Below are positions 1 to 64,000 of a DNA stretch of 64,000 nt, piece after piece. Origin of the DNA: Acidimicrobiia bacterium. Lineage in GTDB: Bacteria; Acidobacteriota; Vicinamibacteria; Vicinamibacterales; CAVVIG01. The position numbers were made by a program, and so were the translations under genes. The stretch's first letter is position 1. Each line of letters starts with the position of its first letter. The notes below the pieces were generated by a model that was given only the letters and a program-made list of their open reading frames with translations, searched no databases and was not told the DNA's origin. The DNA is taken from NCBI GenBank assembly GCA_016871175.1, contig VFZL01000023.1, positions 1 through 64,000 on the forward strand. The letters are read 5' to 3'.

Positions 1-1
1 T

Positions 2-154
2 CACGTTCCTAAGCGTTATCCCGAGAACCCCGCACTGGGGATGTGGGTCAATAACCAGCGAACGGCGAAGCGTGCGGGCAGGTTGTCCGAGGAACGGAGT
101 GCGCGATTGGACGCGTTGGGGTTTGTGTGGGACCTGCGGAAGCGCACGCGCTGA
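2..154 (+). CDS. Helicase-associated domain protein, C-terminal end (partial)
   Basis: The window opens inside a gene. The frame beginning at base 2 reads 50 residues to a TGA at 152-154 and matches the helicase-associated (HA) domain: it starts HVPKRYPENPALGMWVNNQR and contains LSEERSARLDALGF followed by VWDL. HA domains are about 65 residues long and usually occur as tandem repeats after a DEAD/SNF2-type helicase core, often in mobile or defence-related loci. Only the last repeat is visible, so the full architecture and whether the gene is intact are unknown. It is followed by a serine-recombinase relic, which fits an old mobile-element edge. The domain call is from memory of the family pattern. 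Confidence 0.75.
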   Translation, partial: HVPKRYPENPALGMWVNNQRTAKRAGRLSEERSARLDALGFVWDLRKRTR

Positions 155-294
155 CCTCGTGCGGCAACGTTCGCCGCCACAAAGCGCAACGTCGATCCCG
201 ATTTGCTTTTTCGCAACCCCTTGTGGGACGGCTATTTTGGCAGGCTCTAAAGGAGCAGCTGGCCCGATCAGCGCAACGAAGGTCCGGGTGTGCG
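155..294. other. Non-coding gap between two remnants
   Basis: No convincing gene is seen between the helicase-associated fragment and the stop of the recombinase relic. Short open frames here are overlapping GC-driven shadows. Confidence 0.5.
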
Positions 295-606
295 CTAGGC
301 TGCCCGCCTGAGTAGGTTGACATGCCGCAACCACTGGTCGAGCTGGTTCCAACTCACGATGTTCTGGTCCACCAAATTTTCCTGCGGCCCATCAAGCGGC
401 CTTAAGTACTCGAAGAGAGAAGACGTTACGACGGTTCGATCGAAGGATTTTCCGCTGAACGCCACGCCTTCCGGGAATCTGAACGCCACGCCTTCCGGGA
501 AGAAGAGGCGCTGAAGTCTCTGGCGCTGCTCCAACGACGCTTGAATCCAGAGGTCCGCCGCCCGCGGTAGCACCCGCTCTGCGAAGTTCAGGATGTGCGC
601 CGCGCG
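295..606 (-). pseudogene. Serine site-specific recombinase, C-terminal relic
   Basis: Reading leftwards from 606, the frame gives RAAHILNFAERVLPRAADLW, then a segment with EQRQRLQRLFFPEGVAF and ENLVDQ, ending at 295. This is the end of large serine recombinases, where a coiled tail is followed by an FFPEGVAFDG-like block. The catalytic resolvase domain (about 300 residues upstream) is absent: the bases immediately 5' are the stop codon of the creatininase-like gene, so the recombinase is cut at that junction. There is no proper start codon; the first usable GTG is at 573, inside the homologous part. The FPEGVAF block is duplicated in frame by a 24-bp tandem repeat (455-502). It is almost certainly a non-functional trace of a past element. 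Confidence 0.7.
455..502. repeat. 24-bp tandem duplication in recombinase relic
   Basis: Two adjacent 24-bp units (455-478 and 479-502), both beginning CTGAACGCCACGCCTTCC, differ at one base. The repeat duplicates eight codons (FPEGVAF plus one residue) in frame within the serine-recombinase relic. Confidence 0.9.
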
Positions 607-1413
607 TCATTTCGATCCGCGCGTGTGCTCGCGGACGTGTCGGACGACCGATGCGATCTTGAAGTCGACCGACTGTTTGCCAAGCGCTTTCGACGCGACC
701 GCCTTGACCTTCGGATCGAGCAGGTCAGCCTTCACCCATGCTCCCGGTGTGGGCTCCAGATACATCCCCTCAGACGCATCGTCTACCTTCGCGAGCATGT
801 TGGGGGGGATGCCAAGCTTCAGGTACGTCTCGCGCATCACGCCTTCGTCGTGCTCCAGGTACGTGGGCACGTAGAAGACGTGCGTGCCCTTCGGCTTCCA
901 CACCGCGTCCAACTCCTCGGCCAGCTGCCTCATGCGGCCGCCATCGAAGTTGCCGCCGGTGCTCTTGCCGTCCTGAGGGTAGCCGTGATCACCGATGATC
1001 GCCACGAACTTGAACCCCGAGCCGACGATGGCGCTGGTGATGATGTCGCTCGACATGCGTGCCCAGGTGTCGTCGCTGATCGTCAATGTGCCAGCCCACG
1101 TGCCTCGGCGCCTCATCGGATCTCCACCGGGGAATCCGGGTGCATACGGCGAGATCGGAAGGGCGATTGCCGTGCCGAGCTCGCGAGCGACGCGCTCGGC
1201 GAGCGTGCGCACGAAGAAGAGGTGCTTGCCCAGAACGACCTCGGTGCCGCCCTCATGGATGCCGCTCCCGTAGTAGATCGCGGTTGTCCTACCGGCATCG
1301 ATCGCGGCTTTGAGTTCGACGGCGGTCATGTCCTCGAGCCAGACTGAAGTGCGTTGAGCGTCGATCGAGACCGCGAGGCTGACGGCGATCAGTAGAACGG
1401 CAAGCATCTTCAT
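607..1413 (-). CDS. Secreted creatininase-family amidohydrolase-like protein
   Basis: A 268-residue protein starting at ATG 1413 with a GGGAGG ribosome site just upstream. Residues 1-19 form a signal peptide, probably cleaved near SIDA-Q. The body looks like the creatinine amidohydrolase (creatininase) family, which hydrolyses cyclic amide bonds using two metal ions: YYGSGIHEGG (residues 47-56) replaces the usual GSxEQHGPHLP metal motif, and IIGDHGY (139-145) followed by TGGNFDG replaces the usual NGHGGN. Family ligands are partly kept (H53, E54, D142, H143), so substrate may differ from creatinine. Its stop codon abuts the recombinase relic, so the 3' end may have been remade by rearrangement; the protein still has near-family length. 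Confidence 0.7.
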   Translation of the reverse strand: MKMLAVLLIAVSLAVSIDAQRTSVWLEDMTAVELKAAIDAGRTTAIYYGSGIHEGGTEVVLGKHLFFVRTLAERVARELGTAIALPISPYAPGFPGGDPMRRRGTWAGTLTISDDTWARMSSDIITSAIVGSGFKFVAIIGDHGYPQDGKSTGGNFDGGRMRQLAEELDAVWKPKGTHVFYVPTYLEHDEGVMRETYLKLGIPPNMLAKVDDASEGMYLEPTPGAWVKADLLDPKVKAVASKALGKQSVDFKIASVVRHVREHTRGSK

Positions 1414-1520
1414 CGGCGACCTCCCTCGATGGGCGAGTCTAGCCGATTCTGCGGATTGACTGTGCGATCGGTTGTCGATAGCTTGAGGTCGTGTAGCCCG
1501 TCCAGATATCCCGTCGTCAG

Positions 1521-2000
1521 AGCTTTGGCACGACGAGTCGCGCCGACGCGTGGTGGAAGGAGCCCGCGCTCACCGCGGCGGGCTTGGTGCTCTTCTTCGG
1601 CTACCTGACGCTCCGTGCGTTCAATCCCACGTATGTCTGGTACGACCCGTACATCAGCCCGACGGTCGCGCCACCCGTGTTCACGCCAGTCACGGGGTAC
1701 CCAGGTTCCGTCCCGGTGGATCACGCGTGGTTCGGCGCGTTCCCGGCCTGGTGGCCCGCATTCCTGCCGCAGACGCCGGCGTTCTTTCTGCCTGCGCTGG
1801 CGATCGCGTTTCGCTTCACGTGCTACTACTACCGTGGCGCCTACTACAAAGCCTTCGCGCTGACGCCGCCCTCGTGCGCGGTTGTCGGAATCGCGAAAGG
1901 CTATCGCGGGGAGAAGGCACGGCTCGTGTTTCAGAACCTGCATCGATACACGCTGTACGGGGCGCTGCTGTTGCTCGTCTTCCTCTGGTGGGAGGGCCTG
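1521..2000 (+). pseudogene. Succinate-dehydrogenase-associated membrane protein, fragment
   Basis: The frame through 1521-2000 encodes a hydrophobic segment with RADAWWKEP, LFFGYLTLRAF, YVWYDPYISP, FRFTCYYYRGAYYKAF, CAVVGIAKGYRGE and QNLHRYTLYG. I recognise these as marks of the membrane protein found next to succinate dehydrogenase genes in Acidobacteria and Actinobacteria. The frame is open back to a stop at 1494-1496, but no ATG, GTG or TTG precedes 1584, which is already inside the homologous part. The family's last transmembrane part is missing: after LWWEGL the frame runs straight into a lipoprotein-type binding protein. It is therefore truncated at both ends. No sdhA or sdhB is nearby. 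Confidence 0.6.
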
Positions 2001-3687
2001 GTGCTCACCGTGGCCGTCTCAGCGGCCGGATGCGGACGCTCGTCTTCTGGTGAACGCCCGAATCATGGCACCACTAACACCGGCCAATCAACTGGTCAGC
2101 CACCGCGAGGGGGACAATTGGTCGTCTCGGTGCGCACCGAGCCCCAGACCTTCAATCGGTACACGCGACGCGACCTGCCGACGGACCTCATCTCGACTTT
2201 CATCAACGGCAAGTTGGTGCGGATCAACCGTCTGACCCAGGAGGTGGAGCCCTGGCTCGCGGCCAGCTGGACGCGCTCCGATGATGGCCGACGATACACG
2301 GTCACACTGCGTGAGGGCGTCACATTCTCCGACGGGCAACTGTTCACGGCTGACGATGTCGTGTTCAGCTTCGACGCGCTGTACAACGCGAAGTCCGGCA
2401 ACGTCCTGGCAGAGGCCGTCAAAGTGGGCGGCAAGCCGCTCAAGGCGGTCGCCGCGGATTCGCGCACCGTCGTCATCGAGTTCCCCGAGGCGTTCGCGCC
2501 CGGACTCCGGTTGCTCGACAACCTCCCGATCTTGCCGAAGCACCGACTCGACGGCGCCCTCAAGGCGGGGCAGTTCGCGTCCGCGTGGGGTGTGGGGACC
2601 CCTCCGTCAGAGATCGTCGGCCTCGGTCCGTTCGCGCTGCGCGAGTACGTGCCCGGTCAGCGCACGGTGCTGTCGCGTAACCCGCGGTACTTCCGGAAGG
2701 ACGATCTCGGTGTCCAGCTCCCGTACCTCGACCGCGTCGTCGTCGAAGTCGTGCCGGATCAGAACGGCGAGCTGCTGCGTCTCGAGGCGGGGGAGATCGA
2801 CGTGACGTCGGGCGAGATTCGGGCGGACGACTACGCGCCCCTCAAGCGCGCGGCGGACGCGGGCCGACTGCAGCTTTTCGATCTCGGCGTGGGATACGAC
2901 GCTGACAGCTTCTGGTTCAATCTGAAACCGGGCGCGTTCGCCGGCGACCCGCGCGAGGCCTGGATCCAGCGCGACGAGCTGCGGCGCGCGATTTCGCTGG
3001 CGGTGAGCCGTCAGCACTTCGCCGACACGGTGTACTTGGGGGCGGCGGTCCCCGTCTACGGGCCCATCACACCGGCGAACCGGCAGTGGTACTCAGCGAG
3101 CGTGCCGCAGACGCCGCACGATCCCGCACAGGCGCGGGCGTTGCTCGCGTCGATCGGCCTCGTGGACCGCAATGGCGATGGCAGGCTCGAGGATGGGCAC
3201 GGCACCACGGCCCGCTTCACGCTGATGGTGCAGAAAGGGCGGACGCTGCAAGCGCGCCGTCGCGGTGATTCGGGACGAGCTCGCCAAGATCGGCATGACC
3301 GTGGACGTCGTGCCGCTGGAGGGTGCCGACCTCATCCAACGCTTCAGCATCTCGCGCGCATACGAGGCGGTGTACTTCAGTGTGCTCACGTCGGACACCG
3401 ATCCAGCCACCAGCTCCGACTTCTGGATGAGTCGTGGGTCCGCGCACATCTGGAACCATGAGCAGCCGACGCCAGCCACCGAGTGGGAACGTCGCATCGA
3501 CGGGTTGATGGACGCGCAGACGCACACGGCGGACCAGGCGCGCCGGAAGGCCATCTTCGATGAGGTGCAGCGGCTGTTTACCGAGCACCTGCCGATCATC
3601 CACTTCGCCGCGCCGAGGGTGTACGCCGTGGCTTCGGCGCGTGTGACGAACGTGACGCCGGCGATCTCTCGGCCTCAATTGCTCTGA
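2001..3687 (+). pseudogene. Oligopeptide ABC transporter substrate-binding protein, frameshifted
   Basis: This is a family-5 extracellular solute-binding protein (DppA/OppA type), which captures peptides or related solutes in the periplasm. GTG 2001 has GGGAGGG six bases upstream and gives a very short leader ending in the lipobox SAAGC. The frame is open upstream, so it may be translated as a fusion with the preceding membrane fragment, whose last helix would serve as signal peptide. Family landmarks include PEPQ-like TEPQTFNRYT, GVTFSDGQLFTADDVVFSFD and LRRAISLAVSRQ. Near 3240-3262 the frame breaks: the original frame continues uselessly to 3461, while the true C-terminus (VIRDELAKIGMTV to ISRPQLL) is in the next frame and stops at 3687. 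One indel would repair it. Confidence 0.75.
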
Positions 3688-3713
3688 GCGCCGGATATCA
3701 TCGCCCTACGACC

Positions 3714-4667
3714 GTGAGCGTCCTGCCGTACCTCGCGCGCCGCCTCGCCGTCGCCGCGCTGCTCGTGTTCACGGTGGCGTCTGGCGCCTTGCTCCTGGCG
3801 CGCCTGGCGCCCGGTGACTACGCGACGGCGTCGCTCGGCGTGGGCGCCACGCCTGAGGCCCTCGCCGCCGCCCGCGCGCGGTATGGGCTGGACCGTCCGG
3901 TGCTCGCGCAGTACGTCAAGTGAATCGGCCGTGCGGCGCGATTCGACTTCGGCGAGTCGTTCGCGTACGACCGGCCGGTGCGCGAGCTCATCGCAGAGCG
4001 GGCGGGCAATAGCGCCATCCTCGCCATTATCGCGCTCCTGTTGGCGACCGCCGTGGGCGTGCCCCTGGGCGTGCTGACTGGCGCGGTGCCGCGCGGGCTC
4101 GTGCCGGGCGCCGTACGGGCCATCTCGGTGGCGCTGCTCTCGATGCCGCCGCTTCTGACCTCATTGGTGCTCGTGTTCATTGCGGCGCGAACCGGCTGGC
4201 TGCCGATCGGTGGCATGCGATCGCTTGGTCCAGAGGCCGGCTCGCTGGCCGACCTCGCGAGCCACCTCGTCGTTCCCGTCCTCGCCATCGGTCTGCCGAT
4301 GGCGGCTCTCCTCGAGCGACTGCAGTTGCAGGCCATGGCCGAGACGATCACGCAGCCGTTCGTGCGCGCGACAATCGCTCGGGGGGTGTCGCGCGCGCGT
4401 GCGCTCTGGCGGCATGCCTTTATCGTGGCGCTGAAACCGACGGCTGCCGTGCTCGGCGTCATCGTCGGCCACGTGCTCAGTGGGTCGTTCGTGGTCGAGA
4501 TCGTGACTGCCTGGCCGGGTCTCGGACGGTCGATGCTGGACGCGCTCCGCGCGCGAGACGTCTATCTGGTCGCAGGCTGCGCGGCGACGGGTGCCTTGTT
4601 CTTGGCGTTCGGGACCTTGCTGTCCGATGCGGTTTCCGCTGCCGTCGACCCGAGGGTGCGCGAATGA
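3714..4667 (+). pseudogene. DppB-type peptide ABC permease with in-frame TGA
   Basis: A GTG start at 3714 begins a DppB/OppB-type inner-membrane permease: LPYLARRLAVAALLVFTVAS, then RLAPGD, RYGLDRPVLAQYVK. A TGA at 3921-3923 then interrupts, and the same frame continues IGRAARFDFGESFAYDRPVREL through several transmembrane helices and the EAA-loop-like region (ATIARGVSRARALWRHAF) to 4667. In this family a tryptophan normally follows at that position (as in 'YLRWLGR'), so one TGG-to-TGA change explains the break. The 69-residue product before the stop could not form a permease. It lies 26 bp after the binding-protein gene and overlaps the next permease start. Confidence 0.8.
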
Positions 4668-5691
4668 ACCGGCACCCCCGCCGTTCCTGCTCCTGTTCCT
4701 GGTGTTTCTCGGGGTTGCGGCCGCACCGGTCGTGGCGCCAAACAGCCCTGCAACGGCCTTCAACACGCTGCTCAATGCCCCGCCGCCGCGCGTCTACCTG
4801 AGAGATACCGCCGGAGCCTGGCGCGCACCCTTCATCTACCCGTAGAAGCGCCTGAGCCAATTGGAACAGACCTACGAAGAAGATCGGCAGACGCCCGTGC
4901 CGTTGCGGTGGTTCGCCGGTGGGCACATCGTGCAGTCGACGGAGCCCGGCGGCGCGCCGCTCCTGCTTTTCGGCGCCGACGCCTTTGGCCGCGATGTCTT
5001 CAGTCGCACGCTCTACGGCGGACGGTGGTCGCTTGACATCGCGGTCCTGGCGGCGTTGGGGGCGTTGTGCCTTGGCGTCTTCGTGGGCAGCATGGCCGGC
5101 TACCGCGGTGGGCTCTGGGACGACGTCCTGATGCGGACATCGGACATGGTGATGGTGCTTCCGACCATGTATGTCGTGATGGTGCTGCGGGCCGCACTGC
5201 CGCTCGTCCTGTCGTCTACGCAGATGTTCGTGCTGCTCGTGTCGCTCTTCTCTGTGGTGGGCGCGCCCATCGTCGCGCGGGCCGTGCTGGCGGTGGTGCG
5301 CTCGGAGCGGGCACTCGAGTACGCGGCGGCGGCCGAATCGCTCGGCGCGAGCCCGCTTCGCATTCTCATTCGTCATCTGCTGCCGGCTGCCACCGGCATC
5401 GTGCTCATCGAGTTGATGACGCTGCTGCCGGGCTTCGTCGTGGCCGAGGCGACGCTGTCTTATGTCGGCTTCGGGTTTCCCGACACCGTGCCCACGTGGG
5501 GGACGATGCTGCATGAGGCCTCGAGCGTGCGCGTGCTGGCAGACTTTCCGTGGCTGTTCGCGCCGGCGATCGCCATCTTTCTCGTCGTGCTGGGTGTGAA
5601 CGCCAGCATCCGGACGTCGCACGCGGGCCTGGGAGCGGGCTTAGATGCAGGAGCGCCGCGCAGGCGGGGGGCGGGGCAGCGCCCCGAGTAG
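4664..5691 (+). pseudogene. DppC-type peptide ABC permease, frameshift plus TAG
   Basis: The likely original start, ATG 4664, overlaps the dppB-type stop (ATGA), but its frame fails after a few codons. The conserved protein (PPPFLLLFLVFLGVAAAPVV, later FGADAFGRDVFSRTLYGGRW and the EAA-like segment AAAAESLGASPLRILIRHLL) lies one frame away, implying an indel in the C-rich stretch after the start. A second lesion, TAG at 4843-4845, falls between APFIYP and KRLSQLEQTYEED; after it the frame is open to 5691. The family role is the second transmembrane subunit of a dipeptide/oligopeptide importer. No ATP-binding subunit genes are present in the window. Confidence 0.75.
5672..5686. repeat. CGGGGC-AGC-GCCCCG hairpin before aldolase start
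   Basis: A perfect six-base-pair inverted repeat with a three-base loop lies at the end of the decayed permease gene, six bases upstream of ATG 5693. The same stem sequence occurs at 16322-16336, four bases upstream of the uvrA start. It could be a translation-modulating hairpin, a short terminator, or a small dispersed palindrome. Confidence 0.6.
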
Positions 5692-5692
5692 A

Positions 5693-6607
5693 ATGAACCC
5701 GATGGTGCTGCCCGCCGGTGTGTACGCGCCGGTCCCGACCCCCTTCGACACCCAGGATACCTTCGATCCTTTACGTTTCCGCGTTGCGCTTGCCCGGTGG
5801 GTGGCTTCACCGCTCGCCGGATTGGTGGTCCTTGGGTCGAACGGCGAAGCGCCGCTCGTGGACGAAGAGGAGAGCGATGGCGTCATCGCCGTGGCGCGCG
5901 AGGCGATTCCGCCCGGCCGTCCACTGATTGTCGGGACGGGACGGGAATCCACCCGCGCGACGGTCGCGGCGTCACGCCGTGCGGCGGCGTTGGGTGCCGA
6001 CGCGGTGATCGTGCGGACGCCCGGATTCTTCAAGTCGCAGATGACCAGCGACGTCTTCGTGCGCCACTACACAGCGGTGGCTGATGCTTCGCCGGTGCCG
6101 GTGCTGCTCTACAACTTCACCGCCGTCACGGGCGTGAACATCGGCGCCGATGCCGTTGCCCGCCTCGCGCAGCACCCCAATGTCGTCGGGATCAAGGAGT
6201 CCGGCGGCGACGTCGCGCAGATTGCCGAGTTAGTGGCGGCCGGCGGATCGGCGTTTCGGGTCTTCGCGGGTTCGAGCACGTCGTTCTATGCGTCACTCTG
6301 TGTCGGTGCGGCCGGCGGCATCCTAGCGCTCGGCTGCGTCCTCCCAGACGCGTGCGCGGCGCTGTTCGATCTCGTCCGCCAGGGCGCCCATCACGACGCC
6401 CGCGCGCTGCAAAGCCGGCTGGTCCCCCTGGCGCAGCTGCTGGGTAACCGGTACGGCGTCGCCGGCCTGAAAGCGGCGCTCGCGCTCGTCGGCTGCGATG
6501 TGGGCCCCCCGAGGCCACCACTGGTGGCGCTCGACGCGCACGGTCGTGACGCGGTCGAGCGGGCGCTCCGGACGTTTTCACACTGGCCGCTACTAAACGA
6601 AGCCTGA
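5693..6607 (+). CDS. DapA/HOGA-family class I aldolase (dihydrodipicolinate synthase family)
   Basis: A 304-residue TIM-barrel aldolase/lyase of the DHDPS/N-acetylneuraminate lyase family. These enzymes form a Schiff base with pyruvate or a 2-oxo acid. K168 in VGIKESGGD is the Schiff-base lysine and Y140 in VLLYNFTAVTG the catalytic tyrosine; the GSNGEAPLVDEEE block (48-60) corresponds to the GTTGE substrate loop, with SN instead of TT. Loss of the TT pair and the downstream aminotransferase suggest a 4-hydroxy-2-oxoglutarate aldolase-like role more than lysine biosynthesis, but specificity is inference. Start could be ATG 5693 or 5702; an upstream open frame to 5645 overlaps the permease relic and is less likely. 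Confidence 0.8.
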   Translation: MNPMVLPAGVYAPVPTPFDTQDTFDPLRFRVALARWVASPLAGLVVLGSNGEAPLVDEEESDGVIAVAREAIPPGRPLIVGTGRESTRATVAASRRAAALGADAVIVRTPGFFKSQMTSDVFVRHYTAVADASPVPVLLYNFTAVTGVNIGADAVARLAQHPNVVGIKESGGDVAQIAELVAAGGSAFRVFAGSSTSFYASLCVGAAGGILALGCVLPDACAALFDLVRQGAHHDARALQSRLVPLAQLLGNRYGVAGLKAALALVGCDVGPPRPPLVALDAHGRDAVERALRTFSHWPLLNEA

Positions 6608-6624
6608 CACACGGAGCTTGGTTG

Positions 6625-7740
6625 ATGAGCTTGCTGCCCGATCAAGATCGAATTCTGCTCGGCCCTGGCCCGAGCTTGACCTCCCCGCGCGTGATGCGCG
6701 CGCTGGCCTCACCGACCGTCAGTCATCTCGATCCCGTCATGCTCGCGTTGATGGACGATGTGCGTGCGCGGTTGGGACGCGCGTTTCGCGCGCCAGAGGG
6801 GTCGCTCGCGTTCGCGGTGTCCGGTACGGGAACGGCGGGCATGGAGACGGTCGTCTCGAACCTCGTGACCGACGGCACCCGGGTCCTCGTCATCGTGGGC
6901 GGGTATTTTGGCGATCGGCTTGTGCAGATGTGCACGCGGTACGGCGCGGCCGTAGCGCGGCTCGACGTGGAGTGGGGCCGTGCCTGCGAGCCCGATGCCG
7001 TGAGACGGGCGCTGGCCGCCCAGCCCGCGGATATCGTCGCGATGGTGCAGGCGGAGACGTCGACCGGCGTGCTCAACCCGGTACGCGAGCTCACGGCGAT
7101 TGCCAAGGAACACGGGGCGCTCGTGATTGTCGACGCGGTGACGTCGTTTGGCGGGCATCCGCTCGAGGTCGGTGCATGGGGCATCGACGCCGCCTACAGT
7201 TGCTCACAGAAGTGTCTCGGCGCGCCGTCAGGCATGGCCCCGATCGTGATGACGCCCGCCGCCCTGGCCCGGCGGGTGGCATGCCGCAGCTTCTACTTCG
7301 GTCTCTCGTTGCTCGAGGACCACTGGCTGCGCCGGAAGTACCACCACACGATGTCCTCCACGTTGATCTACGCGCTCGACGAAGCGCTCGCGATGGTCGA
7401 AGACGAAGGGCTGGAGGCGCGCTGGGCCCGGCACGAGCGCAATCATCAGCTGTTCATCGCCGGGCTGGCTCGACAGGGGCTCTCGGTGCTGCCCCCGGAG
7501 GGTGAAAGGTTGTGGACGTTGAACGCCGTCAAGGTGCCGCCGGGTATCGATGACGCGGCGGTTCGACGGGTGCTGCTCGAGGAGTTCCAGATCGAGATCG
7601 GGGCGGGCCTCGGGCAGTTCGCCGGCACCATCTGGCGAGTCGGCTTGATGGGCGCCAGTTCAAGCCCACGCGTCATTACGCTGCTGCTCGCGGCGCTTAA
7701 CGACGCGCTGGTGAAGCAGGGGCGACGAGCGATGGCTTGA
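6625..7740 (+). CDS. Serine-pyruvate/alanine-glyoxylate-type aminotransferase
   Basis: A 371-residue class V PLP aminotransferase. The start LPDQDRILLGPGPS is characteristic of the AGXT/serine-glyoxylate aminotransferase branch, as are SGTGTAGMETVVSNL (phosphate-binding loop) and VDAVTSFGG with D170 contacting the PLP ring. K196 in YSCSQKCLGAPSG forms the internal aldimine. The usual reaction is glyoxylate plus an amino donor (alanine or serine) to glycine. It starts 15 bases after the aldolase stop, so the two probably share a transcript: an aldolase releasing glyoxylate followed by an enzyme converting it to glycine would fit hydroxyproline or glyoxylate metabolism. ATG 6625 is preferred over the adjacent TTG 6622. 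Confidence 0.85.
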   Translation: MSLLPDQDRILLGPGPSLTSPRVMRALASPTVSHLDPVMLALMDDVRARLGRAFRAPEGSLAFAVSGTGTAGMETVVSNLVTDGTRVLVIVGGYFGDRLVQMCTRYGAAVARLDVEWGRACEPDAVRRALAAQPADIVAMVQAETSTGVLNPVRELTAIAKEHGALVIVDAVTSFGGHPLEVGAWGIDAAYSCSQKCLGAPSGMAPIVMTPAALARRVACRSFYFGLSLLEDHWLRRKYHHTMSSTLIYALDEALAMVEDEGLEARWARHERNHQLFIAGLARQGLSVLPPEGERLWTLNAVKVPPGIDDAAVRRVLLEEFQIEIGAGLGQFAGTIWRVGLMGASSSPRVITLLLAALNDALVKQGRRAMA

Positions 7741-7887
7741 TTGAGCCCGAATCCCTCGAGCTCAAATCGTGAAGTGCGGCGAGAAACCGTGAACCCTCGG
7801 CACCGGCTGAGTGGCGTAGGAGCTATCGTGCGCCGATACTGTGATCGTCTCCAGTCCCATCGTTCCATCTGAGGCAATGGCACCGTC

Positions 7888-8646
7888 GTGGCTCAGGTAG
7901 CGGGCAAGCGAGCTCAACCGTTCGTACGTCGCAGTACCGTCAGCGTTGGACGGTGGCTGGGCGGAGCGGTCGGGTGTCTGTTTGCGTGGCTGTGTTACGC
8001 GTACGTGACACTTCCCGACGTCCGACCGCTTATCAAGAGCAATCCGGCGACGACCGCGTTCATGGATCTCCGCGAGGACGAGGCGCACGACGTCGGCAAA
8101 CCGGCCCGACGCGTCCAGCGCTGGATCGCATACAACAACATCTCACCCCATCTGAAGCGCGCCGTGCTCGTCGCCGAGGACGCCGCGTTCTGGCAGCACG
8201 AGGGGCTCGACCTCGTCGAGCTGCAGAAGTCCATCGAAACCGACTGGGCGCGCGGACAGCTCGTGCGAGGCGCCAGCACCATCACCCAGCAGCTCGCAAA
8301 GAATCTGTATCTGTCGCCGACCCGCAGTCCGGTGCGCAAGCTGCGCGAGCTCGTCATCGCGCGGCGTCTCGAAGCGGAGCTGTCGAAGGCGCGCATCTTC
8401 GAGTTGTACTTGAACGTCGTCGAATGGGGGGACGGCGTGTGGGGTGTCGAGGCCGCGGCGCGCCAGTACTTCGGGACGTCCGCTGCGGAGTTGGGTCCGC
8501 AGGAGTCGGCGCTGCTGGCTGGGGCGCTCGTGAACCCTCGGCTGTTGAATCCGGCGCACCCCAATGCGCGGCTGAAGCGTCGGCAGCACCTCATACTTCG
8601 CCGGATGGGCGTAATCTCTCCACCGAACGAAGTCGGTGTGCTGTGA
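7888..8646 (+). CDS. mtgA: Monofunctional peptidoglycan glycosyltransferase MtgA
   Basis: A 252-residue GT51 enzyme that polymerises lipid II glycan strands at the outer face of the inner membrane. A transmembrane anchor spans about residues 18-41. The catalytic glutamate is E97 in VLVAEDAAFWQHEGLD, followed by the second hallmark GASTITQQLAKNLYL (128-142), KLRELVIARRLE and the third motif region LYLNVVEWGDGVWGVEAAAR. There is no transpeptidase domain, matching MtgA. The start is GTG 7888. No clear operon partner; it is preceded by 147 bp without a gene. Confidence 0.93.
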   Translation: MAQVAGKRAQPFVRRSTVSVGRWLGGAVGCLFAWLCYAYVTLPDVRPLIKSNPATTAFMDLREDEAHDVGKPARRVQRWIAYNNISPHLKRAVLVAEDAAFWQHEGLDLVELQKSIETDWARGQLVRGASTITQQLAKNLYLSPTRSPVRKLRELVIARRLEAELSKARIFELYLNVVEWGDGVWGVEAAARQYFGTSAAELGPQESALLAGALVNPRLLNPAHPNARLKRRQHLILRRMGVISPPNEVGVL

Positions 8647-8672
8647 GATCGCTCGCAAACGCCCGGCCCAGC

Positions 8673-8701
8673 TTGACACCTCCGAGGGTGGTCGGTATAT
8701 A
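8673..8701 (+). promoter_or_regulatory. Near-consensus sigma-70 promoter
   Basis: TTGACA (8673-8678) and TATATA (8696-8701) are separated by exactly 17 bp, the best promoter match in the window. It lies 69 bp upstream of ATG 8771 and points to the HExxH-protein gene. Confidence 0.75.
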
Positions 8702-8770
8702 CACGCCTCTCTCGCCACAAGGCATGTGAGTTGACGTGCGGACAATGCATGAGCGCGTCGTGCTGAACGC

Positions 8771-9604
8771 ATGATCAACTACACCGAACGCCTCACCGCG
8801 CTCATGGCTGACATCGTCGCCAGAGTACCGGCGCTCTCGTTCATCGACATGCGAGACGTCCTGGTTTTCGCGCGGGCCGGCCGGTCAGGCGCGAGCGGTC
8901 CGTACGCCTCGTGCCACTGACTGACCCTGCCTCCGAGCGAGCCCGGCTACTTCTTCTGGCGTTGTCGGGAAACCGGTCGGGTCACACGACGCTCGGAGTG
9001 GTTCGTGACCAAGTCCCCATCGGTCTCGCTCTCCGGCCACTTGGTGTCGTATCTCATCTCGTTCGCGCTACCGCGCTATTGCGATCAGTCGCTGCACCGC
9101 GCGCGCAAAGGGCGCTTCTATCATCCCGATGAAGAAGCGTGGATGGCGAAGCTCGACACCGTCATCCACGAGCTCTATCACGTCTCACCGGATCTCAAGG
9201 GCATTCGTCGCATCGAGCGCGGCGACGGCACCTATTTCGCCGATTGCCACGGGCAGCACTATCACCGCGAGGTGGCGGACATGGTGCAGACCTACCTGGC
9301 GAGCGGGCCCGATCCCGAGGTGTATGAGTTCCTGCGCCACGACTTCGATCAACTCCAGCAGCGCTTCGGAGGGGTCGTCGGCACCACTTTCAGGATGTTC
9401 CCCTCGTCCCCGCAGCGTTACGTCGAGCGGCTCACGGTCCAGCCGCCACCGCCCACCGATACGGATCTCGTCGGCGTCGCGGTGGAGGAAGTCCGCCCCA
9501 GCCGTCATCGCGAGCGTTTCAGCGAGGGTGATCTCCACATCCGCGAGTTCGGACGCGAGACCTCTCGACGGCTGGTCCGCACGGGCGCGTTCCGTGCAGC
9601 GTAA
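8771..9604 (+). pseudogene. Conserved HExxH protein interrupted by an in-frame TGA
   Basis: The frame from ATG 8771 (MINYTERLTALMADIVARVP) is open to 9604 except for one TGA at 8918-8920, codon 50. The downstream part (LTLPPSEPGYFFW, RRSEWFVTKSP, ISFALPRYCDQSL, VIHELYHVSPD) clearly belongs to the same protein, a family I recall from Acidobacteria and related genomes and whose function I do not know. HELYH at residues 133-137 fits a zinc-metallopeptidase HExxH motif, but nothing more proves peptidase activity. As I remember the relatives, a cysteine (CHCL) stands where the TGA falls, so a TGC-to-TGA mutation is simplest; recoding as selenocysteine is a remote alternative. A product from GTG 9005 would keep the HELYH part. 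Confidence 0.7.
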
Positions 9605-9697
9605 TCAGTCGCAGAGTCGGACGAGGCCCTGCGACGTGCATATGCTTCATGTGTTTGTGGCTGTCGCGTCACCCGTGACACATAGCAGCCACAGCCG

Positions 9698-10297
9698 TCA
9701 GTTCGCGTCGACCCTACGCGCGCCCACGAAGCGACGTCGCCAGTACGTGCTGCTGCGCCGTTCCACCCGTACCACACCTCGAGAACTCGGTGCGTGGATG
9801 AACTGATCTTCGTCGAGCGCGATGCCGACGTGGGACGCTCCAGGCGCGACGGTGGAGAAGAAGACCAAATCGCCCGGTGCCACGGCAGCACGACCCACTC
9901 GCATCCCGGTCGCGTACTGCTCGCGCGTCTCCCGGGGCAGGGCGATGTGATGACGGGCAAACACCCATTGGGTGAACCCGCTGCAATCGAACCCCTCCGG
10001 GGATGAGCCGCCGTTGCGGTAGGGGGTCCCGACGAGGGCCAGCGCGGTGTTGAGCACCGCGGACAAGGCGGCGTCGCCTCCGGAAGCCGCGGCCGACGCG
10101 GCTCGGGCTCCGCCGGGATTCGTCGCTGGCGGCCGCGCGGGCGTCCTGCGGGGCGGCGGCACTTCTGCCGTAGTCGGGACGGGGAATGGCCGAGGAACGG
10201 CACCGGTTGACGCACAACCCGCCATCATGGCAGCGGAGGTAAGCAGTACGGCTGGCACGACACCCCATTTCACTCGCCTCTTCTTGTTCGTGTGCAA
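9698..10297 (-). CDS. NlpC/P60-family cell-wall hydrolase lipoprotein
   Basis: A secreted lipoprotein of 199 residues ending in an NlpC/P60 cysteine peptidase domain, the family that cleaves peptidoglycan stem peptides. I chose the TTG start at 10297 because a GAGAGG ribosome site lies a few bases upstream and it gives a textbook lipoprotein signal (basic HTNKKRRVK, hydrophobic stretch, lipobox MAGC with C28). An upstream frame reaching 10420 has no such support. After a proline/alanine-rich linker, catalytic C105 sits in EGFDCSGFTQWVF, H156 in GASHVGIALD and H168 in QFIHAPSS. The active site looks complete. It is convergent with the HExxH gene. Confidence 0.9.
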   Translation of the reverse strand: MHTNKKRRVKWGVVPAVLLTSAAMMAGCASTGAVPRPFPVPTTAEVPPPRRTPARPPATNPGGARAASAAASGGDAALSAVLNTALALVGTPYRNGGSSPEGFDCSGFTQWVFARHHIALPRETREQYATGMRVGRAAVAPGDLVFFSTVAPGASHVGIALDEDQFIHAPSSRGVVRVERRSSTYWRRRFVGARRVDAN

Positions 10298-10527
10298 CCG
10301 TCCTCTCTTCCTGGCTCTTGCTTGGTCCGTCGACCCTCGTCCGATAGTGTAACGGCTTCCCATGAGCAAGACGCGATGCCGCTCTAACTGACTCGTCTGT
10401 CGCCGTTTATCAACCAGCACGGACGCCGTCAGCGCCTTGACACCTCAGCCGGCCTCGGGCACACTCGTTCGAGGAGATCCATGACTGAGTGGATCCCAAG
10501 CAGGTACCTGTATGCCTGCTTTCTAGC

Positions 10528-11067
10528 ATGGAGCAAACGCTACTCCTCAACGCGTCGTACGAGCCACTCAAGATCGTGCACTGGCAAAAGGCGGTCACGC
10601 TGTGGTGCCAGGGCAAGGTCGAGGTTGTGTCGGTGTACGACCGCGAGATTCGCGGCGTCAGCATCAGCTTCAAGCTCCCCTCGGTCATTCGGCTGTTGCG
10701 TTACATCAAGATCAAACGCCGGTTCGACTACGTGCCGTTCTCACGCGCGAACATCTACGCGCGTGATGACCATCGCTGCCAGTACTGCGGCGATGGGTTC
10801 CCGACGAGCGAGCTGACGTTCGACCATGTCGTGCCGGTCGCCCATGGCGGCCGGAAGGACTGGGAGAATATCGTCACCTGCTGCGTGAGCTGCAACCGAC
10901 ACAAAGGGGGTCGGACGCCGGCTGAAGCGGGTATGCACCTGCTGAAGGCTCCGAAGCGGCCGGAGTCGGCGCCAGCCATTCGCATCACGATCGGGCTCAA
11001 GAATGCTCCTGAGAGCTGGCGTGACCACCTGTACTGGAACGCCGAGCTCCTCGACGACGACACCTAG
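10528..11067 (+). CDS. HNH endonuclease domain protein
   Basis: A 179-residue HNH nuclease. The N-terminal part (MEQTLLLNASYEPLKIVHWQ) is typical of the widespread chromosomal HNH family. The zinc-stabilised HNH fold is CQYC (84-87), then FDHVVPVAHGG with H100 as the catalytic-motif histidine, WENIVTCC, and a second zinc pair C119/C122 in CVSCNRHKGG. ATG 10528 is preferred because it begins at the conserved N-terminus; an in-frame ATG at 10489 would add 13 unrelated residues. The family is common, usually single-copy and of unclear physiological role; there are no restriction-modification partners nearby. Confidence 0.85.
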   Translation: MEQTLLLNASYEPLKIVHWQKAVTLWCQGKVEVVSVYDREIRGVSISFKLPSVIRLLRYIKIKRRFDYVPFSRANIYARDDHRCQYCGDGFPTSELTFDHVVPVAHGGRKDWENIVTCCVSCNRHKGGRTPAEAGMHLLKAPKRPESAPAIRITIGLKNAPESWRDHLYWNAELLDDDT

Positions 11068-11164
11068 CGGGTCCGCGCCGTGTCATCGGCGCACGCCCAC
11101 TCCCCGTGGTCAATCCCTGCTACCATCCTGACCGTTCCTGGTGTCCGACCGTTCGACAACGTCC

Positions 11165-12169
11165 ATGCCCGCCATGTCCCAGTCTCGTCTCACGGCGATT
11201 CAGCCTTTGCGTGCCGTCGAAGGTGGGCGGATCACCATCCTCGGCCAGCAGTTGGTGAACGCCGACGAGGGGATCCCGGAGGTACAGATCGGCGGACGCG
11301 CTGCACGTGTTGTGTTCGCCTCCTCGTCGGCTGTGGACGTGCTCATCCCGAGCGGCCTCACCGAAGAGGGTGCGGTTGCGGTGAGGCTCGCGAGCGTCTC
11401 GGGGGAAACGGCGTTCGTCCACGTCGCGGCGCCGCTGGCCACCGGCCTCCACCAGGTCGACAGCCCTGCGGCGGATCGAGAGGGCAACCTCTACTTCACC
11501 TTCAGCGGCACGCGCGGTCAGCAGGTCCCGGTGTCGCTCTTCCGCGTGCGACCGAATGGCACGCGCGAAACGTTCGCAACAGGCATCGTCAACCCGACCT
11601 CGATGGCCGTCGACCAAAGCGGCCAGTTATATGTGTCGAGCCGCTTCGCAAGCACCGTCTATCGCGTCGATGGGGAGGGCACGGTCCGCGTATTCGCCAC
11701 GGACCTGGGGGCTGCGTGCGGGCTTGCATTCGCGTCCGACGGCTCACTCTACGTCGGGGATCGGTCGGGCACGGTCTTCAGGGTCGACGCCCGGGGTCAC
11801 GCCAAGGCCTTCGCCACCCTGCCAGCGAGCGTCGCGGCCTTTCATCTCGCATTTGGCCCCGGCGATGTGCTGTACGTGACTGCACCCACGCTGAGTACCT
11901 ACGACTGCTTGTTTCGCATCACGCCCGACGGCGAGGCCACGGCGCTCCCGTACCGTTTCGGTCGACCGCAAGGGCTGGCGGTCGATGCCTCCGGAGTGCT
12001 GTTCGTCATCGAAGCGCTGGCTGGCGTGAGCGGCCTGTATCGGATCGTGGAGGGGCGCGAACCCGAGCTCTACGTGTCGGGGCCCAACCTCGTGGGCGTC
12101 GCGTTCGGCCCAAACGACTCGCTCATCGTGTGCTCCGGCGAGACGGCATACCGACTGCGCGCCAAGTAA
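11165..12169 (+). CDS. IPT/TIG plus NHL-type beta-propeller protein
   Basis: About 334 residues from ATG 11165 (or ATG 11174). The N-terminal 90 residues resemble an IPT/TIG immunoglobulin-like fold (GGRITILGQQLV, VQIGGRAARVVF, VLIPSGL). The remainder consists of repeated blades (SPAADREGNLYFT, PTSMAVDQSGQLYVSS, GLAFASDGSLYVGD, PQGLAVDASGVLFV) as in NHL or SMP-30/gluconolactonase-like propellers. No signal peptide is evident. An enzymatic role cannot be assigned. It lies 10 bp before the APC permease and may be co-transcribed with it. Confidence 0.7.
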   Translation: MPAMSQSRLTAIQPLRAVEGGRITILGQQLVNADEGIPEVQIGGRAARVVFASSSAVDVLIPSGLTEEGAVAVRLASVSGETAFVHVAAPLATGLHQVDSPAADREGNLYFTFSGTRGQQVPVSLFRVRPNGTRETFATGIVNPTSMAVDQSGQLYVSSRFASTVYRVDGEGTVRVFATDLGAACGLAFASDGSLYVGDRSGTVFRVDARGHAKAFATLPASVAAFHLAFGPGDVLYVTAPTLSTYDCLFRITPDGEATALPYRFGRPQGLAVDASGVLFVIEALAGVSGLYRIVEGREPELYVSGPNLVGVAFGPNDSLIVCSGETAYRLRAK

Positions 12170-12179
12170 GGTTGCCTGA

Positions 12180-13682
12180 ATGGCTGCGCCCACATCTCAG
12201 TTGCTCCGCCGTAAGCCCATTGCCGCGGCCGAATGGGAGTCGCCGTCTACCTCATCGGCGACGTTGCGCCGGGTGATGGGCCCAGGCGACCTCATCTTGC
12301 TGTCGATCGGCGCAGTGATCGGCGCCGGCATCTTCTCGTCGATTGGCACGGCTGCGGCGGGTGAGACGCTGCCCTCGGGCGAGGTTGTCCGGTACGGCGC
12401 AGGGCCCGCGCTGGTGCTCTCGTTTCTGCTGCTCGGCGTCGTTTGCGGCCTTGCCGCGCTGTGTTACGCGGAGCTGGCGTCGATGATTCCGCAGGCCGGC
12501 AGCGCCTACGCGTACGCGTACGCCACGCTGGGCGAGCTCGTCGCCTGGATCATCGGCTGGGACCTGATGCTCGAGTACGCCATCGGAAACATCGCCGTCG
12601 CGATTGCATGGAGCGGATACTGCACGTCGCTGCTCTCCGGATTCGGCATCACCTTACCGGAGTACCTCACCCATGGTTATCGCACGGCGCTGCTCTCGTC
12701 CGATCCGATCGTGCACGGACTGCTGGAGACGGCGCCGCGGATCGCGGGGGTGCCCCTGCTCTTGAACCTGCCTGCGTTCGCCATCGTGATGGCCATTACG
12801 GCGCTCCTGTACGTTGGTGTCAAGGAGAGCGTGCGTGCGAACAACATCATGGTGGCGGTGAAGCTCGTCGTGCTGCTCACCTTCGTGGTCGTGGGCGTCG
12901 GGCAGATCGACGCCGCCAACTACGTGCCGTTTGCGCCCAACGGCTGGCGCGGCATTCATCAGGGAGCCGCGATCGTGTTCTTCGCGTACATCGGCTTCGA
13001 TGCGATTTCCACCGCGGCAGAGGAGACGCGCGATCCCCAGCGGAACATGCCGATCGGCATCCTCGGCGGCCTCGGGATCTGCACGATCATCTACATCATC
13101 ATCGGCGCCGTCGCGAGCGGACTCGTGCCGTACGAGCAACTCAAGGCCGCCGATCCGTTGGCGCAAGCGCTACAGCTCGCCGGGCTCCGGACCGCGGGGC
13201 TCGTCGTGGCGTTTGGCGCCGTCGTCTCGCTGACAGCGGTAATCCTGGTGTTCCAGTACGGCCAGCCCCGCATTTTCATGGCGATGGCGCGTGACGGGCT
13301 TCTGCCAGCGTGGGCATCCGCGATCCATCCCCGTTTCCGAACCCCCCACGTCACCACGCTGGTGTCAGGCATCGGAGTGGCCGTCGGGGCGCTCGTGATG
13401 GACGAGAACGAGATCTACGACCTGACCAACATTGGCACACTCACCGCGTTCGCGATCGTCTGTCTTGGCGTGCTGGTGCTGCGGCGTACGGATCCAGACC
13501 GGCCGCGGCCGTTTCGGGTGCCGGCTCTGCCGATCGTAGCGATCGCGGGCGCCGCGGCGTGCGTGTACACGATGACCGGGCTTCCTGCGCAATCGTGGGA
13601 ACGATTCGGTGCATGGTTGGGGCTCGGGTTGCTCATGTACTTCGTCTACGGCTACCGTCACAGCCGATTGAGGTCGCTATAA
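12180..13682 (+). CDS. APC-superfamily amino-acid permease (CAT-like)
   Basis: A 500-residue integral membrane transporter with about 12-14 hydrophobic helices. The unwound first-helix motif GAVIGAGIFSSIGTAAAG is the amino-acid binding signature of APC transporters. AYAYATLGELVAWIIGWDLMLEY and FFAYIGFDAISTAAEETRDPQRNMP are typical of the cationic amino acid transporter (CAT/YfnA) branch. It likely moves an amino acid by proton symport or exchange; the substrate cannot be read from sequence. A second, different APC permease lies at 48298. Confidence 0.87.
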   Translation: MAAPTSQLLRRKPIAAAEWESPSTSSATLRRVMGPGDLILLSIGAVIGAGIFSSIGTAAAGETLPSGEVVRYGAGPALVLSFLLLGVVCGLAALCYAELASMIPQAGSAYAYAYATLGELVAWIIGWDLMLEYAIGNIAVAIAWSGYCTSLLSGFGITLPEYLTHGYRTALLSSDPIVHGLLETAPRIAGVPLLLNLPAFAIVMAITALLYVGVKESVRANNIMVAVKLVVLLTFVVVGVGQIDAANYVPFAPNGWRGIHQGAAIVFFAYIGFDAISTAAEETRDPQRNMPIGILGGLGICTIIYIIIGAVASGLVPYEQLKAADPLAQALQLAGLRTAGLVVAFGAVVSLTAVILVFQYGQPRIFMAMARDGLLPAWASAIHPRFRTPHVTTLVSGIGVAVGALVMDENEIYDLTNIGTLTAFAIVCLGVLVLRRTDPDRPRPFRVPALPIVAIAGAAACVYTMTGLPAQSWERFGAWLGLGLLMYFVYGYRHSRLRSL

Positions 13683-13683
13683 T
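13678..13683 (+). promoter_or_regulatory. Possible -10 element (TATAAT)
   Basis: A perfect TATAAT overlaps the end of the permease gene, 31 bp upstream of ATG 13714. No good -35 box is visible at 16-18 bp, so the promoter is tentative. A GGGGAGGA ribosome site follows before the gene. Confidence 0.35.
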
Positions 13684-13713
13684 CAACCCGGTAACGATCG
13701 GGGAGGACTGCAC

Positions 13714-14184
13714 ATGCGAAAGGCACTGATGGCGGCAGGTTTGCTCGCGGCGATCGGCGGTGGCGCGGCGTGGACCTACGCTCAGAGCGGCGGTGGGAGC
13801 CTGAGCGCGCAGGACTATGTCGAGATCCAGCAGTTGTACGCACGGTACAACTGGGCAATCGACGCGGGGGACATCGAAGGGTACGTTGCGCTGTACACGC
13901 CGGACGGGACGTTCAACACGTTCATCGGCGCCGACGGACTGCGCACGTTCATGAAACAGCGTCCTGGAGGCACGCGGCGCCATTGGAACAGCAATCTCGT
14001 GATCACCCCGTCGCCGGAGGGTGCGACCGGCAAGGTGTACCTGCTATTGGTGGACGTCGGTCAGAAGCCGCCTGCGATCAGCACGGCGGCGCGGTACTCG
14101 GACGTCCTGGTGAAGACCTCCAGCGGGTGGCGATTCAAGAAGCGCCAGACGACGTCGGATCCGGCGCCACCGACACAGGACTAG
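13714..14184 (+). CDS. Exported SnoaL/NTF2-like protein
   Basis: A 156-residue protein with a signal peptide (MRKALMAAGLLAAIGGGAAW, cleavage near YAQS) and a SnoaL-like/NTF2-like cone fold: VEIQQLYARYNWAIDAGDIEGYVALYTPDGTF is the classic start, followed by the RHWNSNLVITP strand. Such domains act as hydratases, isomerases or non-enzymatic binding proteins; the substrate is unknown. A good GGGGAGGA ribosome site precedes the ATG. Confidence 0.8.
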   Translation: MRKALMAAGLLAAIGGGAAWTYAQSGGGSLSAQDYVEIQQLYARYNWAIDAGDIEGYVALYTPDGTFNTFIGADGLRTFMKQRPGGTRRHWNSNLVITPSPEGATGKVYLLLVDVGQKPPAISTAARYSDVLVKTSSGWRFKKRQTTSDPAPPTQD

Positions 14185-14308
14185 ACAGCTTAGTGGCCGC
14201 TAGGGGGCCGCGGAGAGCTGTCAGCGATGAGCCGTCGGTTATGAGGTTTGTCGCACGTGTCTGGTCACCGGCGGGCTGAAGGCGCGCCAATGCCAGTGGA
14301 GTGATGCT

Positions 14309-15580
14309 ATGGAAGAGACACAGATGACTCGGCGTCAGATGCTTCGGGGTATGGCGACAGCCACGGCTGCGGCCATGTCGCCTGCGCTTGCGTCGTCGCG
14401 CGCGTACGCGGCTCAAGCGCCCGCCGGCTCGCCCGGACCGCTCAGTGCGTCGGTGCTTCCGGCTGGCGTGCGTTCTCGGTTCGTCGACGGTGTGAATGGC
14501 CTCCGCATGCACATCCTCGAGGCGGGTTTCGAGACAACGGGCCGGCGAGCGGTTCTGCTGCTGCATGGCTTTCCGGAGCTCGCGTACAGCTGGCGGAAGC
14601 AGCTCGTGCCGCTGGCTGCCGCGGGCTTCCACGTGTTCGCGCCTGACTTGCGCGGCTACGGTCGGACGTCGGGTGCGGAGAGCGTCAAGTACGCCGACGA
14701 CCTGCGGCCTTTCAGCACGATCAACCGCATCCGCGATCTGCTCGGCCTCATACACGCATTGGGCCACCGTTCGGTGGCGGCCGTGTTCGGCCACGACTTC
14801 GGATCGCCGCTCTCGGGTTGGTGTGCCTGCGCGCGGCCTGACGTGTTTCGTTCCGTCGTGATGATGAGCGCCCCATGGGGCGGCACGGCGTCGCTGCCGT
14901 TCAACACGGCGAACGCGACGACGCCTCCGCCCGTGCCACCCGATCCGAACGCGATCTACAACGAGCTCGCGAAGTTGACGCCGCCTCGAAAGCACTATCA
15001 GCGGTACTACCAGACCGCTGAGGCGAATGAGAACCTGTGGCATCCGTCGCAGGGTCTACACAATTTCCTACGCGCCTACTACCACATGAAGAGCGCGGAC
15101 TGGAAACAGAACCATCCGCACCCGCTCGCCGCGCGGACGGCCTCCGAGTGGGCGAAACTCCCGCGCTACTACGTCATGGATCTGGACAGAGGCATGTCGC
15201 AGCAGGTTGCCCTGGAGATGCCGTCCGCCGCCGAGATCGCCGCGAACAGGTGGCTGCCGGACTCGGAGCTCCGCGTCTACACCGAGGAATACGGACGCAC
15301 CGGATTCCAAGGTGGTCTCAACGGCTATCGCGGAAGCCCGGACGACGTCAATCTCCAGGTCTTTGCCGGCCGCACGATCGACGTGCCAGCGATGTTCATG
15401 GGCGGCAAGTCTGATTGGGGCGTGTATCAGAATCCGGGTGCCCTCGAGCGCCTCGAAAAGGTGCACGCGACGAAGTACCAAGGGACGCGCCTGATCGACG
15501 GCGCAGGCCACTGGGTACAGCAGGAGCATCCGGACGCGCTGAACCCATTGTTGCTCGACTTCCTCAAGCGTCACGCGTGA
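14309..15580 (+). CDS. Tat-exported alpha/beta hydrolase, epoxide-hydrolase-like
   Basis: A 423-residue protein with a twin-arginine signal (TRRQMLRGMATATAAAMS, cleavage near AYAAQA) and an alpha/beta-hydrolase fold. LLLHGFPELAYSW gives the HGFPE oxyanion-hole motif, DLRGYGRTSG the conserved DxRGxG turn, and FGHDFGSPLSGW an aspartate nucleophile as in epoxide hydrolases and haloalkane dehalogenases rather than GxSxG lipases. GAGHWVQQEHPD supplies the catalytic histidine and GGKSDWG a likely acid. An unusually long cap (residues about 200-330) separates the core motifs. The substrate is unknown. ATG 14309 is the first; ATG 14324 would start right at the Tat motif. Confidence 0.82.
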   Translation: MEETQMTRRQMLRGMATATAAAMSPALASSRAYAAQAPAGSPGPLSASVLPAGVRSRFVDGVNGLRMHILEAGFETTGRRAVLLLHGFPELAYSWRKQLVPLAAAGFHVFAPDLRGYGRTSGAESVKYADDLRPFSTINRIRDLLGLIHALGHRSVAAVFGHDFGSPLSGWCACARPDVFRSVVMMSAPWGGTASLPFNTANATTPPPVPPDPNAIYNELAKLTPPRKHYQRYYQTAEANENLWHPSQGLHNFLRAYYHMKSADWKQNHPHPLAARTASEWAKLPRYYVMDLDRGMSQQVALEMPSAAEIAANRWLPDSELRVYTEEYGRTGFQGGLNGYRGSPDDVNLQVFAGRTIDVPAMFMGGKSDWGVYQNPGALERLEKVHATKYQGTRLIDGAGHWVQQEHPDALNPLLLDFLKRHA

Positions 15581-15636
15581 GGGAGTCTGGGTGTCTCGAC
15601 CCGATCGGCGGTGGGTTCGCGTGCTTGACGACCACG

Positions 15637-16155
15637 CTACCGTGCTGGTTCCGTCGTCTTCCAGTCCGTGTCCCAGCGGATGTTGAGCCACGTGATGCTG
15701 CCTTTCACGCCGCTGACACCATGGGGCACGGTCGCCGGGATGAACTCAACGTCACCGGCTTTGATCAGATGCGACTGGCCGCCCACGATCTTGCCGTTCT
15801 GAATCGTCCCTCCCGTGGTCAGCGTGCCGGATCCTTCGAGCACGACCCACACGTCAATGGTCTGCGGGTGCACGAGGGCCGTTTCCGCGTTCGTGATGCG
15901 ACGGATGTTGACGTTGTATTTCCGGCCCTCGAGGAGACGCAAGGTCTGGAGCTGCTTGATATCCATGTCCTTGAAATACTGCGTGAGCGAGTCTTTCGGG
16001 ATTGCGACCGTTCGATCGGACGGCGCCTGTTGCAGCACGATCGTCTGTGTGCTCGCTGTCTGGCGGCTCGAGGCCCCCTGCGCGCCGAGTGCCGCGGCGC
16101 ACGCGATCACGGCGACGCCAGTACAGCCGTTCCGGTAGACCCTTCGAGGTGACAT
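15637..16155 (-). CDS. Exported cupin-domain protein
   Basis: A 172-residue protein with an N-terminal signal (RNGCTGVAVIACAAALGAQG) and a single cupin barrel: ETALVHPQTIDVWVVLEGSGTLTTGG and AGDVEFIPATVPHGVSGVKG match the two cupin motifs. The first motif lacks the usual HxH pair (it reads HPQT), though the second keeps PHGV, so metal binding is uncertain. A GGGAGGATTC ribosome site precedes ATG 16155. It is convergent with the hydrolase gene. No enzymatic role can be assigned. Confidence 0.75.
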   Translation of the reverse strand: MSPRRVYRNGCTGVAVIACAAALGAQGASSRQTASTQTIVLQQAPSDRTVAIPKDSLTQYFKDMDIKQLQTLRLLEGRKYNVNIRRITNAETALVHPQTIDVWVVLEGSGTLTTGGTIQNGKIVGGQSHLIKAGDVEFIPATVPHGVSGVKGSITWLNIRWDTDWKTTEPAR

Positions 16156-16313
16156 GAATCCTCCCGTTGGTTATTGACGACTGAAGATTGTAGATTGGCC
16201 ATTGTGTGGCGCACCATGCGAACTCGTGCCCTCTCTTCAGCGCTTACTGACGGCACCCACGGCGCCCCCGCCCAGGAGCGGGCCCGGGGATCGGGCACCC
16301 GGGAGCGCCTGAG

Positions 16314-16337
16314 CCGGGGTTCGGGGCGGAGCCCCGG
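16314..16337. repeat. GC-rich hairpin immediately before uvrA
   Basis: An inverted repeat covers 16314-16337; its core CGGGGC-GGA-GCCCCG (16322-16336) has the same stem as 5672-5686. The GGGGA that should serve as ribosome site lies at its 3' edge, four bases before the ATG, so the hairpin could limit uvrA translation. A longer GC-rich palindromic stretch precedes it from about 16260. Confidence 0.55.
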
Positions 16338-16340
16338 GGA

Positions 16341-19349
<3,009 letters not shown>

Positions 19350-19352
19350 GCC

Positions 19353-19374
19353 ATTGTGGTAAGATTACCACAAT
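19353..19374. promoter_or_regulatory. Perfect 10-bp inverted repeat between uvrA and lpxC
   Basis: ATTGTGGTAA, two bases (GA), then TTACCACAAT form a perfect palindrome four bases after the uvrA stop. The two-base spacer and AT-rich arms argue for a repressor operator (the inner TGGT...ACCA resembles GntR-type sites) rather than a terminator, and no T-run follows. It is about 185 bp upstream of lpxC. Confidence 0.5.
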
Positions 19375-19474
19375 CACGACGCGTATCGCTGTGGTACGGC
19401 GACTACAAACCGACAGCTCGGAACGGCGCGCTCGGTTTGACTCGCAGAGCTAAGTGGTTGGTAATACTTGGACT

Positions 19475-19508
19475 TGCCCGCCATGTTCCTGATAGGTCCT
19501 GGCGGGCA
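19475..19508. promoter_or_regulatory. Stem-loop in the lpxC leader
   Basis: TGCCCGCCA (19475-19483) and TGGCGGGCA (19500-19508) are perfect complements around a 16-base loop that itself contains CCTGATAGG. The hairpin ends 50 bp upstream of the lpxC ATG, so it could be a 5'-UTR control element or an attenuator. Confidence 0.45.
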
Positions 19509-19558
19509 TAGAGCTTGCTGAGTCTTGTGGCGCACGTCCCCAAGTGCCTGAGAGGGTA

Positions 19559-20461
19559 ATGGACGCACAGCGAACGCTTCGTCGCCAAATCTCGTGTGTC
19601 GGAATCGGGCTCCACTCCGGCAACAAGGTCAACCTTTCGCTCAAACCGGCCCCTGCAGACTTCGGTGTCCGATTTCGCCGCCGCGATCTGGGCGGCCATG
19701 ATGTCCCGGCGACCGTGCACCATCTCGCCGGCATTCAACTCGCGACGGGGCTCGCGTGCAACGAGGTGTCGGTAGAAACGGTCGAACACCTGCTGGCCGC
19801 CCTGGTCAGCCTGAATGTCGACAACGTCCTCATCGAGCTGAACTCCCCGGAAGTACCGATCATGGACGGCAGCGCCGCGCCGTTCGTGTACCTGATTCAA
19901 GAAGCGGGGGTCAAGCCGCTGCAAGCGCCACGGAAGTATTTGAAGATTGTGCGGCCGATTGCCATCTCCAAGGGCGACAAACGCATTTCGCTCTACCCGT
20001 CGGAACACTTCAAGGTCACCTACAGCATCAGCTACGACCATCCGCTGCTGCGGCACCAATCGCGCACGTTGCGCATCACCGAAGAGTCGTTCATCGAGGA
20101 AGTCGCGCCCGCGCGCACCTTTACGTTCCTCAAGGACGTGGAGATGCTGCGACAGAACGGCTTGGCGCTGGGCGGCTCGCTGGAGAACGCGATCGTGCTG
20201 GGTGAGACGGGTGTGCTGAACAACGCCCTCCGGTTCGAGGACGAGTTCGTGCGCCACAAGATCCTCGATGCCGTGGGCGACCTGGCCCTGGTGGGGTACC
20301 CCGTCATCGGACATCTGGTCGCGCATCGCGCTGGCCATGCGCTGCACACGGAATTCGCGGCCAAGATCCTCGAAGACGCGCACTGCTGGCGGCTGGTCGA
20401 AGGCAGCAGCGAAAGGGCGCTGTCTCCCGTTTCGGTGCCGGTGAAGGCGTCAGCCCACTAG
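19559..20461 (+). CDS. lpxC: UDP-3-O-acyl-N-acetylglucosamine deacetylase
   Basis: LpxC catalyses the committed, zinc-dependent deacetylation step of lipid A synthesis in the cytoplasm. The 300-residue protein from ATG 19559 (GAGAGGG ribosome site) has QRTLRRQISCVGIGLHSG, the first zinc ligand in SVETVEHLLAALV, the specificity region EVPIMDGSAAPFV, two further zinc ligands in HKILDAVGDLAL (H and D) and the catalytic histidine in HRAGHALH. Length and motifs are standard. Its presence shows a lipid-A-type outer membrane. Confidence 0.97.
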   Translation: MDAQRTLRRQISCVGIGLHSGNKVNLSLKPAPADFGVRFRRRDLGGHDVPATVHHLAGIQLATGLACNEVSVETVEHLLAALVSLNVDNVLIELNSPEVPIMDGSAAPFVYLIQEAGVKPLQAPRKYLKIVRPIAISKGDKRISLYPSEHFKVTYSISYDHPLLRHQSRTLRITEESFIEEVAPARTFTFLKDVEMLRQNGLALGGSLENAIVLGETGVLNNALRFEDEFVRHKILDAVGDLALVGYPVIGHLVAHRAGHALHTEFAAKILEDAHCWRLVEGSSERALSPVSVPVKASAH

Positions 20462-20519
20462 TGTCCGCACGGGCACGAGCTGCGCGCGCGGCCCAGTCTC
20501 ATGCACGCCTGAGTCAGGC

Positions 20520-21881
20520 TCACCGCACCCACAGAGGCTTGGTGGTCGTCGGGGAGCCGCAGCGCTCGAACCAGTCCACGCCCTCGTAGACCAGATCGAA
20601 CTTCAGTGCGTACTTGCCCGGCGTGTCGACCGCGGGTACGTCGACGGGCAGGTCGACGGCCGCGCCGCCGAGGAGCGCGTCGCGAAACTCGCCGCGCGCG
20701 AAGTCCCGATTGATGAGCATACCGTCAGCACCACACAGCTGGACGCCGAGGCGTACGAGTCGTCTCCCGTAGCTCGCTCGGGCCGGAAAAGGCCGCGTGG
20801 AGAGATTGCGGACACCTGTGTTCACACGGAACGGCTGTCCGCGGCGTGCGAGGAGCGGAAGGCCAGGTAACAGCGTCCGGACCTCGATCTGCGCGCGCGG
20901 CGTCGCGCCCGGGATCGCGTTGCCGAGATTGTTGTGATCCCAGACCTCGGTCTGAATCGATTCGAGCTCTGGCCGTCCCGGCAGGAATCGGCGGGAGAAC
21001 GCGTCCTCGGGGTGATCGGTCAACTCCCAGCACAACCGATCCACACCGATCTCAGCGGCCATCTTCCTCGCAAGCTGCATCTCCTCGTCGCTGTCGTTCC
21101 AGGTGAAGAGGATGTAGCGCCAATTGAGGAACGGGACGTCGAGCCCGGCCCTCCGTTTTTCGTCGGCCATCGCGCGAAGGTTGCTCAACGCGACATCGAG
21201 CTTGCCGCGCCGGCGGTAGCGCTCGTAGCTGGCTTGCGTCGCGCCATCGATCGAGAAGGTCACCTCATCTATGCCGGATCGCGAGAGCTGACGTGCCTTC
21301 TCCTCGGTCAACGCGAGCCCGTTCGTGCTGGTGTAGAGATAGACGTGCGGGTATTTCGATTTGACGTACTCGCACATCTCCACGGCCTGTTTGTGTAGGA
21401 ACGCCTCGCCGTAGTTGAAGAAGTCGATGCGCCCAAGCGTCGGCCCAACCTCGTCGGTGACACGGCGGAAGAGCTCGACGTCGAGCATGCCGGCTTGACG
21501 CGTACGCGCGATCCCAGTCTCAGGTGCGCAGCATGCCTGGTAGCAGGAGATGTTGCACGCGGCCGTGCACTCGATGAACATGCGATGGGGCAGCGGGCCG
21601 GCGTCGAGTGGTCGAACCGGTGGCTGCTCGTCCTTCTTCAGCGGCACTTTCAGCGGACAATCGCCGCAGAAGGACGATCCGCCTCCGTTGAGCGCCGCTC
21701 GGAGCGTCGTCACCGCCTCGCCGGCCCAGACCTCGCGAATCGACGACGCGCGTGCATCGCCGAGCACCCGCTTCCCGTAGGGGTCGGCACAGCCGCACAC
21801 GAGCCGGCCGTCGCACAGCATGACCAGGATGTCCCACGGCCAGGAGCACCGAAACCTAGTGGCGAGGTAGTTCAGCGACAC
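20520..21881 (-). CDS. Radical SAM enzyme with N-terminal SPASM-like cysteines and C-terminal beta domain
   Basis: A 453-residue radical SAM protein beginning with GTG 21881, directly after the preceding TAA. Residues about 20-75 look like a SPASM/twitch iron-sulfur module (LVCGCADPYG, SSIREVWAG, FCGDCPL), which normally follows rather than precedes the core. The core has IECTAACNISCYQACC, so cysteines are spaced CX3CX3C rather than canonical CX3CX2C, then FFNYGEAFLH (GGE-like motif), TSTNGLALTEE and SGIDEVTFSIDGATQ. The last 110 residues form a beta domain (RLGVQLCGADGMLINRD, WFERCGSP) like those on polysaccharide-export or glycan enzymes. The substrate is unknown; a glycan- or peptide-modifying role is inference. 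Confidence 0.75.
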   Translation of the reverse strand: MSLNYLATRFRCSWPWDILVMLCDGRLVCGCADPYGKRVLGDARASSIREVWAGEAVTTLRAALNGGGSSFCGDCPLKVPLKKDEQPPVRPLDAGPLPHRMFIECTAACNISCYQACCAPETGIARTRQAGMLDVELFRRVTDEVGPTLGRIDFFNYGEAFLHKQAVEMCEYVKSKYPHVYLYTSTNGLALTEEKARQLSRSGIDEVTFSIDGATQASYERYRRRGKLDVALSNLRAMADEKRRAGLDVPFLNWRYILFTWNDSDEEMQLARKMAAEIGVDRLCWELTDHPEDAFSRRFLPGRPELESIQTEVWDHNNLGNAIPGATPRAQIEVRTLLPGLPLLARRGQPFRVNTGVRNLSTRPFPARASYGRRLVRLGVQLCGADGMLINRDFARGEFRDALLGGAAVDLPVDVPAVDTPGKYALKFDLVYEGVDWFERCGSPTTTKPLWVR

Positions 21882-22148
21882 TTACTGTCCGAGCTTCCTT
21901 CGCATGTAGCTGGCGAGCTTGTCATTCTCGTACTTGACCGTATTGAGGAACAGGCTCTCGGCCAAATACTCCCGACGTTCGGTGTCGCTCATCTGGTCGA
22001 GGAGGTGATCGATTTCGCGCTTCATGTCTTCGAACGACCGCTCGAGCGCCCGCCGGGCGGTGACTTCGTGATACAGCGTCTCCATCACCGCGAGCAGGTC
22101 GCCGTCGAGCGCGATCTCTACGCCGGTCGTCGTCTTGATGGTCCGCAT
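21882..22148 (-). CDS. Small hypothetical protein in the sigma/STAS/radical SAM operon
   Basis: From ATG 22148 this encodes 88 residues, highly charged and predicted helical (TLYHEVTARRALERSFEDMK, HLLDQMSDTERREYLAESLF). I recognise no domain. It starts two bases after the STAS gene stop and its TAA touches the GTG of the radical SAM gene, so it is translated as part of that unit. A longer frame to 22313 overlaps the STAS gene and is not supported. Confidence 0.65.
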   Translation of the reverse strand: MRTIKTTTGVEIALDGDLLAVMETLYHEVTARRALERSFEDMKREIDHLLDQMSDTERREYLAESLFLNTVKYENDKLASYMRRKLGQ

Positions 22149-22150
22149 GG

Positions 22151-22492
22151 CTAGCTCGCGAAGCTCCGTAGGGCGGACGCTTCGTCTCCGTGCAACTCGA
22201 TGAAGTTCTGCGCCCCGGTCATCGTCAGCATCGTTTGCACACGCTTCTGAACTCCGGAGATCTTGAGCTGCCCCCCCGCGGCCTGGACCTGTCGAAATAG
22301 GTCCATGAAGCACCCGATGGTGGCGCTATCGATGTAGGTCACGGGTGCGACGTCGATGAGGATGTGTTTGCGCCCCTCGCCGATGAGCCCGGTGACGACC
22401 GCCGAGAAGTCCGACAGCAACGGATACATGAGTCGCGGCTCACCGACGCGAACGATGCCGATGGAGCCGTGGTGGTCCGTGGTCACTTGCAT
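22151..22492 (-). CDS. STAS-domain anti-sigma-factor antagonist-like protein
   Basis: A 113-residue single STAS domain of the SpoIIAA/RsbV type. HILIDVAPVTYIDSATIGCF is the conserved core in which the serine after Asp (DSAT) is the usual phosphorylation site. Such proteins release a sigma factor or another target by binding a serine-kinase anti-sigma factor when unphosphorylated. No partner kinase is seen in the window. It starts two bases after the ECF sigma gene stop. Confidence 0.82.
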   Translation of the reverse strand: MQVTTDHHGSIGIVRVGEPRLMYPLLSDFSAVVTGLIGEGRKHILIDVAPVTYIDSATIGCFMDLFRQVQAAGGQLKISGVQKRVQTMLTMTGAQNFIELHGDEASALRSFAS

Positions 22493-22494
22493 AT

Positions 22495-23118
22495 TCAGTC
22501 TGCTCCCCTGTCGGCTCGGCTGTCAGAGGCCGCGCCCGAGCCTTCTTGAGCGGCCCGCAGATGGGCAATCTGGCGCGCCAACTCCGTGCGTCCGCGGTTG
22601 ATGCGCGACTTCACCGTGCCCTTTGGCAGGTCGAGCCGCGTCGCGATGTCCTGATACGACAGCTCCTGGAGGTCGCGTAACACTACCGCCTCACGAAGGG
22701 TGGGCGGAAGCCCCGCCAGGGCCTGTCGCAGCAGCGCCACGCGGTCATGGTGCTCGAGTGCCGCGATGGGCCCGGCGTCGAGCGCGACCGGCGCCAACGT
22801 GTCGGTGTCCACGGCGCGGTCGACCGACTCCCGCTCCTTGCGCACGCTGCGGTAGTGATCGATGCACAGATTCCGGCTCACCGAGATCAGCCATGTCTGA
22901 AAGTTCGCTCGCCCGTCGAACGTGGACAGTGAACGGAACACCTTCAGGAAGATCTCCTGCGTGAGGTCCTCCGCCTCGTCGTGCCGACCGAGGAACTTGT
23001 ACGCGACGTTGAACACCTTCCGCCAGTGCTGCTGGACGATCCGGTCCCAGGCCGGTTGATCTCCCTGCAAGCACTGTTGGATCAGCGTTTCGACCGAATC
23101 GGGCGAATCAACAGGCAT
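22495..23118 (-). CDS. ECF RNA polymerase sigma factor
   Basis: A sigma-70 family ECF protein of about 207 residues from ATG 23118 (an upstream ATG at 23169 would add 17). Region 2 is AWDRIVQQHWRKVFNVAYKFLG, EAEDLTQEIFLKVFRSL and FQTWLISVSRNLCIDHYRS; region 4 is LPPTLREAVVLRDLQELSYQDIATRLDLPKG followed by TVKSRINRGRTEL. It heads a tight four-gene operon with a STAS protein, a small protein and a radical SAM enzyme. No adjacent zinc-finger anti-sigma factor is present, so control may pass through the STAS protein. Divergent from lysA. Confidence 0.9.
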   Translation of the reverse strand: MPVDSPDSVETLIQQCLQGDQPAWDRIVQQHWRKVFNVAYKFLGRHDEAEDLTQEIFLKVFRSLSTFDGRANFQTWLISVSRNLCIDHYRSVRKERESVDRAVDTDTLAPVALDAGPIAALEHHDRVALLRQALAGLPPTLREAVVLRDLQELSYQDIATRLDLPKGTVKSRINRGRTELARQIAHLRAAQEGSGAASDSRADRGAD

Positions 23119-23199
23119 CGGTGGGGTGCGGCTCGACTCGGTGCCAGACACGTGAAGCCGTGGCGGCATGATAGCAGGTGATATAGTCGAGAGTCATCC

Positions 23200-24447
23200 A
23201 TGCGAGATCCTGGTTTCTTTCGATCGCGGACGGAGCTCGTCTGCGACGATGTGCCGCTGTCGGCGATTGCCGATGATGTCGGGACGCCGGTGTATGTCTA
23301 CAGCGCGGCTGCGATCCGGACGCGCTATCACGCACTGGACGAGGCCTTCGGCGGCTACCCGCATCGCGTGCACTACGCGCTGAAGGCCAACTCGACCCTG
23401 GCACTCGTGCGGCTCTTGCGAGAGCTTGGCAGTGCCGTCGACGCCAACTCCATCGGGGAGGTCGACGTCGCGAGTCGGGCTGGATTCGAGCCACGCGAGA
23501 TGGTGTTCACGGGAGTGGGCAAGTCTCCCCAGGAGCTGGCGCGCGCGGTCCCGATGGGACTGCGCGCAATCAACGTGGAATCGGCAGGCGAGCTCGAGCG
23601 GATCGAAGCGATTGCGGCCGCGGTGGATCGAGTGGCCCGCGTGGCGATCCGTATCAATCCGGACATCAACGCCCGGAGCCACCGTCACATCTCCACGGGA
23701 CTCAAGATCAACAAGTTTGGCGTCCCCAGCGGCGTGGCGCGTGCGCTCGTGGAGTCCGTCCGCCAGCGCCCGCGCTTGCAGCTGGTCGCCATCCACGTAC
23801 ACGTCGGCTCGCAGATTACGCGTGTGGAGCCGTTGCGCGAGGCGGCAGCCTTTCTCGCGGAGCTAGCCGCGGAGCTCGACTCGCGTGGGGTGACGCTGGA
23901 GTACCTCGATCTCGGTGGAGGACTGGGCATCTCCTACGATGGGTCGTACGTGCTCTCACCGTGCGAGTACGTGGGCGCGCTGGTTGATGCCGTCCGGTCG
24001 ACGAGGCTGCCGATCGTCATCGAGCCCGGACGCTCGATTGTTGGCCCAGCGGGCGCGCTCCTCTGCTCGGTCATTGACCTCAAGCCACGGGACCATGAGA
24101 GCGACTTCGCGATCCTCGACGCCGGGATGACCGAGCTGATGCGTCCAGCGCTGTACGAGGCGTTCCACCGCATCGAGCCCGCTCGGCCTCGGGCCGAGGC
24201 GCCCCGTCACTACGAGCTTGTCGGACCGGTGTGTGAGAGCACCGACGTCGTTGGCAAGGATCGCATCCTGCCGGCGCTGCAGGTTGGCGACCGGCTCGCG
24301 ATCCTCGACGCCGGCGCCTACGGCGCGGCCATGGCGTCGAACTACAATCGGCGGCCACTGCCGGCCGAAGTGCTGGTGGACGAGGGACGGTGGCGCATCA
24401 TCCGTCGCCGCCAGACGATCGACGAGCTACTGGCGCTAGAGGAATGA
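23200..24447 (+). CDS. lysA: Diaminopimelate decarboxylase
   Basis: A 415-residue fold-III PLP decarboxylase that converts meso-diaminopimelate to lysine. K62 in VHYALKANSTLALV binds PLP; HVHVGSQI, YLDLGGGLGISYDG and VIEPGRSIVGPAG are standard LysA motifs, and GPVCESTDV supplies the active-site cysteine across the dimer. Length is normal. It is transcribed away from the ECF sigma gene and followed by tmk after 51 bp. Confidence 0.96.
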   Translation: MRDPGFFRSRTELVCDDVPLSAIADDVGTPVYVYSAAAIRTRYHALDEAFGGYPHRVHYALKANSTLALVRLLRELGSAVDANSIGEVDVASRAGFEPREMVFTGVGKSPQELARAVPMGLRAINVESAGELERIEAIAAAVDRVARVAIRINPDINARSHRHISTGLKINKFGVPSGVARALVESVRQRPRLQLVAIHVHVGSQITRVEPLREAAAFLAELAAELDSRGVTLEYLDLGGGLGISYDGSYVLSPCEYVGALVDAVRSTRLPIVIEPGRSIVGPAGALLCSVIDLKPRDHESDFAILDAGMTELMRPALYEAFHRIEPARPRAEAPRHYELVGPVCESTDVVGKDRILPALQVGDRLAILDAGAYGAAMASNYNRRPLPAEVLVDEGRWRIIRRRQTIDELLALEE

Positions 24448-24498
24448 TGGCGCCTGCGCCCGAGGCACATCTGGGCGAGGACACGATTCGGAACGGGC

Positions 24499-25083
24499 AT
24501 GCTGATCGCCTTCGAGGGACTCGACCAGAGTGGCAAACAGACACAGGCTGAGCGCCTGCGAGATCGCCTGATCTCGGAAGGCCGGCGCGTCCGGTTCGTG
24601 TCGTTTCCCGACTACACCACGCCGATCGGCCAGGAGCTCTCCAGAGCCCTGCGCGGCGAGCGCGACTATGGGCCCGATGTGATGCAGTTGCTCTACGTCG
24701 CGAATCGCTACGAGCGAAGACCCGACCTCGTCCGCTGGCTAGCTGACGGCGACATCCTCGTGAGCGACCGGTACTTGGCATCGAGCATCGCGTACGGGTC
24801 GGCATTCGGCCTGAACGCCGCGTGGCTCACCGACATGCAGCGATTCCTGCCGCCGGCCAGGCTCACTATCCTCCTGGACATCGCGCCGGAGACGGCTGTT
24901 GGCCGCAAGAGCGTGGACCGCGATCGCTTCGAGCGCGACCTCGCGTTGCAGGCGCGTGTCCGGAGCGCGTATCACCAGCTGGCGGCTGATCCCTCGTGGC
25001 TCCGCTTGGACGGGGAGCAATCCAGAGATCTCATCGCCGAATCAGTGTTCACGGCTGTCTCTGCACTGCTCGCGCGGCGGTGA
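24499..25083 (+). CDS. tmk: Thymidylate kinase
   Basis: A 194-residue dTMP kinase for dTTP synthesis. The P-loop reads FEGLDQSGKQTQ (residues 5-16), a variant of the usual FEGxDGaGKsTQ. The dTMP site DRYLASSIAYGSAFGL and lid region (DRDRFERD) are recognisable. Its last 35 bp overlap the convergent comF gene. Confidence 0.92.
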   Translation: MLIAFEGLDQSGKQTQAERLRDRLISEGRRVRFVSFPDYTTPIGQELSRALRGERDYGPDVMQLLYVANRYERRPDLVRWLADGDILVSDRYLASSIAYGSAFGLNAAWLTDMQRFLPPARLTILLDIAPETAVGRKSVDRDRFERDLALQARVRSAYHQLAADPSWLRLDGEQSRDLIAESVFTAVSALLARR

Positions 25084-25897
25084 TCGCACGGACCTCGCGC
25101 GCACCCGCATCGAGGAGCTCGCCCGCACACGCCTCAAGCGTGGCTCCCGTCGTGGTGACATCATCCACGAGCACCAGTGTCGCGCCGGCCCACCGCGGCA
25201 TCGCGAGTGTGGTCGCGAATGCCGCGCGCACGTTGAGGTGACGGCGACCGGCGGGCAGGTCGCTCTGAGGGCTGGTCGCTCGAACCCGTTTCAAGACCCT
25301 GGCAACGGGGCGGCCCAGCGGTTTCGCGAGATCGAGGGCTTGGTTGAATCCACGCTGGCGCTGTCGCGCGCGGTGCAGCGGAACAGGCACCACGGCATCG
25401 GCCCCGTCCAGGATTTCACCGGCGTGAGCCAGCATCAGCACCGCCAGCCGACCCGCAAGGGACCGTCGACCGTCGAACTTCAGCCCATGGATGGCCGCGC
25501 GCAGCGTGCCGTCGTACGCACCGGCGGCTCGGCAGCGCGCCAGTCGACGCGGACGCCGACGACAGCGCGAACAGTGGAGCCGCGCACAGTCCACGGCACG
25601 CCACACAGGCAGCGGCGCACCGCACGTCTCACACAAGGGATCGGGTAGCGGGTGCACGGCCGCCCAACAGTCGGGGCAGATGGGACCGGCGAGCGGCGCA
25701 TCGAGCGGGCTGTGGCACGCGAGGCATGACGGCGCAAGGAGAACCGCAAGGAGCGGATCGACGAACGGGCGGATCCAGTCGACGGCTACAGTGGAACGGC
25801 CTCGGCGTTGGCCCAGAGGCGTTCCAGCCCGTAGAACAGACGTGTCTGCGGGGCGAAGATGTGCACGACGAAATCGAAGTAGTCGAGCAAGATCCAT
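25049..25897 (-). CDS. comF: ComF-family phosphoribosyltransferase-like protein
   Basis: A ComF/GntX family protein, needed for DNA uptake in transformable bacteria. It has the N-terminal zinc-finger part (CLACHSPL, CPDCW, CETCGAPLP, CSRCRRRP) and the phosphoribosyltransferase-like core (YDGTLRAAIHGLKFDGRR, VVPVPLHRARQRQRGFNQA, LVLVDDVTTTGATL). The start is unclear: homology begins near 25775, but no ATG, GTG or TTG exists there in frame. The only clear start is ATG 25897, 112 bp inside rsfS in another frame, giving a 40-residue non-homologous lead. Last gene of the rplU operon. Confidence 0.85.
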   Translation of the reverse strand: MDLARLLRFRRAHLRPADTSVLRAGTPLGQRRGRSTVAVDWIRPFVDPLLAVLLAPSCLACHSPLDAPLAGPICPDCWAAVHPLPDPLCETCGAPLPVWRAVDCARLHCSRCRRRPRRLARCRAAGAYDGTLRAAIHGLKFDGRRSLAGRLAVLMLAHAGEILDGADAVVPVPLHRARQRQRGFNQALDLAKPLGRPVARVLKRVRATSPQSDLPAGRRHLNVRAAFATTLAMPRWAGATLVLVDDVTTTGATLEACAGELLDAGAREVRAITAARAVQRQP

Positions 25898-26154
25898 TCG
25901 GATCGCTCGTAGCCCTCGATGTGCGCGGGCCGTACGTCCTCCAGCCGCAGCGCTTCCATCACCGCGTCGGCGATCGCCCGGATCTGCCGCGGATTCGTGC
26001 CCGAGCAGATGACGAAATAGTCGGTGAAGCCACCCGCCTGACGCAGGTCGAGCACCGTGATCTCCTCGGCCTTCTTGTCTTCGGCCGCCGCAAGCGCGAG
26101 CTTCACCTGCTTCGGCATTCGCGTGACTCTCCGGCGAGGTTCAGCTTTAGCCAT
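25786..26154 (-). CDS. rsfS: Ribosomal silencing factor RsfS
   Basis: A 122-residue RsfS/Iojap protein that binds ribosomal protein L14 and blocks subunit joining in starvation. Hallmarks are VLDLRQAGGFTDYFVICSGTN and HIEGYERSEWILLDYFDFVVHIF. ATG 26154 overlaps the end of nadD by eight bases, a common gene pair. A much longer upstream frame is a shadow of nadD. Confidence 0.93.
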   Translation of the reverse strand: MAKAEPRRRVTRMPKQVKLALAAAEDKKAEEITVLDLRQAGGFTDYFVICSGTNPRQIRAIADAVMEALRLEDVRPAHIEGYERSEWILLDYFDFVVHIFAPQTRLFYGLERLWANAEAVPL

Positions 26155-26860
26155 GCAACTTGTCTGCCTCGATCTGGGCGGGCTGATCGATCCGGCGTCG
26201 ACCCGGAAACGCGGCGCCATACAACCCGTGCTGCAGGATGTGCTGCTCGACGCGTGGGGACACCATGCCCGTGATCGACTCGTTGTGGGCACGACGTTCT
26301 CGAATCGCTGTGGACGATACGTCCGCGGTCGGCTCGTCGATGAGGATGATGAGCGGATCCATCTCCTCCATCGGTTCGATCGGTGGATCTGCCATCCGGG
26401 ATGCCAACCCGGACAGCTTGTAGCGAAGTGCTCCAGCCGGGTGTCCGGGACGCGACACCACGACGAAGTGGGTCCGATCGAGGATCTTGGGGTAATCGCG
26501 CCAGGTGGCGATGTCCATGAACGCGTCGGCGCCGATGAGGAAATACAGCTCCGACGGGGGATAACCACGCTCATGAAACTGCTTGAGCGTCACGGCCGTG
26601 TATGAGGTTCCTTCGTGCCGCAGCTCGAGGTCTGACGCACGCCAAGCAGGATAGTCGGCGACAGCCATCGCTGTCATCGTGAAACGATGGAACGCTGACG
26701 CGAACGTCTGGTGGCGATGCGGTGGAACGTTGGCCGGGATGACGAACACGCGGGTAAGGCCCAACACCCGCTCGGCGACGGTGCCGACGTCGAGGTGGCC
26801 ACGGTGAATCGGGTCGAAGGTCCCTCCGAGGATGCCGATCCGTCGAGGTTGAGCGGTCAT
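26147..26860 (-). CDS. nadD: Nicotinate-nucleotide adenylyltransferase
   Basis: NadD adenylates nicotinate mononucleotide in NAD synthesis. From ATG 26860, which overlaps the obg stop as ATGA, the protein is about 237 residues. [16 protein letters not shown] is the nucleotidyltransferase GxFxPxHxGH motif; [10 protein letters not shown] and the C-terminal ISSTxIR-type motif ([12 protein letters not shown]) follow. A 25-residue region with [13 protein letters not shown] before the last motif is longer than in E. coli. Confidence 0.94.
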
Positions 26861-27945
26861 GCGAGGTTCGATGTGGCGTTCTGGCGGGCCGAGCCTTCGC
26901 CACGCGGATCCGTTGCCGAGCCGCCGACGCCGCGCTCCTGGACCAGGAGCCCCCATGCCGCTTCAAGCAGCGGCGGCAAGCCCATACCGCTTGCCGCGGA
27001 GATTCGGAAGAAGGGCAGGCCCAGCGCGTGTGCGCGCGCTTCCAGCCTGTGTACGGCCGCGTCGTCGGTGACGGCGTCCATCTTGTTCGCCGCAACGATC
27101 TGCGGCTTCGCGGCGAGTGTGGGCTGGAACAGCCGCAGCTCTTCTCGCACCGTGTCGAGGTCTCGCGCCGGTTCGCGTCCGCTCGCGCCTGAAACGTCCA
27201 CGACGTGCAGGAGCACCTTCGTGCGTTCGAGATGACGCAGGAACTGATGCCCGAGTCCAAGGCCGCGGTGCGCCCCTTCGATGAGTCCCGGTACATCGGC
27301 CACCACCAAGCTGCGATCGTCGCTGAGTGACACGACGCCAAGGTTGGGCGTCAGCGTTGTGAACGGATAGTCGGCGATCTTGGGACGCGCGGCCGAAACG
27401 TGAGAGATCAGTGTCGACTTACCGGCATTCGGAAAGCCCACGAGCCCGACGTCGGCCAGCAGTTTCAGCTCGAGGCGCAGAAACTTCTCGTCGCCCGGTT
27501 CGCCAGGCTGAACCTTCCGGGGAGCGCGATTCGTCGAGGTCGCGAAGTGCGCGTTGCCCAGACCGCCGCGGCCACCCTTGGCGACCAGCACACGGTCACC
27601 CTCCTCGGCGAGATCGGCCAGGAGCCTCAACGGCTCGTCGGGATCGCTGGTCTTCTCGTACACCAGGGTTCCGATGGGCACGGGAAGCTCGATGTCTGCT
27701 CCGCTCTGCCCGGTACGGTGCGATCCCTCGCCGTGATGACCGCGCGGCGCCTTGAACTCCGGGTGAAAACGATAGTTGATGAGGGTGCTCGTGTGTGGGC
27801 TCGCAACGATGTACACCGAGCCGCCGTGGCCGCCGTCACCGCCGCTGGGTCCGCCGCGAGGGACGCGCATCTCGCGCCGAAACGCGAGACATCCGCGGCC
27901 CCCGTCTCCGGCTGTGACATGAATGTCGACCTGGTCGACGAACAT
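26857..27945 (-). CDS. obg: Obg-family GTPase (CgtA)
   Basis: A 362-residue Obg GTPase involved in 50S assembly and stringent control. The glycine-rich Obg fold ([49 protein letters not shown]) precedes the G domain with G1 [11 protein letters not shown]2 [15 protein letters not shown]3 [11 protein letters not shown] and G4 NKMD. The C-terminal OCT domain is absent. It sits in the classic order rplU-rpmA-obg. Confidence 0.96.
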
Positions 27946-28002
27946 AGGAGGGGACGACGCGGAGCACGCCGATTCGGCGGGGCGTGCCCGGACGTTCAGT
28001 TT

Positions 28003-28260
28003 CTACTCGGCGGGAAGAATGCTGATCAAGCGGCCGTGCGCGCCGTGGTCCTCGAACCGGACGCGCCCGTTGATTTTCGCGAAGATCGTGTCGTCCTTGC
28101 CTAGCCCGGCGTTCAGTCCTGGACGGAAGCGCCGACCGCGCTGGCGGACGATGATGGTTCCGCCCGTGACCAGGTTGCCATCGTGCGCCTTGACGCCTAG
28201 GCGCTGCGCCTGCGAGTCGCGGCCGTTTCGGGAGCTGCCCTGACCTTTTTTGTGTGCCAT
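28003..28260 (-). CDS. rpmA: 50S ribosomal protein L27
   Basis: An 85-residue L27, whose N-terminus reaches the peptidyl-transferase centre. [30 protein letters not shown] and [17 protein letters not shown] are diagnostic. There is no N-terminal Firmicutes-type extension requiring cleavage. Confidence 0.97.
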
Positions 28261-28273
28261 GATCGACGTCCTG

Positions 28274-28588
28274 CTAGAGAACGATATCCTTGATCTTCAC
28301 TCGCGTGAAGACCGACCGATGACCCTTCGTGCGGCGCATGCCCTTGCGACGCTTCTTCTTGAAGACGCGGATCTTCGGGCCGCGGGCTTCGCCCTCGACG
28401 ACAGCGATCACGCGCGCGTTGGCGACGAAGGGCGCGCCCGCGACCACTTCACCCCCATCGCGTTCGACGAGCAACACCTGATCCAAGGTGATCTCTGCGC
28501 CCTTATCGGCCAACACTCCATCGATAGTGGCAAATCCGCCGGGCGTGACTCTATGCTGATGGCCCCCGGCCTGCACAATCGCGTACAT
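28274..28588 (-). CDS. rplU: 50S ribosomal protein L21
   Basis: L21, 104 residues from ATG 28588: [17 protein letters not shown] at the start and [20 protein letters not shown] near the end. A longer frame to 28723 is unsupported. It is the first gene of the minus-strand operon continuing to comF. Confidence 0.97.
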
Positions 28589-28753
28589 CGTTGAAACCCT
28601 GATCTCTCGAGGAATGTAGATTGAAGGTTGGGCCTCCTGACCACGCTTGGCCACTCCAACCTCGTTGTCCCAAACCGGCGTTCCGTAAAGAGTGAAGACC
28701 GGAGCCGACGCTTGCCCGCCCAACCCGGCCGCCCGGAAGCGCCCGAAACCCTA

Positions 28754-28782
28754 ATGTTAAGTCTTCAAGCCCAATTCTTCAA
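28754..28782 (-). promoter_or_regulatory. Candidate promoter of the rplU operon
   Basis: On the minus strand, TTGAAG (28782-28777) and TAACAT (28759-28754) are 17 bp apart. A transcript from here would have a leader of about 160 bases before rplU, long enough for the kind of leader regulation known for L21 operons. The match is moderate. Confidence 0.4.
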
Positions 28783-28793
28783 GAGACGGGCGC

Positions 28794-29624
28794 TTAAAGA
28801 AGGAGGACCCTGGTGCCCCGCACCTTCTGGCTGCTCAGGGCGGACAGGAAGTTGGGCACGAGCCGGTCCATCAGCTCGAAGTACGACGAGAGCGCAGGCG
28901 TATTCTGCTGCGCGTTGTAAAGCACCTCTTCCCGATAGCTCTCCGAGTGTATCGTGGCGCCGGTGCGACCGTCGATGAAAACGAACTTCGGACGGAGGAT
29001 GAAGCCCTTGCGCTCGAGGAAGGTGCGGACCGGGGCGACCCTCCGACGTCCGAAGGAGTCGTATTGCTCGACGTCACGATTGACGAAGCCCGACCTTGTG
29101 TGCGGCGTGAAGAGCACCGTGCCGGTGACAATGAGCGGATTCTGGTACTCCTCGCCGATGCGCCTCCAGTAGGCGGTGTTCGCAAAGAGCCGTTCGTACG
29201 GCTCGAGATCCTTTTCCTCACGAATCCGCTCGGGCAGCGCCATCGGACCGCTGCTGTCCCCCGCACTGAGGTTGCCGGCGGCGTCGCCTGACGCGGCTTT
29301 CTGCTGATCCTGCGCGATCGTCACAAGCGGCATCGCATCGGCGTCGAGCACGCGAAACGAGGACTTGGACCGAAGCTGGCTCCGGAGGAGCCGGACGGTC
29401 TCTTGGTTGGCGTCGACATCCTCGGATCCACCTGCGACGAAGCCCGCGATCAGCACCCGCTGGAACGCTGACACGTCCAGCTTCGCTTGAATCGGCGTCT
29501 CGAGCGGCACTTCGACGAGCATCGTACCGCACGCCACCACGCCCAGCGCCGTGATGGCCAGGAGCGCCGCCAGGGTTGGCCGCGCGCTAGTTGTTCTTGT
29601 CTTTCTTGGCTCCGGCGCGATCAT
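28794..29624 (-). CDS. Hypothetical lipoprotein
   Basis: From ATG 29624 this encodes 276 residues with a basic N-terminus (PEPRKTRTTSARP), a hydrophobic stretch LAALLAITALGVVAC and a Cys acylation site. The mature part (LETPIQAKLDVSAFQRVLIAGF, RERIREEKDLEPYERLFANT-like region, VTGTVLFTPHTRSGF, VFIDGRTGATIHSESYREEV) resembles a conserved acidobacterial lipoprotein that I cannot name. The start lies 38 bp inside the preceding TPR gene in another frame, implying translational coupling. Confidence 0.65.
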   Translation of the reverse strand: MIAPEPRKTRTTSARPTLAALLAITALGVVACGTMLVEVPLETPIQAKLDVSAFQRVLIAGFVAGGSEDVDANQETVRLLRSQLRSKSSFRVLDADAMPLVTIAQDQQKAASGDAAGNLSAGDSSGPMALPERIREEKDLEPYERLFANTAYWRRIGEEYQNPLIVTGTVLFTPHTRSGFVNRDVEQYDSFGRRRVAPVRTFLERKGFILRPKFVFIDGRTGATIHSESYREEVLYNAQQNTPALSSYFELMDRLVPNFLSALSSQKVRGTRVLLL

Positions 29625-29949
29625 TGATTTCCTTGAAGAGGTCGTAATTCTGGCGAATCTGGATGTTCTGAGGTTCGAGCGCCAACGCCTTCTCGTACGC
29701 CTGTCGAGCCTGGTCGAGTTGCCCTTCGTGTTCGTACGCCACCCCCAAGTTGTTGTAGGCGGCGGCATAGGTCGGGTCGAGCTTCACCGCGCGTTGCCAT
29801 CGGTAGATAGCCTCGCGCCACAATCCGCGCTGGGCCACCTCGATGCCGAATTGCGCCTCGCCTTTCGCGGACTCTCGTGCATCGGCCCCTACGGGGACGG
29901 CACAGGCCAACAGAATCGCGAGCAACGGCAACGCTCGACGCCACTTCAT
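29587..29949 (-). CDS. Exported TPR-repeat protein
   Basis: A 120-residue protein with signal peptide (RRALPLLAILLACAVPVGADA) and about two TPR units: AIYRWQRAVKLDPTYAAAYNNLGVAYEHEGQLDQARQ is split across two helical repeats, followed by AYEKALALEPQN. It likely acts as a periplasmic protein-interaction adaptor for the overlapping lipoprotein gene. ATG 29949 is chosen over TTG 29955. Confidence 0.75.
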   Translation of the reverse strand: MKWRRALPLLAILLACAVPVGADARESAKGEAQFGIEVAQRGLWREAIYRWQRAVKLDPTYAAAYNNLGVAYEHEGQLDQARQAYEKALALEPQNIQIRQNYDLFKEINDRAGAKKDKNN

Positions 29950-29966
29950 TAACAAAACCCCACCCT

Positions 29967-29996
29967 ACTATAGCGACCGGCCAACGACCACTGCAA
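29967..29996 (-). promoter_or_regulatory. Candidate promoter of the TPR/lipoprotein pair
   Basis: Minus-strand TTGCAG (29996-29991) and TATAGT (29972-29967) with an 18-bp spacer lie just upstream of ATG 29949. The -10 is good, the -35 weak. Confidence 0.4.
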
Positions 29997-30139
29997 GCGA
30001 TTTGCGGCCACCGTGATGCAACTCAGCAAGGCGTGTACCAGCGGCCTCGCCCGGCTAGCGGGCCGTCACCGCGCGTCCGGCGCAGTCTCCTTGCGTGCCC
30101 GGACGATGGTGTCACTCACAGCGGACATCGCCGCTCCCG

Positions 30140-30145
30140 TATAAT
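30140..30145 (+). promoter_or_regulatory. Possible -10 element upstream of dprA
   Basis: A perfect TATAAT lies 91 bp upstream of the dprA ATG, within a 287-bp gap that otherwise shows no gene. No convincing -35 is at the expected spacing. Confidence 0.35.
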
Positions 30146-30236
30146 GTCCCTTGGAGGTCGGGCCTCGCCCTCAGCGGCGGCATCGACCCGGTCTGCGCAG
30201 ACGGACGCGGCCGCCCGCAACCAGATTGGAGCGGCC

Positions 30237-31304
30237 ATGGCCTCCCGCCTCGATTTCGTCGCCCTCGCTCTCACACCATTCAGTTGGCGCCGTTCGATCG
30301 GCGCCCGGCTGCGCGCCGGCGAGTCGCCCGCGGCGCTCATCCGGGCGATTGCTCCGGATACCCCAGCCGCTCGCAAGACGCTCGAACAGCTGACGGGGGT
30401 TGCACGCGCGGCGCTCGAGCGCAGCCAAGGGTCCGCCATCGAGGTCGTGGACTGGAGCGACGTCGATTACCCGCCGCTGCTCGCCGCGATCGACGATCCG
30501 CCGCCCGTGCTCTGGTTGCGTGGCGATCGATCGGCGCTGCGCGGGCCGACGGTGGCCATCGTCGGCGCACGCTCCGGCAGCCCGTACGCCTTGACCGTCG
30601 CTGAAAGACTGGCCGCAAGCCTGGCGGGCCGTGGCGTCGTCGTCGTGAGCGGTCTCGCGCGAGGGGTTGACTCGGCGGCGCATCAGGGAGCGCTGAATGG
30701 CGAGGGTCAGACATTGGCCGTGCTGGGATGCGGCGTTGATGTCACCTACCCACCCGAGCATCGGACGCTCGCGAAGTCGGTGATCGATCGGCGCGGATGC
30801 GCGCTCGTCAGCGAGCTCGCGCCCGGCACCAAACCGCTCCACTGGTTCTTTCCTCTGAGGAACCGGATCATCAGTGGACTCAGCCGAGCGGTTGTCATCG
30901 TTGAAGCCGGCGAGAAGAGCGGATCGCTCATCACCGCACGACTCGCGCTGGAACAAGGACGTGATGTGATGGCGGTGCCGGGCAACGTGCTTGGTGGCCG
31001 CAACCAGGGCGGGCATGCGCTCATCCGGGATGGGGCTCGGATTGTCGAGTCTGCCGACGACATCCTGGAGGAGCTCCGTGGCTGCGCGTCGGCGGGTCTA
31101 GAGCCGGTTCGGCCAGGCGAGGCCCCGTTCCGGACGCCCCCCGACCCGATCCTGGCCGCGCTGCCTGAGGGAGAAGCCCTGGATTTGGACCATCTTGCGG
31201 CCGAAACCGGGCTGTCGACAAAGCGGCTCTTGACGACGCTTCTCACGCTGGAGTTGGCCGGTCGCGTGCGGCGCGTTGGGGGCGGTCTGTTCGTCCGGAC
31301 TTGA
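30237..31304 (+). CDS. dprA: DNA-processing protein DprA
   Basis: A 355-residue DprA/Smf protein that loads RecA on incoming single-stranded DNA during transformation. The Rossmann-like core shows TVAIVGARSGSPYAL, VVVVSGLARGVDSAAHQGAL, VLGCGVDVTYPPEH and SELAPGTKPLHWFFPLRNRIISGLS split over conserved blocks, with the C-terminal winged-helix DML1 domain (ILAALPEGEALDLDHLAAET, LLTLELAGRVRRVGGGLFVR). ATG 30237 fits the family start. It precedes topA, the usual neighbour. Confidence 0.95.
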   Translation: MASRLDFVALALTPFSWRRSIGARLRAGESPAALIRAIAPDTPAARKTLEQLTGVARAALERSQGSAIEVVDWSDVDYPPLLAAIDDPPPVLWLRGDRSALRGPTVAIVGARSGSPYALTVAERLAASLAGRGVVVVSGLARGVDSAAHQGALNGEGQTLAVLGCGVDVTYPPEHRTLAKSVIDRRGCALVSELAPGTKPLHWFFPLRNRIISGLSRAVVIVEAGEKSGSLITARLALEQGRDVMAVPGNVLGGRNQGGHALIRDGARIVESADDILEELRGCASAGLEPVRPGEAPFRTPPDPILAALPEGEALDLDHLAAETGLSTKRLLTTLLTLELAGRVRRVGGGLFVRT

Positions 31305-31353
31305 CCGTTCGTGCTAGGGTCTAGAGAAAACGAAGGAGGGTGAGAGCACCTCG

Positions 31354-33801
31354 ATGGCAAAGACACTGGTCGTGGTCGAGTCGCCGGCGAAGGCGAAGAC
31401 CATCAACAGATATCTGGGACGCGACTACAAAGTCGTGGCGTCGATGGGGCACATCCGCGACCTCCCGAAGAGCACGCTGGGGGTTGACATCGACAACGGC
31501 TTCGTCGAGCGGTACGAATCGCTCGAGTCCCGGAAGAAAGTCATCAAGGAGCTCAGGGACGCCGCCAAGGACGCGACCGACATCTACATTGCGACCGACC
31601 CCGACCGTGAGGGAGAGGCGATTGGGTGGCACCTCAAGGAAGAGCTCGAGACCAAGAAGCGCAAGATCTATCGACTGACGTTCAACGAGATCACCAAGAA
31701 GGCGGTTGAGGACGCCCTGAAGCACCCTCGAAGCATCGACTTCAAGATGGTTGCAGCGCAGCGGGCGCGCCGAGTGCTCGATCGGTTGGTCGGCTACAAG
31801 ATCAGCCCGCTCCTGTGGGACAAAGTGCGGCGCGGCCTGAGTGCCGGTCGCGTGCAATCGGTGGCGCTCAAGCTCGTCTGTGATCGAGAGCGTGAGATCG
31901 GGAAGTTCGTTCCCGAAGAGTACTGGAACATCTTCGCTCGCCTCGCGGGTCGCGTAGCGCCAGAGTTCGAGGCCAAGCTGCTCAAGCAGCAGGGTGAAAA
32001 GGTCCGCGTCACCTCGGGTGACCAGTCCTCGGCCATCGTGGCCGATCTGGAACGAGCCGCCTGGACCGTGGCCTCGGTCACCACGAAGGAGCGGAAGCGC
32101 CACGCGGCGCCCCCATTCATCACGTCCAAGCTCCAGCAGGCCGCTCGGTTTCCTGTCAAGAAGACCATGATGCTGGCGCAGCAGCTGTACGAAGGGATCG
32201 AGCTGCCTGGCCTCGGCGTCGACGGGCCAGTGGGACTCATTACCTACATGCGCACCGACTCGGTCCGTGTGTCCGACGACGCGCTCACCGGCGTGAGAGC
32301 GCACATCACGAAGACATTCGGGGCGGAGTATCTGCCGGAGAAGCCCAACTTCTTCAAGGCGAAGGCCGACGCACAGGATGCCCACGAAGCCATCCGCCCC
32401 ACATCGATGCAATATGACCCCGAAACGGTGAGGCCGTACCTCTCCCCGGATCAGTATTCGCTGTATCGCTTGATCTGGAATCGGTTCGTCGCCTCACAGA
32501 TGCCCCCGGCCACGTTCGACGAGACGACCGTGGACATCGCCGCGGGTGAGCGCTACATCTTCCGCGCAAAGGGGACTGTGCCGAAGTTTGCCGGGTGGAT
32601 GGTCACCTACGGCTTGCAGCCGGGCGAGCCTACGGAGTCGGAGAAGACAGACAAGGCCGACAAAGGCGATGACGACGACGTGGACTCAGGGGTGCTGCCG
32701 CCCCTGTGCGAGGGCGAGCGCCTCGAGCTGAAGCTGCTGCGGCCGGAACAGAAATTCACACAGCCACCGCCGCGGTTCACCGAAGCCACCCTGGTCAAGG
32801 AGCTGGAAGAGAACGGCATCGGTCGGCCGAGCACGTACGCGTCGATCATCGCGGTGCTGCAGGACCGCGACTACGTGAACAAGGTCGAGGGCCGATTCAA
32901 GCCCACGGCGATGGGTGTGCTCATCAGCGATCTGTTGACCAAGAGCTTCGAGGACATCATCGATGTCGAGTACACCCGAAGCCTAGAGGAGGACCTCGAC
33001 AAGATCGAGCAAGGGCAAACCGACTACGAGAAGACCCTCAGCGAGTTCTACAGCAAGTTCAAGAAGGACCTCGCCAAGGCCGGGAAGGAGATGCAGAACC
33101 TGAAGGAAGGGATCAAGACCGACGAGGTCTGTGATCGCTGCGGATCTCCGATGTTCATCAAGGTCGGGAAGTTCGGCCCGTTCATGGCGTGCAGCGCCTA
33201 TCCGGAGTGCACGAACACGCGCGAGCTCGAGAAAAACGAGTCGGAGGCGGACAGCGCCGAAGAGGAGATCGAGCCCTGCGAGAACTGCGGCAAGCCGATG
33301 GTGATGAAGCGCGGTCGCTTCGGCCAGTTCCTCGCGTGCTCGGGGTACCCGGAGTGCAAGACCACGCGTAAGTTGATTGCGACCAAGCAGGGCGGCCTGA
33401 AAGCTGCGAAGCCAGATCAGATCCTCGACGAGCTGTGTCCGCGCTGCCAGTCGAACCTCGTGGTCAAGCAGGGCCGCTTCGGCGAGTTCACGGCGTGCAC
33501 GAAGTATCCCGCGTGCAAGTACATCAAGCACAAGACCACCGGCGTGAAGTGCCCGAAGGACGCTGCCAAGGGTGGCGATATCGTCGAGCGGAAGTCGAAA
33601 CGCGGGAAGGTGTTCTTTGGCTGCTCGAACTATCCTGACTGCGACTTCGTCCTCTGGAACCGGCCGTTCCCCGAGGCATGCCCGAAGTGTGGCCATTCGT
33701 TTCTGATTGAGAAGGTCACCAAGAAGCACGGCCGCCAGCTGCTGTGTCATAACGAGGATTGCGACTATTCGCGCCGGGAGGAGTTGTCCGAAACGGCCTA
33801 A
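31354..33801 (+). CDS. topA: DNA topoisomerase I
   Basis: An 815-residue type IA topoisomerase that relaxes negative supercoils. The Toprim domain begins LVVVESPAKAKTINRYLG and contains ATDPDREGEAIGWHL; the catalytic tyrosine is in GLITYMRTDSVR. An acidic linker (KTDKADKGDDDDVD) is inserted near residue 430. Four C-terminal zinc-ribbon units carry CDRCGSPM, CENCGKPM, CPRCQSNL and CPKCGHSF. An AAGGAGGGTGAG ribosome site precedes the ATG. Confidence 0.96.
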   Translation: MAKTLVVVESPAKAKTINRYLGRDYKVVASMGHIRDLPKSTLGVDIDNGFVERYESLESRKKVIKELRDAAKDATDIYIATDPDREGEAIGWHLKEELETKKRKIYRLTFNEITKKAVEDALKHPRSIDFKMVAAQRARRVLDRLVGYKISPLLWDKVRRGLSAGRVQSVALKLVCDREREIGKFVPEEYWNIFARLAGRVAPEFEAKLLKQQGEKVRVTSGDQSSAIVADLERAAWTVASVTTKERKRHAAPPFITSKLQQAARFPVKKTMMLAQQLYEGIELPGLGVDGPVGLITYMRTDSVRVSDDALTGVRAHITKTFGAEYLPEKPNFFKAKADAQDAHEAIRPTSMQYDPETVRPYLSPDQYSLYRLIWNRFVASQMPPATFDETTVDIAAGERYIFRAKGTVPKFAGWMVTYGLQPGEPTESEKTDKADKGDDDDVDSGVLPPLCEGERLELKLLRPEQKFTQPPPRFTEATLVKELEENGIGRPSTYASIIAVLQDRDYVNKVEGRFKPTAMGVLISDLLTKSFEDIIDVEYTRSLEEDLDKIEQGQTDYEKTLSEFYSKFKKDLAKAGKEMQNLKEGIKTDEVCDRCGSPMFIKVGKFGPFMACSAYPECTNTRELEKNESEADSAEEEIEPCENCGKPMVMKRGRFGQFLACSGYPECKTTRKLIATKQGGLKAAKPDQILDELCPRCQSNLVVKQGRFGEFTACTKYPACKYIKHKTTGVKCPKDAAKGGDIVERKSKRGKVFFGCSNYPDCDFVLWNRPFPEACPKCGHSFLIEKVTKKHGRQLLCHNEDCDYSRREELSETA

Positions 33802-33867
33802 TCGCGTCTGAGAGTGGTTGAGGGACAAGACGGTCTTCGGCGCAGGTCGCGAACTCTTGAACCCACG

Positions 33868-35283
33868 ATGATCACGATTGTCGGCGCGGGACTGGCCGGG
33901 AGCGAAGCAGCGTGGCAGATCGCCTCGCTCGGGATCGACGTGACGCTGTACGAGATGCGACCGCAGCGGGCCACGGCGGTTCACAAGACGGCTGACTGCG
34001 CCGAGCTGGTCTGCAGCAACTCGTTTCGCGGCGACAAGCTCGACAACGCGGTCGGTTTGCTGAAAGAGGAGATGCGGCGGCTCGGCTCACTCATCATGCG
34101 CGTCGCTGATGGCTGCCGCGTGCCAGCCGGCGCCGCGCTGGCCGTGGACCGGGAGCGGTTCTCGCGCAGCGTCACCGACGCGCTCACCTCGCATCCGCGC
34201 ATCACCATCGTTCGAGACGAGGTCACGACGATCCCAGCATCCAGCCGGCTTGCGCCCGTGATCCTTGCAACCGGTCCGCTGACGTCCGACGCGCTGGCGG
34301 CCGATCTTCTCCGCCTCGTTGGCGGCGGGCATCTGGCGTTCTACGACGCGATTAGCCCCATCGTGCTGGCCGAGTCCATCGACCGCTCCAAGGTCTTCCG
34401 CGCGTCACGGTGGGATCGCAGCCTGCGCGGGGCTGGGTCACGGACTGTCGGCCGCGACGCTCCCGGTAACGGGACGATCTGCGGGGCCGATGATAGCGCG
34501 GGCGACTACTTGAATTGTCCGTTCACCCGCGAGGAGTACGAGCGATTCTACGAAGCGCTGACGCACGCCGAGTCGGCGACCGTTCACGACTTCGACAGGG
34601 AAAAGTTCTTTGAAGGGTGTCTGCCGCTTGAAGTGATGGCCCACCGCGGCGTGGACACTCTGCGGTTCGGTCCCATGAAGCCGGTTGGCCTCGTGAATCC
34701 CGCAACCGGGTGCGAAGCGTACGCCATCGTGCAGCTGCGCCAGGACGACCTCGCCGGGGATCACTACAGCTTGGTCGGGTTCCAGACGCAGCTCAAATGG
34801 GGAGAGCAGTCACGCGTGCTGCGCATGATTCCGGGCCTCGAGCAGGCAGAGTTCGTCCGCTTCGGCATGGTGCACCGGAACACGTACGTCAATGGTCCAC
34901 GCGTGCTCGACGACACCTGGCAGGTGCGGGTACGACCCTCGCTCTTTCTGGCGGGGCAGATGTCCGGCGTCGAAGGGTACGTCGAGTCCGCGGCGTCGGG
35001 TCTCCTGGCGGGATTGAACGCCGCCGCGCTCACCTCCGACCGTCCGGTCATCTCACCGCCCCGCACCACCGCGATCGGGGCTCTCGCGTACTACGTGTCG
35101 CACGCGAATCCGGCGCACTACGATCCGACCAACATCACCTTCGGCATCATGGCGCCGCTCGAGAAGCCGCCTCGCGGTAAGCAGCAACGTGGCGTCGCTC
35201 ACTCCGAGCGGGCGCTGGTTGCGTTGGACGAGTGGATATCGGAGCGGCGGCGTGCATGGACGGAGGCGACGGCGCCCTCATGA
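33868..35283 (+). CDS. trmFO: tRNA (uracil-54-C5) methyltransferase, folate/FAD-dependent
   Basis: TrmFO uses methylenetetrahydrofolate and FADH2 to make ribothymidine 54 in tRNA. The N-terminal FAD fold is ITIVGAGLAGSEAAWQIA, followed by AELVCSNSFRGDKLDNAVGLLKEEM in two adjacent blocks, then CPFTREEYERFYEAL, LPLEVMAHRGVDTLRFGPMK-type blocks and SGVEGYVESAASGLLAG. Residues about 180-205 are an extra loop (RGAGSRTVGRDAPGNG) between VFRASR and GDYLNCPF, longer than in relatives I recall. ATG 33868 is used; its stop overlaps xerC as ATGA. Confidence 0.95.
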   Translation: MITIVGAGLAGSEAAWQIASLGIDVTLYEMRPQRATAVHKTADCAELVCSNSFRGDKLDNAVGLLKEEMRRLGSLIMRVADGCRVPAGAALAVDRERFSRSVTDALTSHPRITIVRDEVTTIPASSRLAPVILATGPLTSDALAADLLRLVGGGHLAFYDAISPIVLAESIDRSKVFRASRWDRSLRGAGSRTVGRDAPGNGTICGADDSAGDYLNCPFTREEYERFYEALTHAESATVHDFDREKFFEGCLPLEVMAHRGVDTLRFGPMKPVGLVNPATGCEAYAIVQLRQDDLAGDHYSLVGFQTQLKWGEQSRVLRMIPGLEQAEFVRFGMVHRNTYVNGPRVLDDTWQVRVRPSLFLAGQMSGVEGYVESAASGLLAGLNAAALTSDRPVISPPRTTAIGALAYYVSHANPAHYDPTNITFGIMAPLEKPPRGKQQRGVAHSERALVALDEWISERRRAWTEATAPS

Positions 35284-36251
35284 CCGGCCACCTCACGGAC
35301 TTCCTGCGCTATCTGAGCCTGAACCGCAACCTCTCGCCGAACACGGTCCGCGCCTACGAGAGCGACCTGACGCAGTTCATCGATCACGTGGCGGTGGCCG
35401 CAGGACAGAAGCGCGTGGACCTGACGCCGACGGCCCTCGATCGCGCCGCGCTGCGTGGCTATCTGGCGGAGCTGCACGCGCAGGGGCAGACGCGCGCGAC
35501 CGCGGCCCGCAAGCTCGCAGCTGTGCGGACGTTTCTGCGCTATCTCCGGCGAGAGGCGCTCATCGACAGCGATCCCGGTGCGGTGGTTGCGACGCCCAAG
35601 CCGGAAGTGCGGATGCCGGCCCACCTCAGCGAGGAGGAGATGCTGGCACTGCTTGCGGCCCCATCCGACGAGGACCCGTTGGGGCGGCGCGATCGGGCGA
35701 TCCTGGAACTGTTCTACGCCTCAGGGCTGCGCCTGAGCGAGCTCGTCGGCCTTGGGCTCGAGGACCTGAACCTGTCGGGTCGGATGGTCCGCGTGCTCGG
35801 CAAGGGCGGTAAACAGCGCCTGGTGCCGTTCAATCACAGCACCCAGACCGCGCTGCGCGCGTGGCTGAACGATCGCGAGCGGCTCAGGCGCGGCGCGGTT
35901 CGCCCGACTCTCCCTCCGCGCACCGGTCGACGACAACCCGAACCGCTGTTTGTGAACTACCGCGGCACTCGATTGAGTAGTCGGAGCATCGATCGCCTCG
36001 TGCGGCGCTACGTCGCGCACTGCGCAGAGCGTGCCGGCATCAGTCCGCACGCGCTTCGTCACTCGTTCGCGACCCATCTCCTACAGCGCGGCGCCGATCT
36101 GCGCGCGATTCAAGAGCTGCTCGGCCACGCGCGGCTCAGCACCACACAGCGTTACACGCACGTCAACGCGACGCAGCTGCTCGATGTCTACCGGAAGGCT
36201 CATCCTCGCGCCATGCGGCGCGGGAATGAGGCTTCTGAGAAGCGCCGGTAG
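35280..36251 (+). CDS. xerC: Tyrosine recombinase XerC-like
   Basis: A 323-residue tyrosine recombinase for chromosome-dimer resolution. The N-terminal SAM-like domain (TDFLRYLSLNRNLSPNTVRAYESDL region) precedes the catalytic domain with R in SGLRLSELVGL, K in GKGGKQRLVPF, HALRHSFATHLL, LGHARLSTTQRYTHV and the nucleophile tyrosine in the latter. An insert after RLRRGAVRPTLPPRTGRRQ is mildly longer than usual. Its place after trmFO matches CodV/XerC in the conserved operon, so housekeeping rather than phage origin is likely. Confidence 0.93.
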   Translation: MTGHLTDFLRYLSLNRNLSPNTVRAYESDLTQFIDHVAVAAGQKRVDLTPTALDRAALRGYLAELHAQGQTRATAARKLAAVRTFLRYLRREALIDSDPGAVVATPKPEVRMPAHLSEEEMLALLAAPSDEDPLGRRDRAILELFYASGLRLSELVGLGLEDLNLSGRMVRVLGKGGKQRLVPFNHSTQTALRAWLNDRERLRRGAVRPTLPPRTGRRQPEPLFVNYRGTRLSSRSIDRLVRRYVAHCAERAGISPHALRHSFATHLLQRGADLRAIQELLGHARLSTTQRYTHVNATQLLDVYRKAHPRAMRRGNEASEKRR

Positions 36252-36273
36252 GCGGGCTACCTGCCTACCCGCC
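36247..36273. terminator. Bidirectional hairpin between convergent genes
   Basis: GGTAGGC (36247-36253) pairs with GCCTACC (36263-36269), and an overlapping alternative pairs GGCGGG with CCCGCC to 36273. It spans the xerC stop and the gap to the convergent gene ending at 36274. No long T-run follows, so it may be a pause or bidirectional terminator. Confidence 0.5.
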
Positions 36274-37275
36274 TTACTTCGCCCGCCGTTCCTCAGCGCG
36301 AGCGCCGCGAAGGATCCCTTCCATTCCGTAGTTCCCCTCGTGACACGCGTACTCGAACATGAGATTCGTCGTGCGGTGTAGTGCGGATACACCTGACCAG
36401 GGCCTGGTCCAGACCGTCGGATCGGTGACCGTGAACTCGTACGTGATCGTGTCCGGGTCGACCAGCGTGAACCGCTCGACGACATGGAGATTCTCGTCAG
36501 CGGCCCAGTTCCAGCCGTTGAACTGATTCCACGTCAGGCTGTTGAACCCTTCGGTTTCGACGACCAGCGTGTCGCCGTCCCACCGAGCGCGTGACTCACC
36601 GGACCAAGTCCGCTGCGACTCAGGCAGGCGGGCACGAGTGTCGAACGGCGCGATGCGTGCACTGTGGACCATTTCGTTGTGCAGCATGACGTAGTCGCGC
36701 GTCTGCACGATCTGCACGTGCTGGTTGTACCCGACGCCAATCATCGGGGGGCCTGAGTTGTAACCCAGGATGCAGCGCTCCGACGCGTCGCGATCCTCGG
36801 GCCCTTCCGCCAGACGCTTCAAGTGCGCTTGATGCCGCTCCTTCCGGGCCTGCGCGGCCGGCGTCAACGGCGGAAGCTGGCCGTCCGGCGGGTCGACGAT
36901 GAGCGACGTCCGGCGATCTGGCACGACCTTCGTCCCGAACTCATACCAGAACGCGTTGTAGCCGCCCACTTGTCCCGGCGGGGGCGCGTCGTCGATCCGT
37001 GCGCGGTTCTTGGCGGCTTGTTCGAGAAACGCCATGGCCTCTTCGTCCGTGAAGTACGCCTTGTCCTTGAAGGCAGCCGGTCGCTGCAACGGTGTGGCCG
37101 TGGAGTAGTCGAAGACGCCCTGCAGGTCTGGTTTGCCGTCAGGTGCGCGCGGTACCGTCCACGCCTTGGGAGGTCGTTCGCCGCTACCCGCCTGTCCGGA
37201 TAGCAGCGCGGTTGCGCCAAGGAGAATCAAGGTCGCGACGCCGGTGCCAGCCGCTCGGCTGAAGTACTTCACCAT
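36274..37275 (-). CDS. Exported 'DGKPDLQGVF' family protein, function unknown
   Basis: A 333-residue protein with signal peptide (AAGTGVATLILLGATALLSGQAG) and the motif PRAPDGKPDLQGVFDYSTATPL in two parts, typical of a family strongly expanded in Acidobacteria. Conserved later blocks include YNQHVQIVQTRDYVMLHNEM, TWSGESRARWDGDTLVVETEGFN and MFEYACHEGNYGMEGILRGAR. No catalytic signature is known to me. It is convergent with xerC. Confidence 0.7.
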   Translation of the reverse strand: MVKYFSRAAGTGVATLILLGATALLSGQAGSGERPPKAWTVPRAPDGKPDLQGVFDYSTATPLQRPAAFKDKAYFTDEEAMAFLEQAAKNRARIDDAPPPGQVGGYNAFWYEFGTKVVPDRRTSLIVDPPDGQLPPLTPAAQARKERHQAHLKRLAEGPEDRDASERCILGYNSGPPMIGVGYNQHVQIVQTRDYVMLHNEMVHSARIAPFDTRARLPESQRTWSGESRARWDGDTLVVETEGFNSLTWNQFNGWNWAADENLHVVERFTLVDPDTITYEFTVTDPTVWTRPWSGVSALHRTTNLMFEYACHEGNYGMEGILRGARAEERRAK

Positions 37276-37606
37276 GGTTTGCCCCCTGTTCGATCGCTGG
37301 CCCTCACACCCTGGGATGAAATCCGCCGGGCCTCGAGCGGGACGACTGTTGCCATATTTGCAGACAAAGGGTCACCACGGGGTTCGGTCGTCACCGAACG
37401 ACTGAGGTTGCTTGTCGATTCGTTGGCGCACTCTCTCATCGGAGTGTTCCATGCTCCCCGCGCTTCATCGGTGCATAGTCACACAGTCTTGCACGGTTGG
37501 GGAAGCTTCTTGATCGCCTGCAGTGCGGGTCTGGGCCCCAGGCGCCGCGAGAGGCCGGGACGCGGGGAGGCAGGTGAGCCGTCCTGGCCCTCCCTGCCGG
37601 CGGGAA
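37276..37606. other. Intergenic region of 331 bp, no gene seen
   Basis: This lies between the start of the exported-protein gene and the stop of the NtrC-type regulator. Open frames here are short and unconvincing. It holds a perfect inverted repeat at 37382-37399 and a GAAGCTTC palindrome near 37505. No clear sigma-54 site was found. Confidence 0.6.
37382..37399. promoter_or_regulatory. 7-bp inverted repeat upstream of the exported-protein gene
   Basis: GTTCGGT, CGTC, ACCGAAC form a perfect palindrome about 107 bp upstream of the minus-strand start at 37275. It could be an operator or small hairpin; no regulator can be named. Confidence 0.35.
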
Positions 37607-39037
37607 TCAGCTGGCGGCGGCAATCGGCGGCGCCGACGCCATCGAGAGCGGCGCGGCGCGGCGGCCCCGTGGAAACTCGATGCTGAGCGTCTTGATCTTG
37701 TAGTTCATCACGCGCGGGCTGATCGAGAGCAGCTCCGCCGCGTCCTTCTGTACCCAGTTGGACATCTTGAGTGCTTCGACGAGCGCATGTCGTTCGATGT
37801 CATCGAGTGGGATGCCGGTGGGAGGAATCTTCACGATCGCTGCGTGCTCACGACCCGTGGTTCCGGTTGTCGGCGCTTCGCCCAGCCGCAAGTCATCGCT
37901 GGCAATAGCGCGCCCCTCGGCGATCAGCATCGCCCGTTCGATCGTATTTTCCAGCTCCCGGATGTTCCCAGGCCAGTTGTAACGCATCAGTAGCTTCTGC
38001 GCGTCCGGCTCGAGACCCTCGATCTTCTTCTTGAGCTCGCCCGCGAACCGATGAATGAATGCGTTGGCCAGTGGTACGATGTCGTCCTTCCGTTCGCGGA
38101 GCGGCGGCATCTCGATTGCGACAACGTTCAAGCGATAGTACAGGTCCTCGCGAAACTGACTCGTCTGCACCATCGCGGGGAGATCGCGGTTGGTTGCGGC
38201 GATGAGCCGCACGTCGACCCGCAGCGTGCGCGTGCCTCCGAGCCGCTCGAACTCGTGTTCCTGGAGCACGCGGAGGATCTTGGCCTGCGTGCTCGGGCTC
38301 ATGTCCCCGATTTCGTCCAGGAACAACGTCCCGCCATCGGCCTGCTCAAAGCGACCGATGCGCTGCTTGTCCGCGCCGGTGAACGCACCCTTCTCGTGAC
38401 CAAAGAGCTCGGACTCGAGGAGGTTCTCCTGCAGTGCCGCGCAGTTCACCTTCACGAAGTTACGGATATTGCGCAGCGAGTTGTGGTGGATCGCACCGGC
38501 GATGAGCTCTTTACCCGTGCCGGTTTCGCCGCGGATGAGCACCGTGGTGTTGCTCTTCGCGACCTTCTTCACCACGTCGAGGACTTTCTGCAGCGCCGTG
38601 CTCGAGCCGACGATTTTGTCGAACTCGTAGATGTCCTGCTGTGTACCGCGAAGGTACTCGATCTCGTGCTTGAGGCGTCTCATCTCAAGCGCCTTCTCGA
38701 TCTTGACCTCCATCTCCTCGATCTCGAACGGCTTCTGTACGTAGTCGAAGGCGCCGCTCTTCATCGCCTCGACAGCGGTATTGACCGATCCGAACGCCGT
38801 CATCAGGATGACGGCGGTCGTCGGATGCAAGGCGCGCGTGGTGCGAAGCACATCCATACCGTCGCTGCCCCCTATACGGAGGTCGCTCAGCACGACGTCG
38901 AAGTAGCTGTCGTGGAGCTTCTCGATGGCGGCGTTGCTATTCGAGGCCTCGTCCACGTCGTGCCCCGCTTCGGTCAAACCTCGCGCAAGCCCTCGGCGGA
39001 GTGCATCGTGGTCGTCAGCGATGAGAATTCGGCCCAT
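37607..39037 (-). CDS. NtrC-family sigma-54-dependent response regulator
   Basis: A 476-residue regulator. The receiver domain ([36 protein letters not shown], phosphoacceptor D in SDLR) precedes the AAA+ domain with Walker [16 protein letters not shown], the sigma-54 contact loop GAFTGA, Walker [12 protein letters not shown] and the [14 protein letters not shown] block. The Fis-type C-terminus ([29 protein letters not shown]) would bind DNA, though the order reads slightly unlike standard Fis HTHs and a 25-residue Ala/Pro tail follows. It starts 48 bp after the sensor kinase stop, forming a two-component system. Confidence 0.93.
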
Positions 39038-39084
39038 GGTCTTCCGGTCGCCTTTCGTGTCGAGTCGTTCCGTCGTGCGCGTAT

Positions 39085-40266
39085 CTACTTGAACCAGCTC
39101 GAGCCGCTCGAGACCGGGAGCGCCACCCGAAACCGTGTGCCCTGCCCGGGCGTGCTCGCCAGATCGATACGGCCGTCGTGTGCATCGACGATCTTGCGCA
39201 CGATAGCCAAACCCAACCCCGAGCCCTCCGCCTTGGTCGTGAAGAACGGATCGAAAATCCGATCGCTCAAGTCCGCCGGGACCCCCGGACCGTCGTCCAT
39301 CACGTCCACGATGACGGTCTTCGTCGGGGCCTCGTGGTCTTCGATCGCAAACGCCGGATCATGCAGCACATCCTCGACCAATGCCGCGATGGTGATGTGA
39401 CCCCGTCCGCCCAGCGCCTCGAACGCATTCGTGAGCAGATTCGTGAACACCTGACACAGTTGATGCGGGTCCCCGTCGACCAACGGCAGGGATGGCGGCA
39501 CCTTCAAGGCCACGGCTACGCCGCCTCGCTGGGCCTTGCTCTCAGCCAATGTAATCGACTGATGGAGCACATCCCGCACATCGACCTGCTCCATTTGCAG
39601 CCGCACGGGGCGGACAAGCTCCAACATCTCGACGACGATCGCATTGGCCAGTTTGGCTTCGCTGATGATGTCGGCGATGAGCGTCTGCGCGTCTGGCATG
39701 TCGGAGACCTGCCGCCGCAGCAAGCCCGCCATCACCTCGATCCCCGCCAACGGGTTCTTCAGTTCGTGCGCGATACCCGCCGCCATCTCGCCGAGCGATG
39801 CCAGTCGATCGCGCAACCGCTCCCGCTCCTCGGCCTGCTCGACGAGCGTCAAGTCCTTGAAACACATCACCGCGCCGATGACCCGCCCGTCCTCGTCCTT
39901 CACCTGCGACAAGGTGTAGCCGACTACGCGATCAAGGTCCTTCAGGCGCAATTCGGCACGATTCGGGAGCGTCGTCAGGTCGAATGCCGCCGAGAGCGCA
40001 CGCACCACGTCGGGCCGGTCGCGGAAGACCTCGCTGAACCCCCGCGTGTCGCCGGCGGGCCGAGTCACGTTGAAGATGCGGTAGGTCTCGTCGTTGGCGA
40101 GCGCGATCGTGCCGTCGCGATGAATCGCGATGACGCCGTTGCGCATGCTCCCGACCAGCAGCCGAAAGAACCGGTCTCCGGAGGACGCGCGACGTCCGAT
40201 GGCGCGCGCCGTCGGACGGACGACCGGAACTGACCGGCGACCCGAAGCGTGGGGGCGAGGAGACAT
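39085..40266 (-). CDS. NtrB-type PAS sensor histidine kinase
   Basis: A 393-residue soluble kinase from ATG 40266. A PAS domain (FFRLLVGSMRNGVIAIHRDG, IALANDETYRIFNV) is followed by the HisKA box with phosphorylated histidine in AAGIAHELKNPLAGIEVM, N box QVFTNLLTNAFEAL, and G boxes DDGPGVP and GSGLGLAIV. There are no membrane segments, so it senses a cytoplasmic signal. It is the cognate partner of the downstream NtrC-type regulator. Confidence 0.93.
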   Translation of the reverse strand: MSPRPHASGRRSVPVVRPTARAIGRRASSGDRFFRLLVGSMRNGVIAIHRDGTIALANDETYRIFNVTRPAGDTRGFSEVFRDRPDVVRALSAAFDLTTLPNRAELRLKDLDRVVGYTLSQVKDEDGRVIGAVMCFKDLTLVEQAEERERLRDRLASLGEMAAGIAHELKNPLAGIEVMAGLLRRQVSDMPDAQTLIADIISEAKLANAIVVEMLELVRPVRLQMEQVDVRDVLHQSITLAESKAQRGGVAVALKVPPSLPLVDGDPHQLCQVFTNLLTNAFEALGGRGHITIAALVEDVLHDPAFAIEDHEAPTKTVIVDVMDDGPGVPADLSDRIFDPFFTTKAEGSGLGLAIVRKIVDAHDGRIDLASTPGQGTRFRVALPVSSGSSWFK

Positions 40267-40425
40267 GATCGGCAAAGGGGCGGTCAGCTCGGCATCCAGA
40301 CGCGCAAAGCCCGTACCCGCAGAATCCGAGCCGCTCGCTCACGAAGCCCGCCCGAAATCAGCAGGTTAGCGTCAAAGAACCGGCCGATCTTATAACTAAA
40401 TTGTAACTGGATGACAGGACTGTCA

Positions 40426-42453
40426 TCAGTCGGATGCCGACGCAAGGTCGACCTCGGCCTGCAGCTCTTCCCACTGGCGCATGAGGTCCCCGACCTGCCA
40501 CATCAGCGACTGGTGGCGGTCAATGACCGGCTGCGCCGCCGTCCGATCCTGGAAAAACCTGTCGCTCGACATGGTTCGCTCGAGCGATCGAATCTCGTCC
40601 TCGACGGCGGCGATGGTCGCCTCGAGCTGGCCGACCCGCGCCCGGCGCGCCTGGTCGGCTCGCAGTCTCTTGCGCGCCTCCGCGTCTGCCCGCTTCTTCT
40701 CTTCTCGGCTGAGCCCGGTCTGCGCCGTAGGGGGAGGGGAGCCATGCCCCTTCGCGGACCGGGGAGCGGCCGGCTTCGCGGTCGGTTTCTCGGCTTTGCG
40801 CCCGGAGGCCGCGTCGGCCGCCGCCGTGGCTTTCAACCGCGTGTCGTCTGGGTGCTCCTTGTGCCACAGGAACTCGGTGTACGTGCCGGGGTAGACGAGC
40901 GCCTCGCCATGGCCCACTTCGATGATCTTTGTCGCGAGCCGCTCGACGAAGTACCGATCGTGCGACACGAAGACGAGCGTGCCTCCGTAGTCGATGAGCG
41001 CATCCAGCAGTACCTCCTTCGAGTCGAGGTCCAGATGGTTGGTCGGCTCATCGAGCAGCAGCGTGTTCGAGGGCCGAAGCAGCATACGCGCGACCGCGAG
41101 CCGGGTGCGCTCGCCTCCGGACAGCACTCGCACTCTCTTGTAGACATCGTCCCCGGAGAAGAGAAAGCCACCCAAGATGTTCCGGATGGCGGGGACCATG
41201 TCGAGCGGCGACCCCGACGACAGGGTTTCGTAGACGGTCGGACTCGGGTCCAGTCGCGAGGCCTCGTCCTGCGCGAAGTACTGCATCACGACGTGGTGCC
41301 CTTCGGTCCGCGTGCCGCTGCTTGGCGCCTCCTCTCCTGAGAGGAGGCGCATGAGCGTGGACTTGCCAGCGCCATTGACCCCGACGAGCGCGATCCGATC
41401 GCCGCGTTCGATGTGCAGATTGAGGTCCCGAAACACGACCAGATCGCCGTACGCCTTGCGCACGTGCCTCAGCTCCAGGACCGTCCGGCCGCTCTTGCCC
41501 GCCGTCGGCAAGTCGAAGTGAATCTTCTTCCGCTCCGGTGGAACGTCAATCGGGACTACCTTCTCGAGCAGCTTGATGCGGCTTTGGACTTGCGCCGCTT
41601 TGGTCGCCTGATAGCGGAACCGGTCGATGAACATCTTGACGCGTGCGACCTCCTCGTCTTGTTCGCGCTTGGCTTTCCGGAGCGCCTCCATGCGCGCCTC
41701 GTGTGCGACCAGATACTGGCTGTAGTTGCCGACGTAATCCGTCAGCGTGCGCAGTGACAGGTCGGCGATGCGGGTGACGACCGCGTCGAGGAAGAAGCGG
41801 TCGTGCGACACGAGGATCACCGCGCGCGGGTACTGCGAAAGGTACTCCTCCAGCCAGTTGCGTGCCTCGAGGTCGAGATGATTGGTGGGCTCGTCGAGCA
41901 ACAGCAGACCCGGCTCGCCGAGCAGCAGCTTGGCCAGCGCCAGTCGCATCTGCCAGCCGCCCGAGAACGTGTCGGTGGGCCGTGTGAAATCGGATTTGCT
42001 GAAACCCAGGCCGTGGAGAACGGTGGACGTCTTGAGCTCGATGCTGTAGCCGTCGCGCAGACGGAACCGATCTTGTAGGTCCGCGTATCGAGTCAGAATG
42101 GCTTCATGCTCGGCATCGGGAACTGACCCGTCGCCCAACCGCTCCTCTAGGTGGTGCATCTCCGTCTTCATCGCGAGGAGATCGGCGAACGCGAGGCTCG
42201 CCTCGTCGAAGACGGTTCGACCCTTGTGGGTCAGACCGTCTTGCGGAAGGTAGCCGACGGTGAGATCGGCCGGCTTGAGGATAGCCCCGGAGTCGGCCTC
42301 CTCGAGGCCGGCCATCATCTTGAGGAGCGTTGTCTTGCCCGCTCCGTTCGGACCGCACAGCCCGACGCGCTCGCGGTCGGTGATCTGCCAGGTGACGTGG
42401 TCGAGAACGACGCGGTCGCCGAACGCCTTGGTCAGCTCGGAAAGCTGGATCAT
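40426..42453 (-). CDS. ABC-F family ATPase
   Basis: A 675-residue protein with two ABC domains and no membrane segments. Walker A sites are GPNGAGKTTLLKM and GVNGAGKSTLMRL; signatures TFSGGWQMRLALAKLL and VLSGGERTRLAVARML flank a linker with ARVKMFIDRFRYQATKAAQ (the ABC-F Y-loop region). A C-terminal coiled coil (about 570-670) follows a Lys/Ala/Pro-rich hinge, as in Uup. Family members act on ribosomes or, for Uup, on recombination intermediates; sequence does not decide. Its ATG overlaps the regulator stop as ATGA. Confidence 0.9.
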   Translation of the reverse strand: MIQLSELTKAFGDRVVLDHVTWQITDRERVGLCGPNGAGKTTLLKMMAGLEEADSGAILKPADLTVGYLPQDGLTHKGRTVFDEASLAFADLLAMKTEMHHLEERLGDGSVPDAEHEAILTRYADLQDRFRLRDGYSIELKTSTVLHGLGFSKSDFTRPTDTFSGGWQMRLALAKLLLGEPGLLLLDEPTNHLDLEARNWLEEYLSQYPRAVILVSHDRFFLDAVVTRIADLSLRTLTDYVGNYSQYLVAHEARMEALRKAKREQDEEVARVKMFIDRFRYQATKAAQVQSRIKLLEKVVPIDVPPERKKIHFDLPTAGKSGRTVLELRHVRKAYGDLVVFRDLNLHIERGDRIALVGVNGAGKSTLMRLLSGEEAPSSGTRTEGHHVVMQYFAQDEASRLDPSPTVYETLSSGSPLDMVPAIRNILGGFLFSGDDVYKRVRVLSGGERTRLAVARMLLRPSNTLLLDEPTNHLDLDSKEVLLDALIDYGGTLVFVSHDRYFVERLATKIIEVGHGEALVYPGTYTEFLWHKEHPDDTRLKATAAADAASGRKAEKPTAKPAAPRSAKGHGSPPPTAQTGLSREEKKRADAEARKRLRADQARRARVGQLEATIAAVEDEIRSLERTMSSDRFFQDRTAAQPVIDRHQSLMWQVGDLMRQWEELQAEVDLASASD

Positions 42454-43049
42454 TCTCCCAGGGCCTTGGCGGCGGCCGCGAGCACCTGAGGCACCAGGAA
42501 CGGCTTCGTCAAGTATCCGGCGACGCCGAGGTTGACCGCCTCGATGGCGCTCGACTCGGTGGAGAAGCCGGTGATGATGATGACCGGCAAGTTGGCCTTG
42601 TAGCGCTTGGCTTCGCGGATCACCGAGAGCCCGTCGACGCCTGGCATCTTGAGGTCCGCTATCAAGAGGTCATAGGGATAGATTCTGAGTCGATCGAGCG
42701 CCGATCGACCGTCCTGTGCGACGTCCACGTCGTGCTCAGCAAGCGCCAGGGTCTTCGACAGCAGATCCCGAATGCTGGCTTCGTCGTCGACCACGAGCAC
42801 GCGCGGGCGTTCGGTCGCCGCCGACGGTTTGCTCGGCGGCGCAGCTGCCGTTGACGGCGCGCGCATCGCCGAGCCGCGGGCCCGTTGGCTATCGACCCAC
42901 GCGTCGATATCCCGCTTGCGGAACCGCCACTGGCGGCCGACGCGCACGGCCGGAATCTTGCCCGCCTTGATCAGGCGATACACGGTCCGCAGATTCACCT
43001 GCAGGTACTCCAGCACTTCCTCGGTGGTCAGAAATGTCTCGTCAATCAT
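42450..43049 (-). CDS. Excisionase-type HTH fused to receiver domain
   Basis: A 199-residue protein. Residues 1-55 are an excisionase/MerR-like helix-turn-helix (FLTTEEVLEYLQVNLRTVYR, AVRVGRQWRFRKRDIDAWV). A Ser/Ala/Pro linker leads to a receiver domain (VLVVDDEASIRDLLSKTL, phosphoacceptor D in LLIADLKMPGVDGL, conserved K in GYLTKPF). DNA-binding domain before receiver is the reverse of most response regulators. It overlaps the kinase stop and the ABC-F start, both as ATGA, so all three are translated together. The frame's extension to 43502 is a kinase shadow. Confidence 0.88.
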   Translation of the reverse strand: MIDETFLTTEEVLEYLQVNLRTVYRLIKAGKIPAVRVGRQWRFRKRDIDAWVDSQRARGSAMRAPSTAAAPPSKPSAATERPRVLVVDDEASIRDLLSKTLALAEHDVDVAQDGRSALDRLRIYPYDLLIADLKMPGVDGLSVIREAKRYKANLPVIIITGFSTESSAIEAVNLGVAGYLTKPFLVPQVLAAAAKALGE

Positions 43050-45166
43050 GCGTCGGTGTCCTTCGCGGATTGTCGGTGCCGTGTTGTACCAGACCGGCCC
43101 GGATAGGCCGGCACTTCGACCGTAAAGATGGCCCCACCGTCCGGATGGTTGCTCGCGGAGATGTGCGCCCCGTGCTCCTGCATGATCCCGTACGCGATGG
43201 CCAGTCCAAGCCCGGTACCCTTGCCCACCTCCTTCGTGGTGTAGAACGGTTCGAAGATGCGGGTGAGCGCGTCCGGCGAGATGCCGTGGCCCGTGTCGCG
43301 CACGGTCGTGACGACTCGTCCTGACTCCGGGTCGAATGAGGTGCTGATCTCGATGCGGCCAGGCCGTCGGCTCTCGACAATTGCCTGCTCGGCGTTCATG
43401 ACGATGTTGAGGAACACCTGATGGAGGAGCAGGGGGTCGCTCTGCACGCGCGGTAACTGCTCGTCTTGGTGTCGCACGACTTCGATGTCCAGCGATCGGC
43501 ATGCGTCCGCTCGCAGCGACAGCACCTTCTGCAACACCGCCGACAAGCTCACAGCCCGCTTGACCAGTCGTCGCGAGCCTGCGAAGACGAGCAGGTTGCG
43601 GACGATCTTGGCCGCCCGATCGGCCTCTCGATAGATCGTCTGGACCTCCCGGCGCAGCTGCTTCGGAAAAGCCCCCGTCGCCCGCAGCAGCTCGAGATGG
43701 CCCAGCACACCCTGCAACGGGTTGTTGAGTTCGTGCGCAATGCCCGCCACGAACTGACCGAGCGCGGCGAGCTTCTCGGACTGAATGAGCCGCTTCCGCA
43801 GTTCCTCGCGCTCGACCTCCAATCGGGATTGTGGCGTCAGGTCGCGCGCCACAAGCACGCGGCTACTGGACTGACCTTCCCGCTCCAGCAGGTCGGTGAC
43901 CGTGACCATGAACGCGCCCTTCAGCATCGGATCGACGACTTCCAGCGTCGCGACCGAGTGGTGTTCGGTCGCCGGGAACGAGCTCAGCCAAGCGGACAGC
44001 TCGGGGCCGATGCACTCACTGAGCGGGCGGTCGATCACATCCTTGCGCGTCAGGCCGATGCGCTCCGCGAACGCCCGGTTCGCGTGCGTAATGGTCCCTC
44101 GCCGATCGCTGACCACGACCAGGTGGGCAATCGAATCGAACGTGTTCTCCAGTTGCAGGCGGGATCGGATGATGTCCTCGAGCAACTGCAGGTTCTCGAT
44201 CGCCCCGGAGAGCTGCACCCCTAGCTCGTCGGCGCGATCGAGCAGGTCGACCTCACCACCGGTCTCGACGCGCACGCCCTCGAGGACGATAGCGCCGAGC
44301 GCGCGGCGCCGGCCCCGAAGTGGGACCGTCACCGTGCCGATCGGCAGATCGCCAGGTCCGACTGAAATCTCCGCGCGATGACTGCGGAGCGCGACCGCTG
44401 CCGGCACCAGCGGGTCGTCGACGTCGAGCCGAAGGCCAGGGTTGGCGCCGTCGGTCGCAGCCGCGAGCGACAGATGCCGCGAACGTCGATCCAGGAGCCA
44501 CACGCACGTGCGATCGGCGCCAAGCAGCGGTGTTGCGCGCGCGCAAAAGAGGTCCAGTCCTGCCCGCAGATCGAGCGTCATCGTCAGGTTCGCCGACACG
44601 TCATCGACGAGCTGACGGAGCTCGTGCTGGAGATCCTCGTTGCGTCGGAGGCGAAAGAGCTCTAGCGCGGTGACGATCGCATCAGCGGAGTCACGGGCCG
44701 CCGTCCAGTCGGTCGACGCAGGGTTCCGAGCGGTGAATCCAATCGCCAGCAAGAGAAGGCGACGGGTGCCCTGCACGAGCGGCAGCAGCGCGGCTGGCAT
44801 GCCGAGACGCGCGGCCAGGTCCGGCATCCGCGTGTCAGCCTCGGGGACGTAAGAAGGCCATTGCTGACCGAACGCGTCGGCGACGATCGATGCTTCCGAC
44901 GCGCCGGGACGCCAGGTGTCGACCCGCAGCTCTTCAAGTCCAAAACCGGATGTCGCCTGCAGTCCGCCGCTGCGCGAGTGGCACTCAAAGAGCAGGGAGC
45001 AGCGGCCGCCGCTGCACTCGACTGCCCGTTGATGCAACTGTGGCAGAAGATCGTTACGGTTCGAGAGACGAGCGAGCAGCGAAACCAGCGGTGCAGTCAG
45101 TTCTGGTGACGCCGAGGCCGACGCCATTGGGGCCTGAGATTGTCGGGTTTGCGCCGGTGATGCCAT
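43046..45166 (-). CDS. Multi-domain GAF/PAS sensor histidine kinase
   Basis: A 706-residue soluble kinase. Residues about 20-170 and 185-330 look like two GAF domains (SLLFECHSRSGG; ANLTMTLDLRAGLDLFCARA, GADRTCVWLLDRRSRHL). A PAS domain follows (LENTFDSIAHLVVVSDRRG, THANRAFAERIGL). The kinase core has FVAGIAHELNNPLQGVLGHL with the phosphorylated histidine, N box QVFLNIVMNAEQAI, DTGHGIS and GTGLGLAIAYGI. It likely phosphorylates the overlapping HTH-receiver protein. Confidence 0.9.
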   Translation of the reverse strand: MASPAQTRQSQAPMASASASPELTAPLVSLLARLSNRNDLLPQLHQRAVECSGGRCSLLFECHSRSGGLQATSGFGLEELRVDTWRPGASEASIVADAFGQQWPSYVPEADTRMPDLAARLGMPAALLPLVQGTRRLLLLAIGFTARNPASTDWTAARDSADAIVTALELFRLRRNEDLQHELRQLVDDVSANLTMTLDLRAGLDLFCARATPLLGADRTCVWLLDRRSRHLSLAAATDGANPGLRLDVDDPLVPAAVALRSHRAEISVGPGDLPIGTVTVPLRGRRRALGAIVLEGVRVETGGEVDLLDRADELGVQLSGAIENLQLLEDIIRSRLQLENTFDSIAHLVVVSDRRGTITHANRAFAERIGLTRKDVIDRPLSECIGPELSAWLSSFPATEHHSVATLEVVDPMLKGAFMVTVTDLLEREGQSSSRVLVARDLTPQSRLEVEREELRKRLIQSEKLAALGQFVAGIAHELNNPLQGVLGHLELLRATGAFPKQLRREVQTIYREADRAAKIVRNLLVFAGSRRLVKRAVSLSAVLQKVLSLRADACRSLDIEVVRHQDEQLPRVQSDPLLLHQVFLNIVMNAEQAIVESRRPGRIEISTSFDPESGRVVTTVRDTGHGISPDALTRIFEPFYTTKEVGKGTGLGLAIAYGIMQEHGAHISASNHPDGGAIFTVEVPAYPGRSGTTRHRQSAKDTDA

Positions 45167-45225
45167 GGCGAAAGCTAAGATTCTACGACACTTAGGCCGG
45201 TCTCATCAGAATCGATTACCTTTTC

Positions 45226-45918
45226 GTGACTCGACCATTCGTCAACCGACTCTCAAGCGGCCTTTCGCGTCTAAGGAAGGTGAGCGCCACGGGATCCCGC
45301 GCCGCAGTGCTAACGACGTCGACCGACGAGGAACTCGTCGCCCGGTGCATCCGCGGCGATCGAGATAGCTTCAACGAGTTCATCCTTCGATGGGAGCGGC
45401 CCATCTACGCCTTGGCGTACCGCACGATTGGCCGGAAAGACGATGCCCGGGACGTCTGCCAGGAAACATTTCTTCGGGCGTTTCGGGCGCTGCCAGGCTT
45501 TAGAGGCCAGGCGAAGTTTTTGTCCTGGCTCTACCGGATCACCCTCAACCTCTGTCGCGATTGGATCCGGCGCCAGCGACGGGCGCCGTTCGTCTCCGTT
45601 CCGGAGGACGTCGATCCGGTCGAGCTGGCTGCGGCTGCCGAGCCATCCGAGGGCATCGAGGACCTGGTCGCACGACGTGACCTTACCCGTATTGTCGAAC
45701 GCGTGATGACGAGATTGCCCGACGAGCAGCGGACTGCGATCATTTTGAAGGAGTATCACGGGCTTACGTTTCAGGAAATCGCCGACCTGATGGGTTGCCC
45801 GCTCAGCACGGTCAAGACCCGGCTCTATCAAGGCTTGGCCGTGTTGCGACGGGAGTTGGCAAAAGTGCAGGACGCTCCGGCCAGCGGGAGCGGTCCGGCA
45901 CGGCGGGAACGCGTGTGA
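45226..45918 (+). CDS. ECF RNA polymerase sigma factor
   Basis: A 230-residue RpoE-like factor from GTG 45226. Region 2: CIRGDRDSFNEFILRWERP, DDARDVCQETFLRAFRALPG, FLSWLYRITLNLCRDWIRRQ. Region 4: LPDEQRTAIILKEYHGLTFQ, EIADLMGCPLSTVKTRLYQG. It is divergent from the sensor kinase and followed after 13 bp by its anti-sigma gene, a typical pair. Confidence 0.92.
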   Translation: MTRPFVNRLSSGLSRLRKVSATGSRAAVLTTSTDEELVARCIRGDRDSFNEFILRWERPIYALAYRTIGRKDDARDVCQETFLRAFRALPGFRGQAKFLSWLYRITLNLCRDWIRRQRRAPFVSVPEDVDPVELAAAAEPSEGIEDLVARRDLTRIVERVMTRLPDEQRTAIILKEYHGLTFQEIADLMGCPLSTVKTRLYQGLAVLRRELAKVQDAPASGSGPARRERV

Positions 45919-45931
45919 GAGACAAGTAGAC

Positions 45932-46462
45932 ATGACCAATCATGTGACGTGCACATACCCCGGCGACCGCGAGGGGGCCATCATCGACTATCTGTACGGA
46001 GAGACCGACGCCGCCGACCGGAACGTGTTCGAGCGGCACATTGTCGGCTGTGCCGTCTGTCGTGCTGAACTCGACGAGTATCGCGGCGTCCAGCGGACGC
46101 TCTCGAGATGGGCGCCGCCCGAACCCGATCGGACACCAGAGTTCAGTCCGCTCCTGACGGGGCCCCGGCTCGCGGTGCCCAAGGCCGACCTGCCAGCGTC
46201 TTCTCCTGCGCCCACACCGCGCTTCGTGGCAATGCCGATTTGGGCCCGTGTCGCGGCCGCTGTGCTTTGCGTGGGGGTTGGTGCCGGTGCCGCCAACTTT
46301 CGCGTGACGTACTCGCCAGAGGGCCTGACGATGCGGACCGGCTGGCTGAGCGACGCGCCACCGTCCCCCGCATCCAGCGCGTCCCAACAGCCCTGGCGAA
46401 CGGAGCTGGCCGCGATGGCCGACGAACTTCGTCGAGAGATGCAGTCCCGGAACACGCCGTAA
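45932..46462 (+). CDS. Zinc-finger anti-sigma factor, truncated by TAA
   Basis: A 176-residue membrane anti-sigma factor. The cytoplasmic ZAS zinc finger is FERHIVGCAVCRAEL (HxxxCxxC), followed by a Pro-rich stretch and one transmembrane helix (ARVAAAVLCVGVGAGAA). It should hold the adjacent sigma factor inactive. The TAA at 46460-46462 ends it early: the same frame continues with a helical segment to 46759 that I recall as the normal C-terminus of such proteins. The sigma-binding part is intact and may still work. Confidence 0.82.
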   Translation: MTNHVTCTYPGDREGAIIDYLYGETDAADRNVFERHIVGCAVCRAELDEYRGVQRTLSRWAPPEPDRTPEFSPLLTGPRLAVPKADLPASSPAPTPRFVAMPIWARVAAAVLCVGVGAGAANFRVTYSPEGLTMRTGWLSDAPPSPASSASQQPWRTELAAMADELRREMQSRNTP

Positions 46463-46759
46463 CTGGCGGCGGCATCGGCGGGAGAGTCGCGAGACCAGGG
46501 GGCAGGGGTCCCTGGAGCCATAGACGACGTGCTGCTGAAACACGTGAGGACGCTCATTGCGCGTAGCGAGCAACGCCAACAGCGTGAGCTGGCATTGCGC
46601 ATCGGGGACGCCTTGAACGACGTTCAGGTGCAGCGGCGAGCCGATCTCGCGCGGATCGACCGCGCCATCGGTGTGATGCAGAGCAGTACGGGCATGGACC
46701 TCTTGCGGCAGCGTGAGGCCATCAACACGTTGGCGGTCAGAGTATCGAGCCAGCGCTAG
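46463..46759 (+). pseudogene. Detached C-terminal part of the anti-sigma factor
   Basis: Directly after the TAA, in the same frame, 98 codons encode a helical segment (DDVLLKHVRTLIARSEQRQQ, RELALRIGDALNDVQVQRR, GMDLLRQREAINTLAVRVSS). These match the periplasmic coiled tail of related acidobacterial anti-sigma factors as I remember them. A start at 46529 could give a 76-residue orphan, but it would lack signal or membrane anchor. It is probably the product of a single nonsense mutation. Confidence 0.65.
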
Positions 46760-46783
46760 GCGCCAACCGAAGCGGGGACAGGT

Positions 46784-47710
46784 ATGGGTATGCGAGTACC
46801 AGCGATTGCGGGATGGACTGCGGGGATCCTCTTCTGCGTGCTGCCGCCGGCGGCGGCGCAATCCCCCCCGTCGGGCAGCTCGCGTCTTCGGGTACGCCGG
46901 CGTCGCGCACGGGGCCCGACCGGCAGCAGCGGTATCTCATCGCCACGATGGAGCGCGTGCTGGAGGGAGCGGTGGAGCACGGTGCGGCCATCACCCGCGA
47001 ACGGCTGCAGGCCTACCTGCCCGCCGACATGCTCCTGAACGATAACGCCCGAGTCCGTGGCTTCCGGCTCGAAGGCTACGGCGTCTTCTTCGACGTTTCA
47101 GTGCCGTCACTCGAGGGCACGCTGCCGTGGTCCTTCCGCGTGCTGGATCAGAACAACCTCGGGCTCGAAAACGCGGTGAGCACGTTGCGGTCGTTCATCG
47201 AGTCGTCTTCGCCAAACGACGTGGATGTGCAGCAGGCATTTAGACGATTGGTGATGCAAGCCGCTCCGGGATCGCCGGTCCTGCTGAGCGGACGCGACAG
47301 CGTGTCAAATAGCCAGAGCGGGCCCGTCCTCCCGTCGCCGGCCGCGCCTCCCAGTGGGGCTCGCAGCAGCGTATCCGGCCGGTCAGGTTTCACAGGGCCC
47401 CCTTGAGCGGATGCCGCCGAGGCCGACGGCCGACCCCATCCTGGACAAACCCCAGGAGGCCTATCGGCTCGAGGTCCGTCATGCCCTCATGGATGTGATG
47501 TTGGATCACAGTCGTAGTCTGAACCTGTTGGCTGATGAGTGGCTGACGGTTGCGGCCCGGAGCCACGACGAACGGCCGCGATTGGCCCCTATGGATAACG
47601 AGGGGCAAACGGTGGTGATCCGTGTGCGCGGGGCAGACCTGAACGCGTACTTGGGAGGACAGATCTCACGTGAGGACGCCCGGAGGCGTATGGATGTGCG
47701 GGTGTTCTGA
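46784..47710 (+). pseudogene. Exported protein of the sigma/anti-sigma locus, two frameshifts
   Basis: ATG 46784 gives a signal peptide (AGWTAGILFCVLPPAAAQS). At a run of seven Cs (46863-46869) the coding frame changes: DRQQRYLIATMERVLEGAVE, LQAYLPADMLLNDNARVRGF and WSFRVLDQNNLGLENAVSTL lie in another frame ending at 47406. The C-terminus (DPILDKPQEAYRLEVRHALM, LADEWLTVAAR, VIRVRGADLNAYLGGQISRE) is back in the first frame and stops at 47710. I recall relatives as one continuous protein in the same position after an anti-sigma gene. Function is unknown. Confidence 0.7.
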
Positions 47711-47804
47711 AGGGGACCCCTTTGCGGCCCCGGCCGTTATCTCCACCACGCGCGTGCACAGAGCCCTTGACGGTCTGAGGCAGAGGGTCGCTAGAATACC
47801 CGGG

Positions 47805-48284
47805 ATGACACGGGTGCTCTCGATGCTCGTCGTGGTCGGGGCGGTTTCCGTCGGTTGTGGGCCGACTGTCGACCTCAAGCAGGCGCTCACCATCACCGAC
47901 GTCGCGACCGGCTGGCACGACGTCGGCGTGGTGGATGGCAAGAACAAGATCGTCCCGGCCATCAATTTCAAGGTCCGGAACGGCTCCGATCAAGAGCTGG
48001 CCAGCCTCTACGTGAACGTCGTCTTCCGTCGAAAGGATGAAACCGACGAGTGGGGCAGCAGTTACGTTCGCGTCGTCGGCTCGGAAGGGCTGGCGCCCGG
48101 CGCGACGTCAGAGGTCATCCGCGCCCGGTCAGAAAAGGGCTATACCGGCGAAGAAGCTCGTGCCGACATGCTCAAGCATCGCCTGTTCATTGATGCAAAG
48201 GCCGAGATCTCCGCAAAGTACGCATCGGTCCAGTTGACGCGCATCGCTGACTTTCCAATCACCCGGCAGCTCGACGTCCGCTGA
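47805..48284 (+). CDS. Small lipoprotein
   Basis: A 159-residue lipoprotein from ATG 47805 with signal RVLSMLVVVGAVSVGCG (Cys anchor). The mature part (ITDVATGWHDVGVVDGKNKI, VPAINFKVRNGSDQELASLY, VNVVFRRKDETDEWGSSYVR) looks like a single beta-sandwich of unknown role, conserved in related genomes as far as I recall. It is 13 bp before the APC permease. Confidence 0.72.
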   Translation: MTRVLSMLVVVGAVSVGCGPTVDLKQALTITDVATGWHDVGVVDGKNKIVPAINFKVRNGSDQELASLYVNVVFRRKDETDEWGSSYVRVVGSEGLAPGATSEVIRARSEKGYTGEEARADMLKHRLFIDAKAEISAKYASVQLTRIADFPITRQLDVR

Positions 48285-48297
48285 GTGCAGCTCCCTC

Positions 48298-49710
48298 GTG
48301 CCTACACCTGACAACTCGTCGCTCGACCGCCGCCTCGGTCCACTCGACGGCGCTGCCGTCGTTGTCTCGAACGTCATTGGAGGCGGCATTCTCTTCACGC
48401 CGCCGCTAGTGGCTGCGGCCGTTTCCTCGCCGTGGCTCTTCCTGTCCACCTGGCTGGCGGGCGGCGTCCTCGCATTCGCTGGAGCGATGGCATACGCCGA
48501 GCTGGCCGCCCTTCGTCCGCGCGCCGGCGGCGAGTATGTGTACCTCCGCGCCGCTTTCGGACGGTTCGCGGCCTTCCTGACAGGCTGGACGTCTTTCGTG
48601 GCGGGCTTCTCCGGCGCAATCGCGACGAGCGCCGTAATCCTCACCGCGTATCTGGGGCGCTTCCTTCCGGTGGCGGCTGATACGACACCGTTGTTGACGA
48701 TCCCCATCCCCGTCGTCCCCCTGGTCGTGTCCCGGCAGGCGATCGTCGCACTCTCGACGATCGCGCTGATGGCGTGGATTCACCTGCGCGGCGTGGGTCC
48801 GGGGCGGTTGGTGGGCAACATTCTGGCTGGACTCAAGGTCTCCGCGCTGCTTCTATTCATCGTTGTCGGACTCACGCTGGGTGCGGGTAGCGTGTCGAAC
48901 ATACAGCAGCCAGGCGGCCAGGCGAACACGACGGCGTGGGTGCTCGCGCTCATCCCGGTGATGTTCACGTATTCGGGCTGGAACGCGGCCGCCTACCTCG
49001 CCGAGGAGATTCGAGATCCAGGCCGGAACGTGCCGCGTGCGCTCGGCCTTGGCACCCTCGCCGTGGTGGCGATCTACCTGTTGCTCAACGGTTTGTACCT
49101 GTTTGTGCTCCCCGTGGGCGAGCTGGCCAAAGTGCAGGGCAGCGTGCTCGACGTGGTCGCGGACCGGCTGCTCGGCACGAGCGCAGGCGACGTGATGGGC
49201 GTTGTCTCGATCATCAGCATCGCGGCAAGCATCAGCGCGATGACGTTCGCGGGTCCGCGTGTCTACTATGGGATGGCACGCGACGGGTCGTTCTTCGAAG
49301 CCGCCGGGCGTGTGCACGCTCGCTACCGCACGCCTGCGATCGCGATTGCCGCGCAGGCGGTGTGGAGCGGGGTGCTCGTCCTCTCCGGTGGCGCGTCTGC
49401 GCTGACGAACTACACGGGATTCGCAGTCGTCCTGTTTGCGGGGATCGCGGTGGCGGCCGTGTTCGTACTCCGCCAGCGGGAGCCGGGCGCGCCGCGGCCG
49501 TTCCGCGCCTGGGGGTATCCCGTGGCGCCGGCCGTGTTCACGCTCGCCAGCTTGGGGATCGTGGCCAACGCCCTCTGGACCGATCTGGTGACGCCCTTGA
49601 TGAGCGGCAACCGCTGGGGACCGTCCGCGGCCGGACTGATCGTCATCGCCGCGGGGACTCCGCTCTATCTCTTCCTGCGCGCTCGCGGCCGATCAGAAGG
49701 GCAGCCGTAG
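48298..49710 (+). CDS. APC-superfamily amino-acid permease
   Basis: A 470-residue transporter with about 12 helices from GTG 48298. The first-helix motif AVVVSNVIGGGILFTPPLVA, PRAGGEYVYLRAAFGRFAAF and FTYSGWNAAAYLAEEIRDPG are typical of the LAT/APC group of amino-acid exchangers. No light-chain partner exists in bacteria. Substrate is unknown. Confidence 0.87.
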   Translation: MPTPDNSSLDRRLGPLDGAAVVVSNVIGGGILFTPPLVAAAVSSPWLFLSTWLAGGVLAFAGAMAYAELAALRPRAGGEYVYLRAAFGRFAAFLTGWTSFVAGFSGAIATSAVILTAYLGRFLPVAADTTPLLTIPIPVVPLVVSRQAIVALSTIALMAWIHLRGVGPGRLVGNILAGLKVSALLLFIVVGLTLGAGSVSNIQQPGGQANTTAWVLALIPVMFTYSGWNAAAYLAEEIRDPGRNVPRALGLGTLAVVAIYLLLNGLYLFVLPVGELAKVQGSVLDVVADRLLGTSAGDVMGVVSIISIAASISAMTFAGPRVYYGMARDGSFFEAAGRVHARYRTPAIAIAAQAVWSGVLVLSGGASALTNYTGFAVVLFAGIAVAAVFVLRQREPGAPRPFRAWGYPVAPAVFTLASLGIVANALWTDLVTPLMSGNRWGPSAAGLIVIAAGTPLYLFLRARGRSEGQP

Positions 49711-49729
49711 GGAGTGTGTGCCGGGCCAC

Positions 49730-49760
49730 CGGTGGTCGGCCCGCCGCGGAGCCCCGTCCA
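49730..49760. terminator. GC-rich hairpin between convergent genes
   Basis: GGGCC...GGCCC flanks a CCACCGGTGG palindrome in the 51-bp gap between the permease and the convergent PEGA gene. No T-run is present, so termination is only plausible. Confidence 0.3.
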
Positions 49761-49761
49761 G

Positions 49762-50568
49762 TTAGCGCCGAACGAGCTCACCCTTGTAGGTTGTCGTCCG
49801 GTCGGCCTGGACGTTGATCTCGAAGGTCAACGCTTCGTAGCCGTCGGCGCTGATTTCGATGCGGTGCGGTCCAGGGTCGAGGCGCAGGCGTTGGAACACG
49901 CCGTCGAACTGGTCGACCTGGCCCGCGTAGTAGCCGTCTACGAACACTGACGCATCGTGCGGTTTGACCTTGAGTCGCAGCGCGCCCGCCAGGTCGTCGT
50001 AGTAGGCGCCGACACCGGAGTAGCCCCCGTACATGCCGGGGTAACCACCGCCCCAGAACCCGGGCCCGCCCCAGAAGAACGGATCCCAGTATCCGCCGTA
50101 GAAACCACCGAAGCCGCCGTACCCCCACGGTGCCCAGCCGCCGTAGTAGCCCGGCACGATGAGCGTGGTGCCGCCGCGCGGACCGTCACGGCGGGGTACG
50201 GCTCGGCCGACCGACGCCTGATCGTCCTGGGCCCCACGACGGCGCCCGGTGGATGCATCGGCCCCGTCGTCGCGCGCCGATCGTCCGGAACCTTCGGGCG
50301 CGCGGGCCGAGGTCCTCCGGCCCGAATCACCGCCGGATCTCGCCCCGCTGTCACCGCGCGGGACCGCGACGCCCCTGGAGCCGCCACCACTCTCACCGCC
50401 TCGCGGCGCGCCGCCACCGGACGAGCCGCCTGAGCGCCCGCCCCCACTGTCGCCCGCACCGCTACTGCCCCGCCGCTGACCGGCCCAGCTGATGGCGGGG
50501 CTGGCCGCCAGCACTGCCGCGACCACGAGCGCGATGATTCCGCGAAGGCCGAGTGAAGAGGCTCGCAT
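49762..50568 (-). CDS. Exported PEGA-domain protein with Gly/Ser/Tyr-rich region
   Basis: A 268-residue protein from ATG 50568. Signal peptide: GIIALVVAAVLAASPAISWA. Residues about 30-130 are low-complexity Ser/Gly/Arg; 140-190 are Gly/Tyr/Trp-rich (YYGGWAPWGYGGFGGFYGG). The C-terminal PEGA domain (LRLKVKPHDASVFVDGYYAG, LRLDPGPHRIEISADGYEAL) is a surface beta module often linked to cell-wall or S-layer anchoring. Confidence 0.85.
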   Translation of the reverse strand: MRASSLGLRGIIALVVAAVLAASPAISWAGQRRGSSGAGDSGGGRSGGSSGGGAPRGGESGGGSRGVAVPRGDSGARSGGDSGRRTSARAPEGSGRSARDDGADASTGRRRGAQDDQASVGRAVPRRDGPRGGTTLIVPGYYGGWAPWGYGGFGGFYGGYWDPFFWGGPGFWGGGYPGMYGGYSGVGAYYDDLAGALRLKVKPHDASVFVDGYYAGQVDQFDGVFQRLRLDPGPHRIEISADGYEALTFEINVQADRTTTYKGELVRR

Positions 50569-50704
50569 GGTCAAATGACTCCCTCAGGATACACAGCAAC
50601 GGCCCTGCCAGTTGGGCTTGGCGAAAATCGGCCGAAAAAGACCGAGCCATGCGCTGTCCGTCTTGCCATCGTGACCACCACGGGGCACGTCGCGTCCCGT
50701 TTTC

Positions 50705-50734
50705 TTGACACCCCGATCGGGTGGCCGATACAGT
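50705..50734 (+). promoter_or_regulatory. Candidate promoter of hslVU
   Basis: TTGACA (50705-50710), an 18-bp spacer and TACAGT (50729-50734) lie just before ATG 50745. The predicted transcript would have almost no leader. Confidence 0.5.
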
Positions 50735-50744
50735 CAGAAGATCC

Positions 50745-51272
50745 ATGATTCACAGCACGACGATTCTTGCCGTGCGTTGTCGAGACGGCGCCGTACTCGC
50801 CGGAGACGGTCAGGTGACCTTCGGCCAGACCGTGGTCAAGCAGGGTGCGCGCAAGATCCGTCGGCTCTACAACGATCGGATCCTGGCTGGCTTTGCGGGG
50901 TCCGCGGCCGACTCGTTCGCGCTGTTCACGCGCTTCGAGGCCAAGCTGGAACAGTACCGGGGGAATCTGGAACGCTCTTCGGTGGAGCTCGCCAAGGACT
51001 GGCGGACCGACCGGCTCCTGCGCCGTCTCGAGGCGATGCTGGTCGTGTTGGACCGGACGACGACGTTTCTCCTCTCCGGCACCGGCGATCTCATCGAGCC
51101 TGACGATGGGATCGCAGCGATTGGCTCCGGGGGCGCCTATGCGCTCGCAGCGGCGAGGGCTCTGGTGCAGAACACCGACCTCGACGCGCGGAGCGTCGCG
51201 CTGAAAGCGATGACGATCGCCTCCGACATCTGCATCTATACGAACGCGCACATCGTCGTGGAAGAACTGTAG
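50745..51272 (+). CDS. hslV: ATP-dependent protease subunit HslV
   Basis: A 175-residue proteasome-like peptidase subunit. [20 protein letters not shown] contains the Thr pair whose first residue becomes the N-terminal nucleophile, then [19 protein letters not shown] and [15 protein letters not shown]. It forms the HslVU protease with the next gene; its TAG overlaps the hslU GTG by one base. ATG 50745 is preferred over an upstream start at 50721. Confidence 0.96.
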
Positions 51273-52651
51273 TGCCCATCTACCTTCCTGAGAGCACCCA
51301 GACGTCGACCGATGCGCTGACGCCTCGCCAGATCGTCGCCGAGCTGGACAAGTACGTCATCGGTCAAGCCGCCGCCAAGCGCGCCGTTGCTATCGCCCTC
51401 CGGAATCGGATGCGCCGCCAGAAACTGTCGCCCGAGCTCGCGGAGGAGGTCGCGCCGAAAAACATCCTGATGATCGGGCCGACGGGCGTCGGCAAGACCG
51501 AGATCGCCCGTCGACTGGCGCGTCTCGCGCAGTCACCGTTCGTCAAGGTGGAGGCGTCGAAGTTCACCGAGGTCGGCTACGTCGGCCGAGATGTCGAGTC
51601 GATGGTGCGCGATCTCGTGGAGCTGGCGGTCGACATGATCCGGGCCGAACGCGCGGAGGAAGTGCGGGGCAAGGCCTCGCATCACGCCGAGGATCGCCTG
51701 CTCGATTTGCTGCTGCCACCAACGCGTTCAGCCACTCCGGACGAGGACGCGTCTGCGGCGCGCGACCAGTCGTCGCAGACACGCGATCGATTTCGCGAGC
51801 AGCTGCGAGTGGGCCGGCTGGACGCACGCGTCGTGGAGCTCGACGTTCGAGAGAAAGCGTCGCCCGCGTTCGAGATCGTCGCGGGATCGAACCTCGAAGG
51901 CATGGACATCAATCTCAAGGACATGCTGCCCGGCTTCTTCCAGGGCAAGACGAAGAAGCGAAAAATGAAGGTGCCCGAGGCCCTCGAGTACCTAACGCAA
52001 GAGGAGCAGCAAAGGCTCATCGATATGGACTCGGTCACCCGCACCGCGGTCCAACGCGTAGAGCAGGGAGGCATCGTCTTCATCGACGAGATCGACAAGA
52101 TCGCGGGTCGAGAGGGAGGGCACGGCCCCGACATCAGCCGTGAGGGCGTCCAGCGCGACATTCTGCCTATCGTGGAGGGATCCACGGTGAACACGAAGCA
52201 CGGTATGGTCCGCACCGACCACATCCTGTTCATCGCCGCCGGGGCGTTTCACGTGTCCAAGCCGTCGGATCTCATTCCCGAGCTCCAGGGACGATTTCCG
52301 ATTCGCGTCGAGCTCGAGCCGCTCGGGCGCGACGAGTTCATCCGGATCCTGACCGAGCCTCGCAGCGCGCTTGCGAAGCAGTACGCGGCCCTGATGGAAA
52401 CCGAGGGCATCGAGCTCACCTTCACAGCTGATGCGATCGCACGGATCGCGGATTTCGCCGCGCTCGTCAACGAGCGAGCCGAGAACATCGGCGCGCGCCG
52501 CCTGCACACCGTGATGGAGAAGCTGCTGGACGACATCTCGTTCGAGGGCCCCGATCTCATCGAGAAGACCGTGGTCATCGATGCGGCCTACGTCGACCGC
52601 ATGCTTGCCGACATCGTGAAGAACGAAGACTTGTCTCGGTATATCTTGTGA
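51272..52651 (+). CDS. hslU: ATP-dependent protease ATPase subunit HslU
   Basis: A 459-residue AAA+ unfoldase from GTG 51272. [20 protein letters not shown] is the conserved start, Walker [16 protein letters not shown], then [18 protein letters not shown], an I-domain (about 120-235) and Walker [13 protein letters not shown]. The C-terminal [10 protein letters not shown] is the tail that inserts into HslV. Confidence 0.97.
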
Positions 52652-53892
52652 CGCGTGCGCTGGCGTCGCTCTCCACGCTCGTCCTCCTGGTGATGGTGCC
52701 GGCGGCGTGCGGGAAGAAGGGCCCGCCCTTGCCGCCACTCGTCCGCGTGCCGGTCGCGCCCGTGGAGATCGAGGCGGAGCGCCGCGGCCAGGCGGTGGAA
52801 GTGCGGTTCGGGGTGCCGGCCGCCAACACGGACGGATCACGTCCCGCGAATATCCAACGCGTCGAGATCTACGCGCTCAACGGACCGACGGTCGCCTTGG
52901 AGGCGGAGGTGCTCAAGGCGGGCACCCGCGTGGCAGGCATCGACGTGAAGGCCCCCCGGAATCCGAATGACACGGTCGATGCCGACGAGCCGGACAGCGA
53001 TGTGCCGGAGCTCGAGGGACCCGGGCTCGATCAGGGCGCCACGGCTCGGGTCCGCGACCTGCTGACGGAGGCCGCCGTCACGACCGGTGCGACCACGCGC
53101 ACGTACGTGGGGGTCGGCATTACGATGCGCGGACGCCGCGGCGCCGTGTCCAAGACGACGGCTGTGCCGCTTGGTGCCCCGCCGGACGCGCCGCCTCAGC
53201 CGTCTGTGTCGTATGACGAGATCGCCATCACCGTGAGCTGGACCCCGCTCGACCCACCACCGGCAGCCGAAGATGGAGGAGCATCCACTCTGGCCTACTA
53301 CGTGTACGACGTGCTACCCCCTCGCGGTCGAGGTCGACGTCAACCGGCTGGAGCATCCACTCTGGCCTACCACGTGTACGACGTGTCGCCCGCGCCACCG
53401 TCCGCCGTGACCCCTAGCCGTGAGAATGGATCTGGTGACGGCCAACCGACGCGACTCACCGATTTGCCGCTCGAGCAGCCCACATATGCCGACACGCGCA
53501 TCACCTGGAATGCCGAACGGTGTTATGTCGTTCGAACGGTGCGCAAGTACGGTGACCTCATCGTCGAAGGCGATCCGTCCCGTCAGCGGTGTGCGACCTT
53601 GAAGGACACCTTTCCTCCGGGGACGCCGACCGGCGTCAACGCTGTGGCGTCCGAGGGTTCAATCAACCTGATTTGGACGCCGAATAGCGAGCGCGACCTC
53701 GCTGGGTATCGCGTGCTCCGGGCCATGCTCCCCACGGGCGAGCTCACGCCGCTCACGCCCACGCCGATCACCGAATCGAGCTTCGCCGATGCCGTTCAGG
53801 CCGGTGCACGCTATGCCTACGCCGTGCAGGCGGTCGACACGGCTGGCAACGCCAGCGCGCCATCTGAACGGGTCGAGGAGACCGCGCGGTGA
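52648..53892 (+). CDS. Fibronectin type III lipoprotein
   Basis: A 414-residue lipoprotein from GTG 52648, overlapping the hslU stop as GTGA. Signal [20 protein letters not shown] gives an acylated Cys followed by the KKGPPLPPL motif seen in LptM-like small lipoproteins. Two or three FN3-like domains follow ([54 protein letters not shown]). A 36-bp segment encoding [12 protein letters not shown] is repeated at 72-bp spacing in the middle. Likely structural or adhesive in the envelope. Confidence 0.78.
53278..53385. repeat. 36-bp direct repeat, 72 bp apart, in the FN3 lipoprotein gene
   Basis: Copies at 53278-53313 and 53350-53385 differ at one base and encode GASTLAYxVYDV. A duplication inserted 24 codons in frame within an FN3 domain. 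Confidence 0.9.
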
Positions 53893-53911
53893 TGAGGTAA
53901 CATTTCGGCGC

Positions 53912-54688
53912 ATGGAACGGATCTATCGCGTCGCCCGCGGCGGCGACGTGGGTTATGTCTCTGAGCAGGACGGGATCGTTCACCGACTCGCGCTTCGTGG
54001 TCCGTCGCTCTTCGACGGCTACGACCTCGAAGAGCCGATCGTTGGTGGCCTGGTCGGCAGCCTTGTCCTGGCTCCGGTTCGGCCCTCGAAGTTCGTCTGC
54101 GTCGGTCTCAACTACAAGGATCATGCCGCGGAGATGAAGAAGCCGCTGCCGCCCGAGCCAATGCTGTTCTTGAAGCCGTCAACGGCCGTCTGCGATCCCG
54201 GCGCGGCTATTCTGCTGCCCCCCGGCGTCGGACGCGTCGATTACGAGGCGGAGCTTGCGGTCGTGATCGGCCGACGGGCCCACCGTGTGCCACGCGACCG
54301 CGCCGGCGAGTACGTCTTCGGCCTCACCGCGGTCAATGATGTGACCGCTCGCGATATTCAGAACAAGGAGATTCAGTACACGCGGGCGAAGGGATTCGAT
54401 ACCTTCGCCCCCATCGGTCCGTGTATCGCGCGTGGGGGCAGTCGCGCGCACCTCGCGGTGGAGGGCTGGGTCAACGACGCGTGTCGCCAACGATCGACCA
54501 CCGAGCAGCTCATCTTTCCGATCGATTTCTTGATCGAGTACATCACGTTCGTGATGACGCTCGAGCCGGGTGATGTGATCTCGACCGGCACGCCGTCTGG
54601 CGTCGGTCCGCTCGCCGCTGGTGATGTGGTAACGGTCAAAGTTGAAGGGGTTGGGGAACTGACGAATCCGGTCAGACAGGAAGCCTGA
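53912..54688 (+). CDS. Fumarylacetoacetate hydrolase family enzyme
   Basis: A 258-residue FAH-fold protein from ATG 53912. KFVCVGLNYKDHAAEMKKPL, FLKPSTAVCDPG and VDYEAELAVVIG (metal ligands E-x-E) are hallmarks, then GLTAVNDVTARDIQ and GDVISTGTPSGVGP. Family members cleave or isomerise acyl-pyruvate-type 2-oxo acids or act as oxaloacetate decarboxylases; the exact substrate is not evident. Confidence 0.88.
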   Translation: MERIYRVARGGDVGYVSEQDGIVHRLALRGPSLFDGYDLEEPIVGGLVGSLVLAPVRPSKFVCVGLNYKDHAAEMKKPLPPEPMLFLKPSTAVCDPGAAILLPPGVGRVDYEAELAVVIGRRAHRVPRDRAGEYVFGLTAVNDVTARDIQNKEIQYTRAKGFDTFAPIGPCIARGGSRAHLAVEGWVNDACRQRSTTEQLIFPIDFLIEYITFVMTLEPGDVISTGTPSGVGPLAAGDVVTVKVEGVGELTNPVRQEA

Positions 54689-54746
54689 GAAGAATCGAAG
54701 ACTGGACTGTGGTGCGGCGATCCAACGCAATCTGGTGAGGAAGCCC

Positions 54747-55406
54747 ATGAAGCTGTTTGTCGACACAGGCAATATCAAGGACATCGAGGCGCTCGCGTCG
54801 CTTGGCATTATCGACGGCGTGACCACGAATCCGTCGCTGCTCGCCAAGGAACCTGGTGATTTCCGGGAGAACCTGAAGCGGATCTGCGCGATCGTCCGCG
54901 GACCCGTGAGCGGAGAAGTCATCGCCACGGACTTCGACGGCATGATGCGCGAGGGCCAGGAGATCGCCGCGCTCGACCCGTACATGGTGGTGAAGTTGCC
55001 GCTCACGCGCAACGGCATCCGTGCTTGCAAGGCGCTGTCGAGTGAAGGGATCAGGGTGAACGTCACGCTCGTGTTCTCCGCCGCCCAGGCCCTGCTTGCC
55101 GCCAAGGCTGGTGCGACGTTCGTCAGTCCGTTCGTCGGCCGCCTCGACGACATCGCGACCAACGGCATGGAGCTCATTCGCGAGATCGTCGAGATCTACG
55201 ACAACTACGAATTCACGACGGAAGTGCTCGTCGCGAGCTGTCGTCATCCGATTCACATCGTCGAGGCGGCTCGATTGGGCGCAGACATCTGCACCTGTCC
55301 ACCAGCCGTCATCGATCAGATGTTCAACCACCCGCTGACGACCAGCGGGCTCGAGCGGTTCCTCAAGGACTGGGAGAAGGTCCAGGCCGCGCTCACCACG
55401 AAGTAG
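54747..55406 (+). CDS. Small transaldolase / fructose-6-phosphate aldolase
   Basis: A 219-residue TalC/FSA-type transaldolase. [33 protein letters not shown], the Schiff-base lysine in [12 protein letters not shown], and [20 protein letters not shown] followed by [12 protein letters not shown] are diagnostic. It can replace a classical transaldolase in the non-oxidative pentose phosphate pathway. ATG 54747 matches the family start. Confidence 0.94.
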
Positions 55407-55441
55407 CCGACGGACCTCCGACTCTTGTAGCGACCGCCACG

Positions 55442-56983
55442 ATGAAGCCAGAAGACGTGCTCGCCGACCTGGAGCGCCGCGCCGACTTGGGTGGCGGCGC
55501 CGATCGCCTCGAGCGCCAACACGCCGCCGGCAAACTCACCGCGCGGGAGCGGATGGAACTGCTCTTCGACCCTGGCACTTTCGAAGAGCTCGACAAGCTG
55601 GTCACGCACCGGTGCCTCGACTTCGGCATGGCGGACCAGGTGATCCCAGGCGATGGCGTCGTCTCGGGCCACGGCCTCGTCAACGGTCGGCACGTGTTCG
55701 CCTTCGCGCAGGACTTCACGGTGTTTGGCGGCTCCCTCTCCGAGACTAACGCCGCGAAGATCGTCAAGATCATGGACCTCGCGCTGAAGCTCGGCGCTCC
55801 GGTGGTCGGCTTGAACGATTCGGGGGGCGCGCGGATCCAGGAGGGCGTCATGTCCCTCGGCGGCTATGCCGACATCTTCCTGCGCAACACGCTCTCCTCG
55901 GGTGTCATTCCGCAGATCTCCGCGATTATGGGCCCGTGCGCGGGCGGCGCCGTCTACTCGCCGGCGATCACCGACTTCATCCTCATGGTCAAGGACACCA
56001 GCTACATGTTCGTGACCGGACCGGATGTCATCAAGACCGTGACCCACGAGGAGGTCACGAAGGAGGCACTCGGCGGCGCGTTGACCCACAACGAGACGAG
56101 CGGCGTCGCGCATTTCGCGGTCAAGGACGATCGCGACTGCTTGCAGACCATTCGCGATTTGCTGAGCTTCCTGCCGTCGAACAACCTGGACGATCCGCCC
56201 CGTGTCACGCCCACCGACTCACCCGATCGCGAGGACGCGGCGCTCGATCGCCTGGTCCCCGATTCGCCGAACCAGCCCTACGACAGCCTGGACCTCATCC
56301 ACGCCGTGGTCGACGATGGATATTTCCTGGAGGTGCATCAGTACTTCGCGCGGAACATCGTCGTGGGCTTTGCACGTCTGGACGGTCGACCGGTGGGCAT
56401 CGTCGCCAACCAGCCCAGCGTTTTGGCCGGGACCCTCGACATCAATGCGTCGGTCAAAGGCGCCCGATTTGTCCGGTTCTGCGACGCCTTCAACATCCCC
56501 CTTGTCACCTTCGAGGACGTCCCCGGCTTCTTGCCGGGGACGGTCCAGGAGTACGGCGGGATCATCAAGCACGGCGCGAAGCTCCTGTATGCCTTTGCCG
56601 AAGCGACGGTTCCGAAGGTGACCGTGATCACGAGAAAGGCTTACGGTGGCGCTTACACCGTGATGGCCAGCAAGCACATCCGCACGGACTTCAACTACGC
56701 CTGGCCCACTGCGGAGCTCGCGGTGATGGGTCCAGAGGCGGCGGTGAACGTGCTGTACCGGCGCGAGCTCGACGAGGCAGCCGATGCCATTGCCGCTCGC
56801 GCCGAGAAGGTGGCGGAGTTCCGTGACAAGTTCGCGAACCCTTTCATCGCCGCCGCGCGAGGGTTTCTGGACGAGGTTATCCGTCCCCGCGAGACACGTC
56901 GCAAACTCATCACCGCGCTTCGGAACCTCGAGACGAAACGAGACCGGAATCCTCAGAAGAAGCACGGCAACATCCCGCTCTGA
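55442..56983 (+). CDS. Acyl-CoA carboxylase carboxyltransferase (beta) subunit
   Basis: A 513-residue PccB/MmdA family protein that transfers CO2 from carboxybiotin to acyl-Co[21 protein letters not shown] is the N-terminus; [20 protein letters not shown] and [16 protein letters not shown] form the first acyl-CoA/biotin site, and [20 protein letters not shown] with [15 protein letters not shown] the second. It most resembles propionyl-/methylmalonyl-CoA types. It heads a three-gene unit with the biotin carboxylase and carrier. Confidence 0.92.
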
Positions 56984-57018
56984 CCGTTAGAATATCCTCA
57001 GGCCCGCGCCTGCCCAGC

Positions 57019-58566
57019 ATGTCCGTACGAAAAGTACTTATCGCCAACCGCGGCGAAATCGCGGTCCGTATCATCCGCGCGTGTCGGGAGATGGATGTCT
57101 CGACGGTCGCCGTGTACTCCGAGTGCGATCGCGCCGCGCTCCATGTCCGCTTCGCAGACGAGGCGTACGCGATTGGCCCTTCCCCGCCGCGCGAGAGCTA
57201 TCTCCGCATCGACCGCATCATCGAGGCGGCCAGGAAGTCGGGTGCGGACGCCGTGCATCCGGGCTACGGCTTCCTCGCCGAGAACGAGGACTTCGCGGCC
57301 GCGGTCCGCGACGCCGGTCTCACCTTCATCGGGCCCACGCCAGAGGCGGTCGCCCTCATGGGGAGCAAGACTGAGGCCCGTTTGGCCGCGCTGCGCGCTG
57401 GCGTGCCCGTCGTGCCGGGCACCGAGACGGCGCTGGATCCCGACGTGCCAGACGAGGAGATCGCGCGGATCGCGCAGGGGATCGGTTATCCCGTGCTCGT
57501 CAAAGCCGTGGCGGGTGGCGGCGGCAAAGGCATGCGGACCGTCACCGATCCGGCCGATCTGCTGAACGCGGTCCGCGCGGCACGATCGGAAGCTGGGTCG
57601 GCGTTCGGGGACGCAGCGGTGTACTTCGAGCGCCGTGTCGTGCGCCCGCGCCACGTCGAAGTTCAGCTGCTGGGTGACCATCACGGCACCGTCATCCCAT
57701 TTGTCGAGCGAGAGTGCTCCATTCAGCGCCGGCACCAGAAGGTCGTCGAGGAGACACCGTCGCTCGCGGTGACCCCAGAAATCCGGCGAGCCATGACGTC
57801 GGCTGCCGCCTCGGTCGCGCGCGCCGTCGGCTACACCAACGCTGGCACCATCGAGTTCCTCCTCGACGAGAGCGGTCACTTCTATTTCCTCGAGATGAAC
57901 ACGCGACTGCAGGTCGAGCACCCGGTCACCGAGATGGTGACCGGAATCGACCTCGTGCGCTGGCAGATTCGGATCGCGCAGGGCGAGCGCCTCGACATCG
58001 ACCCGGCTCTGGCCGGGACGCCTCGAGGCCACGCCCTCGAGTGCCGCATTTACGCCGAGGACCCTGACAACAACTTCCTTCCATCGCCTGGGCGCATCCA
58101 GCAGCTCCGCGCGCCGTCGGGCCCTGGCATTCGGGACGACTCGGGGGCCACCGCTGGGCTCGACGTGCCGATCTTCTACGATCCGATGATCTCGAAGCTC
58201 GTCGCGTGGGCCGAGGATCGGCCCAGCGCAGTGGCCCGCATGCGACGGGCCCTTGCGGAGTACGTAGTGTCGGGGATCAAGACCACCTTGCCGTTCTTCA
58301 CCTGGCTCCTGCAGCAACCGGCGTTTGCGTCCGGACAGTTCCACACGACGTACCTGGACGAGGTCCTCAAGTCGCGGAATGGACGACCGTTCGTCGAGCC
58401 GACGCCTGAGACGGAGGCGGTCGCGGCGGTCGCGGCGGCCCTGCAGATCGCGCTGGCGCGCACCTCGGGCGGTGGGTCAGTCGGGACCACTGGTGCGGAC
58501 GGCGCGCTGGCCAACCAGCCATCGGGTCACTGGAAGGCGCGGGCCCGCGCCGAGGCGTTGCGCTGA
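57019..58566 (+). CDS. Biotin carboxylase subunit
   Basis: A 515-residue ATP-grasp biotin carboxylase that carboxylates biotin using bicarbonate. KVLIANRGEIAVRIIRACRE, HPGYGFLAENEDFA, the glycine-rich AVAGGGGKGMR and FLEMNTRLQVEHPVTEMVTG are all intact. It is about 60 residues longer than AccC but lacks the biotin-carrier part that PccA alpha subunits carry, which is supplied by the next gene. Adjacent, same strand, 35 bp after the beta subunit. Confidence 0.93.
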   Translation: MSVRKVLIANRGEIAVRIIRACREMDVSTVAVYSECDRAALHVRFADEAYAIGPSPPRESYLRIDRIIEAARKSGADAVHPGYGFLAENEDFAAAVRDAGLTFIGPTPEAVALMGSKTEARLAALRAGVPVVPGTETALDPDVPDEEIARIAQGIGYPVLVKAVAGGGGKGMRTVTDPADLLNAVRAARSEAGSAFGDAAVYFERRVVRPRHVEVQLLGDHHGTVIPFVERECSIQRRHQKVVEETPSLAVTPEIRRAMTSAAASVARAVGYTNAGTIEFLLDESGHFYFLEMNTRLQVEHPVTEMVTGIDLVRWQIRIAQGERLDIDPALAGTPRGHALECRIYAEDPDNNFLPSPGRIQQLRAPSGPGIRDDSGATAGLDVPIFYDPMISKLVAWAEDRPSAVARMRRALAEYVVSGIKTTLPFFTWLLQQPAFASGQFHTTYLDEVLKSRNGRPFVEPTPETEAVAAVAAALQIALARTSGGGSVGTTGADGALANQPSGHWKARARAEALR

Positions 58567-58567
58567 T

Positions 58568-59113
58568 ATGCGGTACGAACTGGAGGTTCAGGGACGTCGG
58601 CGTCAGGTACAGGTCAGGCGGACCAACGGTCGCTTCGCCGTGGACGTGGACGGTCGGACGTGGTCGGTCGACGCAGTCCGCGTCGACGCCCACACGTTGT
58701 CGCTCCTGATGACCGACGGCGCGGGCCCCGAATCGACCCCGCCAGGCGGTCGCAGCCAAGAGATCGTGGTGGCGGCCAATCCCGGCCTCGCCACCTTGAC
58801 GGCGCGCGTCGAGGGCGTGGCCGTGGAGGTGAATCCGAAAACGCGGGTTCGCCAGGGCCGTGGCGGCGAGGGATCGCACAGTGGTCCGCAGCGCCTGACC
58901 GCTCCCATGCCGGGAAAGGTGGTGCGCGTGCTCGTCAATCCTGGTGACACGGTCGTGGCTCGCCAGCCCGTCGTCGTCATTGAGGCGATGAAGATGGAGA
59001 ACGAGCTCCGCGCCCAACGCGACGGGCGCGTGATCGAGGTCGCGGTGCGCGATGGACAGTCGGTCGAGGCGAGCGCCTTGCTCGCCGTGATCGCGGACAG
59101 TGGATCGCCGTGA
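58568..59113 (+). CDS. Biotin carboxyl carrier subunit
   Basis: A 181-residue protein whose C-terminal biotinyl domain has VVVIEAMKMENELRAQRDG; the lysine of AMKM is biotinylated. The first 110 residues (MRYELEVQGRRRQVQVR and beyond) resemble the linker domain of acyl-CoA carboxylase alpha subunits, so the alpha chain is split in two genes here. It starts one base after the biotin carboxylase stop. Confidence 0.9.
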   Translation: MRYELEVQGRRRQVQVRRTNGRFAVDVDGRTWSVDAVRVDAHTLSLLMTDGAGPESTPPGGRSQEIVVAANPGLATLTARVEGVAVEVNPKTRVRQGRGGEGSHSGPQRLTAPMPGKVVRVLVNPGDTVVARQPVVVIEAMKMENELRAQRDGRVIEVAVRDGQSVEASALLAVIADSGSP

Positions 59114-62100
59114 CGTTCTTGACGTTCCTTTCGGCCCTGCGGGCACACATCGTGACCCGCCTCCTCGGCCGCGCGATGGCAGGCGCGGCGGTCGTGCTGG
59201 CCGTGTCCGCGGTGAGCACGCTCACGATCGATCTCGGGCCGTCGGTCCGCGCGTTGGCCGAGCGAGAAGGGAGCGCGCGGATTGCGCGCCCCATCCACAT
59301 CGGTCGCTTGGGCATTCATCTGCTGCGCGGACGGGTGCTAATCGAGGAGCTGACGATCGACGGGGTGCGGCCCGACGATCGGCCGTTCCTCGTGGCCAAG
59401 CAGCTCTCGGTCGCGCTGGACTGGTCCAAGGCGTTGCGGGCACGCCCGGATCTCATCATCACGTCAGTCGAGCTGACCGATTGGCAGATGCTCGTCGAGA
59501 AGTGGCCAGGCGGACACAATTTCATCAAGCTGCCGACCACCAATCGTCCGCCCTCCGAGGGTCCGCGTCGTTTCACGACCACGCTGCAGTACTTGCGTGC
59601 ATGGCGGGGCGAGTTCAAGTACGAGGACCACGAAATGCCCTGGAGCATCGTGGCCCCGAACATCGACGTCAACATCACGAACCTGCCGAATTACCACGGA
59701 GACGTCACGTTCCACGACGGGCTCGTCCAGATTCAGCAATTCGAGCCGATGTGGGCGCACATGAAGGCTCGATTCACGATCGACGGCAGCCGACTCCGCA
59801 TGGATCACGTGGCGCTCGACACCGACGGTGCCGTGAGCGAAGCGGTGGGCGAGATCGACATGGCGCGGTGGCCCGAGCAGACCTACCAGGTCAAGTCACG
59901 TGTCGGCTTCCCGCGCATGCGCGAGATCTTCTTCGCGCGTGAAGGGTGGAAGCTCTCGGGTGATGGCCACTTCGAGGGCGTGTTCCACCTCTTCAAGGGA
60001 GGACACGACCTGCGCGGCCACTTCACCAGCGCGCTTGCTGGCGTCTACGACTACACGTTCCCGTCGACCTACGGCGACCTGCACTGGGACAAGAGCGGGT
60101 TCCAGGTCACCAACGCCGGTGCACGGTTCTCGGGTGGCGACGCCACGTTCAGCTTCACGATCGAGCCGCTCGGCGTGCCCCAGAAGATCGCGCGGTTCGA
60201 CGCGAGCTACACGAACGTCGACCTGGCCGAGGTGACCGATTTCTATGCGCTGCCCGGTCTACGGTTCTCGGGTCGCGCGAGCGGTCGCAATCTGCTCGAG
60301 TGGCCCATGGGGCGCTTCAAAGAACGTCACGGCGACGGAACGGTATCGGTCACACCGCCGGCCGGCTCCGAGATCATGCCCGCGTCGCTGGACGCAGCTC
60401 GTGCCGCTGATATCGGACATTCACGACACGAGTGGGGGCCGTTCACCATCGTGCCGCTGCCGACGCATCTGCCGCTGGCGGCGGCGCTGACCTACCGCTA
60501 CGACGGGCAGGCCGTGCACGCCGAGCAGGGGCGATTCGCCACATCACGGACACACGTGACGTTCGCTGGCGCCACGGAGTGGAGTGGTGACTCCCGGTTC
60601 GATTTTCACGTGACGAGCGCAGACTGGCAGGAGAGCGATCAAGTGCTCGCCGGCATCATGACCGACTTTGGTGCCCGCACCAACCCGGTGGTCATCGGGG
60701 GCCGCGGGGAATTCGACGGCGTGATGACCGGACCGTTCCGTCGCCCGCGAGTGGAGGGTGATTTCGTCGGCGAAGACATGCGGGCGTGGGACACCCTCTG
60801 GGGCGACGGCGCGGCGCACTTGGTGGTCGAGAACAATTATCTACGCGTCACCAACGCAACCATTCGCCACGAGGGCTCGGAGATACGCGCGGAGGGTCTG
60901 TACTCGCTGGGGTATCCGCGTCGAGACGGCGGTGAGGAGATGGACGCGCGGTTCCGCGTCTCGCGCCGTGACGTCGACAGCCTCCGCCATGCGTTCAAGA
61001 TTGACGACTACCCGGTGTCGGGCCTCCTGTCCGGGGAGTTTCACCTCACCGGACACTACGAAACGCCGTTCGGTTTCGGTTCCATGGCCATCGACGACGG
61101 GTCCGCGTATGCGGAGCCGTTTGAGCGTGCCACGGCTGGGCTGCGCTTCGAGGGGTCGGGCGTGCGGCTCGACAACATCCAGATCGCCAAGACGGGCGGC
61201 GCCGTGGAAGGCGCGGCGTTCGTCGGTTGGAACGGCACGTACTCGTTCAACGCGACCGGGCGGCGGATCCCGATGGAGCGGACGGCAACCTTCGCCTATC
61301 CGACCGCGCAGCCCTCCGGGTTGGTCGAGTTCACTGCCGTCGGCAGCGGCACGTTCGAGGTGCCGCGATACGACGTCCGATTCCGTGTGGCCGATCTGTC
61401 GGTGGGCCAGGAGAGCGTCGGGCAGGTCACGGGCGTGCTGGCGCTGCGGGGTGACGAGCTGAGCGGGGAGGTGGACGCCGCGTCTCCACGCTTGAACGTG
61501 ACCGGCACCGGGCGTATCGGCCTGCACCGCCGGGGGACGACCGACCTGTTGTTCCGATTCCACGACAGTTCCCTGGACCCATATGTTCGCCTCTATCAGC
61601 CGAAGCTCGCGCCCTACACGACGGCCGTGGCCAGCGGGACGGTCCGGGTGGTGGGCCAGATCAGCGATGTCAACCAGTTGGTCGTCGACGCAACGGTCGA
61701 TCGCGTCGACATGAAGATGTTCGACTACGCGATCGCGAACGCCGGTCCGGTCCGTCTGGTGCTCGAAGACAATCTCGTCCGCATCGAGCAGCTCCGACTG
61801 GTGGGCGAGGACACGCAGCTCGACGTCGGCGGCACCGTGCAGCTCAGGGACGAGCGAATCGCCGTGCGTGCGTCCGGTGAAGCCAACCTTGGGTTGCTCC
61901 AAGGCTTCTTCCGCGACGTGCGCGGTTCGGGGCGCGCGCGTCTCGTGGCCGCCGTCGATGGTCCGTTGTACGAGCCGGTGTTCTCTGGCAACGCCGCCAT
62001 CGCCAGCGGCCGAGTCCGCCACCTTCTGATGCCGAACTCGCTCGACGAGATCAACGGCACGATCCAGTTCGACTCGCGCGGCATCCGGTTGGATGATGTG

Positions 62101-63204
62101 ATCGCGTCGATGGGCGGGGGGCGCATTCAGTTCGGTGGGCGCATCGGACTGGAAGGCTACCTACCGGGCGAGCTCAACATCACCGTTCGTGGCGAGAACA
62201 TGCGGTTGCGCTACCCGGAGGCCGTGCGCTCGACGGTGGACGCGGACCTCGCGATCCGCGGCAACGTGAAGGCGCCGACCGTCGGCGGAGCCGTGACGGT
62301 CAAGCACGCGCTCATGAGTCGCCGCGTCGACCCCTCCGCGGCAGGCCTGCTCGACTTCGCCGGCGTGAAGCCCGACGCGACCGCCACGGCATCGCTGGTG
62401 CCTATCCGTCTGGACATCGAGGTACGCGTGCCCTCCACGTTGCGGATCGAGAACAACCTCGCGCGTCTGGTGGCGAGCGCCGATCTTCAGCTGCGTGGCA
62501 CGTACGACAATCCGGCCCTCCTCGGTCGCGCCGAGGTGGATCGGGGCGAAGTGATGTTCGAGGGGCGACGCTATGTGGTCACGCGCGGAGCCATCGACTT
62601 CACCAATCCGCTCAAGGTCGAGCCGTTCTTCGACGTCGAGGCCGAGACCCGCGTGCGCGTGCCGGGACAGACATACCGCGTCATGGTCCGCGCAGCCGGC
62701 ACGATGGAGCGCTTGCAGCCGGAGCTGAACTCGGATCCGCCGCTGCCCGCCGCCGACGTCCTCGCCCTGCTCTTCAGCGACGTGCGTCGAACGGACGTCG
62801 ACTCGGGCACGAGAGACTTCGAGCTCCAGGCACGGACGAATCCGAATCAACGTCAGACGGACATCCTTACCACCCGCGCGACCCAATTGCTGGCGAATCC
62901 GATCTCGTCGGAGGTCGGCCGTGTGGTCGAGCAGACGTTCGGGGTCGACACGTTTCAGCTCACGCCCTCGCTCATCGATCCGTACAGTCAGACCACGAAT
63001 CGCGTGAACCCGTCGGCGCGCGTGACCATCGGCAAGCGGATCTCCGACCGAGTGTACCTCACGTTCTCCCGCAGCTTGAGCACGACCACGAACGATCAGA
63101 TCCTCTTGTTGGAGTACGACGAGAGCGACCGCCTTTCCTGGATTCTCTCCCGTAACGAAGACCAGACCTACGCCATCGAGGTGCGGGTGAGGCACGCGTT
63201 CTGA
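59110..63204 (+). CDS. TamB-like inter-membrane protein
   Basis: A 1364-residue protein from GTG 59110, overlapping the carrier stop as GTGA. An N-terminal transmembrane helix (RAMAGAAVVLAVSAVSTLTI) is followed by an AsmA-like start (HIGRLGIHLLRGRVLIEELT) and long beta-rich repeats. The C-terminal TamB/DUF490 signature is clear: RAEVDRGEVMFEGRRYVVTR, GAIDFTNPLKVEPFFDVEAE, PPLPAADVLALLFSDVRRTD, ISDRVYLTFSRSLSTTTNDQ. Such proteins form a groove carrying lipids between membranes or aid outer-membrane protein insertion. Next to a BamA/TamA-like gene. Confidence 0.9.
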   Translation: MTFLTFLSALRAHIVTRLLGRAMAGAAVVLAVSAVSTLTIDLGPSVRALAEREGSARIARPIHIGRLGIHLLRGRVLIEELTIDGVRPDDRPFLVAKQLSVALDWSKALRARPDLIITSVELTDWQMLVEKWPGGHNFIKLPTTNRPPSEGPRRFTTTLQYLRAWRGEFKYEDHEMPWSIVAPNIDVNITNLPNYHGDVTFHDGLVQIQQFEPMWAHMKARFTIDGSRLRMDHVALDTDGAVSEAVGEIDMARWPEQTYQVKSRVGFPRMREIFFAREGWKLSGDGHFEGVFHLFKGGHDLRGHFTSALAGVYDYTFPSTYGDLHWDKSGFQVTNAGARFSGGDATFSFTIEPLGVPQKIARFDASYTNVDLAEVTDFYALPGLRFSGRASGRNLLEWPMGRFKERHGDGTVSVTPPAGSEIMPASLDAARAADIGHSRHEWGPFTIVPLPTHLPLAAALTYRYDGQAVHAEQGRFATSRTHVTFAGATEWSGDSRFDFHVTSADWQESDQVLAGIMTDFGARTNPVVIGGRGEFDGVMTGPFRRPRVEGDFVGEDMRAWDTLWGDGAAHLVVENNYLRVTNATIRHEGSEIRAEGLYSLGYPRRDGGEEMDARFRVSRRDVDSLRHAFKIDDYPVSGLLSGEFHLTGHYETPFGFGSMAIDDGSAYAEPFERATAGLRFEGSGVRLDNIQIAKTGGAVEGAAFVGWNGTYSFNATGRRIPMERTATFAYPTAQPSGLVEFTAVGSGTFEVPRYDVRFRVADLSVGQESVGQVTGVLALRGDELSGEVDAASPRLNVTGTGRIGLHRRGTTDLLFRFHDSSLDPYVRLYQPKLAPYTTAVASGTVRVVGQISDVNQLVVDATVDRVDMKMFDYAIANAGPVRLVLEDNLVRIEQLRLVGEDTQLDVGGTVQLRDERIAVRASGEANLGLLQGFFRDVRGSGRARLVAAVDGPLYEPVFSGNAAIASGRVRHLLMPNSLDEINGTIQFDSRGIRLDDVIASMGGGRIQFGGRIGLEGYLPGELNITVRGENMRLRYPEAVRSTVDADLAIRGNVKAPTVGGAVTVKHALMSRRVDPSAAGLLDFAGVKPDATATASLVPIRLDIEVRVPSTLRIENNLARLVASADLQLRGTYDNPALLGRAEVDRGEVMFEGRRYVVTRGAIDFTNPLKVEPFFDVEAETRVRVPGQTYRVMVRAAGTMERLQPELNSDPPLPAADVLALLFSDVRRTDVDSGTRDFELQARTNPNQRQTDILTTRATQLLANPISSEVGRVVEQTFGVDTFQLTPSLIDPYSQTTNRVNPSARVTIGKRISDRVYLTFSRSLSTTTNDQILLLEYDESDRLSWILSRNEDQTYAIEVRVRHAF

Positions 63205-63206
63205 CG

Positions 63207-64000
63207 ATGCGACGACTCTGGGCGCTGGCGGTTGTTCCTCTGCTCGTCGCCACGCCCGCGTCGGCCGACCTCGCGGATTTCCTCGGCAAGCCCGTCGCCC
63301 GAGTCGTCGTCGAAGTCGAGGGACGACCCGTCAACGACTCCGCGATGCTCGCGCTCCTGGTGTCCGAGGCGGGCAAGCCCCTTCGCATGCGCGATGTCCG
63401 AGCGTCGGTCGCTCACCTGTTCAGCCTCGGCCGGTTTGCGGACGTCGTGGTTCACGCCGCAGTCACCGCGAATGGCAGCGTCAGCGTTCGGTACGAGCTG
63501 ATACCGATTCATGAAATCGAGCGGATGCAGTTCGCTGGGCTGGCCGGAGTCGCCGGTGTGGACGAGGCCGCCGTGCGAGAAGCCCTGGTCGAGCGGTTCG
63601 GCGCGTTGCCGCCGGCGACACGGGCCACCGAGATGGGCGCGTTCGTGGCGGAGCAGCTTCAGGAGCGGGGCTATCGGCGCGCCTCGGTGTCGGCCCGTAC
63701 ACAGCTCGAGCACACCGCCGAGCGCTCGACGCTCGTGTTCGAGGTGACATCAGGCCCCCGGACGACGGTCTCGGAGATTCGGGTCGTCGGCACTGGGATG
63801 CCGCCTGACCAGGTGATCCGACGTCTAGGCGTCGCGCGGGGGACTGCGTACGAGCCCGGCCTTCTCGCAGGGCGGCTCGAGCGCATCGTCGACACGCTCA
63901 AGCAGCAGGGGCATTACAACGCGCGGGCGACGGTGACGCCGCAGTTCTCGGAGGACGACCGCGTCGCGTCGGTGCTGGTCTCTGTGGCGCCGGGACCGAA
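63207..64000 (+). CDS. BamA/TamA-like outer-membrane protein, N-terminal part
   Basis: From ATG 63207 the frame is open to the window end (264 codons). A signal peptide (LWALAVVPLLVATPASADLA) precedes POTRA-type repeats: VARVVVEVEGRPVNDSAMLA, VRASVAHLFSLGRFADVVVH and TTVSEIRVVGTGMPPDQVIR, LAGRLERIVDTLKQQGHYNA. The beta barrel must lie beyond the edge. Its position right after the TamB-like gene suggests the pair acts as a TamA/TamB-type module. Confidence 0.85.
   Translation, partial: MRRLWALAVVPLLVATPASADLADFLGKPVARVVVEVEGRPVNDSAMLALLVSEAGKPLRMRDVRASVAHLFSLGRFADVVVHAAVTANGSVSVRYELIPIHEIERMQFAGLAGVAGVDEAAVREALVERFGALPPATRATEMGAFVAEQLQERGYRRASVSARTQLEHTAERSTLVFEVTSGPRTTVSEIRVVGTGMPPDQVIRRLGVARGTAYEPGLLAGRLERIVDTLKQQGHYNARATVTPQFSEDDRVASVLVSVAPGP

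Follow-up and report, generated by a model that had tools for sequence, protein, structure and literature searches.

Probable recent loss of a Dpp/Opp-type peptide ABC importer in an Acidobacteriota draft genome, with lesions in all five subunit genes at two loci

The available portion of a report on the Dpp system of Escherichia coli describes five distinct subunits, four of which form the translocator, a DppBCDF heterotetramer that needs DppA and ATP for activity (PMC12136057). The importer considered here resembles DppABCDF, as set out there, in having a family-5 binding protein, two permeases and two ATPases with the oligo_HPY C-terminus, and differs in that its genes are split over two loci, that each subunit gene is lesioned, and that its substrate is putative. 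Two further kinds of described case are relevant. Domino-type gene loss was shown, according to the part of the source available, in an insect endosymbiont through correlated gene losses (PMC6027505); the likeness is that functionally linked genes go together once one fails, and the difference is that our case consists of fresh pseudogenes in one MAG. Insertion-element-rich eroding genomes (e.g., PMC6020299, likewise available in part) share with ours the element copies at many contig ends and the fresh pseudogenes, whereas, unlike such host-associated bacteria, the organism studied here has no known host and its erosion was gauged over about 137 kb only. Among the literature matches listed, in the portions available, many of the reports on broken peptide transporters concern lactic acid bacteria and pathogens.

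The window, as we call the whole stretch of DNA analysed here, comprises bases 1-64000 (64,000 nucleotides) of contig C23 in assembly G000, a MAG-like draft of 4.44 Mb in 85 contigs that is 96.8% complete. Among the genomes searched, only G001 shares the genus of G000, and it serves as the intact reference: from about 2121 onward to the window end the two are collinear, with gaps, at 70–80% DNA identity, and because G001 is both collinear and intact the comparison could be made lesion by lesion. Intact orthologues of the importer genes lie at the same place in this near relative, on its contigs C5 and C53. Lesions were mapped by tblastn with the intact G001 proteins as queries on the window, and 23–28 further relatives per gene were compared besides G001. 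The features at the first locus are as follows.

1512..1997, + strand: stump of a membrane-protein gene with no Pfam match, cut short and fused in frame to the binding protein
1985..2005, + strand: junction, probably a deletion, leaving the binding protein without its first 7 residues and its own upstream region
1998..3714, + strand: binding protein pseudogene (SBP_bac_5, PF00496; Pfam), in two frames
3238..3262, + strand: frameshift in the binding protein, where the tblastn pieces join at 3247-3257
3685..3687, + strand: in-frame TGA in the binding protein, at a Trp column 10 residues short of the G001 end
3714..4667, + strand: permease B pseudogene (BPD_transp_1, PF00528; Pfam, tblastn)
3921..3923, + strand: in-frame TGA in permease B (G001 alignment)
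4664..5691, + strand: permease C pseudogene (BPD_transp_1, PF00528; Pfam, tblastn)
4667..4714, + strand: probable frameshift at the start of permease C, where the frame of the ATG at 4664 differs from that of the conserved part
4843..4845, + strand: in-frame TAG in permease C (G001 alignment)

A first-pass annotation of the window had proposed the recent loss of a peptide transporter carrying four coding lesions. Comparison with the intact G001 locus and with the relatives upholds the lesions, and all four of the sites it named were found, one of them as a probable lesion only, while it overlooked the TGA at 3685 and the junction near 1998. The binding protein, the sole SBP_bac_5 match in G000, gives a PF00496 match (E 1e-66) over the stretch ahead of the frameshift; the G001 protein aligns at 72% identity in frame 3 to about 3257 and at 74% in frame 1 from about 3247, confirming by tblastn a frame switch near 3250, within the 3240-3262 interval originally suggested. 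The TGA at 3685 falls in a column that is Trp in 23 of 23 relatives. The stop claimed at 3921 in the first permease is equally firm, its column being Trp in G001 and in all 27 relatives with data, and that claimed at 4843 in the second is borne out by Trp in G001 and 17 of 27 relatives, the other 10 having Leu, Val, Ile or Arg. The frameshift announced near 4664 fared less well. The ATG at 4664 overlaps the stop of B, as in G001, and the conserved part of C aligns in another frame from 4714, so the frame mismatch is there; the N-terminus of C, however, is poorly conserved and thinly covered by the relatives, and a GTG at 4702 sits in the C frame, so that we rate a real frameshift as probable, with a late start at GTG 4702 as the alternative. 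The best NCBIfam models for permeases B and C are Opp2B and Opp4C, with scores under the equivalog cut-offs. The putative substrate, peptide, is likewise assigned by family, and the same family includes nickel and opine systems.

The upstream end of the operon is also altered. The G001 binding protein alignment begins at residue 8, at position 1998, and the region upstream of the binding protein that is common to G001 and to a further genome, G014, has no match in the window. The membrane-gene stump is 79.7% identical in DNA to contig C76 of G014 over 1590-2000, and its homologue there is a 306-residue open frame that extends about 100 residues further and also lacks a Pfam match. A translocation at the junction was considered and rejected: DNA searches of G000 for both missing pieces returned just weak or paralogous matches, namely no more than a 226-bp match at 69% for the upstream region and, for the end of the membrane gene, a match only beside a paralogue on contig C26. 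As the missing pieces gave nothing better, deletion is probably the simplest reading of the junction near 1998, although such searches may miss diverged pieces. The stump and the binding protein now share one open frame (1584-3461), which would suit the idea that the fused, frameshifted genes are still partly expressed in a new role, for example as the stump plus the first two thirds of the binding protein. From 3257 onward, however, the reading is out of frame, the signal start of the binding protein is gone, and both permeases and both ATPases are broken too; we regard such a new role as very improbable.

The ATPases lie elsewhere. Only two oligo_HPY ATPase matches occur in G000, on C38 and C18, both near contig ends. 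C38 ends, behind an open methylmalonyl-CoA mutase gene (Pfam), with ATPase gene D and then the start of ATPase gene F. The D fragment carries PF08352 and PF00005 (Pfam) and has a frameshift at about codons 127-132 of the D gene of G001, where D and F are both open, as intact orthologues on C53. The start of F on C38 stops at a sequence beginning TGACCTGCCCGGT, and the gene resumes at the C18 end, where ACCGGGCAGGTCA and a second CAGG stand ahead of the remaining part. In G001 these two portions of F map side by side, overlapping by 5 bases, and the inserted sequence has 13-bp inverted ends, with the duplicated CAGG forming a 4-bp target duplication; because of these three features F is read as interrupted by an insertion element, whose middle is unassembled. 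The element may be IS3-like. One of its ends occurs at 9 places in G000 (3 identical, 6 at 84–88%), all at most 6 bases from a contig end and one of them being the distal end of the contig that holds the window (C23:76626-76743), and the other end occurs at 3 places. These nine copies appear to represent two related element types, which are apparently spreading and breaking the assembly. A tblastn comparison of the 31-amino-acid end of the element with plasmids gave no match. In the N-terminal half of F (L039:7560-7600), two residues seem by eye to be missing relative to G001 just before Walker B, possibly a further lesion.

The first-pass annotation also remarked that no ATPase genes lie near the operon. 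ATPases do sit elsewhere, and their absence from the neighbourhood is rejected as part of the loss, since the split layout is the usual one. Among the 60 genomes searched for permease B, G000 included, 37 besides G000 match B at 150 bits or more, and 6 of the 60 have no B match at all; in all 36 relatives with both, the best B and the best D matches are on separate contigs, a count that rests on the matches listed, so that weaker ATPases closer to B are possible. The remaining genome, G037, has a B match and no D orthologue among the matches listed. In four relatives (G027, G042, G046 and G052) over 100 kb of contig lies on both sides of B. The ATPases are themselves broken at this second locus, and therefore the loss spans the whole system: linked genes at separate places, the operon on C23 and D and F on C38/C18, are broken together.

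We then asked how unusual such lesions are in this genome by a forward survey of 136.7 kb of G000 (about 3% of the genome) with 74 reference ORFs of G001 (29,968 codons). Seventeen of the 74 were flagged and nine kept as broken: the binding protein, B, C, D, the genes at 8771-9601 and 46813-47710, and three consecutive C23 genes beyond the window. The other eight were dropped, four by alignment and four by coordinates alone; in ORFs 19559-20470, 28797-29867 and 50661-51269 and in an Omp85 gene the stop precedes the likely start or sits at the very end. A 140-residue G001 ORF matching window positions 21852-22268, with two stops, was among those dropped by coordinates and might be a real gene. 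The broken F and a broken zf-HC2 anti-sigma-type factor missed the cuts of this survey, and a reverse survey of 77 G000 ORFs against G001 flagged five, none of which was judged real by coordinates. Six genes other than the five importer genes are thus broken in the roughly 137 kb surveyed, a two-component operon among them, and none was judged broken in G001.

8771-9601: gene without a Pfam match (G001 protein), 72% identical to G001; in-frame TGA at 8918
45932-46756: zf-HC2 anti-sigma-type factor, 51% identity to G001; TAA at 46460
46813-47710: gene without a Pfam match; frameshift near 47300-47370
C23, in 67764-71690 (L042:7764-11690), beyond the window: sigma-54-dependent response regulator; frameshift at codon 136
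C23, in 67764-71690: histidine kinase; frameshift near codon 117
C23, in 67764-71690: small protein without a Pfam match; TAG at 71292

The picture of an isolated transporter in decay is accordingly too narrow: its lesions are real, yet other genes of the genome are lesioned too. The flanking metabolic genes, described as intact by the first-pass annotation, are so for the three downstream genes at 5693-8646, but the fourth is broken by the TGA at 8918, and on the upstream side the neighbouring gene is cut short. The zf-HC2 factor and the gene at 46813-47710 sit behind an open sigma-70-family gene (45226-45918), and both of their lesions fall in variable linkers.

These additional lesions bear on the question of whether the damage is technical, that is, whether false indels or bases, or a mixed-strain consensus, have made a transporter that is intact in the organism look broken. 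Apparent pseudogenes can be technical artefacts, and such artefacts are on record (PMC11017572, PMC12007338, each available in part); G000 is a MAG-like draft in 85 contigs, and among its lesioned genes is the highly conserved response regulator, which remains 94% identical to G001 past the frame change with a dN/dS of 0.05. Decay of that gene, if real, would have to be very young, and its state fits either very recent decay or error. Against a technical origin, stops are present alongside the indels, an insertion in F with a target duplication is not an error of this kind, and conserved columns show an excess of private changes (see below). Contigs end at the insertion element, at 9 of 9 places of one element end, which points to short reads. 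With short reads, indel errors would be rare. Long-read homopolymer errors, considered as a source of the lesions, were judged unlikely because of the same contig breaks, from which we infer the platform. The distribution of the lesions also argues against error: in a list of 73 genes assembled by hand, 12 point lesions fall in 10 genes and form 5 adjacent broken pairs where 1.5 are expected (P=0.006). The transporter takes 6 of the 12 point lesions with 6.3% of the codons (P=4e-5), a biased figure, since it was on account of its lesions that the operon was chosen. No such choice applies to D and F, which were sought once the lesions in the window had been established; both are broken (2/2, vs 6/68 of the other listed genes). 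Taken together, we consider a technical origin unlikely.

The substitution patterns are compatible with a genuine and recent loss. Internal stops are absent from the aligned parts of the five genes in the 23–28 relatives, save for one at the poorly aligned N-terminus of C in L008. At columns with at least 90% agreement among relatives, and with lesion edges excluded after a first pass, private changes in the five importer genes number 19 in the window lineage vs 7 in G001 (p=0.03), an excess that is modest and uneven (window/G001: binding protein 4/1, B 4/2, C 1/2, D 5/1, F 5/1; controls: mutase 2/0, aldolase-family neighbour 1/3). The first pass, at a 95% cut, had given binding protein 5/1, B 4/2, C 1/1, D 3/0, F 9/1, mutase 2/0 and aldolase-family gene 0/1, with window counts inflated by stops and insertion edges. 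Relative to G001, dN/dS is 0.14–0.19 for the five genes, which is what recent loss would leave and lies inside the 0.03–0.19 range of 33 intact genes, while their pN/pS ranks higher (p=0.009). Low dN/dS as a sign of function was set aside, because synonymous sites are near saturation (pS 0.48–0.65) and hardly any trace is to be expected from a recent loss. With a stop arising from about 3% of random substitutions in these frames, three nonsense changes would correspond to roughly 96 substitutions in 5.0 kb, or about 2%, a very rough age; on this estimate the importer was lost long after the split from G001, and drift since inactivation amounts to a few per cent at most.

So recent a loss could also be real and still segregating, with the assembly derived from one strain or a minority while the importer is still intact elsewhere in the species. 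The apparent youth of the loss favours this, as does the fact that just one genome of the species and one of a sister species were found; with five genes at two loci hit, however, it cannot be a single segregating mutation, and we hold segregation to be a lesser, though appreciable, possibility.

We suggest that a Dpp/Opp-type peptide ABC importer has probably been inactivated recently, in what would be a domino-type loss across two loci. The transporter loss first proposed from the operon is thus supported, and extends to the whole system through the broken ATPase locus. All five subunit genes carry at least one presumably inactivating lesion, where a working importer would have open genes, and since all five are broken, import by the ABC system is not expected. 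The subunits would function solely as one complex; a first lesion would have released the remaining subunit genes from selection, and further lesions would then have built up at both loci. G000 still has a POT-type peptide symporter gene, whose open frame spans 524 residues, and the loss may have been tolerable because this symporter remains and because the niche no longer rewards ABC-driven peptide uptake. The locus offers a clean snapshot of a multi-subunit machine being lost, with each gene hit, two loci affected and varied types of mutation. The mechanism, loss of a whole machine after one part fails, is already well known, and this is a clear but ordinary case of it. For annotators, a missing ATPase beside the operon is the usual layout in the order, and an ABC peptide importer should not be ascribed to G000.

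Whole units seem to be lesioned (the importer at two loci, the two-component operon, and the anti-sigma factor with its neighbour), whereas the housekeeping genes next to them show no lesions. This may tentatively reflect early, module-by-module erosion in an otherwise large-genome Acidobacteriota lineage, accompanied by insertion-element spread, a possibility we treat as a lead and not a result because about 3% of the genome was surveyed. If true, it would suggest a recent shift to life with a host or in some other narrow niche, and lesions of differing age could reveal the order in which modules are lost.

The first part of the window, positions 1-2000, is not collinear with G001. It holds a creatininase-family gene at 607-1413 on the − strand, scoring 31.8 bits vs a Pfam cut-off of 31.3, and at 1-153 (+) the end of an open frame cut by the contig start, which by eye resembles, and which we presume to be, a helicase-associated repeat.
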